Source: Fulvivirga imtechensis AK7 (GTDB taxonomy: Bacteria > Bacteroidota > Bacteroidia > Cytophagales > Cyclobacteriaceae). Taken from it: a DNA stretch of 51,149 nt. Below the pieces are notes generated by a model. It was not told where the DNA came from, made no database searches, and saw only the letters and a list, made by a program, of their open reading frames with translations. Position numbers and translations under genes: made by a program. Of the stretch, positions 1 to 51,149 are shown in pieces; position 1 is the stretch's first letter; each line of letters opens with the position of its first letter. The stretch covers positions 1 to 51,149 of the forward strand of contig NZ_AMZN01000089.1 of assembly GCF_000331535.1 (NCBI RefSeq). The letters are read 5' to 3'.

Positions 1-95
1 GTTACGTCCGGGATGACGGAAGTGGGGAATTGGAATAATTATCTAACTATCAGCATGTAATAAAAACTTGTCATTGGTACCCAAGGAGGGATCTA
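1..95 (-). repeat. Dispersed intergenic repeat, copy A (truncated by window start)
   Basis: Read on the minus strand, bases 72 to 1 match two other places in the window: 5816-5885 and 51030-51100, both on the plus strand. All three start with GACAAGTTTTTA and end with a GTCATCCCG..ACGTAAC block, with a divergent AT-rich middle. The similarity continues weakly to about base 95 (a GATCCCTCC stretch). No coding capacity is seen. The copy is cut by the window edge. Confidence 0.75.
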
Positions 96-360
96 TGCAG
101 ATAGGGATCAAAGCTTAGCATCTGTATTTGCCAAATTACTTTACCCACTTTTCTATTCTCAGACTTACTTTAGTTTTGTTCTCAATATATCTATACCTGC
201 TGACTTGCTGCATGGCATGTCACGGAAGTAATTGTCGAGCCAGTGAGGGGAGTCTATTTTAAAGGGAAGAAGTGCTAAGGTGAATAGATATCTTCCTACA
301 GTCGAGATGACCACGCGATGAAGGGATGAGTTTTCAATAATTGTATCTTTTTACAGAGGC
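96..360. other. Non-coding stretch downstream of surE
   Basis: No start codon with a credible reading frame, no strong hairpin with a T-run and no RNA gene is recognisable here. It lies between repeat copy A and the surE stop codon. I see nothing further in it. Confidence 0.4.
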
Positions 361-1131
361 TCAAATCTCCCATTCATCATTGAGCAAACTGATAGCATGA
401 TGTGCTGTAAGGTCAAACTGGCAAGGCACCACAGAAACGTAGTTATTGGCGATGGACCATTCGTCATTATCTTCTCCTTTATCGAAATTAACAAAATTGC
501 CAGCCAGCCAAAAATACCTTCTACCTCGTGGGTCATAACGCTGATCAAATTCTTCCTGCCATTTTGCCCTGGCCTGTCTGCATATCTTAATACCCTTTAT
601 CTTTTCCTTTTGTTTAGCCGGGAAATTGACATTCAATGCAACTCCCTTCGCCAGGCCTTTTTTTAGTACTGTTTCTGCTATTTTCTTAATATGCTCTCTG
701 GTATGGTTAAAATCAGCATCAGAGGAATAATCACAAAGAGAGAAGCCAATAGCAGGCATACCCTCAATGGCTGCTTCAATGGCTGCTGACATAGTACCAG
801 AGTAGAGTACGCTTATTGAGGTATTGCTACCATGATTAATACCACTAACCACCAGGTCAGGTCTGCGGTCCCTCAACACAAAATGTTTGGCAATTTTCAC
901 ACAATCAGCCGGGGTGCCGGAGCATTCATAGGCAGTTACATCGCCAAATATATCTGTTTCCTCCAGGCGAAGGGTATTTCCAATAGTGATAGCATGCCCC
1001 ATCCCGGATTGAGGGCCATCGGGCGCTACAACTATTACCTCACCCAATTCTTTCATCACCTCTACTAAAGTGCGGATTCCTTTAGAAGAAATACCATCAT
1101 CATTTGATACCAGGATCAGTGGTTTTTTCAT
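361..1131 (-). CDS. surE: 5'/3'-nucleotidase SurE
   Basis: 256 residues, the normal SurE length. SurE is a metal-dependent phosphatase that dephosphorylates nucleoside 5'- and 3'-monophosphates in the cytoplasm. The N-terminus carries the family motif with two metal-binding aspartates (LVSNDDG, residues about 7-13), then GPQSGMGHAIT, the SGINHG segment near residue 96 and YSGTMSAA near residue 110. The ATG start at 1131 is 18 nt after the stop of the small exported protein upstream. It is the last gene of a minus-strand run with ribBA. No terminator is obvious downstream. Confidence 0.96.
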   Translation of the reverse strand: MKKPLILVSNDDGISSKGIRTLVEVMKELGEVIVVAPDGPQSGMGHAITIGNTLRLEETDIFGDVTAYECSGTPADCVKIAKHFVLRDRRPDLVVSGINHGSNTSISVLYSGTMSAAIEAAIEGMPAIGFSLCDYSSDADFNHTREHIKKIAETVLKKGLAKGVALNVNFPAKQKEKIKGIKICRQARAKWQEEFDQRYDPRGRRYFWLAGNFVNFDKGEDNDEWSIANNYVSVVPCQFDLTAHHAISLLNDEWEI

Positions 1132-1149
1132 TTCTGGTCTAAAATATGT

Positions 1150-1764
1150 TTATTCAAAAAGAGAATTATAATAAGCGACAGTTTTCATCAGGTCCGGGCG
1201 CTTATCTGTTCGGATCTTATTGGCTTTTATAAATTTCTTTATCTCACCCGACTTTTTATTCATGATCCAGATAAGATCTTTCTTTTTACCTGAAAACTGA
1301 TGTATGGTGCCATCAGACTTTAAAAAATAATGGGTATGCACCAATACCATGCGTGTGTATGACCCAGCCATAGAGTAGGGATAGTTACTCACCTGATACT
1401 CAACAGACTCACGACTTAGTACGCTCAATTCCTTGCCCTGAAGAAGTACTTCAAAGATAACGGGCGCCTTATAATTATTTTTAATCCCATAAGGAAGTAC
1501 ATAGAACTGCCGGTAACGATTGGAAAGGTTATCAAAGATCTCGAAGAAAAAAAGCTTTCTGGCCGTATATGTTTTTATAGTCTTTTGATCATGGCTAAAC
1601 TGTACCAGGTCGGTCTCAAGGTTATACTTTACTTGTCCTTTCAGTGTATCTCCTTCCAAAAGGACTACCTTGCCATCATGCCACACTTCTGAGGGAAAAG
1701 TTTGCGCTGAGGCAAGCCCATAGCTAAAACATATCGCCAAAAAGAAAAATAAAAGTTTCTTCAC
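1150..1764 (-). CDS. Small exported protein of unknown function
   Basis: 204 residues. The first about 20 residues are a clear Sec signal peptide (KKLLFFFLAICFSYGLASA, cleavage likely after ASA). The mature part is beta-rich and basic at the C-terminus, with DGKVVLLEGDTLKGQVKYN near the front, a pattern common in Bacteroidota periplasmic proteins of unknown role. The start codon is GTG at 1764, only 3 nt after the ribBA stop, so translation is probably coupled to ribBA. surE follows after 18 nt. I do not recognise a named family and infer no function beyond an envelope location. Confidence 0.8.
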   Translation of the reverse strand: MKKLLFFFLAICFSYGLASAQTFPSEVWHDGKVVLLEGDTLKGQVKYNLETDLVQFSHDQKTIKTYTARKLFFFEIFDNLSNRYRQFYVLPYGIKNNYKAPVIFEVLLQGKELSVLSRESVEYQVSNYPYSMAGSYTRMVLVHTHYFLKSDGTIHQFSGKKKDLIWIMNKKSGEIKKFIKANKIRTDKRPDLMKTVAYYNSLFE

Positions 1765-1767
1765 TCG

Positions 1768-2997
1768 TTAACCTTTGTCTTTTAATATTTGGTGGCCCAT
1801 CTTATCACGCTTGGTCATCAGATAGCTTTGGTTATGTTGATTGGGCACCATTTCTATTGCCACATTCTCCACTATTTCTAACCCGTAGCCGATGAGTCCG
1901 ACACGTTTTTTAGGATTATTAGAGATCAATCTGATCTTATGAATATTCAGGTCCCTCAAAATCTGTGCCCCGATACCGTAGTCACGCTGATCCATTTCAA
2001 AGCCCAGTTTCAGATTAGCTTCTACTGTATCCAGACCTTCTTCCTGTAATTTATAAGCCTTTAATTTATTTACCAAGCCAATTCCTCTTCCTTCCTGGTT
2101 CATATAGAGAACCACTCCTTTTCCTTCCTTCTCCACCATTTGCATGGCACCATGTAGCTGGCCCCCGCAGTCGCATCGGCATGAGCCGAATATATCACCT
2201 GTTACGCATGAGGAATGTACCCTTACGAGCACCGGCTCATCCGGTTTCCACTCGCCTTTTATCAATGCCAAATGGTTATCTCCGGTATTGGTCTGCTCAT
2301 AAGCCACCAACTTGAAGTCCCCGTATTCTGTAGGCATATGTACATTCTCAACCTTCCTTTGGATAAGGCTTTCCTTCTCTATACGATATTGTATCAGATC
2401 CTGGATGGAAACCAGCTTCAGATCAAAACGCTTAGCCACATGAACAAGATCAGGGAGCCTGGCCATGGAACCATCTTCATTCATGATCTCAACAAGTACC
2501 CCGGCAGGCCTGAACCCCGCCAATCTGGCAAAGTCTATAGCTGCTTCGGTATGTCCGGCCCTTCTTAGCACTCCTCCCCTTTTAGCTTTCAAAGGAAAAA
2601 TATGTCCGGGCTTGCCCAGCTCCTCAGGGTTAGTTTCAGGATCGGCCAATGCTTTTATAGTCTTAAAACGATCGTGGGCAGATATTCCTGTGGTGCAACC
2701 ATGACCGATCAGGTCTACAGAGACAGTAAATGGGGTCTCAAAGGTGGCTGTATTCCTGCCAACCATTAGTTCTAACCCCAGTTCTTCACAGCGATCTTCT
2801 ACTAACGGCACGCAAATAAGACCACGGCCGTGGGTAGCCATAAAGTTGACAATCTCAGGAGTAATACATTCTGCTGCACAGATGAAGTCTCCTTCATTCT
2901 CCCTGTCTTCATCATCAACAACGATAATAACCTTACCGTTTTTCACATCTTCAAGGGCTTCCTCGATAGTATTGAGCTTAATTTTTTCCTGACTCAT
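1768..2997 (-). CDS. ribBA: Bifunctional RibBA: 3,4-DHBP synthase / GTP cyclohydrolase II
   Basis: Catalyses two entry steps of riboflavin synthesis: ribulose 5-phosphate to 3,4-dihydroxy-2-butanone 4-phosphate (N-terminal half) and GTP to the diamino-pyrimidine precursor (C-terminal half). The first half shows [21 protein letters not shown] and [14 protein letters not shown]. The second half, from about residue 205, has the zinc-binding cysteines in [17 protein letters not shown] and the EGRGIGL loop. I place the start at the ATG at 2997 (MSQEKIKL). A seven-codon extension to 3018 is possible but starts without family similarity. It is 409 residues, the usual size. There is no recognisable FMN riboswitch in the 176 nt upstream. 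Confidence 0.96.
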
Positions 2998-3173
2998 GAA
3001 TGCTAGTAGTTTGGGCAAAAATAGGTCAATTTAGACCAGTAAAAAAATTTTCTTCTTCATCAACAAATATTAATCAGTACGTTCAGAAGTGGAAGCAAGT
3101 TGCCTCAAATACTGTCAACCATAACTTATACCTACATGCCAATTTTAAAGTATGTCAGAATAACCGACCTCAA

Positions 3174-4394
3174 TCAGTCAAACTTGATACTTTTGATGGG
3201 ATTAATTCGTGCTATTATTATGGTTGGGATAAGGATGATCAGGCTCACCACAATAAAAGTGAGTAAATTGAGCCCCAATACCACCTGCCAGTCCCACCCA
3301 ATAGGAACATAGCTCATGTAGTAATCGTGCGGATTAAGGGGTATTACCTTAAACTGATACTGAATATAACAAAGCCCAAGTCCCAACAAATTGCCGATAA
3401 GCAATCCTTTCAGGATGAGCTGTATCCCATTATATGAAAATATACTTCGGATCAGCCTGTTATTGGCTCCAAACGATTTTAATAATCCTATCATTTGTGT
3501 GCGCTCCATAATGAGGATGAGGATAATAGAGATCATATTCACACAAACAACAAAAAGAATGATACCCAGAAATATATTTACCTGTCTGCTGATCAAATGC
3601 AACCAGTCAAATACCTGTACATATTTCTCTCTCACCGGCTCTACGTAAAAATCATAATCAACGATTTCTTCCAGCATTTGTTCGGCCTCACCGATTTTAT
3701 TGGCATTGCTTATAAACACTTCCATGCCTCCGGCAATACTATCAGACCAATTGTTGAGTCGCTGGATCAGGCGAATGTCTCCGATAATGAATTTAGCATC
3801 GTAATATTCAGACAGATTGGTTTCATAAATGCCCACCACCTCTAATTTCCTTACCCGGGGTGGGTTTTGGAAAAAATGAACGATAACATCATCTCCAATG
3901 CTTAGTCTGAGCTTGTTGGCTATCGTACGGCTTAACAGCACCTCTTTTGAATATGTGCTGTCCTCAAAGGATATGAACCTGCCCTCAACAAGGCTGGTTT
4001 TAAATTTTTGCTGGTCAAATCTCTTACTGACGCCCTTAAAGATAATTCCCAAAACCTCTTCCTCCGTTTTGATCAAGCCGGCTTTATGACTAAACTCCTG
4101 TACATGTTTCACAAAGCCGTAGCTCTCATAATTATTGTAGAGTTCGTTGTCAAGAGAAATAGGCGACTCTTCATATGAATTACCCATGGTGTATTTAGTA
4201 ATCTGGATATGAGAGCTAAAATTGTAGATCTTATCGGAAACCGTATTCTGAAATCCTTTCAGGATCAGGAAAGAGACGATCATAACAGCAAGTCCTATCC
4301 CAATACTGCCAATTGCTATTTTATGTATGGTCGAAGAAAAGCTGTTACCACTTTGGCTGGTAATTCTTTTGGATATAAAATAAGATAGGTTCAA
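3174..4394 (-). CDS. ABC transporter permease, LolC/E-like (FtsX family)
   Basis: 406 residues with the classic MacB/LolCE layout: one transmembrane segment near residues 25-48, a long periplasmic domain, then three membrane segments at about 275-300, 325-350 and 372-395. The N-terminal NLSYFISKRI is typical of Bacteroidota LolE-like permeases, which move lipoproteins or envelope lipids with an ATPase partner. No ATPase gene is adjacent. The start codon must be TTG at 4394: the in-frame codons upstream run straight into a stop, and no ATG occurs before the first membrane segment. It is divergent from the NamZ-like gene, with 55 nt between the starts. Confidence 0.88.
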   Translation of the reverse strand: MNLSYFISKRITSQSGNSFSSTIHKIAIGSIGIGLAVMIVSFLILKGFQNTVSDKIYNFSSHIQITKYTMGNSYEESPISLDNELYNNYESYGFVKHVQEFSHKAGLIKTEEEVLGIIFKGVSKRFDQQKFKTSLVEGRFISFEDSTYSKEVLLSRTIANKLRLSIGDDVIVHFFQNPPRVRKLEVVGIYETNLSEYYDAKFIIGDIRLIQRLNNWSDSIAGGMEVFISNANKIGEAEQMLEEIVDYDFYVEPVREKYVQVFDWLHLISRQVNIFLGIILFVVCVNMISIILILIMERTQMIGLLKSFGANNRLIRSIFSYNGIQLILKGLLIGNLLGLGLCYIQYQFKVIPLNPHDYYMSYVPIGWDWQVVLGLNLLTFIVVSLIILIPTIIIARINPIKSIKFD

Positions 4395-4449
4395 GAATAT
4401 CGTTTAAATTTATGTACTCTTATTACAACGCAAATTAAAGAATTAACAG

Positions 4450-5610
4450 TTGAACAGGCTTATTTTATTCATATCATTTTATTTATTCTTTTCCTCATGC
4501 AGCATCAGCCAGCCGGAAGATCCTCAGTTGCTACTGACAGGAGCAGAGCAAACGAATGAATATTTGCCTATGTTAAAGGGTAAGAAAATAGGTATGGTGG
4601 TGAACCACACTTCTGTGATAGGAAAAACTCACCTGGTGGATTCGCTCCTCAGTCTTGACATAAGAATTCAGAAAGTATTCGCCCCGGAGCATGGCTTTAG
4701 AGGTGATGCCGATGCCGGAGAAAAAGTGAAAGATGGAATAGATATAGCCACGCAATTGCCCATTATTTCTCTTTATGGCAATAACAAAAAACCCTCAGTG
4801 GAGCAGCTTCAGGGAATCGATCTGGTGATCTTCGATATCCAGGATGTTGGCACCAGGTTCTATACCTATATCAGCACTATGCATTATGTAATGGAAGCTT
4901 GCGCGGAAAATGATATTAAAATGCTCATCCTCGACAGACCTAACCCCAATGGCATGTATGTGGATGGTCCCGTGTTAAAACCCGAATTCCAGTCTTTCGT
5001 AGGATTACACCCGATACCAATCCTGCATGGATTGACAGTGGGTGAACTCGCTCAGATGATCAACGGAGAAGGATGGTTAAATAATAGCATCAAGTGTGAT
5101 TTGAAGGTCATCCCTGTTAAGAATTACAGCCATGATGAAGATTATTCGCTACCGGTAAAACCCTCTCCTAACTTACCCAATGGCCTGTCTGTAAAAATGT
5201 ACCCTTCGCTGTGTCTTTTCGAAGGCACCGTGATCAGTGTTGGTAGGGGCACTTACAAACCCTTTCAACAGATCGGTCATCCGCAGTTTACAGATATGGC
5301 ACACCAGTTTACTCCGAAAAGCATCGATGGCATGTCCAAATATCCGCCTTATGAAGGGCAAACCTGCTACGGGATTAGTTTTGAGGATACCGATTTCGAA
5401 GGAGGATTCACGCTGAAATACATCATTGACTTCTACAAAAAGTATGGGGGGGAGGATTACTTCAATAACTTTTTTGACAAACTGGCTGGTACTGATCAAT
5501 TAAAACAGCAGATTAAGAAAGGAATATCTGAAGAAGAGATCAGAAAAAGCTGGGCACCGGACCTGGAGCAGTATCGAAAGATGCGGGAGAAGTACCTTTT
5601 GTATGAATGA
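4450..5610 (+). CDS. DUF1343 / NamZ-type exo-beta-N-acetylmuramidase, lipoprotein
   Basis: 386 residues. The DUF1343 family includes NamZ, which removes N-acetylmuramic acid from the non-reducing ends of peptidoglycan fragments. Family signatures are present: KIGMVVNHTS near residue 45, KVFAPEHGFRGDADAGE near 75-90 (with the conserved Glu-His), FDIQDVGTRFYTY and RPNPNG. The N-terminus is a lipoprotein signal ending in FFSSC, so the protein is membrane anchored on the outside of the inner membrane. The start codon is TTG at 4450, the only start in frame ahead of the signal peptide. It stands alone on the plus strand. Its likely substrate fits the peptidoglycan-related locus at 8.5-20.4 kb. Confidence 0.9.
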   Translation: MNRLILFISFYLFFSSCSISQPEDPQLLLTGAEQTNEYLPMLKGKKIGMVVNHTSVIGKTHLVDSLLSLDIRIQKVFAPEHGFRGDADAGEKVKDGIDIATQLPIISLYGNNKKPSVEQLQGIDLVIFDIQDVGTRFYTYISTMHYVMEACAENDIKMLILDRPNPNGMYVDGPVLKPEFQSFVGLHPIPILHGLTVGELAQMINGEGWLNNSIKCDLKVIPVKNYSHDEDYSLPVKPSPNLPNGLSVKMYPSLCLFEGTVISVGRGTYKPFQQIGHPQFTDMAHQFTPKSIDGMSKYPPYEGQTCYGISFEDTDFEGGFTLKYIIDFYKKYGGEDYFNNFFDKLAGTDQLKQQIKKGISEEEIRKSWAPDLEQYRKMREKYLLYE

Positions 5611-6171
5611 TAGATCAATCGGCGGTAGGCAGAGGTAGTAGGCAAAGCTCCAGTAAAATATCATCATTGCGAGCTTGTAAATTTGGAAAAAATCCAAACC
5701 CAGAGTTGAAAATGCCATGAAAATTAACAAAACGGGTCATTCCGGGGAACGAGGAATCTTACCAAGTCCGTGGACGTACCTTCTAAATTAGTAAGATCCT
5801 TCCTGCGTCAAGGATGACAAGTTTTTATTACACGCTGATAGTCAACTGATTATTCAATTTATAACTCCGTCATCCCGGACGTAACGCAGTGAAGATCCGG
5901 GATCTCCTCGCTACTGGCGGTGTCCGGGCTTCAGCTTCTGCCATGGATCAGGGGATCCTGAATATTTTCTTCGCTGCTCTACGAAAATTTCAGGATGACG
6001 CGATTAGTTGCGATCTCTGTTTCCTCAGTTTCTTCTGTCGTAAATGATGGCAGCATAGTGTCATTATCCACAAAATCAACTGAAAGTTGTTGGATGCCTT
6101 AGGATGACTTTGGGAAGAGGGAGCACATACTGATAGATTGAGTCGTCACTTTGGGAAAGCCAATTAAATTG
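5611..6171. other. Gene-free interval with repeats
   Basis: No credible reading frame. It contains repeat copy B (5736-5885), a second GTCATCC-type block leading into GATCCGGGATCTCC, and a 17-nt word at 5947-5963 (ATCAGGGGATCCTGAAT) that recurs exactly, inverted, at 7222-7238. The region 5615-5650 also has a short direct repetition of GTAGGCA words. Confidence 0.6.
5736..5885 (+). repeat. Dispersed intergenic repeat, copy B
   Basis: About 150 bp, colinear with copy C at 50949-51100. Shared landmarks in the same order and almost the same spacing are GTCATT, a GAATC(C/T)TAC block, GTAAGATCC, GACAAGTTTTTA and GTCATCCCG-ACGTAAC. From the first GTCATT to GACAAG is 80 nt here and 81 nt in copy C. 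The end-half is shared with copy A at the window start. Confidence 0.8.
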
Positions 6172-6202
6172 TTTGCAAAAAGAATAAAACCGCTAATCTT
6201 TG
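6172..6202 (+). promoter_or_regulatory. Candidate Bacteroidota promoter for fmt
   Basis: TTTG at 6172-6175 is followed after 18 nt by TAATCTTTG at 6194-6202. This resembles the Bacteroidota TTTG / TAnnTTTG arrangement, with one extra base in the -7 box. It would give a leader of about 15 nt before the ATG at 6224. Confidence 0.5.
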
Positions 6203-6223
6203 CAGCTCATCAACCATGAGAGC

Positions 6224-7150
6224 ATGAAGGACCTGCGAATAATCTATATGGGCACACCGGATTTTGCCGTGCCGTCCCTGGAAATACTTATTGAAAATGG
6301 TTTTAATGTTGTTGCAGCGATCACCGCTCCTGACAAGCCAAAGGGTCGGGGACAAAAAGTGGCCATCTCTCCTGTTAAAGATTGTGCTGTAAAACATAAC
6401 ATCCCGGTCCTACAGCCAACGAATCTGAAATCGCCCGAGTTTATTAATGAACTGAGAAGCTACAATGCTAGTCTGCAAATCGTTGTAGCCTTTCGTATGC
6501 TTCCTGAGGCAGTCTGGAATATGCCGGAGATCGGCACTTTTAATCTTCATGCTTCCCTGCTACCGCAATACAGAGGCGCTGCTCCCATCAACTGGGCCAT
6601 TATCAATGGTGAAAAAGAAACGGGGGTCACCACTTTCTTTCTGAAGCACGAGATTGATACGGGAAAGATCATCTTCCAGGAAAGGGAACCGATCAGAGAG
6701 GATGATACAGTCGGAGACCTGTATGCCAGGCTGATGCAAAAAGGTGCAAAACTGGTGCTGAAAACGGTGCAAGCCATCCAGCGAGGCGATTACCCCCAGA
6801 TGGATCAGAATGAAGACCAGGAGCTAAAATCCGCACCAAAGATATTCCGGGAAACCTGCCAGATCAACTGGAATCAGCCAACCGACAAGATATATAATTT
6901 TATCCGGGGTCTTTCTCCTTATCCTGCAGCATGGACTGAAATCAACGGCAAAAACCTGAAGCTCTACCTGGTAAAGAAGCTGGCAATGAATAATGAATTA
7001 AAAGCTCTCTCTCCCGGTGACTATGCCTCTGATGGTAAAAAATACCTGCATTTCCACACGCAGGATGGAGGTATTGATGTAAAGGAGCTTCAGATCGAAG
7101 GAAAGAGAAAAATGGATATTGAGGAGTTTTTAAGGGGAAATAAAGTATAA
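6224..7150 (+). CDS. fmt: Methionyl-tRNA formyltransferase
   Basis: 308 residues. Transfers a formyl group from 10-formyl-tetrahydrofolate to Met-tRNA(fMet) in the cytoplasm. The N-terminal formyltransferase domain has RIIYMGTPDFAV at the start, KPKGRGQK, the NLHASLLPQYRGAAPI catalytic segment (Asn-His) near residue 105, and HEIDTGKI. The C-terminal tRNA-binding domain begins near residue 205 (FIRGLSPYPAAWT). I choose the ATG at 6224 because MKDLRIIYMG matches the family N-terminus; the TTG at 6200 would add a tail with no similarity and would overlap the putative -7 box. It ends at the bidirectional terminator shared with pdeM. Confidence 0.97.
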   Translation: MKDLRIIYMGTPDFAVPSLEILIENGFNVVAAITAPDKPKGRGQKVAISPVKDCAVKHNIPVLQPTNLKSPEFINELRSYNASLQIVVAFRMLPEAVWNMPEIGTFNLHASLLPQYRGAAPINWAIINGEKETGVTTFFLKHEIDTGKIIFQEREPIREDDTVGDLYARLMQKGAKLVLKTVQAIQRGDYPQMDQNEDQELKSAPKIFRETCQINWNQPTDKIYNFIRGLSPYPAAWTEINGKNLKLYLVKKLAMNNELKALSPGDYASDGKKYLHFHTQDGGIDVKELQIEGKRKMDIEEFLRGNKV

Positions 7151-7176
7151 TATTTAACTGCTGAGCGAGCAGAGAA

Positions 7177-7310
7177 AAAGAGGGGGTCTTAAAAGTCGCC
7201 TTCTGACGTCCCCTGAACTTGATTCAGGATCCCCTGATTAGTTTCTGCTCATTTCCAGGGGATTCCAAATCAAGTTTGGAATAACGACTGACTTTTAAGC
7301 CCCCCTCTTT
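7177..7310. terminator. Bidirectional terminator between fmt and pdeM
   Basis: Two 21-nt arms, 7177-7197 and 7290-7310, are complementary with one mismatch. They carry AAAGAGGGGG on the left and CCCCCTCTTT on the right, so either transcript would end in a GC-rich stem followed by U-rich sequence. Inside the loop are two smaller hairpins: CTGAA-CTTGA-TTCAG at 7213-7227 and ATTCCAAA..TTTGGAAT at 7262-7282. The genes converge here, and the right arm reaches the pdeM stop codon. Confidence 0.75.
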
Positions 7311-7954
7311 TAGAGTTTTATCACCTTCCCTTCCACAATAACAAAAACCTGGTCGTTCGCTAACGGTTTGATCATATGCATCCCTGTAAACTCTCCGAAA
7401 GCAGGTAACAATGCCTGTTGAGCTCCGAAGTAGAAGCATGGAAGCCGTAGTCCCTGCCTTCCTTTACCGCGCAGCTTCACACCAGGGTGAATATGCCCTG
7501 CAATATTATATTTTCCAGCAGGAACAGCCTCTAACGGCTCGTGAGATAAAATAAAATCGTCAATACATATCGGCTCGTTATGGACAACGAGTTGATGCTT
7601 CTGGTACTGATAGTCGCTCATGATATCATGGTTGCCCTGCACCAGTTCAAAAGAGATAGCCGGGAAATATCTTAATACCTGACCAAAAACTTCCCACTCG
7701 GGATTATAATGGCTATGAAAGAGGTCGCCCATAAACATCACCCGCTCCGGATTGATGCACTGCAACAGCGCTATCAGTCTCTCAATATTCTCGTCATTAG
7801 GTTTATGTGGAACCGGAATTCCGGACCTGCGGAAGTGATTGATCTTGCCCAGGTGCATGTCGGAGATCAAAAGAATTCTCAATGACTCCCAAAATACCGC
7901 TTTCTCCGGAAAAAGCACCAGTTTTTTATCTCCAACAAAAAATTCTTCGATCAC
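7310..7954 (-). CDS. pdeM: Ligase-associated DNA damage response endonuclease PdeM
   Basis: 214 residues. A calcineurin-like metallophosphoesterase of the PdeM type, usually encoded beside an Lhr-like helicase, ATP-dependent ligase and MBL-fold exonuclease. Metal motifs are in order: LISDMHLGK (residues 28-36), FMGDLFHSHYN, VQGNHD, LSHEP and IAGHIHPG. The N-terminal region with FRRSGIPVPH is typical of this subgroup. The start is GTG at 7954; no in-frame ATG exists before the upstream stop, although the codons just upstream also read like protein. Its three partners are all in this window (helicase 22.4 kb, ligase and exonuclease 36.7-39.3 kb) but not adjacent. Confidence 0.9.
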   Translation of the reverse strand: MIEEFFVGDKKLVLFPEKAVFWESLRILLISDMHLGKINHFRRSGIPVPHKPNDENIERLIALLQCINPERVMFMGDLFHSHYNPEWEVFGQVLRYFPAISFELVQGNHDIMSDYQYQKHQLVVHNEPICIDDFILSHEPLEAVPAGKYNIAGHIHPGVKLRGKGRQGLRLPCFYFGAQQALLPAFGEFTGMHMIKPLANDQVFVIVEGKVIKL

Positions 7955-8019
7955 TCGTTTGAATAGCTCAGATATTTCTTCCTCAAATTAACCGAAAAAG
8001 AAATACATCTCAAGATCGT

Positions 8020-8316
8020 TTAAGCGTTTTGATCTATCACTGCTTTCAACTGGTTAGTAGGCACTACTCCTGACTGCCTCCACTTCACCTGGCCATTTTT
8101 GAAAAGCATCAATGTTGGCACTCCACGAACACCAAAAGCAGCCGCAGCCTGCTGATTTTTATCGACATCCACTTTTATGATCTTGGCTTTATCGCCTATA
8201 GCAGCTTTCAATTCGTCCAATATGGGCGCCATCATCTGACACGGCCCACACCATGTGGCAAAAAAATCTACCAGCACCGGCTTGTCTCCATTGATCAATT
8301 CCTGAAATTTTGACAT
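8020..8316 (-). CDS. trxA: Thioredoxin
   Basis: 98 residues, slightly shorter than E. coli TrxA. A small cytoplasmic dithiol-disulfide oxidoreductase. The active site WCGPC lies at residues 22-26 after DFFATW, and the cis-proline loop is [10 protein letters not shown] near residue 70. There is no signal peptide. The ATG at 8316 is the only sensible start. A TAAATTTG -7-like box is 29 nt upstream. The gene is separated from the epimerase by a 190-nt region with a long inverted repeat. Confidence 0.95.
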
Positions 8317-8345
8317 ATCAATTCTTTGTTAATTTTAACTATTAA

Positions 8346-8353
8346 CAAATTTA
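8346..8353 (-). promoter_or_regulatory. Candidate -7 box for thioredoxin
   Basis: On the minus strand the sequence reads TAAATTTG, an exact match to the Bacteroidota TAnnTTTG box. It would place the transcription start about 20-25 nt before the ATG. No clear -33 TTG is seen at the usual spacing. Confidence 0.4.
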
Positions 8354-8393
8354 ACAATAGAATGCCCCCCGAAGTGTGACTTTAGTTACAATC

Positions 8394-8505
8394 GTTAGTA
8401 GTTAGTCCTGGGTCATTAGTCTTGAGTACTGGGCCTCAAATATTGAGAAGATACACAATACCTTTCTTTTTTACTCAAGACTAATGACTAACTACTCACG
8501 GCTAA
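8394..8505. repeat. Long inverted repeat between epimerase and thioredoxin
   Basis: GTCATTAGTCTTGAGTA at 8412-8428 is matched exactly in inverted orientation at 8472-8488. The arms extend outward through GTTAGTAGTTAGT (8394) and ACTAACTACTCACGGCTAAC (to 8505), with a small gap in one arm. The loop is about 43 nt. It sits 1 nt from the epimerase stop and could cap that transcript, but no T-run follows. Related words occur at 9602-9702 and at 39690-39795. Confidence 0.75.
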
Positions 8506-8506
8506 C

Positions 8507-9598
8507 CTACAGGGTGCCTCCCGAAACCTGCTGAAGCAATTCGACTCCCAATCCCGGTTTATCGGTCACCGACATCCATCCATCTTTGATCTGAAATCCA
8601 CCTGAAACAGCATCTACCACCAAGTCCAGGCTACCGTCAAGGTCGAGATATTTGGTGTTGCTGAAGCAAAGTGCGGTGTGTAACGCAGCAGAGATACTCA
8701 CGGCACTCTCGTCATTACAGCCCCACATCAGGTCGGTACCGGAAACATCAGCTATCATAGCTATCTGACGTCCGGGGTAAATGCCTCCCGACTTCATGAG
8801 CTTGATATTGAAAATACCGCTCGCTCCGGGCGGTGAAGCCAGTGTAAAAGCATCTTTGGGTGAAAGCAGGCTTTCATCAGCGGCAATAATGGCTTTTATC
8901 GGATCAGGAAGTTGTTTGAGAAGCTGTATATCCATAGCTGGAGTAGGCTGCTCTATCAGTTCTATATCAAGTTTTCCAGTTTTGTCGTAAAATTTCTTCA
9001 GCGCAGCCACATCATATCCCTGGTTGGCATCGACACGTACGATCATCTGGTTTCCATAGACCTCACGAAGTTTGACCATACGTTCTATGTCTTCATCGAC
9101 ATCTTTTCCTGTCTTCACTTTCAACACTCGGAAACCCATTTCATAATATTCCTGTGCTTCCTTCAGCGTGTCCTCCACATTCTTGATCCCGATGGTCACT
9201 GAAGTGGCCATGCTCCTGATCTTCTGTCCTAAAAACATAGCCAAAGGTACGCCCAGGTGCTTGGTGAATGCATCATGAATAGCTATGTCCAATGCTGCTC
9301 TTGCAGCCGGTGTTTTAGGAAAATTTCGCACCACCTCGTCCAACAAGCCATAAAATTCCCGAATATCCCGCCCTATGAGAAACTCCAGATTTTCCTCTGA
9401 AAGCGTATTTAGTGTATCATCTAACGACTCCCCCACTACCTGCTGACTGGGATTTCCTGCTCCGAGGCCAAAAGTACTATTTTCAAGATTCAGCTTTACA
9501 AACACACAATCCACATCATCTACCGTTTTGAAGGCAATGGTATAGGGTCTGGTATTGCCCAGGTTCATCCTCCAAACCTCTATCGACTCTATTTTCAT
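8507..9598 (-). CDS. Dipeptide epimerase (enolase superfamily; L-Ala-D/L-Glu epimerase-like)
   Basis: 363 residues, a full-length muconate-lactonizing subgroup protein. Catalytic and metal residues are at family positions: K160-x-K162 (first base), D190, E216 and D241 (Mg2+), K266 (second base), and D319-L-D321, the DxD pair that in L-Ala-D/L-Glu epimerases holds the substrate ammonium group. The known role of such enzymes is to convert L-Ala-D-Glu from peptidoglycan into L-Ala-L-Glu for peptidases. The partner upstream is a DUF1611 protein; in marine bacteria DUF1611 (DgcN) with an enolase-family racemase (DgcA) converts D-Glu through N-acetyl-Glu, so that is an alternative. The DxD pair favours a dipeptide substrate. 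Cytoplasmic. Confidence 0.88.
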   Translation of the reverse strand: MKIESIEVWRMNLGNTRPYTIAFKTVDDVDCVFVKLNLENSTFGLGAGNPSQQVVGESLDDTLNTLSEENLEFLIGRDIREFYGLLDEVVRNFPKTPAARAALDIAIHDAFTKHLGVPLAMFLGQKIRSMATSVTIGIKNVEDTLKEAQEYYEMGFRVLKVKTGKDVDEDIERMVKLREVYGNQMIVRVDANQGYDVAALKKFYDKTGKLDIELIEQPTPAMDIQLLKQLPDPIKAIIAADESLLSPKDAFTLASPPGASGIFNIKLMKSGGIYPGRQIAMIADVSGTDLMWGCNDESAVSISAALHTALCFSNTKYLDLDGSLDLVVDAVSGGFQIKDGWMSVTDKPGLGVELLQQVSGGTL

Positions 9599-9601
9599 AT
9601 T

Positions 9602-9702
9602 ATATAATTTTTAGTATTGAGTCCCGAATCCCCAGTATCGAGTGTCGTAGTCTTGAGTTCCTTCGAAAATCTTTACTCTATACTCAGGACTAGAGACTAA
9701 AT
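9602..9702. repeat. Degenerate direct/inverted repeat cluster
   Basis: Contains several imperfect copies of words such as TATTGAGTCCC, CAGTATCGAGT, GTCTTGAGT and, inverted, ACTCTATACTCAGGACTAGAGACTAA. These are the same word family as the inverted repeat at 8394-8505. It fills the 113-nt gap between the DUF1611 gene and the epimerase gene. Confidence 0.5.
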
Positions 9703-9711
9703 GACTCTTAT

Positions 9712-10803
9712 TCATGCTTTTACTAATCGTTGTTTAATCAATTCCACAAGACCGCTTACCCCATCTTCCATAGGACATATCACCGGCAGTCGGCTTCTCT
9801 TCATAATGTCCGCCCGGCTGTCTTCAATTTGCTGTGTAGACATTTTAGAAGTATTCAGTGTAATTGCCCAAGTATCTGCACCCAGTAATTTGATGATCTC
9901 CTTGTCCTTAAGCACATCAGGAATGGTAGCCGGAAAACTTTCCAGGTTATTGTATCGCTCGCGCACCGGATGGTGCTGAAGAATAACACCATCCAATCTT
10001 CCGGAAATGATGAACTCCGAACCGCAAGGCCCTCCGGGGTTGAGCAGGCTGGCCTGTCCTTCAACCAGGATCACCTCAGGCTTTTCATTTTCCCAGCAGC
10101 TATGGATAGCATGCTCGATCTCACCTGGAATAAAATCATTAGGCGTGGCGTCAAAGATAAATCCATATTTAGAGCCCTGCAGCCATCCGGTCTGGCCGGT
10201 AAAGATCATCTCAGCCTTTACCCCAGCCTCGTTGAGAGCATTGGTGAGCAATCTGGCCGTTGTTCTCTTACCCATCGAGCAATCTGTACCTAAGACACCG
10301 ATCTTCAGACAATCCACTTCCAAAATTTTACCCTTCCAGAAATGAAGATCATTAAAGGCTTTGGGCTTTCGGATATCATAAATGAGAACATCATTTTTTA
10401 TGGCCAGGGCCTGTAGTTCTTCAATATCAGATAGCGGCTGGTGCAGCCCATTGACAATGCTCATCCCCGCTTCAAGAGCATCTTTAACTACCGGGTAGAG
10501 GCTCTCTGGCAGCCTGCCGCCTTTTGTAGCCATGCCTATAACTGCATACTTTGGCCTATCACCAACTTTATTAAGCAGTTCCTGAATGGATGCCACGACA
10601 GGAATATTCCGCGCTTTTCCATCCACCACTTTTCCTGCATCCTGCCCTGCCAGCTTATCATCGATCACTCCCAGTATATCAAATCGTTTTGACTCGCGGA
10701 TCAGTCCATGAGCCGTTTTGGCATGGATGGTTTCCAGGAGACCCCCGGTTATTATGCAGGCAGTTCCTCCCAACTGCTGATCTGCAACTTGTAGATCTAT
10801 CAT
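9712..10803 (-). CDS. DUF1611 family protein (DgcN-like, candidate D-Glu/dipeptide N-acyltransferase)
   Basis: 363 residues with the two-part DUF1611 organisation: an N-terminal Rossmann-like part (residues 1-145) and a C-terminal P-loop-like part beginning near residue 165 with GVLGTDCSMGKRTTARLL. Further conserved stretches are FTGQTGW, EVILVEGQASLLNPGG and ILQHHP. No signal peptide, so cytoplasmic. One characterised member, DgcN, acts on D-glutamate before an enolase-family racemase. The adjacent downstream gene here is such an enolase-family epimerase, so the pair probably handles the D-Glu centre of cell-wall peptides. It starts with ATG 13 nt after the carboxypeptidase stop, indicating co-transcription. 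Substrate assignment is inference. Confidence 0.85.
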   Translation of the reverse strand: MIDLQVADQQLGGTACIITGGLLETIHAKTAHGLIRESKRFDILGVIDDKLAGQDAGKVVDGKARNIPVVASIQELLNKVGDRPKYAVIGMATKGGRLPESLYPVVKDALEAGMSIVNGLHQPLSDIEELQALAIKNDVLIYDIRKPKAFNDLHFWKGKILEVDCLKIGVLGTDCSMGKRTTARLLTNALNEAGVKAEMIFTGQTGWLQGSKYGFIFDATPNDFIPGEIEHAIHSCWENEKPEVILVEGQASLLNPGGPCGSEFIISGRLDGVILQHHPVRERYNNLESFPATIPDVLKDKEIIKLLGADTWAITLNTSKMSTQQIEDSRADIMKRSRLPVICPMEDGVSGLVELIKQRLVKA

Positions 10804-10816
10804 ATCTTAACTTTTG

Positions 10817-13453
10817 TTATTCATCAAATAGTTCAATTACCCGGCCATTGATCACTGCGTATCTCACCACATCGCCTTTGCTTATCAGGAAATTCGCTTC
10901 CTGCCCAAGATCAGGTGCAACCAGAATATCCTGTGCTGCAGGCACGATGCTGATGGGTAATGTAGCACTGATCTTTGCGTCAGGTATTTGCTTCACCTTC
11001 ACCGCTGTATAGCCTGCCTGGAGCCACTCACGGGCACGTTCTTCTGTAATGGCGCTTACCTCTACCACAGGCGGATATATCTCACCCGGGATGATCTTCA
11101 TTCCACCGGCATCCAGTTCTTCATATCCGTAGAAGGTCGAGAGGTCACCCATATCGTCAATGGAGCTTTGGTGGTAGGTCTCACCTTCTTGTGTTCTTTC
11201 GGAGTTAAATATTCCGATGTCCATTGTGTAGTACTTTCCGTTTCTAAAAACCTGTCCGTTGCGAACCAATAGATCATAAAACTTTCTGTCATTCTCAGGG
11301 ATCCGGTAATAAGCATTTAGCGGCATGTTTTGGTACCTGCTTTCAGCGATCTCACTCAGCGCATGCAGGATGGCTACAAAATTCATTTTCACCAGCTCCT
11401 TTTTCTCCGGGTCTCCGGGGTATCCTCCGGATTCGATCAGGATTGTATTGGTACCCCATTTTTGCATGTTGTCACCAAAGGCACGTGGTTCGAAGGCATC
11501 ATCGTACCTGCCTATCCTTCCGGGAATGTATTCCTGGAGCACATCATTCATCGAAACGATCAGTTTCATGGCTTTACCCCGGCCTTCGTTCACTTCTTTT
11601 TCATAGTTGTAAGCCGGAGCTAAAAATGAAATTGACGCCGTTTTGCCGGTGCGGTAGGCATTGTAATGCTTGCTTTGGTCATGTAGATTAAAACCGAACT
11701 CAGGCTCGTATTTGTCCCGGGTTTCCTTCAATATCCGTGCTTCAGGGGAGATCAATCGTAATGCATCGCGGTTAAGGTCAATGGAAAGGGCATTCCGTCT
11801 TTTAAAAACCTCAGCACCATCAGGGTTGAGCATCGGGATGATATACAGTGTTGTTTCCTTAAGTATCTTATCTTTAAAAACATTTAAGGCATCATCAGAA
11901 GCAAGGAAGTTGAATATTTCAAACAATGCACGGGTAGCCGTAGATTCATCACCATGCATTTGCGACCATAGCAACACTTTAGTTGCGCCCTCTCCAGCTT
12001 TTACCAGATTGATCTCTCTACCTTCCACGGATTCTCCCAACTTAGACACTTCGAATCCTGGCAATGATTTGGATTTTTCGATAAATGGCTCGATATCCTT
12101 TCGTTTTATCCTTCTATAATCCAGGGCCGGGACGTGATAGTGTTGATAGTTTTGATAAAGGTTGGGGTGTAATGTTTCAGAAACCTTTAACACTTTGTCA
12201 TAATTCACCATAAATCGCGAAAAGTCAGGGTGAAATAGCCGCTTTCTGTTCAATTCATATTGATATATGAGCTGCCCCAGGTTTTTCATGAACGGGAAGG
12301 CCACCTGTTCGTACTCATACTGCCCGTCATTGTAAATTTCATTTTCATTAGTGTGAATGACTGCAGAAAGCATGAACTCCACTTTATTTTTGTTATCAAC
12401 GATATAAGCATTGTCGATCATGTAACCATATGCCTGACCTATTTTATTAAAAATTCGGATATGCTTTGGAATAGCCGCTTTGTCATTTCCATACATGAGG
12501 AATTTGCTATATGCATCATAATATTCTTCCGAAGGATATTGCGGCCAGGTCGTCTCCGAGGGCAACTGCGACATATACTGATAGAGAAACTGGTAATCTT
12601 CCTCTGTAAGGTCAAATGTGTGCTGTTGATCTTTGTATCCAGGAAACACAACTGCCCTGAGCATCAACTGCAACTCATCAAGCGGTATGAAGTTTTTATG
12701 AGTAAACTCCATGGGGCTTTCAACCAACTCTTCCCCACTGATGTAACCCTTGCCTTTTAGCACCTCGCCTTTTAGTGGCAGCGGATCAGGATTGCGAACC
12801 ATAAGCTGCTCATGAAGTGTAGAATCGCCTGCCACAAACCGCACAGGGTTGGTATGGCGGTTCTCCTCTTCATTCAGAAAAATGGACAGCCGGTGAATGA
12901 TCCTGGAATCGTCATAGCCCTTTGCTTTCAGTTTATTGTTGACCTCCTGCTGTCCAACGAACTCGTACAATCTGTTGTAGGCATCGTTGTCGCTAACGAT
13001 AAAAAGCTTTTTGATGTAGTGAGCAATGGCTGGCAAGCCTGTGGCTGCTGTAGAGTCCTTCAGAACGGCTGTTTGACCGGAGTAGGCACTATCCGTGAGC
13101 ATTGCAGCATATTTATCGACACCTGGCACCTTCATTTTATTCAGCTTCTCTAAAGCCATAAAAGCCACTGGCATTTTTACCGTACTGGCCGGGTAGAAAT
13201 ATCGATCAGGATCAAAATTGTAGTAAAAAGACTGAAAAGAAGGCGCATTGTTGCTATCCCGGTTGATCTGTGTATAGATGATCTGCACCTCATATTTGTC
13301 TTTATTCTTAAGGATATCCTGGAACTGATCGGGATGTGTTTTCATCAGGTTCTCCAGCAGGCTCTCATCTTCCTTTACCGACATCATTTCGGGGCTACAG
13401 TGTAATAATGTTAAACTCATAATGGTCCAGATCTTTGGCATCCAGTTCTTCAT
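10817..13453 (-). CDS. Lipoprotein fusing a class A serine hydrolase domain to an M14 zinc carboxypeptidase
   Basis: 878 residues from the ATG at 13453; the TTG ten codons further up has no signal-peptide rationale. The N-terminus is a lipoprotein signal (SLTLLHC). Residues about 50-400 form a beta-lactamase/penicillin-binding-like domain: STVK with Ser90, SDN at 154-156 and a KIG in place of KTG (NKIGQAYGYM). From about residue 430 an M14 carboxypeptidase follows: zinc motif MHGDES near 500, NPDGAEVF, DLNRD, NLHDQSKHYN and the catalytic Glu in LIESGGYPG. Either half could cut D-amino-acid-containing peptide stems, but substrates are not provable from sequence. It lies 171 nt after the amidase and 13 nt before the DUF1611 gene. 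Confidence 0.85.
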   Translation of the reverse strand: MKNWMPKIWTIMSLTLLHCSPEMMSVKEDESLLENLMKTHPDQFQDILKNKDKYEVQIIYTQINRDSNNAPSFQSFYYNFDPDRYFYPASTVKMPVAFMALEKLNKMKVPGVDKYAAMLTDSAYSGQTAVLKDSTAATGLPAIAHYIKKLFIVSDNDAYNRLYEFVGQQEVNNKLKAKGYDDSRIIHRLSIFLNEEENRHTNPVRFVAGDSTLHEQLMVRNPDPLPLKGEVLKGKGYISGEELVESPMEFTHKNFIPLDELQLMLRAVVFPGYKDQQHTFDLTEEDYQFLYQYMSQLPSETTWPQYPSEEYYDAYSKFLMYGNDKAAIPKHIRIFNKIGQAYGYMIDNAYIVDNKNKVEFMLSAVIHTNENEIYNDGQYEYEQVAFPFMKNLGQLIYQYELNRKRLFHPDFSRFMVNYDKVLKVSETLHPNLYQNYQHYHVPALDYRRIKRKDIEPFIEKSKSLPGFEVSKLGESVEGREINLVKAGEGATKVLLWSQMHGDESTATRALFEIFNFLASDDALNVFKDKILKETTLYIIPMLNPDGAEVFKRRNALSIDLNRDALRLISPEARILKETRDKYEPEFGFNLHDQSKHYNAYRTGKTASISFLAPAYNYEKEVNEGRGKAMKLIVSMNDVLQEYIPGRIGRYDDAFEPRAFGDNMQKWGTNTILIESGGYPGDPEKKELVKMNFVAILHALSEIAESRYQNMPLNAYYRIPENDRKFYDLLVRNGQVFRNGKYYTMDIGIFNSERTQEGETYHQSSIDDMGDLSTFYGYEELDAGGMKIIPGEIYPPVVEVSAITEERAREWLQAGYTAVKVKQIPDAKISATLPISIVPAAQDILVAPDLGQEANFLISKGDVVRYAVINGRVIELFDE

Positions 13454-13624
13454 TGTGCATTCATTTAGTATTGAAATGGACAAGCTCGAAAACCGAAGTC
13501 GGAAGTTGCATTACTCACGACTTCTCTTTTTTGCCTACCACTTTTGTCGACTACCGATTTCATCTTAGCCTGTCCGATCACTATCGTTGGAATAAGTTTA
13601 GAATGACTAAAGTTTATCCTCATA

Positions 13625-14299
13625 CTATTTTTCTCCAGGCGCTTTTTTCAATGCTTTATTTCCAATGGCTTCATGCAGCCGGTCGATAAATTCTTTTCCT
13701 ACATCATCTTTGTCCGTTAAATAGTCAGGATCCTTTTCTTTCCATAACTCATGACCGATGAAATTTTTGTATTGATCATGCCCGATAAGGTATTCGATAC
13801 TGTATTTTTTAATAAGGTAAGCAATAAGCGCCTTATTTGCTTCAAATTGTGCTTCGGTCAATGGATACTCATGGCCGTCCGCCACATTTTCAATGCCTAT
13901 AGCACAGTAGTTAAGACCTATTACGTGTCTCGCAAATGTTGTTTCCGGCAATAATTGATAGATAGTGCCGTCCCTATCCACTAGAAAATGTGCTGAAACA
14001 TTGAGGCTACCTGCACTTTGGATATCGGCTCTTGTACCGGGAAGAACCGGTGGATAAAACGCATCAAAAGACTGCTTCAGGTCGGGGTAGGCTGTCCAGT
14101 GTACGACTATTATCTTAGGGTCTATTTTGGCTGAGTCAAGCTCCATACCATATCGCTCCCGAATGTACTCCAAAGAAAGTCGTTCCCTTTCATGATTGTA
14201 AATGATAGGCTTTTGGACGATCCTGGGTTCAGACTGGCAAGCTATCAACAGGAAAACAGCCAGCCACTGTTTTTTAAAGTTCTGGCTGATCAACTTCAT
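13625..14299 (-). CDS. N-acetylmuramoyl-L-alanine amidase (Amidase_2), lipoprotein
   Basis: 224 residues. Cleaves the amide bond between MurNAc and L-Ala of the peptide stem, releasing peptides. Zinc ligands of the Amidase_2/PGRP fold are visible: His in IIVVHWTAYP near residue 68, His in LIGHDQYKN near 170, and Asp in KEKDPDYL near 190. The FLVDRDGTIYQL and NYCAIGIENV segments are also typical. The signal sequence ends in LLIAC, so it is a lipoprotein. The start ATG at 14299 overlaps the stop of the LD-carboxypeptidase by 4 nt (ATGA), showing tight co-translation. Confident in family; localisation is inferred from the lipobox. Confidence 0.92.
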   Translation of the reverse strand: MKLISQNFKKQWLAVFLLIACQSEPRIVQKPIIYNHERERLSLEYIRERYGMELDSAKIDPKIIVVHWTAYPDLKQSFDAFYPPVLPGTRADIQSAGSLNVSAHFLVDRDGTIYQLLPETTFARHVIGLNYCAIGIENVADGHEYPLTEAQFEANKALIAYLIKKYSIEYLIGHDQYKNFIGHELWKEKDPDYLTDKDDVGKEFIDRLHEAIGNKALKKAPGEK

Positions 14300-15354
14300 A
14301 TTACGGCTCCCTCCAGCAGTTTTATAGTTCCTTTGTCCGCATCAATTTGTGCCTTCAATCCTATAGGAACCGTAAATTTTTTCCCGATGTGCCCTATCAT
14401 GGCGCCGCTGTAGGCTGGGATCCCCAGTGGTTTGATGTAATGATCGATCACCTCCTCCAGTGTTAGTGAGCCGTAGCCGTCACCCGGATGACACCGGGTA
14501 CACCTGCCCATTACAAAGCCACTCAGTTCGTCAAATACTCCGGCCAGTTTAAGTTGCGACATCATTCTGTCCACAGCATATATCTTCTCCCCCACCTCCT
14601 CGAGGAATAGGATCTTATTCTTCCAGTCTGGAAGATAGCCTGACCCCACAAGACCCGCAAGCACAGACAGATTACCTCCAGCCAGCACCCCTAGAGCTTG
14701 ACCAGACGCAATCGTCCGTGTGCGGTTTTCAACCTGAACCAGTTCATCTTCACCCTTTGGTGGATTTTCCAGCAGTACGGGTCCTCCTTCAAAGAGTATT
14801 TTTTTGAAATATTCCGAAGAAAAAGTGTTCCATTCCGAGGTAGCCACCGGCCCATGAAAGGTAATGAGTCCCGTTTTGGCATAAATAGCCAATAAAAAAG
14901 CTGTAATATCGCTATAGCCTATGAAAATCTTCGGATGAGCAGCAATAGCCTTGTAATCTAACTTATCCAGTATCCTGGCAGCGCCTGATCCTCCCCTCAG
15001 GCAAACAATGGCTTTTACAGCATCATCTCTGAACATTTGATTGATCTCTTCGGCCCTGTCTTCATCCTTTCCCGCCAGATGTCCATACCTGTCGAATAAA
15101 TGCTTCCCCAGCTTCACCTCCAGGCCAAGCGCCTCAAGTATTTCTATAGCTACTTCATAGGGCTCGCTCTCATAAATAGCTCCTGACGGACTGATCAGCC
15201 CTACAGTATCCCCCTCTTGAAGCCTTGCCGGTTTAACGTGTTTAGCAAATTGGTCATTTCTTGACCAGCCAGGGGCATTTGCCCCTGCAAAAAACCACAA
15301 TGAAGCAGGCACCGCTGCCAATTGCTGAACAAACTTTCTTCTGGATGCAGACAT
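14296..15354 (-). CDS. LD-carboxypeptidase (peptidase S66), exported by a Tat-like signal
   Basis: 352 residues from the ATG at 15354; the start at 15393 would add 13 residues ahead of the signal. S66 enzymes remove the terminal D-Ala from the tetrapeptide stem. The nucleophile Ser is in CLRGGSGAAR near residue 103, the Glu in ILFLEEVGEKIYAVDRM, and the His in MIGHIGKKFTVPIG. Unlike cytoplasmic E. coli LdcA, this protein begins with SASRRKFVQQLAAVPASLWFF, a twin-arginine-like signal, so it should work in the periplasm. The gene is 79 nt after the small lipoprotein and overlaps the amidase start by 4 nt. Confidence 0.92.
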   Translation of the reverse strand: MSASRRKFVQQLAAVPASLWFFAGANAPGWSRNDQFAKHVKPARLQEGDTVGLISPSGAIYESEPYEVAIEILEALGLEVKLGKHLFDRYGHLAGKDEDRAEEINQMFRDDAVKAIVCLRGGSGAARILDKLDYKAIAAHPKIFIGYSDITAFLLAIYAKTGLITFHGPVATSEWNTFSSEYFKKILFEGGPVLLENPPKGEDELVQVENRTRTIASGQALGVLAGGNLSVLAGLVGSGYLPDWKNKILFLEEVGEKIYAVDRMMSQLKLAGVFDELSGFVMGRCTRCHPGDGYGSLTLEEVIDHYIKPLGIPAYSGAMIGHIGKKFTVPIGLKAQIDADKGTIKLLEGAVI

Positions 15355-15433
15355 TCTACAATTTAATGATGAAAAGGGAATTAAATTACGCATAGAGTAA
15401 ATTTAACCCCTTTTCTCTATCACACTCACTTAT

Positions 15434-15853
15434 TTATTGAACAGACAATTCAATTTTTTCAACCTGAGGAAACGCTTTAGCAGAGCGAAGCTCGACAAAG
15501 ATGGTAACCTTAGCACCAGCCGGTACAGTATAGTCGAAGGTCCGAACAACCTCCTCGTCTATTGGCGCATTATTTTCATCCATAGAACTGATCTCCGTTC
15601 GACTTCCACCGTCTATCCGCTGCAGGAAAGTCACTGACGCTATAGGATCTTCACTGTAGTTGACATAAGAAAGTGTGATCTCCACTGTCTCCCCCACTAC
15701 AGGATTATTATTGTCTACTGTAAAATCTACATTAGTGGCATAAGCTTCACCCACCACTGAGTGGCCAGGGAGAACGTCATTTTCATCACAGGCTATAATC
15801 GTTAGCAACATCCATGCTGCGATAAAGTATATTCTTTTATAGTTATTCATCAT
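15434..15853 (-). CDS. Small lipoprotein associated with SusCD
   Basis: 139 residues. A lipoprotein signal ends in LLTIIAC. The mature part resembles a single immunoglobulin-like beta-sandwich: FTVDNNNPVVGETVEITLSYVN, then YTVPAGAKVTIFVELRSA. No enzyme motif is seen. It sits 55 nt after susD, the position where Bacteroidota often encode an accessory surface lipoprotein (SusE/F-like), so a binding or scaffold role at the outer membrane is plausible. I do not recognise a named family. Confidence 0.8.
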   Translation of the reverse strand: MMNNYKRIYFIAAWMLLTIIACDENDVLPGHSVVGEAYATNVDFTVDNNNPVVGETVEITLSYVNYSEDPIASVTFLQRIDGGSRTEISSMDENNAPIDEEVVRTFDYTVPAGAKVTIFVELRSAKAFPQVEKIELSVQ

Positions 15854-15908
15854 TATTGAAAGTTTATTTTCATATTTCTGATCTCTGATTTCCGATTTAA
15901 TATTTCAA

Positions 15909-17333
15909 CTACTGGTCCCACCACAAGCGATCCAACAGCGTCACATCTGGCACATTCTGCCTGTTTCTTTGTGTTTCCGAATCAGGATAGATCAACCTGC
16001 GAATAAACTCTCCCCCCAATTCAGGGTTAAGATTAGCAGGTACAGTCATATCAGCATATTGGTAGTCAAACCTTCTGGCATCTACCCAGGTTTCAGGGTG
16101 CAAGAACATGGCGATGTACTTCTCCTTCAAAATCAGAGCACGTGTAAGCGAACCAGCGCCCACTGCTACTTGAGGATCAGTCAGATATACCTGAATATCA
16201 GCATTGTCTACACCAAGTTTTTCCATATGAGCCTCAATACCATCCAGGTATGACTGGTAAGCCCTGGCTGGATCACTGCTTAGCGCTGCTTCGGCTTCTA
16301 TGAACTTCAATTCAGCATAAGTTATTACCTCTATGGGCGATGTACGGCTGGAATAGTAAGTTCCCTCTACCAAAGTAGATCTAGCTCCTTGTTCCGGAGC
16401 ATCTCCCCGCCCTGCTCCATTCTCTGTTCCTATAAATTCACCCCCATTGGTAGTACCGAACATGAAAGACATCCTGGGGTCAACCACTCCATATGTGGTA
16501 CCATCCATGGCCTCTATCAACTGTTCCGATATCCATCCACCCAGTATCAGGCTGGCATTGCTAATGGCCACACTGGCCCAGGGGTTCACCTGCTCGGCAA
16601 AATAACTCACCGTTGCATCATCAGCATTACCGGTATAGCTACCCTCCACCTGATTGAGTATAGCAGTTGGATCGTAATCCCCCGTTTCACTCAAATGTAA
16701 CAGGTATCTCGCCTTTAATGCATGCGCTGTTTTAATCCAGAGGTCGATATCACCTTCGTAAATAAAGTCGTCATTCTCAACTTCATAAGAGAAGTTGCCA
16801 CTTTCCAGATCCTGAATGCCATCGTCCAGCAACTGTTGGATCACGTTGTAAAGTCCATGATCGGTGTCGTAGGCAGGTGTTAGCGTTTGGGCAAAAAAGG
16901 CTTCTGTATAGGGAATATCCCCCCAAAGATCAACCGTGATACCCAAATTAACAGCCTTTAATATCTTGGCTATACCGGCATAGTTAAATGCCTCCAACTC
17001 CTCGGCTTGTAGCTCCAGGTCGCTAAGGTCAGTCATTACATCGTATAGTTCAAACCAAGTCTGGTCAAAAGCCACTGGCTCCTGAGTGTCAGTAGCGCTC
17101 GCGGCATTAGGCGATGCCAGGTATTGTACATAATATGAAGTAATAAGTCCGGCATTTTGAATATTGTCACCGGTTTCGAAGCTTGTTCTGGCCAATAAAC
17201 CCGACAGCGGAGCCACAGACGGATTATTCGGATCCGTATTGATATCGAGATAGTCGTCACAACCCAGGGCGGTCAAAGCGACCATTGCCCAGGCTACAAA
17301 ATGTCTTTTATATGTTCTCTTTTCCATGGTCAT
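15909..17333 (-). CDS. SusD/RagB-family outer-membrane lipoprotein (SusD-like_2 type)
   Basis: 474 residues. SusD-like proteins cap the SusC barrel and capture the nutrient. Lipobox ALTALGC at the N-terminus, followed by DDYLDINTDPNNPS, the typical start of this group. It has the helical TPR-rich body and C-terminal signatures such as ILKEKYIAMFLHPETWVDARRFDY and FIRRLIYPDSE, which fit the SusD-like_2 subgroup. The start ATG at 17333 is 4 nt after the susC stop. Downstream genes for cell-wall peptide processing suggest the cargo is a peptide or muropeptide, not a glycan; that is inference. Confidence 0.94.
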   Translation of the reverse strand: MTMEKRTYKRHFVAWAMVALTALGCDDYLDINTDPNNPSVAPLSGLLARTSFETGDNIQNAGLITSYYVQYLASPNAASATDTQEPVAFDQTWFELYDVMTDLSDLELQAEELEAFNYAGIAKILKAVNLGITVDLWGDIPYTEAFFAQTLTPAYDTDHGLYNVIQQLLDDGIQDLESGNFSYEVENDDFIYEGDIDLWIKTAHALKARYLLHLSETGDYDPTAILNQVEGSYTGNADDATVSYFAEQVNPWASVAISNASLILGGWISEQLIEAMDGTTYGVVDPRMSFMFGTTNGGEFIGTENGAGRGDAPEQGARSTLVEGTYYSSRTSPIEVITYAELKFIEAEAALSSDPARAYQSYLDGIEAHMEKLGVDNADIQVYLTDPQVAVGAGSLTRALILKEKYIAMFLHPETWVDARRFDYQYADMTVPANLNPELGGEFIRRLIYPDSETQRNRQNVPDVTLLDRLWWDQ

Positions 17334-17337
17334 TGCT

Positions 17338-20300
17338 TTAAAGTGTTAGATTCAAAGTGAAGAAGTAACTTCTCACTCCCGGATAGCCCAGTCCGGTAAA
17401 TGCAGTAGCATTTCCTCCTGCCCCCGCACTAAATGATTCGGGATCATACCCGTTCCAGGGGGTGGATAAGATAATATTGTTGGCTGAAGCGGAAACATTT
17501 ACCCGCTGGAAAGGAGTTGAGGAAATGATAGATGCCGGTAAATCATAACCCAGCGTAACATTTCTTAATTTGATATAGGACGCATCCTGAACAAAGTTCT
17601 CAGATATTCCCCGGTAGGCATTCCTGTAAAATCCGGCCCCATAATCCACATAATCCGGACCCAACCCCTGTCCGAGCCATACCTGCTGTGTATTAGCCGA
17701 TCCATCCGCCAATCGACCATCAAAAATTACCATCTGATTCCTGTTGGTAGAGTAGTCAAGCATACCAAAGGCAGAATAGAAGTTATCATACTGACTGAAT
17801 TGGTCGACACCATATCGTGCATCAATCAAAAGTGACAGGCTCAGCCCTTTATAGGTAAAGGTGTTAGTCATGCCTGCAGTCCAATCCGGCATGGCATTAC
17901 CCAGAATCAGTTGATCACCATTTGCCACAGGAAAACCATCACTGCCTATCAACAGCGGCAGGTCTCTGTCAAGAATAGTTAAATCTTCGGGTTTGCCATT
18001 GGCATAATACCTTTCATAGCTTGTGCCATACAGGTTGCCATATGGATCGCCTTCGATCAGGGTCATAGTTACTGAACTACCAACATAGCCGAACTGGCTA
18101 CCCACCACAATGGATTCAATGCCTTCCCTGATATCTACCACAGTGTTTTTGTTTTTGGTGAAATTCAACCTAACATTCCAGGTAAAGGCGTCATTTCTAA
18201 TAGGAGTGCCGCTAAGCACCAGTTCAACGCCCTTATTCTCAAGCTCTCCGGCATTGGTGATTAATCGAGTAAAACCGGTTCCATTCGATACCGGAACGGG
18301 AATAATCTGATCTTTACTGTTGGACTTATACCAGGTAAGGTCTATTCCCAGTCGATTTTGCAGGAAGTTAGCTTCTAAGCCGAACTCTATTGATGTTGTT
18401 CTTTCTGGCTTAAGGTCTGCTGAACCCAAGGTATTTGACCGGGTATAACCTAATTCACCATTCAACGGAAAGCCATCTGCAGATGTGTATGTAATTGCTG
18501 TGGAGTAGGGCTGAGCATCTTTGCCAACCTCAGCATAAGACGCCCTAAGTTTGCTGTAGGAAACAAAGTCCGGCAAATTGAGCAATTCATCAAATACAAA
18601 TCCAAGGCTCACAGAAGGATAAAAGAATGATCTGTTTTCTTTTGGCAACGTTGAAGACCAGTCGTTTCTTCCTGTAATATTCAGGTAAAGGAAGTCGTCA
18701 TAGTTCAATGTCAGATCACCATAAACACCGACTAATCGCTGTTTTCGGATGATTTCCGAAGTAAGTTGTTCCGTTACATTGCTCAGGTGGTAAAACCTGG
18801 GGATAACGAATTCATTTCCTCTGGCTACAATAGTATTTCTATCACGGTCGAATACATCATGCCCCAGTCGCAATGAAGCTGAAAATCGTTCTGTAATATC
18901 TCTGCTTACCGTTAAATTCAAAGTAGAATTAATATCCCTGCTGTTGATCCTTGTCTGCTCAATAAATCCAGTACTGCTCAACGGAAATTCATTTTCAACA
19001 CCTAATGGTCCCGGCAAAATCTCCGTGCGCTGATCACTGTAATAATCCGATCCAAGTCTGTACATGATGTTCAGCCACTCCAATGGCTTGTAGTTAACAT
19101 TCACATTACCTATTATCCTATTGACATCATCTTCATAAGTCCAGTATCGCGCAGTATAGAGTGGATTGGAATTACCGTAAGTCTTCTGTGTACCATCTGG
19201 ATTGAGGTAATCGGTAGCATCTTGCGTAAATGCCCAGTACATCAGTGTTTCCATGATCCTGTCGTGAGGCACCCGGTCGCCACCTGATTTGGCATAGTTT
19301 ACCGACCCGGTGATGTCCAGTTTTTCATTGAGATTCACAGTACCGGAGAGCTTCACAGCAGTTCTGTCCCAGGTGCTGAATGGAATCACGCCTTCTTGCT
19401 GAAAATTTGAAACCGATGTAAAGAACGTAGCATTTTCGCTGCCTCCGGAGATACTTACATAGTTATCATATTGCTTCCCGGTTTGCATTACGCTTTTGGT
19501 GTTATCATAATACACATATTCCGGATCGATGATCCGACCTGCTGCTATAGGCGCTCCCCAGCTTGGCCAGAAACTATCATTGCTATAGTCTCCTGAAAAA
19601 CCTTGTCCGAATCCTTCCTGGAATTGGGGGTATTTATTGACCTCCTCAAAACCAATGGAGCTTTTGATATTCACCACCATTTTTCCTGCTTTCCCCTTTT
19701 TAGTAGTGATGATGACCGCTCCGTTAGCTGCTCGCACACCATAGAGGGCGGTAGCGGCAGCGCCTTTCAGAATGGATACAGACTCTACATCATTTGGATT
19801 GATATCCGCGGCCCTGTTACTCAGCCCCCGTGGTGTTCCATTCGATTCCACTGTTGAATTGTCGATGGGTACACCGTCCACCACAAAGAGCGGCTGGTTG
19901 TCAGCACCAGGATCAAGAGAGGTAAGCCCGCGGATGATGATCCGTGAGCTCATACCGGGCGCTCCTCCCGAGTTGGTGATCTGAACGCCTGCTACCTGTC
20001 CCTGCAGGGCGTTGACCAGATTGGCCTGTTTGGTTTTTGTTATATCATCGCTACTGACCTCTTCTACAGCATAACCCAAACCTCTTTTTTCCTGCTCAAT
20101 ACCAAAGGCTGTAACCACCACTTCATTGAGCTGGGTAATGTCCGGCTGTAATTGATAATCGATAACGCTCCGCCCCTGAACGGGCACTTCTACGGTTTCA
20201 TAACCTATAAAAGATATCATTAGAGTAGTAGCGCCTGATGACATCTCGATAGTATAATTACCGTCAACATCTGTAACTGTTCCCACTGTAGTGCCTTTTA

Positions 20301-20436
20301 CCACGACTGATGCTCCCGGCAAAGGATTCCCGTCTTCAGCGGTAATCTTTCCAGTAACAGTCTGCCCCTGGCCATAAGTGACATGGCAAGCGATACAGAC
20401 TATAACAAAGCTTAAAAGTGTAAAAATCTTCTTCAT
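17338..20436 (-). CDS. SusC/RagA-family TonB-linked outer-membrane transporter
   Basis: 1032 residues from the ATG at 20436 (MKKIFTLLSF, a signal peptide). Order of parts: signal 1-22, a carboxypeptidase-regulatory-like beta-sandwich (VTGKITAEDGNPLPGASVVVKGT) to about 110, TonB box region with NEVVVTAFG, plug domain with the SusC signature NPNDVESVSILKGAAATALYG near 220, then a 22-strand barrel ending in SYFFTLNLTL. It takes up nutrients driven by TonB-ExbBD. It is the first gene of the run to susD, the lipoprotein and the peptidoglycan enzymes. The upstream 230 nt carry 11-nt-phased repeats and face a divergent gene. Confidence 0.96.
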   Translation of the reverse strand: MKKIFTLLSFVIVCIACHVTYGQGQTVTGKITAEDGNPLPGASVVVKGTTVGTVTDVDGNYTIEMSSGATTLMISFIGYETVEVPVQGRSVIDYQLQPDITQLNEVVVTAFGIEQEKRGLGYAVEEVSSDDITKTKQANLVNALQGQVAGVQITNSGGAPGMSSRIIIRGLTSLDPGADNQPLFVVDGVPIDNSTVESNGTPRGLSNRAADINPNDVESVSILKGAAATALYGVRAANGAVIITTKKGKAGKMVVNIKSSIGFEEVNKYPQFQEGFGQGFSGDYSNDSFWPSWGAPIAAGRIIDPEYVYYDNTKSVMQTGKQYDNYVSISGGSENATFFTSVSNFQQEGVIPFSTWDRTAVKLSGTVNLNEKLDITGSVNYAKSGGDRVPHDRIMETLMYWAFTQDATDYLNPDGTQKTYGNSNPLYTARYWTYEDDVNRIIGNVNVNYKPLEWLNIMYRLGSDYYSDQRTEILPGPLGVENEFPLSSTGFIEQTRINSRDINSTLNLTVSRDITERFSASLRLGHDVFDRDRNTIVARGNEFVIPRFYHLSNVTEQLTSEIIRKQRLVGVYGDLTLNYDDFLYLNITGRNDWSSTLPKENRSFFYPSVSLGFVFDELLNLPDFVSYSKLRASYAEVGKDAQPYSTAITYTSADGFPLNGELGYTRSNTLGSADLKPERTTSIEFGLEANFLQNRLGIDLTWYKSNSKDQIIPVPVSNGTGFTRLITNAGELENKGVELVLSGTPIRNDAFTWNVRLNFTKNKNTVVDIREGIESIVVGSQFGYVGSSVTMTLIEGDPYGNLYGTSYERYYANGKPEDLTILDRDLPLLIGSDGFPVANGDQLILGNAMPDWTAGMTNTFTYKGLSLSLLIDARYGVDQFSQYDNFYSAFGMLDYSTNRNQMVIFDGRLADGSANTQQVWLGQGLGPDYVDYGAGFYRNAYRGISENFVQDASYIKLRNVTLGYDLPASIISSTPFQRVNVSASANNIILSTPWNGYDPESFSAGAGGNATAFTGLGYPGVRSYFFTLNLTL

Positions 20437-20558
20437 ATAGTATTGGTTGGTTGACCGTGACATATTTAACAGGGGCAGACTGGAATTAAAAACGGTCAGA
20501 TCTTATTTATAGAAATTCATAACTTACTGACAACAAAATCGTTAACTCTATTAAGCGT

Positions 20559-20617
20559 GTCAAATCCTGGTCAAATCATTGGAATAACCATTGACGAACC
20601 TTTGACGAACCTTTGAT
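20559..20617. promoter_or_regulatory. Array of 11-nt-phased repeats between susC and the divergent gene
   Basis: On the plus strand GTCAAATC occurs at 20559 and 20570, and TTGACGAACCT at 20591 and 20602 with a third partial TTGAT at 20613. All spacings within each set are exactly 11 nt, and the two sets face each other. On the minus strand the same region reads as five consecutive 11-nt units (AAAGGTTCGTC twice, then diverged units). This phasing suggests a multi-site operator bound on one face of the helix. The start of susC is about 120 nt away and that of the divergent gene about 50 nt. Confidence 0.55.
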
Positions 20618-20668
20618 ATCCACTGAAATAGCAGTAAGTTTCTATAAATTTCTGTCACCAAAACCAAC

Positions 20669-21691
20669 ATGATCCCAAAGAAAATACGTACGGAAATCGA
20701 AAATTCCTCAGTGATTACCAACATCATAGGCATTAAAAGTACAGCACATGATTGGCAAAATTTTACCCGCACCACCTTTGAAAGGATAGCCAGAAGGATC
20801 AACCAGGAAGTGACCAGAAAAGTGATTGATGCCCCTTTTCTGGTGAAAGATTTCCTCTTGTTCGGTGAGCACGAATTTGATAACATCCTGTTCAAATACA
20901 AACTGAAGAACATCGAAGACTTTATTGAGCACCTGAAAGGCATGAACCACCAAAAGCCGTACAGTTGGATCAGTGGAAAAACGCTACAGGGCTACTGGAA
21001 TGGAGGCGATGCAAAAGATAAAAAGCTTAACGTACTGCTCACCTTCCTCGGGGTCAACCTTCAGGATTGGGATGATTGGAAAAACCACAGAGAAGAATCT
21101 GTAAACCCCGCTACAAATGCTTCTTCAAATAAACTGAATGATACTCTTTGGCTGCTGAGAAAGCACTTCGTTGGCCACTATTACCGTTATTACCAAAAAA
21201 CAGATAACAGCCCTGTTCTCATCAAAACACCTTTTATCATCAGAGAGGACCCCAAAGACATAGTGGTGGTGGAGACGAAGACCATGGGGCACCAGTACAA
21301 AAGCGCCTATATGATCATCAGAAATGGTGCGTTGTACATTGAGTGTGAAAATATGGACTGGAACGAAAAGGAAAGCTATATTTTTAACATTGGCTTTGAA
21401 ACCAATGCGCAGGTGATGATCGGGGTGTCCAATACCCTGAACCGAAAAGGCCAGGCCATCGCTATTAAAAATGTGCTTGTAAAACAAAATCAGCCTTTCG
21501 ACTACCATACAATGTCGGGCGTAGAGGTCCCCTTTGAGCACCGGTTTGATCCATCTTCCGAAGAAGCCAGGGTGGTATCATTTTTTAAAAATGGCAGCAA
21601 TATTATTACTACACCTTACTGTTATACTCTGGAGGAGTTGAGTTCGCTAGCGAGTGATAAGACCAGCGGTGTGTTTGAGGGTAAAACTTAA
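20669..21691 (+). CDS. Unknown protein with a Bacteroidota helical N-terminal module; possible regulator
   Basis: 340 residues, no signal peptide or membrane segment. Residues about 95-138 (SGKTLQGYWNGG... LNVLLTFLGV..WDDWK) match a helix-turn-helix-like module I know from many Bacteroidota proteins, where it reads SxxTLxRxWGY, then STLNVLARFLGYxxWxxF. Residues about 170-330 look like an all-beta domain with KSAYMIIRNGALYIECENMDW and EHRFDPSSEEARVVSFF. I cannot name the C-terminal domain. The gene is divergent from susC and faces an array of phased repeats, which makes a regulatory role for the locus plausible but unproven. The ATG at 20669 is the first start; a longer frame is blocked. Confidence 0.7.
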   Translation: MIPKKIRTEIENSSVITNIIGIKSTAHDWQNFTRTTFERIARRINQEVTRKVIDAPFLVKDFLLFGEHEFDNILFKYKLKNIEDFIEHLKGMNHQKPYSWISGKTLQGYWNGGDAKDKKLNVLLTFLGVNLQDWDDWKNHREESVNPATNASSNKLNDTLWLLRKHFVGHYYRYYQKTDNSPVLIKTPFIIREDPKDIVVVETKTMGHQYKSAYMIIRNGALYIECENMDWNEKESYIFNIGFETNAQVMIGVSNTLNRKGQAIAIKNVLVKQNQPFDYHTMSGVEVPFEHRFDPSSEEARVVSFFKNGSNIITTPYCYTLEELSSLASDKTSGVFEGKT

Positions 21692-21783
21692 TTCAAGCTT
21701 CTGAACCACGTTATGAACATAAAAATGAATAAATAGGTTAAGTTCTTATAATCTTGTTATATTCAAATAAATGATGTGCTACA

Positions 21784-21951
21784 ATGATAACAATTATAAA
21801 AAGAGGAACCCCAATCGAAAAAATGAAGCAGCTTCTAAATGAAGCTTTTTCAAAAACACCTAAAAAAAATATAAAGAAGTATGCAGGTGTGCTTAAAACA
21901 GATATTGACCCTCTTGAATATCAAAAACAAATGAGAAATGAATGGGACTAG
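21784..21951 (+). CDS. Antitoxin-like small protein (VapB-type, Bacteroidota family)
   Basis: 55 residues, basic. It begins MITIIKRGTPIEKMKQLL and ends DPLEYQKQMRNEWD, the C-terminal pattern (D-x-L-x-x-Q-K-x-M-R-x-E-W) of short antitoxins that precede PIN-domain toxins in Bacteroidota. The next frame begins inside its last codons (ATG at 21942), the usual overlap for such pairs. The following toxin is damaged, so the pair may be a remnant, though the antitoxin frame itself is intact. Confidence 0.72.
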   Translation: MITIIKRGTPIEKMKQLLNEAFSKTPKKNIKKYAGVLKTDIDPLEYQKQMRNEWD

Positions 21952-22311
21952 ACTTTTTGTAGAACAAATATTTTATTGTATTTCCTTAAAGGCGATCCCG
22001 AAGTGGTTGAAATAATTTCTGATAAGGACTTGACCATTTCTTTTGTCACCGAGCTTGAGCTGCTATCATTTCCTAAATTAACAAATGAATCGGAAGCTGA
22101 CATTAAAGGCTTGCTTAACAACTGTACCATCATTGAACTTAAACAGGAGATAAAGGAATTAACTATTGAGTTTCGGAAACGGTACAGGTTAAAACTCCCC
22201 GATTCAATAATCGCTGCTTCTGCCTATTTTCACAAACTGCCATTAATAACAGCAGATAAAGAGTTTCACAAATTGGAAGAGATGAATATCATCTTGTACG
22301 AAAATGAATAA
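21942..22311 (+). pseudogene. PIN-domain toxin (VapC-like), N-terminus frameshifted
   Basis: From 21967 the frame reads TNILLYFLKGDPEVVEIISD and continues for about 113 residues with the PIN features: Glu in VTELELLSF, Asp in KLPDSIIAASAYFHKLPLITADKEF. The expected start, ATG at 21942 overlapping the antitoxin stop, reads MGLDFL and then hits TAG. Relative to the family pattern (VDTN) about 2 nt are missing near 21955-21965, which removes the first catalytic Asp. The only start in frame is a TTG at 21976, after that residue. I therefore call it inactive. A sequencing error at the T-run is the alternative. Confidence 0.7.
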
Positions 22312-22406
22312 TATTTTCTGACAGTTCTATGGCCGATTGTTGATAAAACATGAGGCCTTATAAATATTACTTGCATCTGAAGATTTTTGAACCACAGGCT
22401 TCAAAC

Positions 22407-24875
22407 TCAATCATCAAACTGCAACTGCATCCTCTTTACCCTGTCTTCAAGTTTTTCCGAGCTCAATTTTTCACGCATTCTGTCCACCATTATCGGGAAG
22501 GCAAAGGGAGTAGGCTTCGTAGGTTCGGTAATGATGATCTTCTGGTTATTGATCCTTTCCAGCGCTTTTCGCATACGGGCTTCTTCAAGTTGGAAATCCA
22601 TTACCTCCTCATAAGCTTGCAATAGCAACAGGTTTTCAGATTCATAGTCATTGAAGACATCAAAAAACAGTTGTGATGAAGACTGCAAATGCCTGTCCTT
22701 GATCTGGTGGCCGGGGTAACCCTTGAAAACCAGACCGGAAATAGCGGCGATGTCGCGAAATCTTCTTCTCGCCATCTCCACACTGTTGATACTGGCCTGG
22801 ATGTCGCGCCAAAGGTTGTCGGGCGACAATACATCGGTTTCTATCGCTTCGTAGATAGGTATTTCCTGATCGGAAAGCAGCTCAAAACCATAGTCGTTCA
22901 TGGCTATGCTAAAGGTGATGGGCGTGATCTGCGCCAGCCGGTGAGCCAGAAGCGCTCCCATACCTTCATGCACTGCACGTCCTTCAAACGGATACATCAC
23001 CACATGATAGCCTTCACGGCTTTTGAAATATTCAATGAGGAATTCATTTTTTGTCGGCAGGTGCGAACGCCTTTTTTGCAGATCCATCAGCGGCTGAAGA
23101 AAATTCAATTCCACATCTTCTTTCTCTCCTTTTCGGGTCACATCATGAAGTTTCTTTCTCAACATTACCGACATCTGGGATGACAGCGGCATTCTGCCAC
23201 CCTGCCACGAGGGCACTGCTTTGGCTTTCTTTTTGGTATTCCTCACCTGCACCACCATCTCTTTGATCCGCACCAGCTCCAGGTTGCGCCCCGCAAACCA
23301 AAAGACATCTCCCGGAGATAACCTGGCAATAAACCATTCTTCGATAGTTCCGATGTATTTTCCGCTGACATATTTCACCTGGAGAGAAGAATCACTCACA
23401 ATAGTACCGATGGACAGCCGATGTCGCATGGCTACCATCCGATTCTTCACTTTATAAACACCGTCCTCTATTTCTACTTTCCGGTATTCATCATAAGCAG
23501 TAAGCGCTGCACCCCCGGTGGTGACAAACCTCAGTAGCCACTTCCATTCTGCGTCTGTTACACTGCTGTAGCTAAAAGTGCCTTTTATTTCCGGGTAAAT
23601 TTCATCCTGCCTAAAACCATCCGAAACAGCCAGCGTCACGAGGTACTGGATCAGCACATCGAAGGAGCGGATGTAGGGGATCCTGTCTTCCACCAGACCA
23701 ATGGCAATGGCTTCTCGTAACGCAGCCGCTTCTGTTAGTTCCAGAGAATGCGTGGGTACAAAATAGATCTTACTCAATGCTCCCGGCTGATGTCCGCTAC
23801 GGCCCGCCCGCTGCATGAAGCGCGCGACCCCTTTTGGGCTTCCAATCTGAATAATGGTCTCCACAGGGCGGAAATCCACCCCAAGATCAAGGCTGGAAGT
23901 GCAAACTACTGCCTTCAACTGTTCGTTATGCAATGCATCCTCCACCCAATCCCGGAGTTCGCGACTGATAGACCCATGATGCATAGCCATTATACCTGCC
24001 AGCTCCGGAGCCTTATCCAGTAGCCTTTGATACCATATTTCAGCGAATGACCTCGTATTGGTAAATATAAGTGTACTTTTACTGTTCTTGATGATCGGTA
24101 TCACCTTATCGATCAGGTTGGTGCCCAAATGACCGGCCCAGGGCAGCTTTTCCACCGTGTCAGGCAGCACAGATTCGACCTCGATCGCTTTCTTAATGTC
24201 TGACTTGATAACCTTATACTTTCCCCTGACATGCGATGAGCCCAACAACGCCTGCAAAGCCTCATCCATATTGCCGATCGTAGCTGATATGCCCCAGACC
24301 TTAAGTTGCGGACATACTGTTTTTAATCTTGACAATGCCAGCTCCATCTGAACGCCCCTTTTAGAGCCCATCAACTCGTGCCATTCATCACAAACAACGG
24401 CTCGCAGGTTCTCAAAAAATTTGGCGTATCCCTTTTGTGCGAGCATTAGCTGAAGACTTTCCGGAGTGGTGATCAAAAATTCGGGAGGACTTTTCTTCAT
24501 TTTCTCTCTTTCGGCCGAAGATGTATCGCCAGTCCTTAATTTTACATGCCAGTCGATTCCCAGGCCGTCCACAGCCTTTTGTGCAGAGTTGCTAATTTCC
24601 CTGGCCAGCGCCTTAATGGGTGTTATCCAGATGGCGCGCAAGCCATGTCCAGCCCGTGACTTTTTAGTAGCTCCGGAAGCAGCCTGCTCGTTCAGAAATT
24701 CAAGGAGAATGGGCATGACCAGCGAGTAGGTTTTACCGCTACCAGTAGGTGCATTGACAAGCCCGTGATAGCCGCTAAGATAGGCCTCCCATGCCTCCTG
24801 TTGAAAGGTAAAGGGCGTCCAGCTTTTGCTAGCAAACCATCTTTTGGCAATATCTGTCAATTCAGCATTAGTCAT
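22407..24875 (-). CDS. Ligase-associated DNA damage response DEXH-box helicase (Lhr-like)
   Basis: 822 residues, the size of the Lhr-core helicase of the ligase-associated set. Motifs: Walker A NAPTGSGKT at 41-49, motif II DEWH at 163-166 (family usually DEVH/DEWH), SATIGNM, then the second RecA domain with TNTRSFAE, TSSLDLGVDFRPVE and QRAGRSGHQPG. After about residue 450 the WH/DUF4145-like Lhr C-terminal region follows. It unwinds DNA 3' to 5' with ATP. Its partners PdeM, ligase and exonuclease are elsewhere in the window on the same strand. It is convergent with the damaged toxin gene. Confidence 0.94.
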   Translation of the reverse strand: MTNAELTDIAKRWFASKSWTPFTFQQEAWEAYLSGYHGLVNAPTGSGKTYSLVMPILLEFLNEQAASGATKKSRAGHGLRAIWITPIKALAREISNSAQKAVDGLGIDWHVKLRTGDTSSAEREKMKKSPPEFLITTPESLQLMLAQKGYAKFFENLRAVVCDEWHELMGSKRGVQMELALSRLKTVCPQLKVWGISATIGNMDEALQALLGSSHVRGKYKVIKSDIKKAIEVESVLPDTVEKLPWAGHLGTNLIDKVIPIIKNSKSTLIFTNTRSFAEIWYQRLLDKAPELAGIMAMHHGSISRELRDWVEDALHNEQLKAVVCTSSLDLGVDFRPVETIIQIGSPKGVARFMQRAGRSGHQPGALSKIYFVPTHSLELTEAAALREAIAIGLVEDRIPYIRSFDVLIQYLVTLAVSDGFRQDEIYPEIKGTFSYSSVTDAEWKWLLRFVTTGGAALTAYDEYRKVEIEDGVYKVKNRMVAMRHRLSIGTIVSDSSLQVKYVSGKYIGTIEEWFIARLSPGDVFWFAGRNLELVRIKEMVVQVRNTKKKAKAVPSWQGGRMPLSSQMSVMLRKKLHDVTRKGEKEDVELNFLQPLMDLQKRRSHLPTKNEFLIEYFKSREGYHVVMYPFEGRAVHEGMGALLAHRLAQITPITFSIAMNDYGFELLSDQEIPIYEAIETDVLSPDNLWRDIQASINSVEMARRRFRDIAAISGLVFKGYPGHQIKDRHLQSSSQLFFDVFNDYESENLLLLQAYEEVMDFQLEEARMRKALERINNQKIIITEPTKPTPFAFPIMVDRMREKLSSEKLEDRVKRMQLQFDD

Positions 24876-25041
24876 ACCCTTCTAAGTTAACGCTAGTTTT
24901 GTAATAATTTGTTTGATACGTTTTTTTCGTTTGTAACCAATTAACCACAGAGGACGCTGAGAAGAAACAAGATTTTCAACAATGACAGTAGTAAGTAATT
25001 CATAAAAATATTAACATTGCAGATTACCATTATGATAAAAA

Positions 25042-25620
25042 ATGAAATTATTAGTTTTATCTTTTTCTGTTATTTACTTTTCTCATTGCACCTTTTCACA
25101 AGCCCAGAACACATCCTTTGCCTTAAAAGGAGGGCTTAATATTGCCTCCGTAAGCGGGCTGGACAATAATCGTTCCCGAGCCGATTTTCTGCTCGGATTT
25201 GCTGCCAACCGTCATTTTACATCGGGTTTTTCCCTTCAGCCTGAAATTTACTATTCTAATCAGGGCGCAATGTTCAAAGACAGCGAAGTAGAGTTAAAAT
25301 ATCAATACCTGAATATGCCGCTGCTATTGAAAATGCATTTTTCAAAACTGCATGTATTTTTTGGCCCGCAAATAGGGCTACTTATCACAGCTAAAGAAAA
25401 AAATAATAGTGAAACGACAGACGTTACGGCATCAATTGACAACATTGATGCTTCAGCAGCCATAGGTTTTGGCCTTTCTGTTTCTCAACACCTATCCTTT
25501 GACCTTCGATATATTCACGGGGTTCATGATATACGAAAAAACTACAATAAAACAGGCAGAGCGCTTTACCATAAAGTTTTTCAATTAAACATCTTTTACT
25601 CAATAGGAAAAGGAAAGTAA
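25042..25620 (+). CDS. Outer-membrane beta-barrel protein (porin-like family)
   Basis: 192 residues. Signal peptide KLLVLSFSVIYFSHCTFSQA, then an eight-strand-barrel pattern: FALKGGLNIASVSG, SGFSLQPEIYYSNQGA, LKYQYLNMPLLLKMHF and a C-terminal FQLNIFYSIGKGK. The PLLLKM segment is typical of the OMP_b-brl_2 family of Bacteroidota. No ligand can be inferred. It is followed after 2 nt by the PorP/SprF-like gene and is probably co-transcribed with it. Confidence 0.85.
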   Translation: MKLLVLSFSVIYFSHCTFSQAQNTSFALKGGLNIASVSGLDNNRSRADFLLGFAANRHFTSGFSLQPEIYYSNQGAMFKDSEVELKYQYLNMPLLLKMHFSKLHVFFGPQIGLLITAKEKNNSETTDVTASIDNIDASAAIGFGLSVSQHLSFDLRYIHGVHDIRKNYNKTGRALYHKVFQLNIFYSIGKGK

Positions 25621-25622
25621 AT

Positions 25623-26507
25623 ATGAAGAAGATTTATCTCTCAACACTTCTGGCATTTGCGGTGTTGGCAGGCTATGCACAGGAAAAACATTTTGACCTT
25701 TATATGTATGATTTAAAAATGGTCAACCCCGCTTTCACTGGTCGGGATAGTGCACAAATTTTTAACACATTTATCAATTATACCAGTTTCGAAAGTTCTA
25801 ATGCTTCAACAGCTATGATTTCATATGAAAACAGGCTGAGCAGTATCAGTAGCGGCATTGGTTTACTCGCTTATCATTATCAGTCTGGTCCTCACTCACA
25901 AATCGGGGTAAGATTACCATACAGCTACTATTCAACAGTTGCAAAGGGAGTACTGACAATCGGAGCGATGATCAATTACAAAAAACATGCAATAGATACT
26001 GATGCTTTCAGAACAATTGATCCTGATGACCCAGTACTTAACCCTGAAAATAATATCCCAAGTATTGATGCTTTTGACCTGGATTTCGGATTAGTATATC
26101 AACTGAAAAATACACAGTTGGGTTTGACTGTTGCCAATCTTTTGGAGCCTGAGTTCAACTTTGGTAATAATGCAATCATTCAAAAGCAAAATCGAACCTT
26201 AATACTTTCACTAACAAAATATTTCCAACTTACTGATGGCATGAAGGCCCTGCCTATGATCCACTATTTTTCTGACTTTTCATCAGTTGGTGTGGATATT
26301 AACACAATCCTCGAAATTAAGAAAGTTATTCTTTTAGGCGCAGGTTATCAAATTCTCCAAAGCCGGGATAACAACTTGCATTTCAGTGGTGGAGTAAATA
26401 TCAAAAGCACAATACAATTGATCATTAAGGCTTATTCCAAAAAATATCAAGACCTCAATTCCGCCAATAACGTAGAGGCCAACCTCAGCATTCGACTGAA
26501 AAATTAA
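25623..26507 (+). CDS. PorP/SprF family type IX secretion membrane protein
   Basis: 294 residues. Signal peptide ending GYAQ, then HFDLYMYDLKMVNPAFTGRD, the hallmark N-terminus of PorP/SprF proteins, followed by barrel strands (SISSGIGLLAYHYQSGPHS, FDLDFGLVYQLKNTQLGLTVANLLEP). Members of this family anchor type IX secretion or gliding adhesins in the outer membrane. This is a stand-alone paralogue without other por/gld genes nearby, so its client is unknown. It starts 2 nt after the barrel protein. Confidence 0.9.
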   Translation: MKKIYLSTLLAFAVLAGYAQEKHFDLYMYDLKMVNPAFTGRDSAQIFNTFINYTSFESSNASTAMISYENRLSSISSGIGLLAYHYQSGPHSQIGVRLPYSYYSTVAKGVLTIGAMINYKKHAIDTDAFRTIDPDDPVLNPENNIPSIDAFDLDFGLVYQLKNTQLGLTVANLLEPEFNFGNNAIIQKQNRTLILSLTKYFQLTDGMKALPMIHYFSDFSSVGVDINTILEIKKVILLGAGYQILQSRDNNLHFSGGVNIKSTIQLIIKAYSKKYQDLNSANNVEANLSIRLKN

Positions 26508-26544
26508 AACCAAACCCGTCTTATCAAAAAATTGGCATCAATTT

Positions 26545-26595
26545 ATGTAGTCGACTACATTTATTTTCCTATATTTACGTAGTTAACTACATAAA
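26545..26595. promoter_or_regulatory. Two palindromic operators and -7 box upstream of the marR gene
   Basis: ATGTAGTCGACTACAT (26545-26560) is a perfect 16-bp palindrome. GTAGTTAACTAC (26579-26590) is a perfect 12-bp palindrome that extends to 22 bp with one mismatched pair (26574-26595). Both share GTAG..CTAC arms and their centres are 32 bp apart, about three helical turns. A -7-like TATATTTA lies between them at 26570-26577. The first would cover the -33 region and the second the start of transcription, the layout expected for autorepression by the MarR protein. Confidence 0.75.
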
Positions 26596-26603
26596 TACAT
26601 CTC

Positions 26604-27101
26604 ATGAATGAAGATATAGTTAAAGAGCTGGGGTATTTGTCATTGGCCTCACGGCTAAAAAGGATCAGCGATACGATGATACACAGCGGCAGGCAGATGT
26701 ATAAAGAACTGAATTGGGATATAGAGCCCAACTGGTTTCTGATATTTCTAACACTGGAGAAGCATGGCAGCCTCTCGGTGACTGACATTGCCGGTAAGCT
26801 GCAATTTACTCACCCTTCTGTCATTACCATTGTAAACAAAATGACAAAGGCAGGGTATGTGGAATCATCCAAGTGCAGTGAAGACGGTCGCAGGCAGTGG
26901 ATCGCGCTGACTAATAAAGCCAAAAAGAGGCTGCCGGAGTTCAAAAGAATATGGCAGGCGGGTACTGACGGCATCGAAAACATGCTGAAAGGATATGACC
27001 TTCTCCCTATTCTTGACCACATTGAAAAACAGCTTTCCTCCGAAAGCTTTAAAGACAGGACTTTTTCAGAATATACCCTTCAACACCATGAACAAAGATA
27101 A
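26604..27101 (+). CDS. MarR family transcriptional regulator
   Basis: 165 residues. Winged-helix core at about 45-125: LTLEKHGSLSVTDIAGKLQFTHPSVITIVNKMTKAGYV then SKCSEDGRRQWIALTNKAKK, the standard MarR recognition helix and wing. Such proteins are dimeric, usually ligand-released repressors of neighbouring genes. Two palindromes sit directly upstream. The decarboxylase start lies inside its last 14 nt, so it is the first gene of a coupled three-gene operon. Confidence 0.94.
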   Translation: MNEDIVKELGYLSLASRLKRISDTMIHSGRQMYKELNWDIEPNWFLIFLTLEKHGSLSVTDIAGKLQFTHPSVITIVNKMTKAGYVESSKCSEDGRRQWIALTNKAKKRLPEFKRIWQAGTDGIENMLKGYDLLPILDHIEKQLSSESFKDRTFSEYTLQHHEQR

Positions 27102-28560
27102 ATCACTCGATTACTCGCTTAACGAATTTGCTTCATTGCTACAAAAAAGCAGTGATATTGTTATAGATCGCTATGCCCATCTGGTTGGTGCTAAAGCCTA
27201 TGCAGGTCTCACACCCAAAGAAGTGGAATCATGGTTTAACGAACCGGTACCTGAACAAGGTATGGAACCGGCAAAGCTTCTTGATCTGGTGAAAGAAAAA
27301 GTAGTGGACACAGCCACGCTAAACATTGGCCCCAATATGTATGCCTACGTTATGGCAGGTGGTACTCAGGTTTCAATCTTAGCTGAGCTACTTGCCTCTT
27401 CTATTAATCAAAATGTGGGTAAGTGGCATTTGGCTCCTGTGATGAGCGAGCTGGAAAAAAGAGTGGTGCAATGGGGTGGACAATTCATCGGGTATGGTGA
27501 CGCTGCCGGAGGTGTTTTGGTGAGCGGAGGGTCTGCTGCCAATCTCACCGGACTTACCGTGGCCAGAAATGTTTTCCTGGAGAGCGAGAATGTTAGAAAA
27601 AGTGGGCTTTTTGGCTTTAAGCCGTTGATCATCTATGCTTCCGATGAGGTACATGGTTGTATCGACAAGAGTGTTGAACTGCTTGGCATTGGGTCAGATA
27701 ATTTTCGAAAGATCCCAACCCATTCCGATTTCATTATTGACCTCGAGGCTTTGGAACACCAGATCCTTTTGGACATTGAGAATGGAAAGCGTCCTTTCTG
27801 CATTATTGGCAATGCGGGAACCGTCAACACCGGTGCTATCGACCCGTTGGACCGCCTGGCTGACCTGGCTGACAAGTATAACCTTTGGTACCACATCGAT
27901 GGCGCTTACGGAGGGTTGGCTGCTGCGGTAGATGATTTGAGGAAAAAGTACAAGGGCATAGAAAGAGCCGATTCAATAGCGATTGACTTTCACAAGTGGC
28001 TATACCAGCCATTCGAAGCCGGTTGTACACTGGTTAAAAACTGGGATCAGTTGAACCGCACGTTCTACAAAAGGGCGGCTTATCTGGATACAGACACCAA
28101 AACTGATCAGCGATTTGATTTTAATGAGCACCATTTTCAGCTTTCCCGGAATGCCAAAGCGCTGAAGATCTGGATGAGCTTTAAAGCCTACGGAGCTGAG
28201 GTGATCAGGGCCTGCATTGAAAAAGATATCAGACTCACAAAATACCTCGCCGACCAAATTACACAATCTCAAGACTTCGAATTGTGTAATATTCCGGACC
28301 TGTCGGTAGCCTGTTTCCGGTATCTCGGCACGGATCCCAACATGCCCCAAGCCACTATCGACCAGCTCAACAAACTGATCATTCCTGAGCTGGAGGCTGA
28401 CGGAAGGGTGTTTATTACAGGCACTTCGCTGCAAAACCGGCCAGTGATACGGGCGTGCCTGATCAACCACCGTCTACAGCAGGAGAATATTGATTTTTTG
28501 CTGAAAGTGATCAGAGAAGTGGGTGTAAAAGCAGAAGGTAAACTTAAAGTGGCCGGCTGA
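27088..28560 (+). CDS. PLP-dependent group II decarboxylase (aromatic-L-amino-acid/glutamate decarboxylase family)
   Basis: 490 residues from the ATG at 27088, which overlaps the marR gene end by 14 nt. Conserved features: LVSGGSAANLTGL (phosphate loop), ring-stacking His in YASDEVHGCIDKS near 189, GNAGTVNTGAIDPL, HIDGAYGG with Asp 271, and the cofactor lysine in DFHKWLYQPFEAG at Lys303. It decarboxylates an amino acid to an amine in the cytoplasm. The substrate (aromatic amino acid, Glu, Asp or 2,4-diaminobutyrate) cannot be fixed from sequence by eye. Its stop overlaps the GNAT start by 1 nt. Confidence 0.93.
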   Translation: MNKDKSLDYSLNEFASLLQKSSDIVIDRYAHLVGAKAYAGLTPKEVESWFNEPVPEQGMEPAKLLDLVKEKVVDTATLNIGPNMYAYVMAGGTQVSILAELLASSINQNVGKWHLAPVMSELEKRVVQWGGQFIGYGDAAGGVLVSGGSAANLTGLTVARNVFLESENVRKSGLFGFKPLIIYASDEVHGCIDKSVELLGIGSDNFRKIPTHSDFIIDLEALEHQILLDIENGKRPFCIIGNAGTVNTGAIDPLDRLADLADKYNLWYHIDGAYGGLAAAVDDLRKKYKGIERADSIAIDFHKWLYQPFEAGCTLVKNWDQLNRTFYKRAAYLDTDTKTDQRFDFNEHHFQLSRNAKALKIWMSFKAYGAEVIRACIEKDIRLTKYLADQITQSQDFELCNIPDLSVACFRYLGTDPNMPQATIDQLNKLIIPELEADGRVFITGTSLQNRPVIRACLINHRLQQENIDFLLKVIREVGVKAEGKLKVAG

Positions 28561-29054
28561 TGCAAAAGGAAGTCACCATCCGGGCTGTAAAGCCTGAGGA
28601 TTATGACCAAATATGGGAGATCATCAGGCAAGTGATCAAAACAGGTGATACCTATGTTTTTGATCCGGATTCTTCCCGTGAGAAAATACTGGGCTATTGG
28701 ATCGCTCCGGACAAGCATTGTTTTGTCGCAGAGGTCAATGGCGCTGTTGCTGGCTCTTTTCTTATCAAAAGCAACCAGCCAGACCTTGGAAACCATGTAG
28801 CCAATGCCTCCTACATCGTTCATCCGGAATTTCGCGGTCTTGGAATTGGCAGAATGATGGGAGAAGCATCTATTTCCAAGGCCCGGGAGCTGGGATATCA
28901 CGCTATGCAGTTTAACTATGTGATCAAAACCAACACCACAGCGGTAACTCTCTGGAAGAGCCTCGGATTTCGAATTGTAGGTGAAGTGCCGAATGCTTAC
29001 AGACATCAACAGCTCGGCCTGACGAATGTATATATCTTTTATCGGGAGTTATAA
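28560..29054 (+). CDS. GNAT family N-acetyltransferase
   Basis: 164 residues. Acetyl-CoA binding motif A is clear: YIVHPEFRGLGIGRMMGEASISKARELGY at about 83-112, with the RGLGIG loop; motif B LWKSLGFRIVGEVPNAYRH follows. Its ATG shares one base with the decarboxylase stop (TGATG), so both are translated together. The pairing suggests acetylation of the amine made by the decarboxylase or of a related toxic amino acid; this is inference. A hairpin follows 23 nt downstream. Confidence 0.93.
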   Translation: MQKEVTIRAVKPEDYDQIWEIIRQVIKTGDTYVFDPDSSREKILGYWIAPDKHCFVAEVNGAVAGSFLIKSNQPDLGNHVANASYIVHPEFRGLGIGRMMGEASISKARELGYHAMQFNYVIKTNTTAVTLWKSLGFRIVGEVPNAYRHQQLGLTNVYIFYREL

Positions 29055-29077
29055 TTTTTCTACACCCTTTCTTATCA

Positions 29078-29106
29078 CTTCCAGTGCACTCATAAAGCAC
29101 TGAAAG
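29078..29106 (+). terminator. Candidate terminator after the marR-decarboxylase-GNAT operon
   Basis: CTTCCAGTGC and GCACTGAAAG pair as a 10-bp stem with one mismatch around a 9-nt loop. The sequence after it is moderately T-rich (ATTATTTCTATTT) after a short spacer. It lies 23 nt after the acetyltransferase stop. Confidence 0.5.
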
Positions 29107-29311
29107 TAAGCTGATTATTTCTATTTCAGCATATATAAACTTTTCTTCTCATTATTTTTTCTAGCGCTTAATTCCTTTCAAATCTTTAATAATCCACTAA
29201 TAATGAGTATATTATAAAAGCCAGGGCTACTCCATTTTTGGATTTGGTACGGATATTGGATGGAGCGGATTATGTCCACTATAAAAAAAATGCAATCAAT
29301 TTTTACTCATT

Positions 29312-31270
29312 ATGAATATAAAAACTACTATGATCCTGGCGCTGGCAGCTATCAGTGCTTTCGCCAATGCGCAGGTTAAAGAAAAGTGGACTGCCTCACT
29401 CTCCGGAAGTGTTTCCTGGCAACAAGTTACTGCCTCGGGAACTTTTCTTGTGGGCACCTCTTCCACTCTTGCAGCGGTAGACCCAGAAACGGGAGGGGTA
29501 AACTGGCAGTTGGCTCAATTTGCAGGCGTGCCACAAGAGCAAGTACAGCAAGTGGGCTCTTCCCCTCTGATATCCGTCAACAACAAGGGCAGCATCTATA
29601 TGGTTGATCCATTTAATGGAAGCATTAAATTCGACTCTCAAAAAGCCGGTGTCGGTGAAATTATTGACGATTTTGTACTCTATCAATCCAATGGTGTTTT
29701 GATAGCCGGAAAGGATCTTTCTAACAAGCCGGTGATGGTATTTGCCAGTCTTGACAACGGAGAGGTAGCATGGAAACTTAATGATGACTATGGCAGAGTG
29801 GTAAGCGTCAATGAACTAGGTAGCGGTGAAATCCTTGTCGTTACTATCTTTTCAAACTACAAGATCAACAGTATAACGGGTGACGTGATATGGAAGAATG
29901 ACGTCTCGGAGGCCAACAAGCAGATGGAGAAGCTGGGTGCTTTTGGAAACCTGATGAAGCAGGTAGCCACACAGCAGGCAGAGAAAATGGATTTTAATGT
30001 TAAATTCTACAAACATCCTTCAAAAGATATTTTTTATGTGGCCTCGGAGCAGGAAAAACAGTCTTCCTTCAGCTCTTCCTCAAGCACCAGTAACATGCCT
30101 CCCTCCTATTCCTCAGTTTTTTATGCCTACAACATGAGTGATGGCTCCAGGATCTGGGAGAAGCAATTAGAAGTAGATGGCAAGTTGAGTCAGTTACATT
30201 TCCATGATAAAGGGCTGATCATCTTACCCGATGATGGTTCTAACACCAAGATCAACCTGTATGATTACCAGTCGCAGGAAGGCCTTTGGGGCAAAAAGGG
30301 TCGTGGGGTAAAGGTAAAGGGTGGTATCTATGATTATATACCCGTAGGTAGCGGTCTGCTGCTGATCTCCAGGAATGGCGAGAAAAACTACCTGACGTTT
30401 TTAGATACAAACCTGGGCATTCTCACTTTTGAAAAACCTGTTAAAATTGATGGTGAAGTGGTCTACACCGAAAAAGTCAGCAATGGGGTGTTATATGTAA
30501 CCACCGAGGAAGCCAATATCCTTAACACCTCCACGGGAGAGCTGGTACTTCCCAAGTCAATTATTACCAGCCCATCCCTAACCGGCCATAAGGATGGAAA
30601 AATGTATGCTTTCGATGTAAAAGAAGACAAGCTGAAAGTACTCGATAAATCTTCCGGCACTGTATCTGACTTTTCATCGGTGGAATTAAAGTTTGAAGGT
30701 AAAGAATCTCCGAACCAACTCGAGATAAGAGGAGACGGTATTTTCGTCAATTCAGACCAAAATGTAGCATTATTTGACAACTCGGGAAGCCTGCTATACC
30801 AAAACTACTATGAAGCTCCCCGCGAGCCAGGACTGAAAAGAGCGTTGCTATATGCGCAGGCTGTTCGTGCTGCGTATATTGGGGCCAGTGCGTATGCCGC
30901 GTCAGGTGCCTTTCAGGCGGCCACTCCTCAGGTAAAACAGGAAGACGCATTGGCAGGTGCTATCGTTGAAGGTGTAGGGCAAGCTTACGGAGAGTTAGGA
31001 GATGCGGCTTCTGATTTTGCTAAAAAATCGTTTCAACAGGCCAGTGCAAGGTTCAAAGCCTCTACACAAGCTCGTGATTTTATGATGATCCTGTCCAGAA
31101 AAGAGGGCAATCAAAACGCACTGCTTAAGGTGAATAAAATCACAGGTAAAGTAGATACATTTATCGATCTCGGTAAGGAAAAAACTCCGAACTATGCGGT
31201 GGATGATGTAGCAGGGCTGGTATTTTATCAGACCGGCTTAGGGACAGTGGCGGGATATCAGCTTGATTAG
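29312..31270 (+). CDS. Exported PQQ-like beta-propeller repeat protein
   Basis: 652 residues. Signal peptide MKTTMILALAAISAFANAQ (from residue 3). The body repeats blades such as GTSSTLAAVDPETGGVNWQL, SIYMVDPFNGSIKFD, YNMSDGSRIWEKQLEVDGKL and TEEANILNTSTGELVLP, the outer-membrane assembly/quinoprotein-like pattern. A helical, Ala-rich insert (about 505-580, EGVGQAYGELGDAASDFAKKS) precedes the last blade. A Ser-rich linker (SSFSSSSSTSN) occurs near residue 255. No enzyme active site is seen; cofactor binding cannot be claimed. It is monocistronic with a convergent neighbour downstream. Confidence 0.82.
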   Translation: MNIKTTMILALAAISAFANAQVKEKWTASLSGSVSWQQVTASGTFLVGTSSTLAAVDPETGGVNWQLAQFAGVPQEQVQQVGSSPLISVNNKGSIYMVDPFNGSIKFDSQKAGVGEIIDDFVLYQSNGVLIAGKDLSNKPVMVFASLDNGEVAWKLNDDYGRVVSVNELGSGEILVVTIFSNYKINSITGDVIWKNDVSEANKQMEKLGAFGNLMKQVATQQAEKMDFNVKFYKHPSKDIFYVASEQEKQSSFSSSSSTSNMPPSYSSVFYAYNMSDGSRIWEKQLEVDGKLSQLHFHDKGLIILPDDGSNTKINLYDYQSQEGLWGKKGRGVKVKGGIYDYIPVGSGLLLISRNGEKNYLTFLDTNLGILTFEKPVKIDGEVVYTEKVSNGVLYVTTEEANILNTSTGELVLPKSIITSPSLTGHKDGKMYAFDVKEDKLKVLDKSSGTVSDFSSVELKFEGKESPNQLEIRGDGIFVNSDQNVALFDNSGSLLYQNYYEAPREPGLKRALLYAQAVRAAYIGASAYAASGAFQAATPQVKQEDALAGAIVEGVGQAYGELGDAASDFAKKSFQQASARFKASTQARDFMMILSRKEGNQNALLKVNKITGKVDTFIDLGKEKTPNYAVDDVAGLVFYQTGLGTVAGYQLD

Positions 31271-31328
31271 TTCTGGGTTCACTGTTCTCAGTTTATCAGT
31301 TCTCGGTTCACTGTTCTCAGTTCATCAG
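31271..31328. repeat. Tandem duplication of a 29-nt unit
   Basis: Two adjacent 29-nt units (31271-31299 and 31300-31328) differ at only two positions; each contains CACTGTTCTCAG. The word CTGTTCTCAGTTTA in the first unit recurs, inverted, at 36656-36669. It lies between convergent genes (propeller protein and aldo/keto reductase). Confidence 0.85.
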
Positions 31329-31405
31329 TTACTCGTGCCACCACTTTGCCATTGAGGAGATAGTGGTGGCACGACTACTATGAGCATATTGTGAACTGTT
31401 AAAAG

Positions 31406-32401
31406 TCAAAATGCAGGGTGAGGAGGTTTATTATCCAGAATCTCTTCGATCTTTTCTATCACGTCTTCCGTTAGTTTTTCCTGTTCATCGAGTGCTTTCA
31501 GGTTTTCCTCCAACTGAATATTTTTGGATGCTCCGAGTATCACCGTGCTCACGTTATCGTTTTTCAGGCACCAGGCCAGCGCCAACACAGGCATAGACAT
31601 ACCTAGCTCTTTAGCAAAGGCAGTAAGTTTACGCACCTTTTTTATATTCTCTTCTGCCAGTGAACGGTCTTTTAACCACTCCAGGCCTTCAATTCCTAAG
31701 CGCGTGCCTTCAGGAAACCCTTCGTTATATTTACCTGAGAGCACTCCACTAGCCAGCGGAGACCATATGGTTGTGCCTAATCCCACGGTCTTGTAGATCT
31801 GATTGTACTCCACCTCTACCTTATCTCTTACAAACATATTGTACTGTGGTTGTTCCATAGCCGGACCGATCAGGTTGTACCGCTGTGCAACCATGTGCGC
31901 TTCCATGATCTCCTGGGCACTCCATTCGGAAGTTCCCCAATAGAGCACTTTGCCCTGCTGTATCAGGTTATGCATGGCCCATACGGTTTCCTCGATAGGC
32001 GTTTGTTTATCCGGTCTGTGACAGAAATAAAGATCGAGATAATCGACCTGTAGCCTCTGTAATGCCTGATGGCACGCCTCTACAACATGCTTTCTGCTCA
32101 AGCCTATCTGTGTAGGTTTCAGGTTCTTTTTACCTTCATCCGCGCCAAAGTATACTTTGCTGGACACGATGTAGCTGTCACGCCTCCATCCTTTTTTCTT
32201 CAATATTTCACCCATCACCTCTTCGGATTTCCCACCGGCATAGCTCTCTGCGTTATCGAAAAAGTTGATGCCGTTATCATAGGCCAGCGTCATCAAATCT
32301 TCTGCAGAGTTATCCCCGATCTGCTTTCCAAAGGTCAGCCATGAGCCAAAAGATAGCCGGCTTATTTGTAATCCTGATTTGCCTAGTCTGTTGTAGATCA
32401 T
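31406..32401 (-). CDS. Aldo/keto reductase (Kv beta-subunit/YghZ-like)
   Basis: 331 residues, a complete TIM-barrel oxidoreductase using NADPH. The catalytic tetrad is visible: Asp and Tyr in FFDNAESYAGGKSE (about 47-60), Lys in YIVSSKVYFG, and His in DLYFCHRPD. C-terminal cofactor segment VSTVILGASKNIQLEENL is present. The pattern GKSEEVMGEILKKKGWRRDSY fits the potassium-channel beta-like group. The physiological substrate is unknown. It starts with ATG at 32401, immediately beside a repeat-rich interval. Confidence 0.93.
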   Translation of the reverse strand: MIYNRLGKSGLQISRLSFGSWLTFGKQIGDNSAEDLMTLAYDNGINFFDNAESYAGGKSEEVMGEILKKKGWRRDSYIVSSKVYFGADEGKKNLKPTQIGLSRKHVVEACHQALQRLQVDYLDLYFCHRPDKQTPIEETVWAMHNLIQQGKVLYWGTSEWSAQEIMEAHMVAQRYNLIGPAMEQPQYNMFVRDKVEVEYNQIYKTVGLGTTIWSPLASGVLSGKYNEGFPEGTRLGIEGLEWLKDRSLAEENIKKVRKLTAFAKELGMSMPVLALAWCLKNDNVSTVILGASKNIQLEENLKALDEQEKLTEDVIEKIEEILDNKPPHPAF

Positions 32402-32403
32402 TA

Positions 32404-32480
32404 GTTTAGAGTTTCCTGTTTCCTGTTTCTAGTTTAGAGTTTCCAGTTTCTAGTTTGTAGTTTATAGTTTAAAGCTTGTT
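32404..32480. repeat. Left arm of repeat flanking the four-helix-bundle gene
   Basis: Made of overlapping words GTTTAGAGTTTCC, TCTAGTTT and CAGTTTC. A 25-nt block, 32432-32456, is repeated exactly and inverted at 33043-33067, on the other side of the four-helix-bundle gene. Confidence 0.85.
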
Positions 32481-32514
32481 TTTTCTGTTTGCAACTGGCG
32501 GTTCAAAAATCATT

Positions 32515-32919
32515 TTATTTGTTTTTACGATCCTTAAACTTAAGGCCTTTATGTGGTGAATTGTTCAAATAGACAATGAGCCCTCCTATCATTTTACTAA
32601 CTTCGTCAGTAAGTTTATAGAGTTCATTAAAGTTTTCCTCATTTATATAGTTTTGGTCTAGTGCACGATATAACTGCGACTTAGCTTCTCCGACTGATCC
32701 TTTCGATATTGTTAGGAAGTGGATGAATTCTACAGCACCTCCGCGTTCGAATCCTTCTGCAATGTTATCCATAACTGACCCTGTGCTTCTTCTAATCTGA
32801 TCCTTTAAACCAAAATCTTTAGAGAAGGGTTCTTTCTTGCTAACCTCATAAATGAGTTTACTCAGTATCCTCGCCCTTTGCCAGGCTTCAATATCTTCAA
32901 AATTCTTAAACGTAGCCAT
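32515..32919 (-). CDS. Four-helix-bundle protein (S23 / 23S rRNA intervening-sequence protein family)
   Basis: 134 residues, slightly longer than the about 120-residue family norm because of a basic C-terminal tail (PHKGLKFKDRKNK). It shows FEDIEAWQRARILSKLIYEVSK, LKDQIRRSTGSVMDNIAEGFERG and FLTISKGSVGEAKSQLYRALD, the standard signatures. Family members form pentamers of helical bundles; the molecular role is unsettled. Some are encoded inside rRNA intervening sequences, others are free-standing as here. It is framed by an exact 25-bp inverted repeat about 636 bp end to end. Confidence 0.93.
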   Translation of the reverse strand: MATFKNFEDIEAWQRARILSKLIYEVSKKEPFSKDFGLKDQIRRSTGSVMDNIAEGFERGGAVEFIHFLTISKGSVGEAKSQLYRALDQNYINEENFNELYKLTDEVSKMIGGLIVYLNNSPHKGLKFKDRKNK

Positions 32920-33033
32920 TAAAATTTGTTTAATACTACATTATAACAATAGATTTATAAAATCAAATATTTCACCGCGAAATTACAAAATCATTTCCTA
33001 AAGGATGCTAACAGCAGCCTATGGTATCAAATT

Positions 33034-33067
33034 CTAAACTGGAAACTAGAAACTGGAAACTCTAAAC
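33034..33067. repeat. Right arm of repeat flanking the four-helix-bundle gene
   Basis: Bases 33043-33067 are the exact reverse complement of 32432-32456. The block starts AAACTAGAAACTGG and ends CTCTAAAC. Immediately after it lies the start region of the DUF2339 gene with a TATATTTC -7-like box at 33092-33099. Confidence 0.85.
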
Positions 33068-33116
33068 AAAAAACTAAGTCTAAGTTTTTCGTATATTTCA
33101 GGCTTACATTAACATT

Positions 33117-35423
33117 ATGGCCTCAGATCAGGAAAAGGTAAATCAGCTTTTTGATAAGCTGGATCTACTGCTTAAGCAGCAGGAATCGTTTCAAAGGGAA
33201 ATACAATCACTACGGTTAGAGATTGATGCTTTGAATCATCCGAAAGAAGCCCGGGATGTACAGCCAAAGATGGTTCCTGAGCCAGAAGTGATTCCTTCTG
33301 CTCCCTTGGCTGCCGGTGAACAAAAACATCCGGTCAAGGAGATAAAACGCAAAGCACCGGTTATCAACTTTCCATCTGTGAAGTCGGATCTGGAAAAATT
33401 CATAGGTGAAAACCTGATCAGCAAGATCGGTATTGCCATTACCGTTATCGGGGTCGCGATTGGCGCTAAATATGCTATCGACAACCAGCTGATCAGTCCG
33501 CTCACCCGGATCATTTTTGGCTACCTGATCGGTCTGGGCTTGTTGGGGTTTGCACTTAAGTTAAAAGCCAAGCATGAAAACTTCAGCGCTGTCCTGCTTA
33601 GTGGTGCGATGGCCATTTTCTACTTTATCACCTACGCAGCCCATGACTTTTATGGCCTCTTTCCACAGTCATTGGCATTTGCTCTGATGGTGGTTTTTAC
33701 CGCATTCACGGTAATGGCAGCCATAAAATATAACATGGCAGTTATTGCTCATATTGGTCTTGTTGGCGCTTATGCAGTACCGTTCCTGCTTAGTGATGGT
33801 TCCGGGAAAGTGGCAGTACTTTTCTCCTACATGTCCATTATTAATACAGGGATACTGGTTGTAGCCTTCAAAAGGTATTGGAAATCACTCTACTACTCGG
33901 CATTCGCCTTCACGTGGTTGATTTTTATCGGATGGTATACCACAACTTACTATGAACCCGATCATTTTGGTCTTGCCCTCAGCTTTCTCACACTGTTCTT
34001 TCTCATTTTCTATGCGACTTTCCTTTCATACAAGCTGATCAAAAAAGAAAAATATGGTAAGGGCGATATTGTCATGCTCCTGCTTAACTCTTTTATATAC
34101 TTCGGCATTGGGTATGCTCTGCTGGAGTCACATGAGGTTGGGAAAGAGCTACCGGGACTTTTCACGCTGGCCAACGCTGTTGTTCACTTTGTTGTCAGCA
34201 GAGTTATTTATAAGAACCAACAGGCAGACAAAAACTTGTTTTACCTGGCGATAGGGTTGGTACTGGTCTTCATTACCATAGCCATACCAGTACAGCTCGA
34301 TGGAAACTGGGTTACCCTGCTCTGGGCTGGAGAAGCAGCGCTGCTGTTTAGGATAGGCCGGGGAAAGAAGATCACTACCTATGAAAAGCTATCTTATCCA
34401 CTCATGCTCCTTGCTTTCTTCAGCATCCTTCATGACTGGTCTGACTACAATGTCTATACATATTACGAACCTGAAGAATGGATGACGCCAATCTTCAATA
34501 TCTATTTTCTGACTTCCATGCTCTTTGTAGCTGCTTTCGGATACATCAACTACTACAACCGCAAAGAAAAGGCAGTGCCGGAGAGCAAAGGCAGAAATTG
34601 GCTTTACCTGATCATGAGTTTCTGTATGCCCGCCATTTTGCTTCTCACCCTTTACAAGGCTTTCCAGTTGGAAATAGCCTATTTCTGGGATAAACAGTTC
34701 AATTATTCGAGTGAAGAATACTCGGAGCAGAATTTTGACCTGTTACAATTTAAAAGTATCTGGATACTTAACTATTCGATGTTCTTTTTGACAGTTTTGT
34801 CATTTGTCAACCTAAAAAAGATCAGGAACAACGTTCTTACCTATGTCACCCTTGGGTTTAGTGCGCTTCTAATTATTATTTTCCTAACGCAAGGGCTTTT
34901 ACTTTTGAGTGAGCTACGGGAATCGTATTTGTATACTAACTCGGAATATTATACACCAGGCGTCTTCCATATCCTTATCAGGTATATTTCCATTGCTTTT
35001 GCAGGTGCCCTTGTTTTTGCTATTCACAAATACATTCAACAGGAATTTGATAAGCCCGACTTCAACGTTATTTTTGATCTGCTACTGCACATTTTCCTGT
35101 TGTGGGTTATCAGCAGTGAACTGATCAACTGGATGGATATAGCAGGCTTTACACAATCATATAAACTGGGATTAAGCATTCTCTGGGGCCTTTATTCGCT
35201 GCTGCTCATAGCCTTAGGCATCATCAAGAGGAAAAAGCACCTGCGTATCGGTGCTATTGCACTTTTTGGAGTAACCCTGATCAAGCTTTTCTTCTACGAC
35301 ATTGCCTCGTTGGATACCATTGCAAAAACCATTGTGTTCGTATCACTGGGTGTCTTACTGCTGATCATTTCATTTCTTTACAACAAGTACAAACATATTA
35401 TCGCTAACGAGAATGAAGGATAA
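33117..35423 (+). CDS. DUF2339 multi-pass membrane protein
   Basis: 768 residues. A short coiled coil opens the protein (QLFDKLDLLLKQQESFQREIQSLRLEIDAL, residues 10-40), then a Pro-rich linker, then about 20 transmembrane segments from residue 100 onward, starting with FIGENLISKIGIAITVIGVAIGAKYAID, the DUF2339 signature. Function of the family is unknown; it is an integral inner-membrane protein. It overlaps the next gene by 11 nt. DUF2339 and DUF3999 genes are commonly neighbours, so the two proteins likely act together in the envelope. Confidence 0.9.
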   Translation: MASDQEKVNQLFDKLDLLLKQQESFQREIQSLRLEIDALNHPKEARDVQPKMVPEPEVIPSAPLAAGEQKHPVKEIKRKAPVINFPSVKSDLEKFIGENLISKIGIAITVIGVAIGAKYAIDNQLISPLTRIIFGYLIGLGLLGFALKLKAKHENFSAVLLSGAMAIFYFITYAAHDFYGLFPQSLAFALMVVFTAFTVMAAIKYNMAVIAHIGLVGAYAVPFLLSDGSGKVAVLFSYMSIINTGILVVAFKRYWKSLYYSAFAFTWLIFIGWYTTTYYEPDHFGLALSFLTLFFLIFYATFLSYKLIKKEKYGKGDIVMLLLNSFIYFGIGYALLESHEVGKELPGLFTLANAVVHFVVSRVIYKNQQADKNLFYLAIGLVLVFITIAIPVQLDGNWVTLLWAGEAALLFRIGRGKKITTYEKLSYPLMLLAFFSILHDWSDYNVYTYYEPEEWMTPIFNIYFLTSMLFVAAFGYINYYNRKEKAVPESKGRNWLYLIMSFCMPAILLLTLYKAFQLEIAYFWDKQFNYSSEEYSEQNFDLLQFKSIWILNYSMFFLTVLSFVNLKKIRNNVLTYVTLGFSALLIIIFLTQGLLLLSELRESYLYTNSEYYTPGVFHILIRYISIAFAGALVFAIHKYIQQEFDKPDFNVIFDLLLHIFLLWVISSELINWMDIAGFTQSYKLGLSILWGLYSLLLIALGIIKRKKHLRIGAIALFGVTLIKLFFYDIASLDTIAKTIVFVSLGVLLLIISFLYNKYKHIIANENEG

Positions 35424-36636
35424 ATTTCTGGTATTCGTATTCATTTTTTCCTCCCATCTGGCCATTGGGCAAATGCAGGAGTACTCCTACAAAAGGCCGG
35501 TAGAAGGTGTAACGGATGTATGGCATAGCCTGGTCCTGCCCCCAGCTATGTTTGATAACCTTAACCCCGAGTTGAGCGACCTTAGAATATATGGCATTAC
35601 AGCACAAAACGATACAATTGAAGCGCCTTACATCTTAAGACTACATGAAGATGAGCTCAGCCGCCAGCAAGTAGATTTCAACCTGATCAACACTACCAGA
35701 AATGCCCGGGGACACTATTTTACTTTTGAGGTGCCCTCGGAAAATACAGTAAATCAGTTGAAGCTCAATTTTAAAGAGCAGAATTTCGACTGGCGCGTAA
35801 CCCTGGAGGGCAGTCACGACCAGAAGGAGTGGTTTACTGTCGTGGACAAAGCCCGTATGGTGTCGATCAAAAACAATGAAACAGATTATGCTTTTACTCA
35901 GCTTCGCTTTCCCCAGGTAAAATATCTATACCTGCGTGTATTGGTTCATAACAGCAAACCTCAGCCCACCTTGCTTTCTGCGACCGTTACAGAAGAACAA
36001 CTAAAAAAGGGCTACTACAATACTTATAGTGTTGAAAAAATGGAAGTGGAAAATAAACACAAGCAAACCATTGCTCAAATTGAGCTGGCAGCGCCTGTTC
36101 CCGTATCTCAATTGAACATTGCGGTCGATGATACGATCGACTTTTACAGACCGGTGGCCATCCAGTATTTAAGGGACAGTACGGAAGTACCCAATGGATG
36201 GCGACACAACTACGAGACCATTGCAAATGGCGTGCTCACTTCCATGGAACCGAACGAATTCAGGTTTCAAAATGTCGTGGCAAAGAGGCTTCGGGTAATC
36301 GTTGATAATTACGACAATCAACCCTTAAGCGTCTCATCCTTCGATGTACAAGGACCTGTCTTTGATCTTGTAGCCAGATTTACAGAGCCGGCAGACTATT
36401 GGCTGGTATATGGCAATGAATATGCACGAAAACCGCAATATGACATTGTTAACTTTGCAGATAAAATACCGGAATCGGCTACAGCACTGTCTTTAGGTAA
36501 TGAAGAACTGATAGCGAAAGACAAAGAAGCTACCACCCGCCCCCTGTTTGAAAATAAATGGTGGCTGTGGACGATCATGGGCATTGTGATTTTGGTGTTG
36601 GGATACTTTTCGGTGCAAATGCTGAAAACAAAATAG
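35413..36636 (+). CDS. DUF3999 family exported protein with C-terminal membrane anchor
   Basis: 407 residues. Signal peptide KFLVFVFIFSSHLAIGQ, a long beta-rich periplasmic part (YKRPVEGV at the front, DLRIYGITAQNDTIEAPYIL, FDWRVTLEGSHDQKEW and YLYLRVLVHNS), and one transmembrane helix at the end (WWLWTIMGIVILVLGYFSV). The pattern fits DUF3999, the partner of DUF2339. Its start lies within the last 11 nt of the DUF2339 gene, so expression is coupled. Function unknown. Confidence 0.85.
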   Translation: MKDKFLVFVFIFSSHLAIGQMQEYSYKRPVEGVTDVWHSLVLPPAMFDNLNPELSDLRIYGITAQNDTIEAPYILRLHEDELSRQQVDFNLINTTRNARGHYFTFEVPSENTVNQLKLNFKEQNFDWRVTLEGSHDQKEWFTVVDKARMVSIKNNETDYAFTQLRFPQVKYLYLRVLVHNSKPQPTLLSATVTEEQLKKGYYNTYSVEKMEVENKHKQTIAQIELAAPVPVSQLNIAVDDTIDFYRPVAIQYLRDSTEVPNGWRHNYETIANGVLTSMEPNEFRFQNVVAKRLRVIVDNYDNQPLSVSSFDVQGPVFDLVARFTEPADYWLVYGNEYARKPQYDIVNFADKIPESATALSLGNEELIAKDKEATTRPLFENKWWLWTIMGIVILVLGYFSVQMLKTK

Positions 36637-36655
36637 CCTCAAGCTAAAAAAACTG

Positions 36656-36669
36656 TAAACTGAGAACAG
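36656..36669. repeat. Inverted copy of the 31.3-kb repeat word
   Basis: TAAACTGAGAACAG is the reverse complement of CTGTTCTCAGTTTA found in the tandem unit at 31271. Around it are further AAACTGTAAAC and AAACTATAAACTG words. It lies in the 48-nt gap between convergent DUF3999 and ligase genes and may act as a shared transcript end. Confidence 0.6.
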
Positions 36670-36684
36670 AAAACTATAAACTGT

Positions 36685-38266
36685 TTATCCATACACATCT
36701 AACAACTGCTGCAAATCTTCCAACGTATTCGCCTCTTCCACCACCTTATCCCTTCTCCACCTCTTGATCCGGGGAAAGCGCAAGGCTACGCCTGACTTGT
36801 GGCGTTTGGAACGGGCGATGCCTTCGAAAGCAATCTCAAATACCAATTCGGGGGCAACACTTCGCACGGGGCCGAACCTGTCAATAGTATTTTTCTTGAC
36901 GAAACGATCTACCTCCCTGATCTCTTCATCTGTCAGGCCGGAATAGGCTTTAGTGAATGGCACTAATTGTTCATTATCCCATACAGCAAAGGTGTAATCG
37001 GTATATAGATTGGCTCTCCGGCCATGGCCGCGCATGGCGTAAATCATCACGGCATCTACTGTTAGCGGGTCCACCTTCCACTTCCACCAGTCGCCACGTT
37101 TGCGCCCCGTACGGTAGACAGAGTCTTTTCTTTTGAGCATAATACCTTCGCTGAAATACTCACGTGACGTATCCCGCTCTTCGGCCAGCTCCGCCCAGGT
37201 AGCAAACTCCACCTGCTCTGAAATGCGCAAAACGCCTCCGGTATGGGCCTCTGCTATTATTTGCTCCAATTGCTCGCGCCTTTTGCCACTGACGCACATC
37301 TTCCCCCTCCCACTCCAGCAGGTCGTACGCAATAAAAGCCACGGGTGCCTTCTTTAAAATAGCCGGAGTTACATTCTTTCGGCCTATCCTCGTTTGGAGC
37401 ACATTAAAAGGCAGTGGCTGCTCGTCCTTGAAGGGCAGTATTTCACCGTCCAGAACTGTTCCGTTGGGCAACTGGTCTCTAAAAATCTCATACTCCGGGT
37501 ATTTATCCGTTACCAGCTCCTCCCCTCTTGACCAGACATACAGCTTGTCATTTCTGACGATCACCTGACCGCGGATGCCATCCCACTTTCGTTCCGCCAT
37601 CCAATGGTCCGGGTCACCTATTTCGTGTGGGTCGTCCAAGGCATATGCCAGGTAAAAGGGATAAGGCCTGGAATCATCTTCGGCTTTTTCCTCAGAAAGG
37701 ATCAATTCTTCAAAAGTGGTATAGTCAGGCCACCAGTGCCCCATCAGCCGGTGCGCCAATATGTTCTCTTCGATGCCGGTGTGCATAGACAATGCCCTGA
37801 CCATCAGCTTTTGAGATACTCCCATCCGGAAAGCGCCCATCATGAGTTTGTTGAAGACAAATCTTTCGGTTGTGGAAAGGGAAAGCCATGCCTGGGTAAG
37901 CTGCTCTTTTCTTCCTGCCTCATCAAGGTCTGCCAGTGAGCTAATGAAATCGATCCAGTAGGTCAGACTGTGATCTGTTCGTGTCTCAGGGTCGGGCAAG
38001 ATCAGAGCGATGGTTTCGCCAAGATCCCCTGCAACATGATAAGACTCTTCAAAAAGCCAGTACGGCAGTCCGCTCAGTTCACAAGCCCATTCTTTGATAT
38101 AATTGATGTTCACCGCTCTTTTAGGTCTCCGATGCGAGAGTATCGCAATAGCCCAAAGTTTATCCTTATCGGGAGCCTTTTCAAAATATTCCAGCAAGGC
38201 ATCCAGCTTAGCCAATGTCTTGGTGGTTTGGTCCAGTCGGGTGAATAGCTCTGCAAATAGTTTCAT
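36685..38266 (-). pseudogene. ATP-dependent DNA ligase (ligase-associated set), interrupted by a frameshift
   Basis: The two reading frames together span about 527 codons, the usual length of this ligase. N-terminal part: helical DNA-binding domain, then the adenylation site KWDGIR with Lys227, and LDGEIL near 272. After Trp327, near base 37285, the frame is lost; the next frame resumes with KRREQLEQIIAEAH, contains EGIMLKR (motif IV) and WWKWKVDP (motif V), and ends in the OB-fold. One extra base (or two missing) at the CAAAAGG run explains it. Without correction the product would lose motifs IV-V and the OB-fold. The start ATG overlaps the exonuclease stop by 4 nt. It may be a sequencing error. 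Confidence 0.88.
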
Positions 38267-39345
38267 TCTGGCGGCTGATTACTGGATTCTGGTGACCGGT
38301 TGCTTGTTTCTTGTTCCTGGTTGCTTGTCGTTGGTTGTTGGGTGGCGGCTTCGCCTATTTCTTCGAGTTCGCCTTCGAATTGCGTTTCTACTCTCGCTGC
38401 TTCTATACCTTTCTCGCTCAACCACCGGCTAAAAGTGGTGGTATATCCGTGGGTAACAAACACCCGCTCAGCGCCCGTGGCCTCCACTACGCTGTTCAAA
38501 CCATCCCAATCCGCATGGTCCGACAAAGGAAAGCCGCGATCTACGGACCTGCGCCTTCTGGCTCCCCGCAGCCGCATCCACCCTGAGGCAATACCCACGC
38601 TGTAAGGCAGGAACCGTTTCATCCAGGGTGAACCCAGAGCCGAGGGTGTGGCTATAACGATTCCTCCGGCAAATTCCTCCTTTTTCATTTCCGGGATCAC
38701 CCGAACGGTAGGCTTTAATGGAATTCCCTGGTTTCTGATGACCTCATTCACATTCTCCACCGCCCCGTGGGTGAAAATCGTGCCGATGGACTCATCCAAC
38801 CCTTGTATAATCCGCTGTGCTTTGCCCAGTGCATAGCCGGACAGCACTGTCACCTTACCGTCCTCTTTGTTTTGCCTCCACCACGTGTTAATATCATGAA
38901 ATACCTCCTCCTGCGGTTTCCAGGAGTAGATGGGTAGCCCAAAAGTAGACTCCGTTATAAAAGTGTGGCATTTTACCGCCTCAGAAGGTTCGGAAAGGCC
39001 GTCATTCTCGGTTTTGTAGTCGCCCGACACTACCCATACCTCGCCTTTGAATTCTACTCTGATTTGCGCAGAACCAATAATATGCCCCGCCGGGTGAAAG
39101 GAGAATTTAACACCATGGATATTTACATATGCTCCAAAATCAACGCTTTCTATCTTCATATCGTGTCCCAGCCTATGGCGGAGGACCGGCATGGCGGATT
39201 TAGTGCACAGATAATGTCTATGCCCCCAATGTGCATGGTCAGAATGACCATGAGTGATCAGCGCCTTAGCCACCGGCTTCCACGGATCGATGTATACCTC
39301 GGCCTGAGGACAATAAATACCTTTATTTGTGAATTCCAATAGCAT
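38263..39345 (-). CDS. Ligase-associated DNA damage response exonuclease (MBL fold, SNM1/Pso2-like)
   Basis: 360 residues from the ATG at 39345 (MLLEFTNKGIYCPQAEVYIDPW); the TTG five codons up is less likely. The metallo-beta-lactamase motif THGHSDHAHWGH is near residue 35, with HPAGHIIGSAQI, VVSGDYK, ESTFGLPIY, SGYALGKAQR and FPLSDHADW following, the beta-CASP exonuclease pattern. The last about 30 residues are a Gln/Ser/Pro/Thr-rich tail encoded by intergenic-type repeat sequence. Its stop overlaps the ligase ATG (ATGA), so the pair is translationally coupled. It processes DNA ends for the ligase. Confidence 0.93.
   Translation of the reverse strand: MLLEFTNKGIYCPQAEVYIDPWKPVAKALITHGHSDHAHWGHRHYLCTKSAMPVLRHRLGHDMKIESVDFGAYVNIHGVKFSFHPAGHIIGSAQIRVEFKGEVWVVSGDYKTENDGLSEPSEAVKCHTFITESTFGLPIYSWKPQEEVFHDINTWWRQNKEDGKVTVLSGYALGKAQRIIQGLDESIGTIFTHGAVENVNEVIRNQGIPLKPTVRVIPEMKKEEFAGGIVIATPSALGSPWMKRFLPYSVGIASGWMRLRGARRRRSVDRGFPLSDHADWDGLNSVVEATGAERVFVTHGYTTTFSRWLSEKGIEAARVETQFEGELEEIGEAATQQPTTSNQEQETSNRSPESSNQPPE
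38268..38345. repeat. Repeat words inside the 3' end of the exonuclease gene
   Basis: On the minus strand this stretch repeats words such as CAACCA, CAAGAAACAAGCAACC and CCAGAATCCAG. They resemble in style the short repeat clusters of the intergenic regions and encode the low-complexity C-terminal tail of the exonuclease. Confidence 0.6.
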
Positions 39346-39807
39346 ACTAGCTTCTAACAAGTTAAGCTTTTTAATGTTAATCCTGCACCTTCATCACTGG
39401 CACACGTCATGGTGGCCGGCAATAACAGGCAACGAGGCATTTAAGACATGTGGGTCTGTTCCCATCGGATTCAATTCGTATTGGTAGGTAAGTCAAACTG
39501 AATTATATAAATATTCAATCAAATATTTGAAATAAGTCAAATATCCGGTAGATTAGAAACATTATACAAAATACTACATGCATTGAATCGGAAAAACACA
39601 TTTTACATTTAGCAGCAGGTAAGTGAGTAGCTAAGCGCTTGGTTCCTCAGTGAAACTGAAACGCGAGACTACCGCTAAATAAAAAACACATGATACTCAG
39701 ACTAATACTCATGAACAAACTTTCGTATATCTCTATATGAGTTCATAAAGAATAATGAACGATCCCTAACGCTCAATACTAGGTACTAAAGACTAAATTA
39801 TATACAA
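39346..39807. other. Gene-free interval upstream of the S9 peptidase
   Basis: About 460 nt without a credible reading frame. It holds a perfect 12-bp palindrome TCAAATATTTGA at 39519-39530, followed by a half-match AGTCAAATATCC, and, between 39690 and 39795, degenerate words (GATACTCAGACTAATACTCA, CTCAATACTAGGTACTAAAG) related to the repeats at 8.4 and 9.6 kb. A promoter for the peptidase must lie here, but I cannot place it. Confidence 0.5.
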
Positions 39808-42294
39808 ATGAAGATATCACTTTTAACACTGCTATTACTAAGTTTCCATTGCTTATTATACATTCAGGGAACGATGGCCCAAGACAAAAATCCGGAGGAC
39901 AATGCAAATGTCTGGCAATCTCCTGACGAGGACATCCTCAAAATTCTGCATGCACCCCTGTTACCGACCACATCAATATCTCCAACAAAAACACATATGC
40001 TGCTAACGGACCCTATTATCTACCCAACATTATCAGAATTGGCAGCACCGATGCTCAAACTGGCCGGTATCCGTGTTAATCCTAAAAACAATTACTACCA
40101 TGGGAGACATGGAGGTACTTCTCCACGAATACTCACAATAAAGAATGGAAAAACGGTACCACTGAATATTCCGGAGAGAGCAGAAGTGATGTCGGCTGAC
40201 TGGGCCATAGATGGTCAACGCTTTGCTTTGTCTGTCGGATTTGAAGACAGGATTGAATTGTGGATGGGGGACATCAGCGGTCATGTAGAAAAGGTACCGG
40301 ACATGATCCTTAATCCTCTAATGGATGAAACAGTTAAATGGTTTCCCGACCAACAAAAAATTTTAGTCAGAAGAATTAATGATCGTGGTGCCGCGCCTCA
40401 AAAACCGGTGATCCCAAGCGGCCCTAAGATACTGGAAGATTCCGGAGCCTCTGCAAGGTCGACATACGAGTCAAGGAATCTACTGGAAACGGCACATGAT
40501 GATGAATTGTTTACTTACTACTCCCAATGCGAATTGGTCATTTATAATACCAAAACCAAACGAAAGAGAGTTGTCGGTCCTGCCGCTTCGTATAGATATG
40601 CAAGTATTTCTCCCGATGGGAAATACTTATTAGTGGAAAGATTGAAAAAACCCTGGTCACATGAAGTGGCCTGGTGGCGGTTTGCCAATGATATCGAAGT
40701 ATGGGACCTGGAGGGAAAACTGGTGAAAACGGTTGTCAACCAACCTTTGGCCAATGAGGTACCCGTACATGGTGTAATTACTGGCCCGAGATATGTATCC
40801 TGGCAACCCACTACTCCCCATACTTTGTTTTGGATGGAGGCATTAGATGGCGGTAACCCGGTAGCAGAAGTACCATTCAGAGATAGACTTATGAGGTGGA
40901 AAGCCCCATTCGATGACCAACCAGAAGAAGTTTTCAAAGCAGAGCATCGCATACAGGCAACCATATGGGGGCAATCTGACGGAATGCTTATGGTGTACCA
41001 GAGAGAACGCATAAAAAGATGGCGCTATGTGTGGCTGCTGAATGTGGACAAAGGTACCTCCAGACAATGGTTTGATCTGAATGAAAATGATAGCTATAAT
41101 GATCCCGGCTTCCCGCTTTTTACACAACTGGAAAATGGTAATTATGTATTCAAAGTTGAAGATGGTTCCATTTATTTCCGTGGCCAAGGTGGCACCAATG
41201 ATGGCGATCGTCCATTTGTTGATAAGCGAAATATGGAAACAGGAGAAACCGAAAGGATCTTCCGGTGTGTCGCTGATAAATATGAATATTTCGTTGACTT
41301 TGGCGAGGAGTCCAACAGCTTTATTATGAGTTCTGAATCGCCTACGGAAGTACCTAACTTTTATTTAGCAAAATTCGGACAATCCATTAAAGCGGAGGCT
41401 GGCGAAGGCACCCGGGCAATCACTAAACGCCCCATCACAAAATTTAAAGATCCAAGCCCGGAATTGCGCCAGATAGAAAACAAAATTGTCCGATACCAAA
41501 GAAAGGACAGCGTTGAATTAAGTTTTCAATTGCTTTTACCTCCGGACTATAAGGAGGGTACCAGGGTCCCTACGGTTGTGTACGCTTATCCTTTGGAATA
41601 CTCTGGTGCTGAGACGGCAGGTCAGGTCAGAGGATCTTCTAATCGATTTATGCGTATTTATGGTCCATCACATAAATACTTTTTGATGCGAGGTTATGCC
41701 GTATTGGATAATACTGCCATGCCAATGGTTGGTGATCCGGAAACGGTTTATGATTCATTTGTACCACAATTGGCAGCTGATGCTGAGGCGGCTGTAGCGA
41801 AAGCTGTAGACATGGGTATTGCAGATCCGGACCGGATTGGTATCATTGGTCATAGTCATGGCGGCTTAATGGTTGCCAATTTACTGGCACATACCGATTT
41901 ATTCTGTGCAGGTATTGCACGCAGTGGTTCCTATAACAAAACAAATCAGCCATATGGGTTCCAGGGAGAACGCCGTTCCCTTTTCGAAGCAACCCAATCC
42001 TATATTGACTGCTCTCCCACATTCTTTGCAGACAAAGTCAATGAACCTGTTTTGATTATTCATGGTGATGATGATTCTAATCCAGGTACGCTGACCTTTC
42101 AGTCAGAGGTGTTTTATGAAGCGGTACGGGGTTCGGGAGGTACAGCTAGATTGGTACTGTTACCATTTGAAGATCATGGCTACAGAGCAAAGGAGTCAAT
42201 CGAACATGTGTTATGGGAACAGATAAATTGGTTTGACAAATATGTTAAAAACCGTAAGATCACTGACGCAAGTGCGAAAGAAAAAAAGCCATAA
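39808..42294 (+). CDS. Exported S9-family prolyl oligopeptidase-like peptidase
   Basis: 828 residues. Signal peptide ISLLTLLLLSFHCLLYIQGTMAQ, then a beta-propeller (about 60-560) and a C-terminal alpha/beta-hydrolase domain. The catalytic triad is visible: Ser in IGIIGHSHGGLMVANLL, Asp in LIIHGDDDSNPGT, and His in LPFEDHGYRAKE. These enzymes cleave small peptides, often after proline, in the periplasm or outside. It resembles Bacteroidota S9 glutamyl/prolyl peptidases. Sequence around is AT-richer than the 8-20 kb region. It is followed by the TonB-plug gene after about 260 nt. Confidence 0.93.
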   Translation: MKISLLTLLLLSFHCLLYIQGTMAQDKNPEDNANVWQSPDEDILKILHAPLLPTTSISPTKTHMLLTDPIIYPTLSELAAPMLKLAGIRVNPKNNYYHGRHGGTSPRILTIKNGKTVPLNIPERAEVMSADWAIDGQRFALSVGFEDRIELWMGDISGHVEKVPDMILNPLMDETVKWFPDQQKILVRRINDRGAAPQKPVIPSGPKILEDSGASARSTYESRNLLETAHDDELFTYYSQCELVIYNTKTKRKRVVGPAASYRYASISPDGKYLLVERLKKPWSHEVAWWRFANDIEVWDLEGKLVKTVVNQPLANEVPVHGVITGPRYVSWQPTTPHTLFWMEALDGGNPVAEVPFRDRLMRWKAPFDDQPEEVFKAEHRIQATIWGQSDGMLMVYQRERIKRWRYVWLLNVDKGTSRQWFDLNENDSYNDPGFPLFTQLENGNYVFKVEDGSIYFRGQGGTNDGDRPFVDKRNMETGETERIFRCVADKYEYFVDFGEESNSFIMSSESPTEVPNFYLAKFGQSIKAEAGEGTRAITKRPITKFKDPSPELRQIENKIVRYQRKDSVELSFQLLLPPDYKEGTRVPTVVYAYPLEYSGAETAGQVRGSSNRFMRIYGPSHKYFLMRGYAVLDNTAMPMVGDPETVYDSFVPQLAADAEAAVAKAVDMGIADPDRIGIIGHSHGGLMVANLLAHTDLFCAGIARSGSYNKTNQPYGFQGERRSLFEATQSYIDCSPTFFADKVNEPVLIIHGDDDSNPGTLTFQSEVFYEAVRGSGGTARLVLLPFEDHGYRAKESIEHVLWEQINWFDKYVKNRKITDASAKEKKP

Positions 42295-42555
42295 ATATTG
42301 AGTACTTCATCTGAATCTAAGCATGGGTGCTAATTTCAGACTGGGGCACAAAGTACTCAAAAAGCCCCATGCTTCCTGGCTGCGGACCGTTGTGATCTCT
42401 TCAGTTTATGAAGCCGTTATTTTATATTTTTGTATCAACTAGTTTTTATCATACTGCCGTTTCATAAAGGAATAATGGACCTGCGAATACCTGCATATTC
42501 AGGAGTTACAGTAGTAACTCATTCCGCAGGCGCTGTTTTTAAAATAATGCACTCT

Positions 42556-44985
42556 ATGCTGAAGCACCTACTCCTAACCTTAGCGATTCTAACTGGATCA
42601 TTAAATCTTTTTGCTCAAGCAGAATATGAAGAAAAGCTCAGTAACTATTTATTTGCTCAGAGACAAGAAAAAATATATCTCCACTTAGACAAACCTCATT
42701 ACGGTGCAGGGGATGAGGTATGGCTCAAGGCTTATATAGTTGACGGCACCTTTCATACCCCTACAGAGATAAGTGGCACTTTATTCATCGAGCTCATTAG
42801 TCCTGAAAAAAAGATTATTGACTCTTTACTATTACCCATTCGAGATGGCGTTTCCATCGGAAATTTTACACTAAGCAGGAATTTAAGGAAAGGAAACTAT
42901 GGAATAAGGGCATACACCAATTGGATGAGAAATTTTGATCAGGATTTCCTCTTTAAAAAAAGTATTGAAGTCATAAATCCTCTCAAAAAATCAACCGATA
43001 CGTTAAATTGTTATCAAAACACTAGTGAACCTATTCGAAATACTATCAAATCTATTGACAGTGATTTACAGGTAGATTTTTTACCGGAGGGTGGTGATTT
43101 GATTGATGGTATTTCAACCAAAGTGGCCGTCAAGGCAACAGATGCCTTAGGAAGAGGGGTGTCCTTTACAGGTCGAATCATTGATAACAGTGGTGAGTTC
43201 ATTACCGAGATTAAAAGCAATAAATTTGGACATGGATTATTCTTCATGACCCCATCCCTGGAGTCTACTTATACTGCTATTATTAATGCCGATACTTTCA
43301 ATCTAAGAAAAGTAAAAAAATATGGCGCCTCAATTCGTGTACTTCATAATTTTCAGTCAGATAGAATTCAGATATCTGTGCTTTCTAATGGAGTAGATCT
43401 ATCCGGTGGCTCACTTGTAGCGCATCAAAGAGGCGGACTCTTATTTAGCACACAATGCCAGCAGGAATCCTCCTTTTCCACTATTCTGAGCAAGGAAAAT
43501 TTTAGTAGCGGAATAATCCATCTTACATTTTTTAATACTGATGGAATACCGCTTTCTGAACGGTTAATATTCCCCAACGTACCCTCAGGTGACTCTGTAG
43601 TTAAGATAAAACCTAAGCAAAGTTTGCATAAAACGCGATCTAAAATTATTGTAGAATTTAGCGCCTTAAGCGATTCCGTACATTCTGCTTCAGTCACAAT
43701 CAATCCGCTGGAGGATCTCTCCCTTTCCGGGCATGAAGAAAATATTGTTAGCTACTTACTTTTAAGTTCTGACATCAAAGGACGGATCGAATCACCTTCA
43801 TATTATTTCCACAACACAGATACTTCTTACGAGGCATTAGACCTGTTAATGCTAACTCAAGGTTGGACAAGGTTTAATTGGGAATCTCTTCTAAATAACA
43901 ACGATTTCTCAATGAAGTTTCTCCCTGAGAAAGGAATTACTATTAGAGGTCAAATAACCGATTATTATAACGAGAGTCAATTTAGAGAAGCGAATTTTAC
44001 ATATATGGTACCCCTGTTAGGAATTAATGAAACAGGTCGGACAGATAAAAATGGTCGTTTTGTAGTAGAGGGGAATGACTTTCAGGACAGTACAATGGTA
44101 GTTATTAAAGCGCATGGGTTTAAGGGAAAGAAAAATAAAGAGGACAAAAACGTTAGAGTGAATCTAACTCCCCTGCCTCGACCTGAAATAAAATCTCCCC
44201 TAATTCCAAATACCGGCATAAACTCAATGTTCATAACAAAAGTAACTAAACTTGATCAAATATCAAGAGCCTACAGGCTTGACAATGAAACTACCTTGCT
44301 AGATGAAGTGGTAATATCAGCAAAACACCCAGTGACTGAACAGCTTCAAGAAAGAACAAGCCTGTATACCGAGCCAAGCCATAGGTTATTTATAGATTCC
44401 ATGAAACAGAATATAGGCACCCAAAGTGTTTTCGATTTATTAGAAATACTACCTGGGGTGCGAGTCTCAGGCTCATGGCCCGATCTTACAGTTAATATCA
44501 GAGGTGCAATTAGCACATCAACAGATAGCGAGCCTTTATTTGTAATTGATGGCATTCCTGTCGATAAGGATGCTATTGTCTTCCTTCCTATCCAATCAGT
44601 TGAATTCATTGATGTGTTAAAAGGACCAAAGGCTTCAGTTTATGGAAGTAGAGCTGCCGGAGGAGTTATTCTGGTCTATACCAGGCAAGGAGGCCCTATT
44701 TTCTTTGAAAAAGAAGATCCGAAGGGAATATTAGGGTTTATGCATCCTGGATATACCAAATCAAAAGAGTTTTACAGTCCTCAATATGATAGACCAAGGG
44801 AAGAACATATCGTACCTGATTATAGATCAACCCTATTTTGGGAACCGGACCTACAATTCAACAATAATAAAGCACAATTAACCTTTTATTCCTCTGATCA
44901 AAAAGGAACCTATCTGATCCAACTGGAGGGGATATTAAAGAACGGAGAACCTGTTTACGAAAAAATGACCCTTGAAGTGGAATAA
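42556..44985 (+). CDS. TonB-plug-domain protein without a barrel (MG2-like N-terminus)
   Basis: 809 residues from the ATG at 42556 (LKHLLLTLAILTGSLNLFAQ signal peptide); ATG codons at 42547 and further upstream are possible but precede the signal without similarity. Residues about 35-140 look like a macroglobulin MG2 domain (KIYLHLDKPHYGAGDEVWLKAY). Near 620-740 is a TonB-receptor plug: LDEVVISAK, FDLLEILPGVRV, PLFVIDGIPV and GPKASVYGSRAAGGVILVYT. The C-terminus is too short for a 22-strand barrel. This domain set is a known Bacteroidota type of unknown role. The coding sequence is visibly AT-rich. Confidence 0.88.
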   Translation: MLKHLLLTLAILTGSLNLFAQAEYEEKLSNYLFAQRQEKIYLHLDKPHYGAGDEVWLKAYIVDGTFHTPTEISGTLFIELISPEKKIIDSLLLPIRDGVSIGNFTLSRNLRKGNYGIRAYTNWMRNFDQDFLFKKSIEVINPLKKSTDTLNCYQNTSEPIRNTIKSIDSDLQVDFLPEGGDLIDGISTKVAVKATDALGRGVSFTGRIIDNSGEFITEIKSNKFGHGLFFMTPSLESTYTAIINADTFNLRKVKKYGASIRVLHNFQSDRIQISVLSNGVDLSGGSLVAHQRGGLLFSTQCQQESSFSTILSKENFSSGIIHLTFFNTDGIPLSERLIFPNVPSGDSVVKIKPKQSLHKTRSKIIVEFSALSDSVHSASVTINPLEDLSLSGHEENIVSYLLLSSDIKGRIESPSYYFHNTDTSYEALDLLMLTQGWTRFNWESLLNNNDFSMKFLPEKGITIRGQITDYYNESQFREANFTYMVPLLGINETGRTDKNGRFVVEGNDFQDSTMVVIKAHGFKGKKNKEDKNVRVNLTPLPRPEIKSPLIPNTGINSMFITKVTKLDQISRAYRLDNETTLLDEVVISAKHPVTEQLQERTSLYTEPSHRLFIDSMKQNIGTQSVFDLLEILPGVRVSGSWPDLTVNIRGAISTSTDSEPLFVIDGIPVDKDAIVFLPIQSVEFIDVLKGPKASVYGSRAAGGVILVYTRQGGPIFFEKEDPKGILGFMHPGYTKSKEFYSPQYDRPREEHIVPDYRSTLFWEPDLQFNNNKAQLTFYSSDQKGTYLIQLEGILKNGEPVYEKMTLEVE

Positions 44986-45431
44986 AAAATCCCAAAGTAG
45001 GGGTCATCACAGGCTATAAGTTCGCTTAGCCATTTTCGTGCAACAGGCTTTCTAAGGCTGAATCGTTTCAAGCGCAAGCCAAAGATGCTATTATACTGCT
45101 GTACAAACACCTATGGGTGAAAAAAGTCATAGACATTCGTGAAGAATGGATTCTGCTCCACCCCAGGGTTAGACACGAAGGGCTGCGCTGCTTTTTCTAC
45201 CGATGACGTATTATTTCAACATGTTGATTTGTAACAAGTTGATATCCCATTTCTTTCGCTGCAGCTTTGCAACAGAACAATTCGTCATCTCATTTTGTGC
45301 ATTTTTGTGAAAAATGTTAAGTCTCGGGATGACGCTTATGATCGTTATGGCACTCCGGTGCTGGTGGGTGTTTGAATTCAGACAGGCACAATAACCAATT
45401 TTCTCCAAAACAAGGCAACCTTCTTCACCAT
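44986..45431. other. Gene-free interval upstream of yceI
   Basis: About 445 nt with only short, unconvincing frames on either strand. No strong inverted repeat or copy of the repeats seen elsewhere was recognised. It may hold the remains of a gene, but no family is recognisable. Confidence 0.4.
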
Positions 45432-45461
45432 CATTACGTGATTACGTGTTACAACACGTAA
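45432..45461. promoter_or_regulatory. Palindrome with ATTACGTG half-sites upstream of yceI
   Basis: TTACGTGTTACAACACGTAA at 45442-45461 is a perfect inverted repeat of 9-nt arms with a 2-nt centre. An additional ATTACGTG half-site precedes it directly (45433-45440), 9 nt upstream in the same orientation as the left arm. It lies 20-50 nt before the yceI ATG and is a good candidate operator. The regulator is not evident in the neighbourhood. Confidence 0.65.
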
Positions 45462-45480
45462 AACCAAAAACAAAACAACT

Positions 45481-46071
45481 ATGAACAAAAATTTATTGAT
45501 CTTAACACTTGTAAGTGTGGTATCACTCATGTCATTTATAAACTTACCTACCGCGGGTACTTATAGCATTGACACAAAAGCGAGTGAGTTGAAGTGGACG
45601 GGCTATCACCTGGCAAAGTCATACGAGCACTGGGGGCATGTGCAACTAAAATCAGGTGCACTGGAAACTGATGGCGAGAAAATCACGGGTGGTACATTTG
45701 TGATCGATATGAACTCCATCAGCAATGCCGACATTGAAGAAGAAAAGAACAACCAAAAACTGGTGAATCACCTGAAGTCAGACGATTTTTTCAGTGTGAA
45801 GGATCATCCCGAGGCTAAATTGGTGATCAAAAGCTCTGAGAAAACAGGAGAAAATACTTATAAAACTACTGGTGACCTGACCATCAAAGGAATTACCAAA
45901 GAAATTGAGTTCGGAACCACGGTCAACAAGCTTACTGACACTGAAATTGAGGCTGTTGCTGATATGAGGGTACCGAGAACAGAATTCAAAGTGATGTATG
46001 GATGGAAAGTTGAAAATGCTATCCTTGATGGTGAATTCAGAATGGAAGTGAAGCTGGTGGGAAAGAAATAG
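45481..46071 (+). CDS. YceI family lipid-binding exported protein
   Basis: 196 residues. Signal peptide KNLLILTLVSVVSLMSFINLPTAG, then the YceI lipocalin-like barrel: YSIDTKASELKWTGYHLA, GTFVIDMNSISNADIEEEK, LVNHLKSDDFFSVKDHPEAKLVI and GDLTIKGITKEIEF. Members bind polyisoprenoids or amphiphiles in the periplasm and are often induced by stress. It is monocistronic, behind a palindromic operator, and ends at a strong hairpin. Confidence 0.94.
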   Translation: MNKNLLILTLVSVVSLMSFINLPTAGTYSIDTKASELKWTGYHLAKSYEHWGHVQLKSGALETDGEKITGGTFVIDMNSISNADIEEEKNNQKLVNHLKSDDFFSVKDHPEAKLVIKSSEKTGENTYKTTGDLTIKGITKEIEFGTTVNKLTDTEIEAVADMRVPRTEFKVMYGWKVENAILDGEFRMEVKLVGKK

Positions 46072-46079
46072 AACAGTAG

Positions 46080-46098
46080 GCCGGCTTACCAAGCCGGC
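46080..46098. terminator. Hairpin between yceI and the YdeP-like gene
   Basis: GCCGGCTT-ACC-AAGCCGGC: a perfect 8-bp GC-rich stem with a 3-nt loop, 9 nt after the yceI stop and 32 nt from the stop of the convergent gene. No long T-run follows, but position and strength suggest a shared transcript end. Confidence 0.7.
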
Positions 46099-46129
46099 TC
46101 ATCTTCCATATCAGCTTTGACCTGCCGAT

Positions 46130-48418
46130 CTACTTCTCGACTTTCACCACCACAGACTTCGAAATAGGCGTTCTACTGGTATGAGCATAGTGGTTATAAG
46201 GTATCAGCACATTGGCCTCCGGAAAATACGTGCCAATACATTTGGATGGAATGTCATAAGGCACTACCAAAAAGCTTCTTGCTTCCCTCCTCTCGCCATC
46301 ATAGTTGCTAACCAGTGTTACCTCATCTTTAAGCTTAAGTCCTGCTGTTTGCATGTCCGTCTCATTCATAAGAACGACTCTACGTTCATTATAAATTCCT
46401 CGATACCTATCATTTAAGCCATAGATAGTAGTATTATATTGATCATGGGTGCGGATCGTCATCATAAGGTACTCATCATCTTTCAGTAAGTGATCAGGGT
46501 TTTTATTGATGGTGAAATTGGCTTTGCCGGTGCTGGTCTTAAAATCTCCTTCCCTGGCGCCATTGGGAAGGTAAAAACCTCCGGGGCGCCTCACTCGTTC
46601 ATTGTAGCTATCAAATCCCGGAATAGTTTTCTCAATGAGATCACGGATATGATCATAGTTAGACACAAGATAGTCCCACTCAATGGTGTCATTCTCACCA
46701 AAAGTAGCCTTAGCCAGCTCAGCCACCAGCTTCGGCTCACTTAATAGCTGATCTGATACAGGTTTTTTGCCGCCTCTCGACTGGTGTACTACCCCTGTTG
46801 AGTTCTCTACAGTAACAAATTGCTTCCCGCTTTGCTGCACATCGACTTCTGTTCTACCCAAACATGGTAATATCAACGCGGTTTTCCCATGTATAAGGTG
46901 GCTCCTGTTTAGTTTGGTAGATACATGCACAGTCATATCACACTGCTGAAGGGCACGAGCTGTAAATTCAGTATCCGGAGTAGCTGAAATAAAGTTTCCT
47001 CCCATAGCGAAAAAGAACTTCGCTTTACCTTCTGCCATCGCCTTAATAGCTGTGACGACATCATATCCCTCGTTTTGTGGTGGGTCAAACTTAAAGACCT
47101 CTTTTAGCTTCTGTCCGAACTCCGGTTTCAGCTTTTCCCAAATACCCACAGTACGATCTCCTTGTACATTGCTGTGGCCCCGTACAGGACAGGTGCCAGC
47201 ACCACATTTGCCAATACTGCCCTTGAGCAGCAGCAAGTTTACTACCTCTCTAATATTATCAACCGCATTCTTATGCTGCGTAAGTCCCATCGCCCAGCAC
47301 ACAATGATCTTATTTTTTATTGCCAGTAGCTCTACTGCTTCCTCTATCTTCTCCTTCGAAACAGAGGTTTGTGTTATTAATTCATCCAGGTCATACTTTT
47401 CCAGATCAGCAAGGAAATCATCATAGCCCGAAGTACTATTCTTTATGAATTCATTATCCAAAACTTCTCCGGGTCGATCGTTTTCTTTCTCCATCAACAT
47501 TTTCATCATGGCTTTGAGCAATGGTACATCGCCATTAACCCTTACTTGAAGAAATATGTCTGTCAAAACGGTACCGCCACCTATCACATCCAATGGGTTT
47601 TGCGGGTGTTTAAATTTCACCAAACCGGCCTCCGAAAGGGGATTGATCGTGATTATCTTCGCTCCGTTCTCCTTGGCTTTTTGCAGTGCCGAGAGCATCC
47701 TAGGGTGGTTGGTGCCAGGATTTTGCCCCATGATCACGATCACTTCAGCCACGTAAAAATCATCCAACTTCACAGAACCTTTACCAATACCAACCGTTTC
47801 TGACAAGCCCGAGCCACTTGATTCGTGACACATATTAGAACAGTCAGGAAGGTTATTGGTACCATATTTTCTTACAAAAAGCTGGTATAGAAAAGCAGCT
47901 TCGTTGCCTGTTCTGCCTGAGGTGTAAAATATGGCCTCATCGGGCGAAGCCAGTTGGTTGAGCTGATTACCAATTAGCTTAAAAGCCTCACCCCAACTCA
48001 CCGGTTCATAATGGGAGGCTCCCGCTCTAAGCAGCATTGGTTCTGCTATCCGGCCACTCTTACCTATTTCATAATCAGACCACGAAGACAGCTCTTCCAC
48101 AGAATGCTTTCTGAAGAATTCAGCATCTACCCGCGCGGTAGTAGCTTCCTCAGCAACCGCCTTTGCACCATTCTCACAAAACTCTACGATAGCGCGGTCG
48201 TTGTCAGGGTCCGGCCAGGCACACCCGGGACAGTCGAACCCGTGGAATTGATTCACCTTAAGCAAAGTTTTTGTACCCTGCACAACCCCCACCTCACCAA
48301 ATACATGCTTCAAAGAGGATGTAATGGCCTCAAGTCCTCCCGCCATTTTTTTCGGTTTGGTCAGCCTGATACCTGTATGTTCTTCCGGTGGTTGTGCATG
48401 TAGTTTCAATTCTGCCAT
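46130..48418 (-). CDS. FdhF/YdeP-family molybdopterin oxidoreductase
   Basis: 762 residues from the ATG at 48418 (MAELKLH), which is preceded by an AGGAG Shine-Dalgarno; the upstream start at 48445 would contain that site. The YdeP group is a formate-dehydrogenase-like molybdoenzyme branch, linked to acid resistance in E. coli, with unknown substrate. Visible: FDCPGCAWPDP with a later EFCENGAK, so only three N-terminal cysteines of an Fe-S type site; FYTSGRTGNEAAFLYQL; CSNMCHESSGSGL; VIMGQNPGTNHPRM; and a C-terminal RTHDQYNTTIYGLNDRYRG. Cytoplasmic, no Tat signal. It is convergent with yceI, with a LysR gene upstream on the same strand. Confidence 0.92.
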   Translation of the reverse strand: MAELKLHAQPPEEHTGIRLTKPKKMAGGLEAITSSLKHVFGEVGVVQGTKTLLKVNQFHGFDCPGCAWPDPDNDRAIVEFCENGAKAVAEEATTARVDAEFFRKHSVEELSSWSDYEIGKSGRIAEPMLLRAGASHYEPVSWGEAFKLIGNQLNQLASPDEAIFYTSGRTGNEAAFLYQLFVRKYGTNNLPDCSNMCHESSGSGLSETVGIGKGSVKLDDFYVAEVIVIMGQNPGTNHPRMLSALQKAKENGAKIITINPLSEAGLVKFKHPQNPLDVIGGGTVLTDIFLQVRVNGDVPLLKAMMKMLMEKENDRPGEVLDNEFIKNSTSGYDDFLADLEKYDLDELITQTSVSKEKIEEAVELLAIKNKIIVCWAMGLTQHKNAVDNIREVVNLLLLKGSIGKCGAGTCPVRGHSNVQGDRTVGIWEKLKPEFGQKLKEVFKFDPPQNEGYDVVTAIKAMAEGKAKFFFAMGGNFISATPDTEFTARALQQCDMTVHVSTKLNRSHLIHGKTALILPCLGRTEVDVQQSGKQFVTVENSTGVVHQSRGGKKPVSDQLLSEPKLVAELAKATFGENDTIEWDYLVSNYDHIRDLIEKTIPGFDSYNERVRRPGGFYLPNGAREGDFKTSTGKANFTINKNPDHLLKDDEYLMMTIRTHDQYNTTIYGLNDRYRGIYNERRVVLMNETDMQTAGLKLKDEVTLVSNYDGERREARSFLVVPYDIPSKCIGTYFPEANVLIPYNHYAHTSRTPISKSVVVKVEK

Positions 48419-48615
48419 GGTTTGTTCTCCTGATACAATTTTCAAATTATTGCCATACTAATTTACGTCAATCATGATGGATCACAAAGATTTGCGGAGG
48501 TTATGTAAATTTGATATCAAACGTTTGCACCTGCCCCGGATCGGTTCTGAAGCTCGTCAGAAAAAGCTCCGGGTTATTAACATTTCATCCCTTCTGATCC
48601 ATTTTCTCAGGCAAT

Positions 48616-49515
48616 TTATACCGAGCAAACTCCGGCAATATTACACCTTAAATGCTCAATAAAATTGGTAATATACTGAGGCGTGTCGGAGCGCTTGAGG
48701 GTTACGGCATACCATGTGCGAAACAGTCCGTTCTTCGAGACAGGCACTACAGCAAGCCTTTTATCGTGAAGGTAGGGTTCAATGATCCATTTCGCGATTA
48801 CCTTTACGCCCATTCCGGCTTTTACCATTTCCACGGCCGCCTCGGTAATTTGTATAGGTATCACCTTTTTAGGCATTACATTTTCAGGGATCAGCAGTTT
48901 TCTGAAAAGTGTTACGGTTTCAATCGGCAAAGAATGGATAATGATTTTTTCATCTGCAAAATCCTTTGCCTGTACATATTTTTGCTTAGTCCAGGGGTGG
49001 TCAGCAGGTACCAACGCCAGCAGTTCATCCGTAAAAAGCTCCGTCAGTTCAATGTTAGGGTTATTAACACGGCCACTTACCACAGCTACATCCAACCTGC
49101 CTTCAAGGATATGATTCACCGGATCATTGGATGATTCCGGAGATATCTCAATATCAACACATGGAAACTCCTTATTGAAATCTACCATCAGCGAAGGCAA
49201 CCAATGATAACATGTGTAGCATTCTGTAGCCATTCGCACAGCACCTTTATCTCCACTAACATATTTTTTAACTGACACCTCTGCGTGTTCCAGCTCGCAC
49301 AAGATCTTCTCTGCTGATTCGAGTACAATTTTACCTGCGCCTGTAAGAACAAGCTTCTTATTTACCCTGTGAAACAAAGGTGCACCTAACTGACTTTCAA
49401 CTTCTTTCAACTGATGACTGAGCGCTGACTGCGAAAGAAACAGGCTATCCTTTGCTTTTGACAAGCTGCCTTTTTCCGCAACTTCTTTAACGAGCCTAAG
49501 ATGACGTACCTCCAT
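48616..49515 (-). CDS. LysR family transcriptional regulator
   Basis: 299 residues. N-terminal winged helix: MEVRHLRLVKEVAEKGSLSKAKDSLFLSQSALSHQLKEVESQLGAPLF, the LysR signature, then the periplasmic-binding-like effector domain (DIEISPESSNDPVNHILEGRLDVAVVSG). MetR-like N-terminus. It is divergent from the small ORF and EamA transporter, and 198 nt ahead of the YdeP-like gene on the same strand, so either or both may be its targets. Two TATTAATA palindromes 40 bp apart lie just upstream. Confidence 0.94.
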   Translation of the reverse strand: MEVRHLRLVKEVAEKGSLSKAKDSLFLSQSALSHQLKEVESQLGAPLFHRVNKKLVLTGAGKIVLESAEKILCELEHAEVSVKKYVSGDKGAVRMATECYTCYHWLPSLMVDFNKEFPCVDIEISPESSNDPVNHILEGRLDVAVVSGRVNNPNIELTELFTDELLALVPADHPWTKQKYVQAKDFADEKIIIHSLPIETVTLFRKLLIPENVMPKKVIPIQITEAAVEMVKAGMGVKVIAKWIIEPYLHDKRLAVVPVSKNGLFRTWYAVTLKRSDTPQYITNFIEHLRCNIAGVCSV

Positions 49516-49522
49516 AACTATG

Positions 49523-49570
49523 TATTAATAATTTTCATAAATATATAAAAATAAATTCATCGTATTAATA
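49523..49570. promoter_or_regulatory. Two TATTAATA palindromes in the LysR/EamA intergenic region
   Basis: GTATTAATA occurs at 49522-49530 and 49562-49570, exactly 40 nt apart (about four helical turns). The 8-bp core is a perfect palindrome. The first site is 7 nt from the lysR ATG. The spacing and divergent arrangement fit a LysR-type regulator binding at both positions, but the sequence is AT-rich and the match could be chance. Confidence 0.45.
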
Positions 49571-49625
49571 GAACGTACGAAAATTGTTCCCGTTAATTCC
49601 GGTACATCAAAAACAATAAATAATT

Positions 49626-49790
49626 ATGAAGGCATTAACAATCACTCCGAACCCCTACTCTATGGAAAAAGAAGCCGTCAAAACTCAGAAAGCTGTCAAA
49701 AAAGATTGCAAAGCGCCAGATTTTGAGTGGCAAAGTTACCTAAAGGAGGATCATAATCATAACATTGCTTTATCGCTATTCAACAAATAG
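49626..49790 (+). CDS. Small ORF, 54 residues, ahead of the EamA gene
   Basis: ATG at 49626 to TAG at 49788. Reads MKALTITPNPYSMEKEAV, a Lys-rich middle (KTQKAVKKDCK), PDFEWQSYLKED and HNHNIALSLFNK. Hydrophilic, one Cys, no signal peptide or membrane segment. It lies between the divergent lysR and the EamA transporter, 42 nt before the latter. No family recognised. It could be a leader peptide or a small protein; coding status is uncertain. Confidence 0.45.
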   Translation: MKALTITPNPYSMEKEAVKTQKAVKKDCKAPDFEWQSYLKEDHNHNIALSLFNK

Positions 49791-49832
49791 TATAAGCCAT
49801 ATTCACACACAACGTTAAGTATATATCCTACA

Positions 49833-50741
49833 ATGAAAATAAAAAATCTACTTCTTTTACTTTTATTGGCCTCTCTGTGGGGCCCATCTTTTCTATTTAT
49901 AAAGATAGCCGTTGGAGAGATCTCCCCGGTTACTGTAGCTGCACTGCGAATTGTCATTGCTGCGGCTACTTTATACCTCTTCATTTTTATCTCGGGTTCC
50001 AAACAGAAAAAGAACCTGGCATTTTGGAAGCATGTAGCCATCACCGGATTTTTCGCTCAGTCTCTGCCCTTTATCCTCATTAGCTGGGGAGAAATGTACA
50101 TTGACAGCGGTCTGGCATCAATATTAAATGGATTAACACCTTTATTTACAGTAATACTGGCCAATTTCATGATCTCGGATGAAAAAATGAACATCCAAAA
50201 GATCACCGGCACAGTACTGGGCTTTATAGGACTAATTGTTTTAGTCTCACCTGGCTTCAACTCCGAAGTGAAGGCCTCTGTATGGGGCATTGCAGCTATT
50301 ACACTTGCAGCGGCCAGCTATGGTATGGGCATGGTGTATACCAGACTGCACTTAAAAGGCACCACTCCTATGCATGCTCCTGCGGCACAAGTATTGGTGG
50401 CAGCTATTTACATGATACCATTGTCTCTTTTAATAGATGGTCCGGCTCAACTCACCACAGCTTCTTTTAACGCATGGGGTTCTGTGCTGATACTGGGTAT
50501 ATTTGGCACCGCTATGGCATATGTGGTTTATTTTAGAATAATTGAAAATACAAGTGCTTCATTTCTTTCTACAGTTACTTATTTAATACCTGTTTTTGGA
50601 GTAGTGCTGGGTGTTATTTTTCTGGATGAAACCATTTCGTTGGAGACGCTTATCGGTGCAGTCTGTATTCTTTCCGGATTGATGGTAGCCAATAATGTTT
50701 TGAAAATTGGAATTTTCCGATTGAAGGCAAAGGGTGCCTGA
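49833..50741 (+). CDS. EamA/DMT family transporter
   Basis: 302 residues with ten transmembrane helices in two EamA repeats (about 5-137 and 150-288). Typical stretches: LLLLASLWGPSFLFIKIAVGEISPVTVAALR, SGLASILNGLTPLFTVILANF and GTAMAYVVYFRIIENTSASFLSTVTYLIPVFGVVLG. An inner-membrane metabolite or amino-acid exporter family. Divergent from the LysR gene, an arrangement commonly seen for exporter genes and their regulators. Substrate unknown. Confidence 0.94.
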   Translation: MKIKNLLLLLLLASLWGPSFLFIKIAVGEISPVTVAALRIVIAAATLYLFIFISGSKQKKNLAFWKHVAITGFFAQSLPFILISWGEMYIDSGLASILNGLTPLFTVILANFMISDEKMNIQKITGTVLGFIGLIVLVSPGFNSEVKASVWGIAAITLAAASYGMGMVYTRLHLKGTTPMHAPAAQVLVAAIYMIPLSLLIDGPAQLTTASFNAWGSVLILGIFGTAMAYVVYFRIIENTSASFLSTVTYLIPVFGVVLGVIFLDETISLETLIGAVCILSGLMVANNVLKIGIFRLKAKGA

Positions 50742-50948
50742 TCTTATCCGGATTCAACCGTACCAGTTCTCGGACTTGTTTCCAAAGCCGTTAACTTAAA
50801 GTATACAGCCCTCGTAAAATGATGGATAAATTGCTAAATCCGATCATTTTATTCCTCGTATTGAGTTATCACCTCACCCTTGAATAGACTGAAATAGAAG
50901 TACAGAAGAACCGGGGGCTATCTCAAAAGACCAAACTCAAAACTTAAA
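50742..50948. other. Non-coding stretch before repeat copy C
   Basis: No credible frame longer than about 22 codons and no hairpin with a T-run seen. It leads into repeat copy C. Confidence 0.4.
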
Positions 50949-51100
50949 GTCATTCTGACGGAGGAAGAATCCTACTAAGATTGAAAGTACCTGCCTTATA
51001 ACTTAGTAAGATCCCTCGTTCCTACCAACGACAAGTTTTTACTAGATTCTGATAATCAATGAATTATTAAATACCCCACTATCGTCATCCCGAACGTAAC
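50949..51100 (+). repeat. Dispersed intergenic repeat, copy C
   Basis: Colinear with copy B (5736-5885); landmarks GTCATT, GAATCCTAC, GTAAGATCC, GACAAGTTTTTA and GTCATCCCG-ACGTAAC occur in order. After it the sequence runs into CCTGAGGAACGAAGGGTCTTCCTCAG (inverted: CTGAGGAAGA../..CCTCAG), and the window ends 49 nt later. Confidence 0.8.
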
Positions 51101-51149
51101 GTCACCCTGAGGAACGAAGGGTCTTCCTCAGTTTAGTAAGGACAACTTT

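Follow-up and report, generated by a model that had tools for sequence, protein, structure and literature searches.

The window, i.e. the whole stretch of 51,149 nucleotides from Fulvivirga imtechensis AK7 analysed here, carries eight open reading frames (ORFs) on the same strand, running from a susC gene to an epimerase gene, together with a divergent gene and a tandem repeat ahead of susC:

20669..21691, plus strand: divergent uncharacterised gene, candidate regulator (no Pfam family)
20559..20576, plus strand: tandem repeat GTCAAAT-N4-GTCAAAT with a period of 11 bases, candidate operator (exact match of GTCARATNNNNGTCARAT)
17338..20463, minus strand: susC, TonB-dependent outer-membrane transporter (TIGR04056, 715 bits)
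15909..17333, minus strand: susD, SusD-like_2 lipoprotein (PF12771, E 1.7e-53)
15434..15853, minus strand: small lipoprotein of no family (0 Pfam families)
14296..15393, minus strand: S66 peptidase with a Tat-like start (PF02016 and PF17676, N and C parts)
13625..14299, minus strand: Amidase_2 lipoprotein, N-acetylmuramoyl-L-alanine amidase family (PF01510, E 3e-23)
10817..13483, minus strand: fusion lipoprotein of a serine hydrolase (Beta-lactamase2) and an M14 metallocarboxypeptidase (PF13354, PF00246)
9712..10803, minus strand: DUF1611 protein, DgcN-like (PF07755 and PF17396, N and C parts)
8507..9598, minus strand: enolase-superfamily epimerase, dipeptide-epimerase-like (PF13378 and PF02746, MR_MLE N and C parts)

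The eight-gene run of the original prediction is borne out by the ORF coordinates, and the gene families it named by the Pfam and TIGR04056 matches; it did not include the DgcN-like nature of the DUF1611 protein, the divergent gene or the repeat. When the longest ORFs are taken, the genes are separated by 4, 55, 40, -4, 141, 13 and 113 nt. Five of these values agree with those given before, whereas the 79 and 171 nt reported in place of 40 and 141 result from starting the S66 protein at Met14 and the serine hydrolase-M14 protein at Met11.

With a TIGR04056 SusC adjoining a SusD-family lipoprotein, this is a SusCD locus, yet not a polysaccharide utilisation locus, given that Pfam and NCBIfam models found 0 carbohydrate-active enzymes among the eight genes. 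Nor was an inner-membrane transporter found among these eight. Like the SusCD/RagAB peptide importers, the locus combines a TonB-dependent SusC with a SusD-like_2 lipoprotein, and BT_2263 chains match at 44 bits; unlike them, it is linked to wall-peptide enzyme families. Lipobox-like cysteines were recognised by eye in four of the proteins: SusD, the small lipoprotein, the amidase and the serine hydrolase-M14 fusion. The small lipoprotein is 45% identical to its relative in a Bacteroidia metagenome-assembled genome (L005) and, by alignment, 24 and 26% identical to lipoproteins of L076 and of an Agaribacillus aureus locus (L003); the C-D-E-N-D stretch behind its lipobox suggests export to the cell surface.

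As to the predicted periplasmic hydrolases, the S66 protein has a Tat-like S-R-R-K-F at position 17 (by eye) and candidate Ser, Glu and His residues in GYSD (159), EEVGE (265) and GHIGKK (334). It matches the Pfam S66 models, but reaches only 179.6 of the 378 bits set for muramoyltetrapeptide carboxypeptidase (NF008424), and its closest solved chains are MccF. Similarly, the amidase matches Pfam Amidase_2 and solved amidases (E 5.7e-8 and weaker), but stays below the AmpD cut-off (NF008758, 32.1 of 143 bits). The fusion lipoprotein carries S-T-V-K at 100 and S-D-N at 164 in its serine hydrolase part and H-G-D-E at 510 in its M14 part; the two parts are separate genes just upstream of DUF1611 in L046, L048 and L052, and in L053. 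A structural model of the M14 domain (pLDDT 73) resembles carboxypeptidase folds, and a likeness to a murein peptide amidase did not emerge among the 50 matches listed for it, which are carboxypeptidases of other kinds; the domain has the appearance of a general metallocarboxypeptidase.

The DUF1611 protein contains a P-loop (G-T-D-C-S-M-G-K-R-T-T at 172), and its third solved match is 7xrj, which we take to be DgcN. The best solved relative of the epimerase is the Methylococcus capsulatus dipeptide epimerase 3rit, an enzyme that acts on cationic dipeptides. All residues listed by the original prediction (K160, K162, D190, E216, D241, K266, D319 and D321) are present, so that the protein has the two catalytic lysines, three metal ligands and D-x-D of dipeptide epimerases; annotated DgcA proteins share these features, however, and D-x-D cannot serve as proof of a dipeptide substrate, as it also occurs in two proteins whose annotation is DgcA, the N-acetyl-D-Glu racemase. 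The same lysines, metal ligands and D-x-D are found in the YcjG/YkfB L-Ala-D/L-Glu epimerases of murein recycling, as are wall-peptide hydrolases for neighbours, according to the part of PMC5808125 consulted. Unlike YkfB-type enzymes, the window epimerase scores 353 bits with the M. capsulatus enzyme versus 182 with that of B. subtilis, and aligns K24 with an R of the latter. Against the L-Ala-D/L-Glu epimerase models it remains below the cut-offs (NF041118, 202.5 of 500 bits; NF011708, 86.5 of 343).

DgcN-DgcA is a published route for D-Glu, as described in the portions consulted of PMC10845958 and PMC12363236. There, too, a DUF1611 protein adjoins an enolase-superfamily racemase, and the catalytic lysines and D-x-D are shared. 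Unlike this system, the window proteins fall short of the curated cut-offs (DUF1611 versus DgcN model NF041892, 140.2 of 480 bits; epimerase versus DgcA model NF042940, 130.4 of 400 bits), the epimerase scores higher with dipeptide epimerases, and the window operon lacks the LysR gene that lies just upstream in two plasmid examples of DgcN-DgcA. The pair probably converts D-glutamate of bacterial origin into L-glutamate that the cell can use. As the likely substrate of the epimerase we prefer L-Ala-D-Glu over an N-acyl-D-Glu as in DgcN-DgcA, because the locus of one congener (G332) reads susC-susD-lipoprotein-epimerase and has no DUF1611 gene.

In each of the nine distinct loci, the divergent gene is transcribed away from a susC-type gene, and in six of these GTCARATNNNNGTCARAT lies in the gap between the two. 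The repeat has a single exact match in the window's genome, and it occurs once per genome, with no other copies, in four of the six genomes searched. The predicted structure of the divergent protein (pLDDT 77, pTM 0.51) has a helical N-terminal and a beta-barrel C-terminal part; Foldseek returned one match at E <= 0.001, a designed protein, followed by weak lipocalin-like matches. A sigma-70 scan gave 16 sites versus 25.1 expected by chance, i.e. fewer, the consensus being uninformative for this phylum. The divergent gene and the repeat are likely to form a candidate local switch.

Support for a connection to peptidoglycan comes from gene neighbourhoods. In the window's own family, a labelled cell-wall-type hydrolase lies within four genes of DUF1611 in 16/22 DUF1611-epimerase loci, compared with 0/211 background windows (20 arbitrarily placed stretches from eight same-family genomes), the counted hydrolase families having been chosen after the loci had been seen. 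The fraction is 17/26 for same-family DUF1611 loci, which include four without the epimerase (L039 to L041 and L056), and the hydrolase is on the DUF1611 strand in all 17 positive loci. This background replaced an earlier estimate from few positions (0/7 for DUF1611 loci, 9/22 for S66-centred loci), although the cell-wall-type genes at far positions in 9 of 22 S66-centred windows speak against a clean background. The counts exclude one fragment at the end of a contig (G008:C126) as well as the weak places G032:C14 and G046:C204; a single-sequence scan of genome contigs gave six loci only. In L047 and L055 the epimerase is directly followed by NamZ and GH3-beta-lactamase genes; an S13 gene adjoins the pair in two loci (L051, L058) and lies one small ORF off in a third (L054). 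Across the phylum sample, a labelled cell-wall gene was within four genes of DUF1611 in only 6/43 loci; 8/51 loci there have no DUF1611 label in the gene calls. The peptidoglycan link is therefore good in the window's own family and weak in the phylum sample.

The SusCD link is narrow. Of the 59 loci in which an epimerase is labelled, 5 have SusC and SusD alongside; for S66-anchored loci of other genomes the figure is 0 of 39, and one further relative has SusCD fragments only. The window apart, the importer remains linked to the epimerase in the congeners G036 and G332, in L003 and in L005; a third congener (G323) has neither the S66 relative nor the divergent gene. The original prediction of a scavenging locus for cell-wall peptides is supported in part, by the hydrolase link within the family and by the loci that keep SusCD, but most relatives read have susCD unlinked, the very outcome that it had named as refuting, and the link thins out in the phylum. 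In a tree that includes 15 sampled paralogs, the SusC of the window groups with the four SusC proteins of the other loci in a separate clade (SH-aLRT 99). The SusC and SusD trees conflict with the history of the neighbouring genes (AU p about 4e-6), from which we consider an exchange of the importer between lineages likely; it is not certain, because a sister relationship of the window and L005 is not rejected by the epimerase tree alone (p 0.18) and only weakly by a three-gene concatenation (p 0.03).

Taken together, we hold with moderate confidence that this is a utilisation locus for peptidoglycan-derived peptides, combining uptake, periplasmic trimming and D-Glu inversion. That the locus serves more generally to import and degrade peptides that contain D-amino acids or are protected in some other way, e.g. 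non-ribosomal or microcin-like ones, and not peptidoglycan in particular, appears unlikely: the MccF-like S66 protein, the general M14 fold, an epimerase closest to a dipeptide epimerase other than L-Ala-D/L-Glu epimerase, the putative SusD-like_2 ligand and a DUF1611 gene accompanied by PALP and creatininase-family genes elsewhere in the phylum (L092) would all suit it, yet an Amidase_2 gene sits inside the operon and NamZ, GH3-beta-lactamase, S13 or M15 genes adjoin the pair in relatives. We regard as improbable a role in wall recovery and remodelling, in which the enzymes would be exported to trim the peptidoglycan of the producing cell itself and SusCD would only regain lost pieces; the S66 relative does look housekeeping-like, being present in 67/291 genomes of the order, with SusCD beside it in none of the 39 other loci read and an S13 gene within three genes in 13, but in two congeners the flanks are conserved and the operon between them varies, and its SusC and SusD were apparently exchanged, both unlike housekeeping genes. 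That SusCD and the enzyme genes are chance neighbours with different substrates is very doubtful, since a linkage confined to five loci and one remnant nevertheless shows an order kept at 36 to 78% identity to the window proteins, gaps of only -4 to 141 nt, the divergent gene in 5/5 loci and the exact repeat in 3/5.

For the utilisation of peptidoglycan peptides, SusCD and the small surface lipoprotein would take up wall fragments, from which the amidase may separate MurNAc in the periplasm, while the S66 and M14 carboxypeptidases and the serine hydrolase could shorten the peptide. Short peptides would enter the cytoplasm through a peptide permease encoded elsewhere, and the epimerase and DgcN-like protein would invert D-Glu there for ordinary peptidases and L-Glu metabolism, under the putative control of the divergent gene and the repeat. 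A search of the genome with TIGR00901, the model of AmpG-type permeases, gave no hit, which agrees better with the entry of peptides than with that of anhydromuropeptides. The NamZ-like gene at 4450-5610, held earlier to fit the same purpose, is genuine and the sole NamZ match in the genome, but is no operon member: it is on the opposite strand, with formyltransferase and phosphoesterase genes in between, and the stretches read beyond the downstream end of the epimerase gene, 4 kb in G036 and 11 kb in G332, showed no NamZ. More tentatively, we can envisage a dedicated peptidoglycan-peptide locus with a TonB-powered, exchangeable SusCD and a so far unnamed one-component regulator, whose helical part would bind DNA and whose lipocalin-like barrel would be the sensor, acting at the only tandem operator of its kind in the genome.

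The proposed uptake of wall fragments by a Bacteroidota member recalls muropeptide scavenging in Tannerella forsythia, whose route involves the inner-membrane permease AmpG (PMC5388701, PMC7670621; consulted in part), whereas the present genome has no TIGR00901 hit. In the main text of these papers, 'TonB' is absent and 'SusC' occurs only inside 'susceptibility'. Likewise, the consulted part of a review (PMC13209645) assigns inner-membrane importers to wall fragments and SusCD-like systems to polysaccharides, and no title among the literature matches listed refers to a muropeptide importer of the SusCD type. In the literature searched, the route of peptidoglycan scraps through the outer membrane of Bacteroidota is not settled. 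Peptidoglycan is an important component of the ocean's refractory organic matter, as stated in the consulted part of PMC10845958. The locus supplies a candidate importer, a pair of proteins that may dispose of D-Glu, and a possible regulator for which a single site is predicted.

The window corresponds to contig C89 of genome G000 (6.7 Mb, 98% complete). Eight closely spaced genes run along its minus strand from 20463 to 8507:

First gene, run starting at 20463, minus strand: susC
Second gene, minus strand: susD (SusD-like_2)
Third gene, minus strand: lipoprotein of 139 aa
Fourth gene, minus strand: S66 peptidase with a Tat-like start
Fifth gene, minus strand: Amidase_2 lipoprotein
Sixth gene, minus strand: lipoprotein, Beta-lactamase2-family serine hydrolase fused to an M14 metallocarboxypeptidase
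Seventh gene, minus strand: DUF1611 protein
Eighth gene, run ending at 8507, minus strand: enolase-superfamily epimerase

Across the whole genome, DUF1611 is matched once, S66 twice and NamZ once. The original prediction, a SusCD-led locus importing wall peptides, stands as the best of several readings and gained more independent support within one family, while its SusCD link proved narrower than assumed. To it we add a DgcN-like pair (DUF1611 and the epimerase) and a divergently encoded protein with an associated tandem repeat.

Of 60 same-family genomes, 25 have DUF1611; in a sample of the phylum, 58 of 296 genomes have a hit over the cut-off. Twenty-two of the 26 same-family loci read carry the epimerase and four do not. 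A labelled cell-wall-type hydrolase lies within four genes on either side in 16 of the 22 DUF1611-epimerase loci (window counted), and in 17 of 26 with the four pairless loci added; the hydrolase families were picked once the loci had been seen, and L062 and L063, both cut by contig ends, were scored as misses. All 17 have at least one such hydrolase on the DUF1611 strand, against a background of 0/211 windows (20 arbitrary stretches, eight same-family genomes). In the phylum sample, 51 places were read (two in same-family genomes), 43 of them with a DUF1611 label in the gene calls; the epimerase is within four genes in 31 of these 43 loci, a labelled cell-wall gene in only 6. M55 and M28 peptidases, both outside the families counted, adjoin the pair in L116 and L115.

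For DUF1611, DgcN is the sole matching NCBIfam model, below its cut-off; the best solved relative is 2g0t, and third comes 7xrj, which we take to be DgcN. The top NCBIfam models for the epimerase include L-Ala-D/L-Glu epimerase, muconate cycloisomerase and DgcA, all below cut-off, and its best solved relatives are 3rit/3ro6, dipeptide epimerase. The D-x-D motif, originally taken as a dipeptide-type mark, lost that value: two annotated DgcA proteins carry it too. Passages of two papers describe DgcN-DgcA as a route from D-Glu to L-Glu (PMC10845958, PMC12363236). The DUF1611 family partners two unrelated racemase types; on Phaeobacter and Vibrio lentus plasmids, its partner is a racemase of other chemistry, annotated as PLP-dependent alanine/ornithine racemase, with homologues (39 to 49% identical) in three same-family loci (L039 to L041). 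At L041:3097-6831, two DUF1611 genes share one short contig, adjoining the racemase homologue. Besides, in L092, L100 and L102 from other Bacteroidota the pair is found with an enzyme of the PALP family and a long protein of the creatininase family (Pfam check for L092), company that suggests another D-amino-acid pathway.

SusC (at least 850 aa) and SusD stand beside the epimerase in 5/59 epimerase-labelled loci, among 81 read: the window, L003 (Agaribacillus aureus), L005 (a Bacteroidia MAG), L059 (congener G036) and L076 (congener G332). This rate is biased, as L003 and L005 were found via likeness to the window DUF1611 and L076 via the divergent gene. In G009 (L057, same place as L004), all that precedes the hydrolase-M14 gene is a 5' portion of susC plus a short stretch matching the 3' portion of S66; here, the importer part has decayed and the enzyme genes were kept. 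The susC remnant lies at L057:8915-9193, and the short S66-like match follows it. S66 relatives occur in 67 of 291 order genomes, including the window genome and G036; 40 neighbourhoods were fetched from the other 65, and 39 anchored. Taken alone, S66 resembles an ordinary wall enzyme that members of the order export, because in these 39 loci a SusD label within eight genes is absent (0/39), S13 lies within three genes in 13, and 34 relatives have an [RK]R-x-[FLW] start. The seven SusC labels within that distance of S66 all belong to proteins of 296 to 801 aa (35 to 109 bits), where that distance is eight genes.

In a tree with 15 paralogs, best hits from five genomes other than those of L003 and L005, the SusC proteins of the five loci group as a single clade (SH-aLRT 99). 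Within it, the window SusC groups with L005 (67% identity versus 43% to congeners), likewise SusD (66% versus 36%). A window-plus-congeners clade, i.e. the genus, named for the test after the identities were already known, is rejected by SusC (p-AU 4.1e-6) and SusD (p-AU 4.0e-6). The concatenated divergent protein, DUF1611 and epimerase place the window with its congeners (support 94/93, not starred) and weakly reject window plus L005 (p 0.03), a grouping that the epimerase alone leaves unrejected (p 0.18). The small lipoprotein label occurs in the window and L005 only. Given this sharing and the disagreement of the SusC and SusD trees with the neighbour genes, the SusC-SusD-lipoprotein module was probably exchanged between lineages; old divergence followed by loss is a possible alternative.

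In G036 and G332, the locus sits between the same flanking genes (Lhr helicase and phosphoesterase), yet with differing cargo: susC-susD-S66-DUF1611-epimerase and susC-susD-lipoprotein-epimerase, respectively. In the third congener, G323, the divergent gene and S66 were without match at the limits used. Beside the divergent gene, a thioredoxin-like gene (assigned by eye; L076:1063-1359) reads F-F-S-S-I-A-G-S-G where that of L059 (6026-6322) has F-F-A-S-W-C-G-P-C; judged by these residues, the L076 protein is apparently inactive.

The divergent gene (20669-21691, plus strand) is transcribed away from susC and encodes 340 aa without a Pfam match. Relatives occur in 5/390 order genomes (single-sequence search) and 2/395 phylum genomes (profile search), the window genome among them each time. 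It is divergent from a susC-type gene in 9/9 distinct loci (window, L003, L005, L057, L059, L076, L078, L079, L208), the susC of L057 being a fragment and L208 being read just to the stretch end. L078 and L079 represent a different SusCD locus, followed in L078 by amine oxidase, class-III aminotransferase and GNAT genes. A second match in G000 (C116:11598-12071, L209) covers the C-terminal part only (positions 167-326, 39 bits). The protein is modelled as helical in its first part and as a beta-barrel in its second (pLDDT 77, pTM 0.51), and might bind DNA. GTCARATNNNNGTCARAT occurs in the gap between both genes in 6/9 loci; as the pattern was derived from these loci, its evidential weight lies in uniqueness rather than presence. 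Among six whole genomes searched, G000, G009, G201 and G376 have one exact match each, always in this gap, while G036 and G332 have none, their gap holding degenerate half-sites; a reversed control pattern gave 0 matches in all six. The repeat period of 11 bases approximates one DNA turn. Together, divergent gene and repeat are a likely candidate for the switch of the locus. Besides GTCARAT-N4-GTCARAT, window positions 20464-20668 contain another tandem repeat, two copies of TTGACGAACC spaced 11 bases apart, absent from the stretches of the six relatives compared, and a single GTCAGATC closer to susC, with lookalikes in relatives.

From the families, residues, gene order, company and repeat uniqueness observed, we infer a route in which SusCD would import wall peptides, MurNAc would be removed and the peptides trimmed in the periplasm, and short peptides would enter via a permease encoded elsewhere. 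None of the eight genes encodes a permease, and a TIGR00901 search of the genome gave no match (the same search matches 5/14 control genomes, over cut-off in 2). The epimerase and DUF1611 would then invert D-Glu, and action of the epimerase on the dipeptide itself is favoured because the G332 locus comprises importer, lipoprotein and epimerase only.
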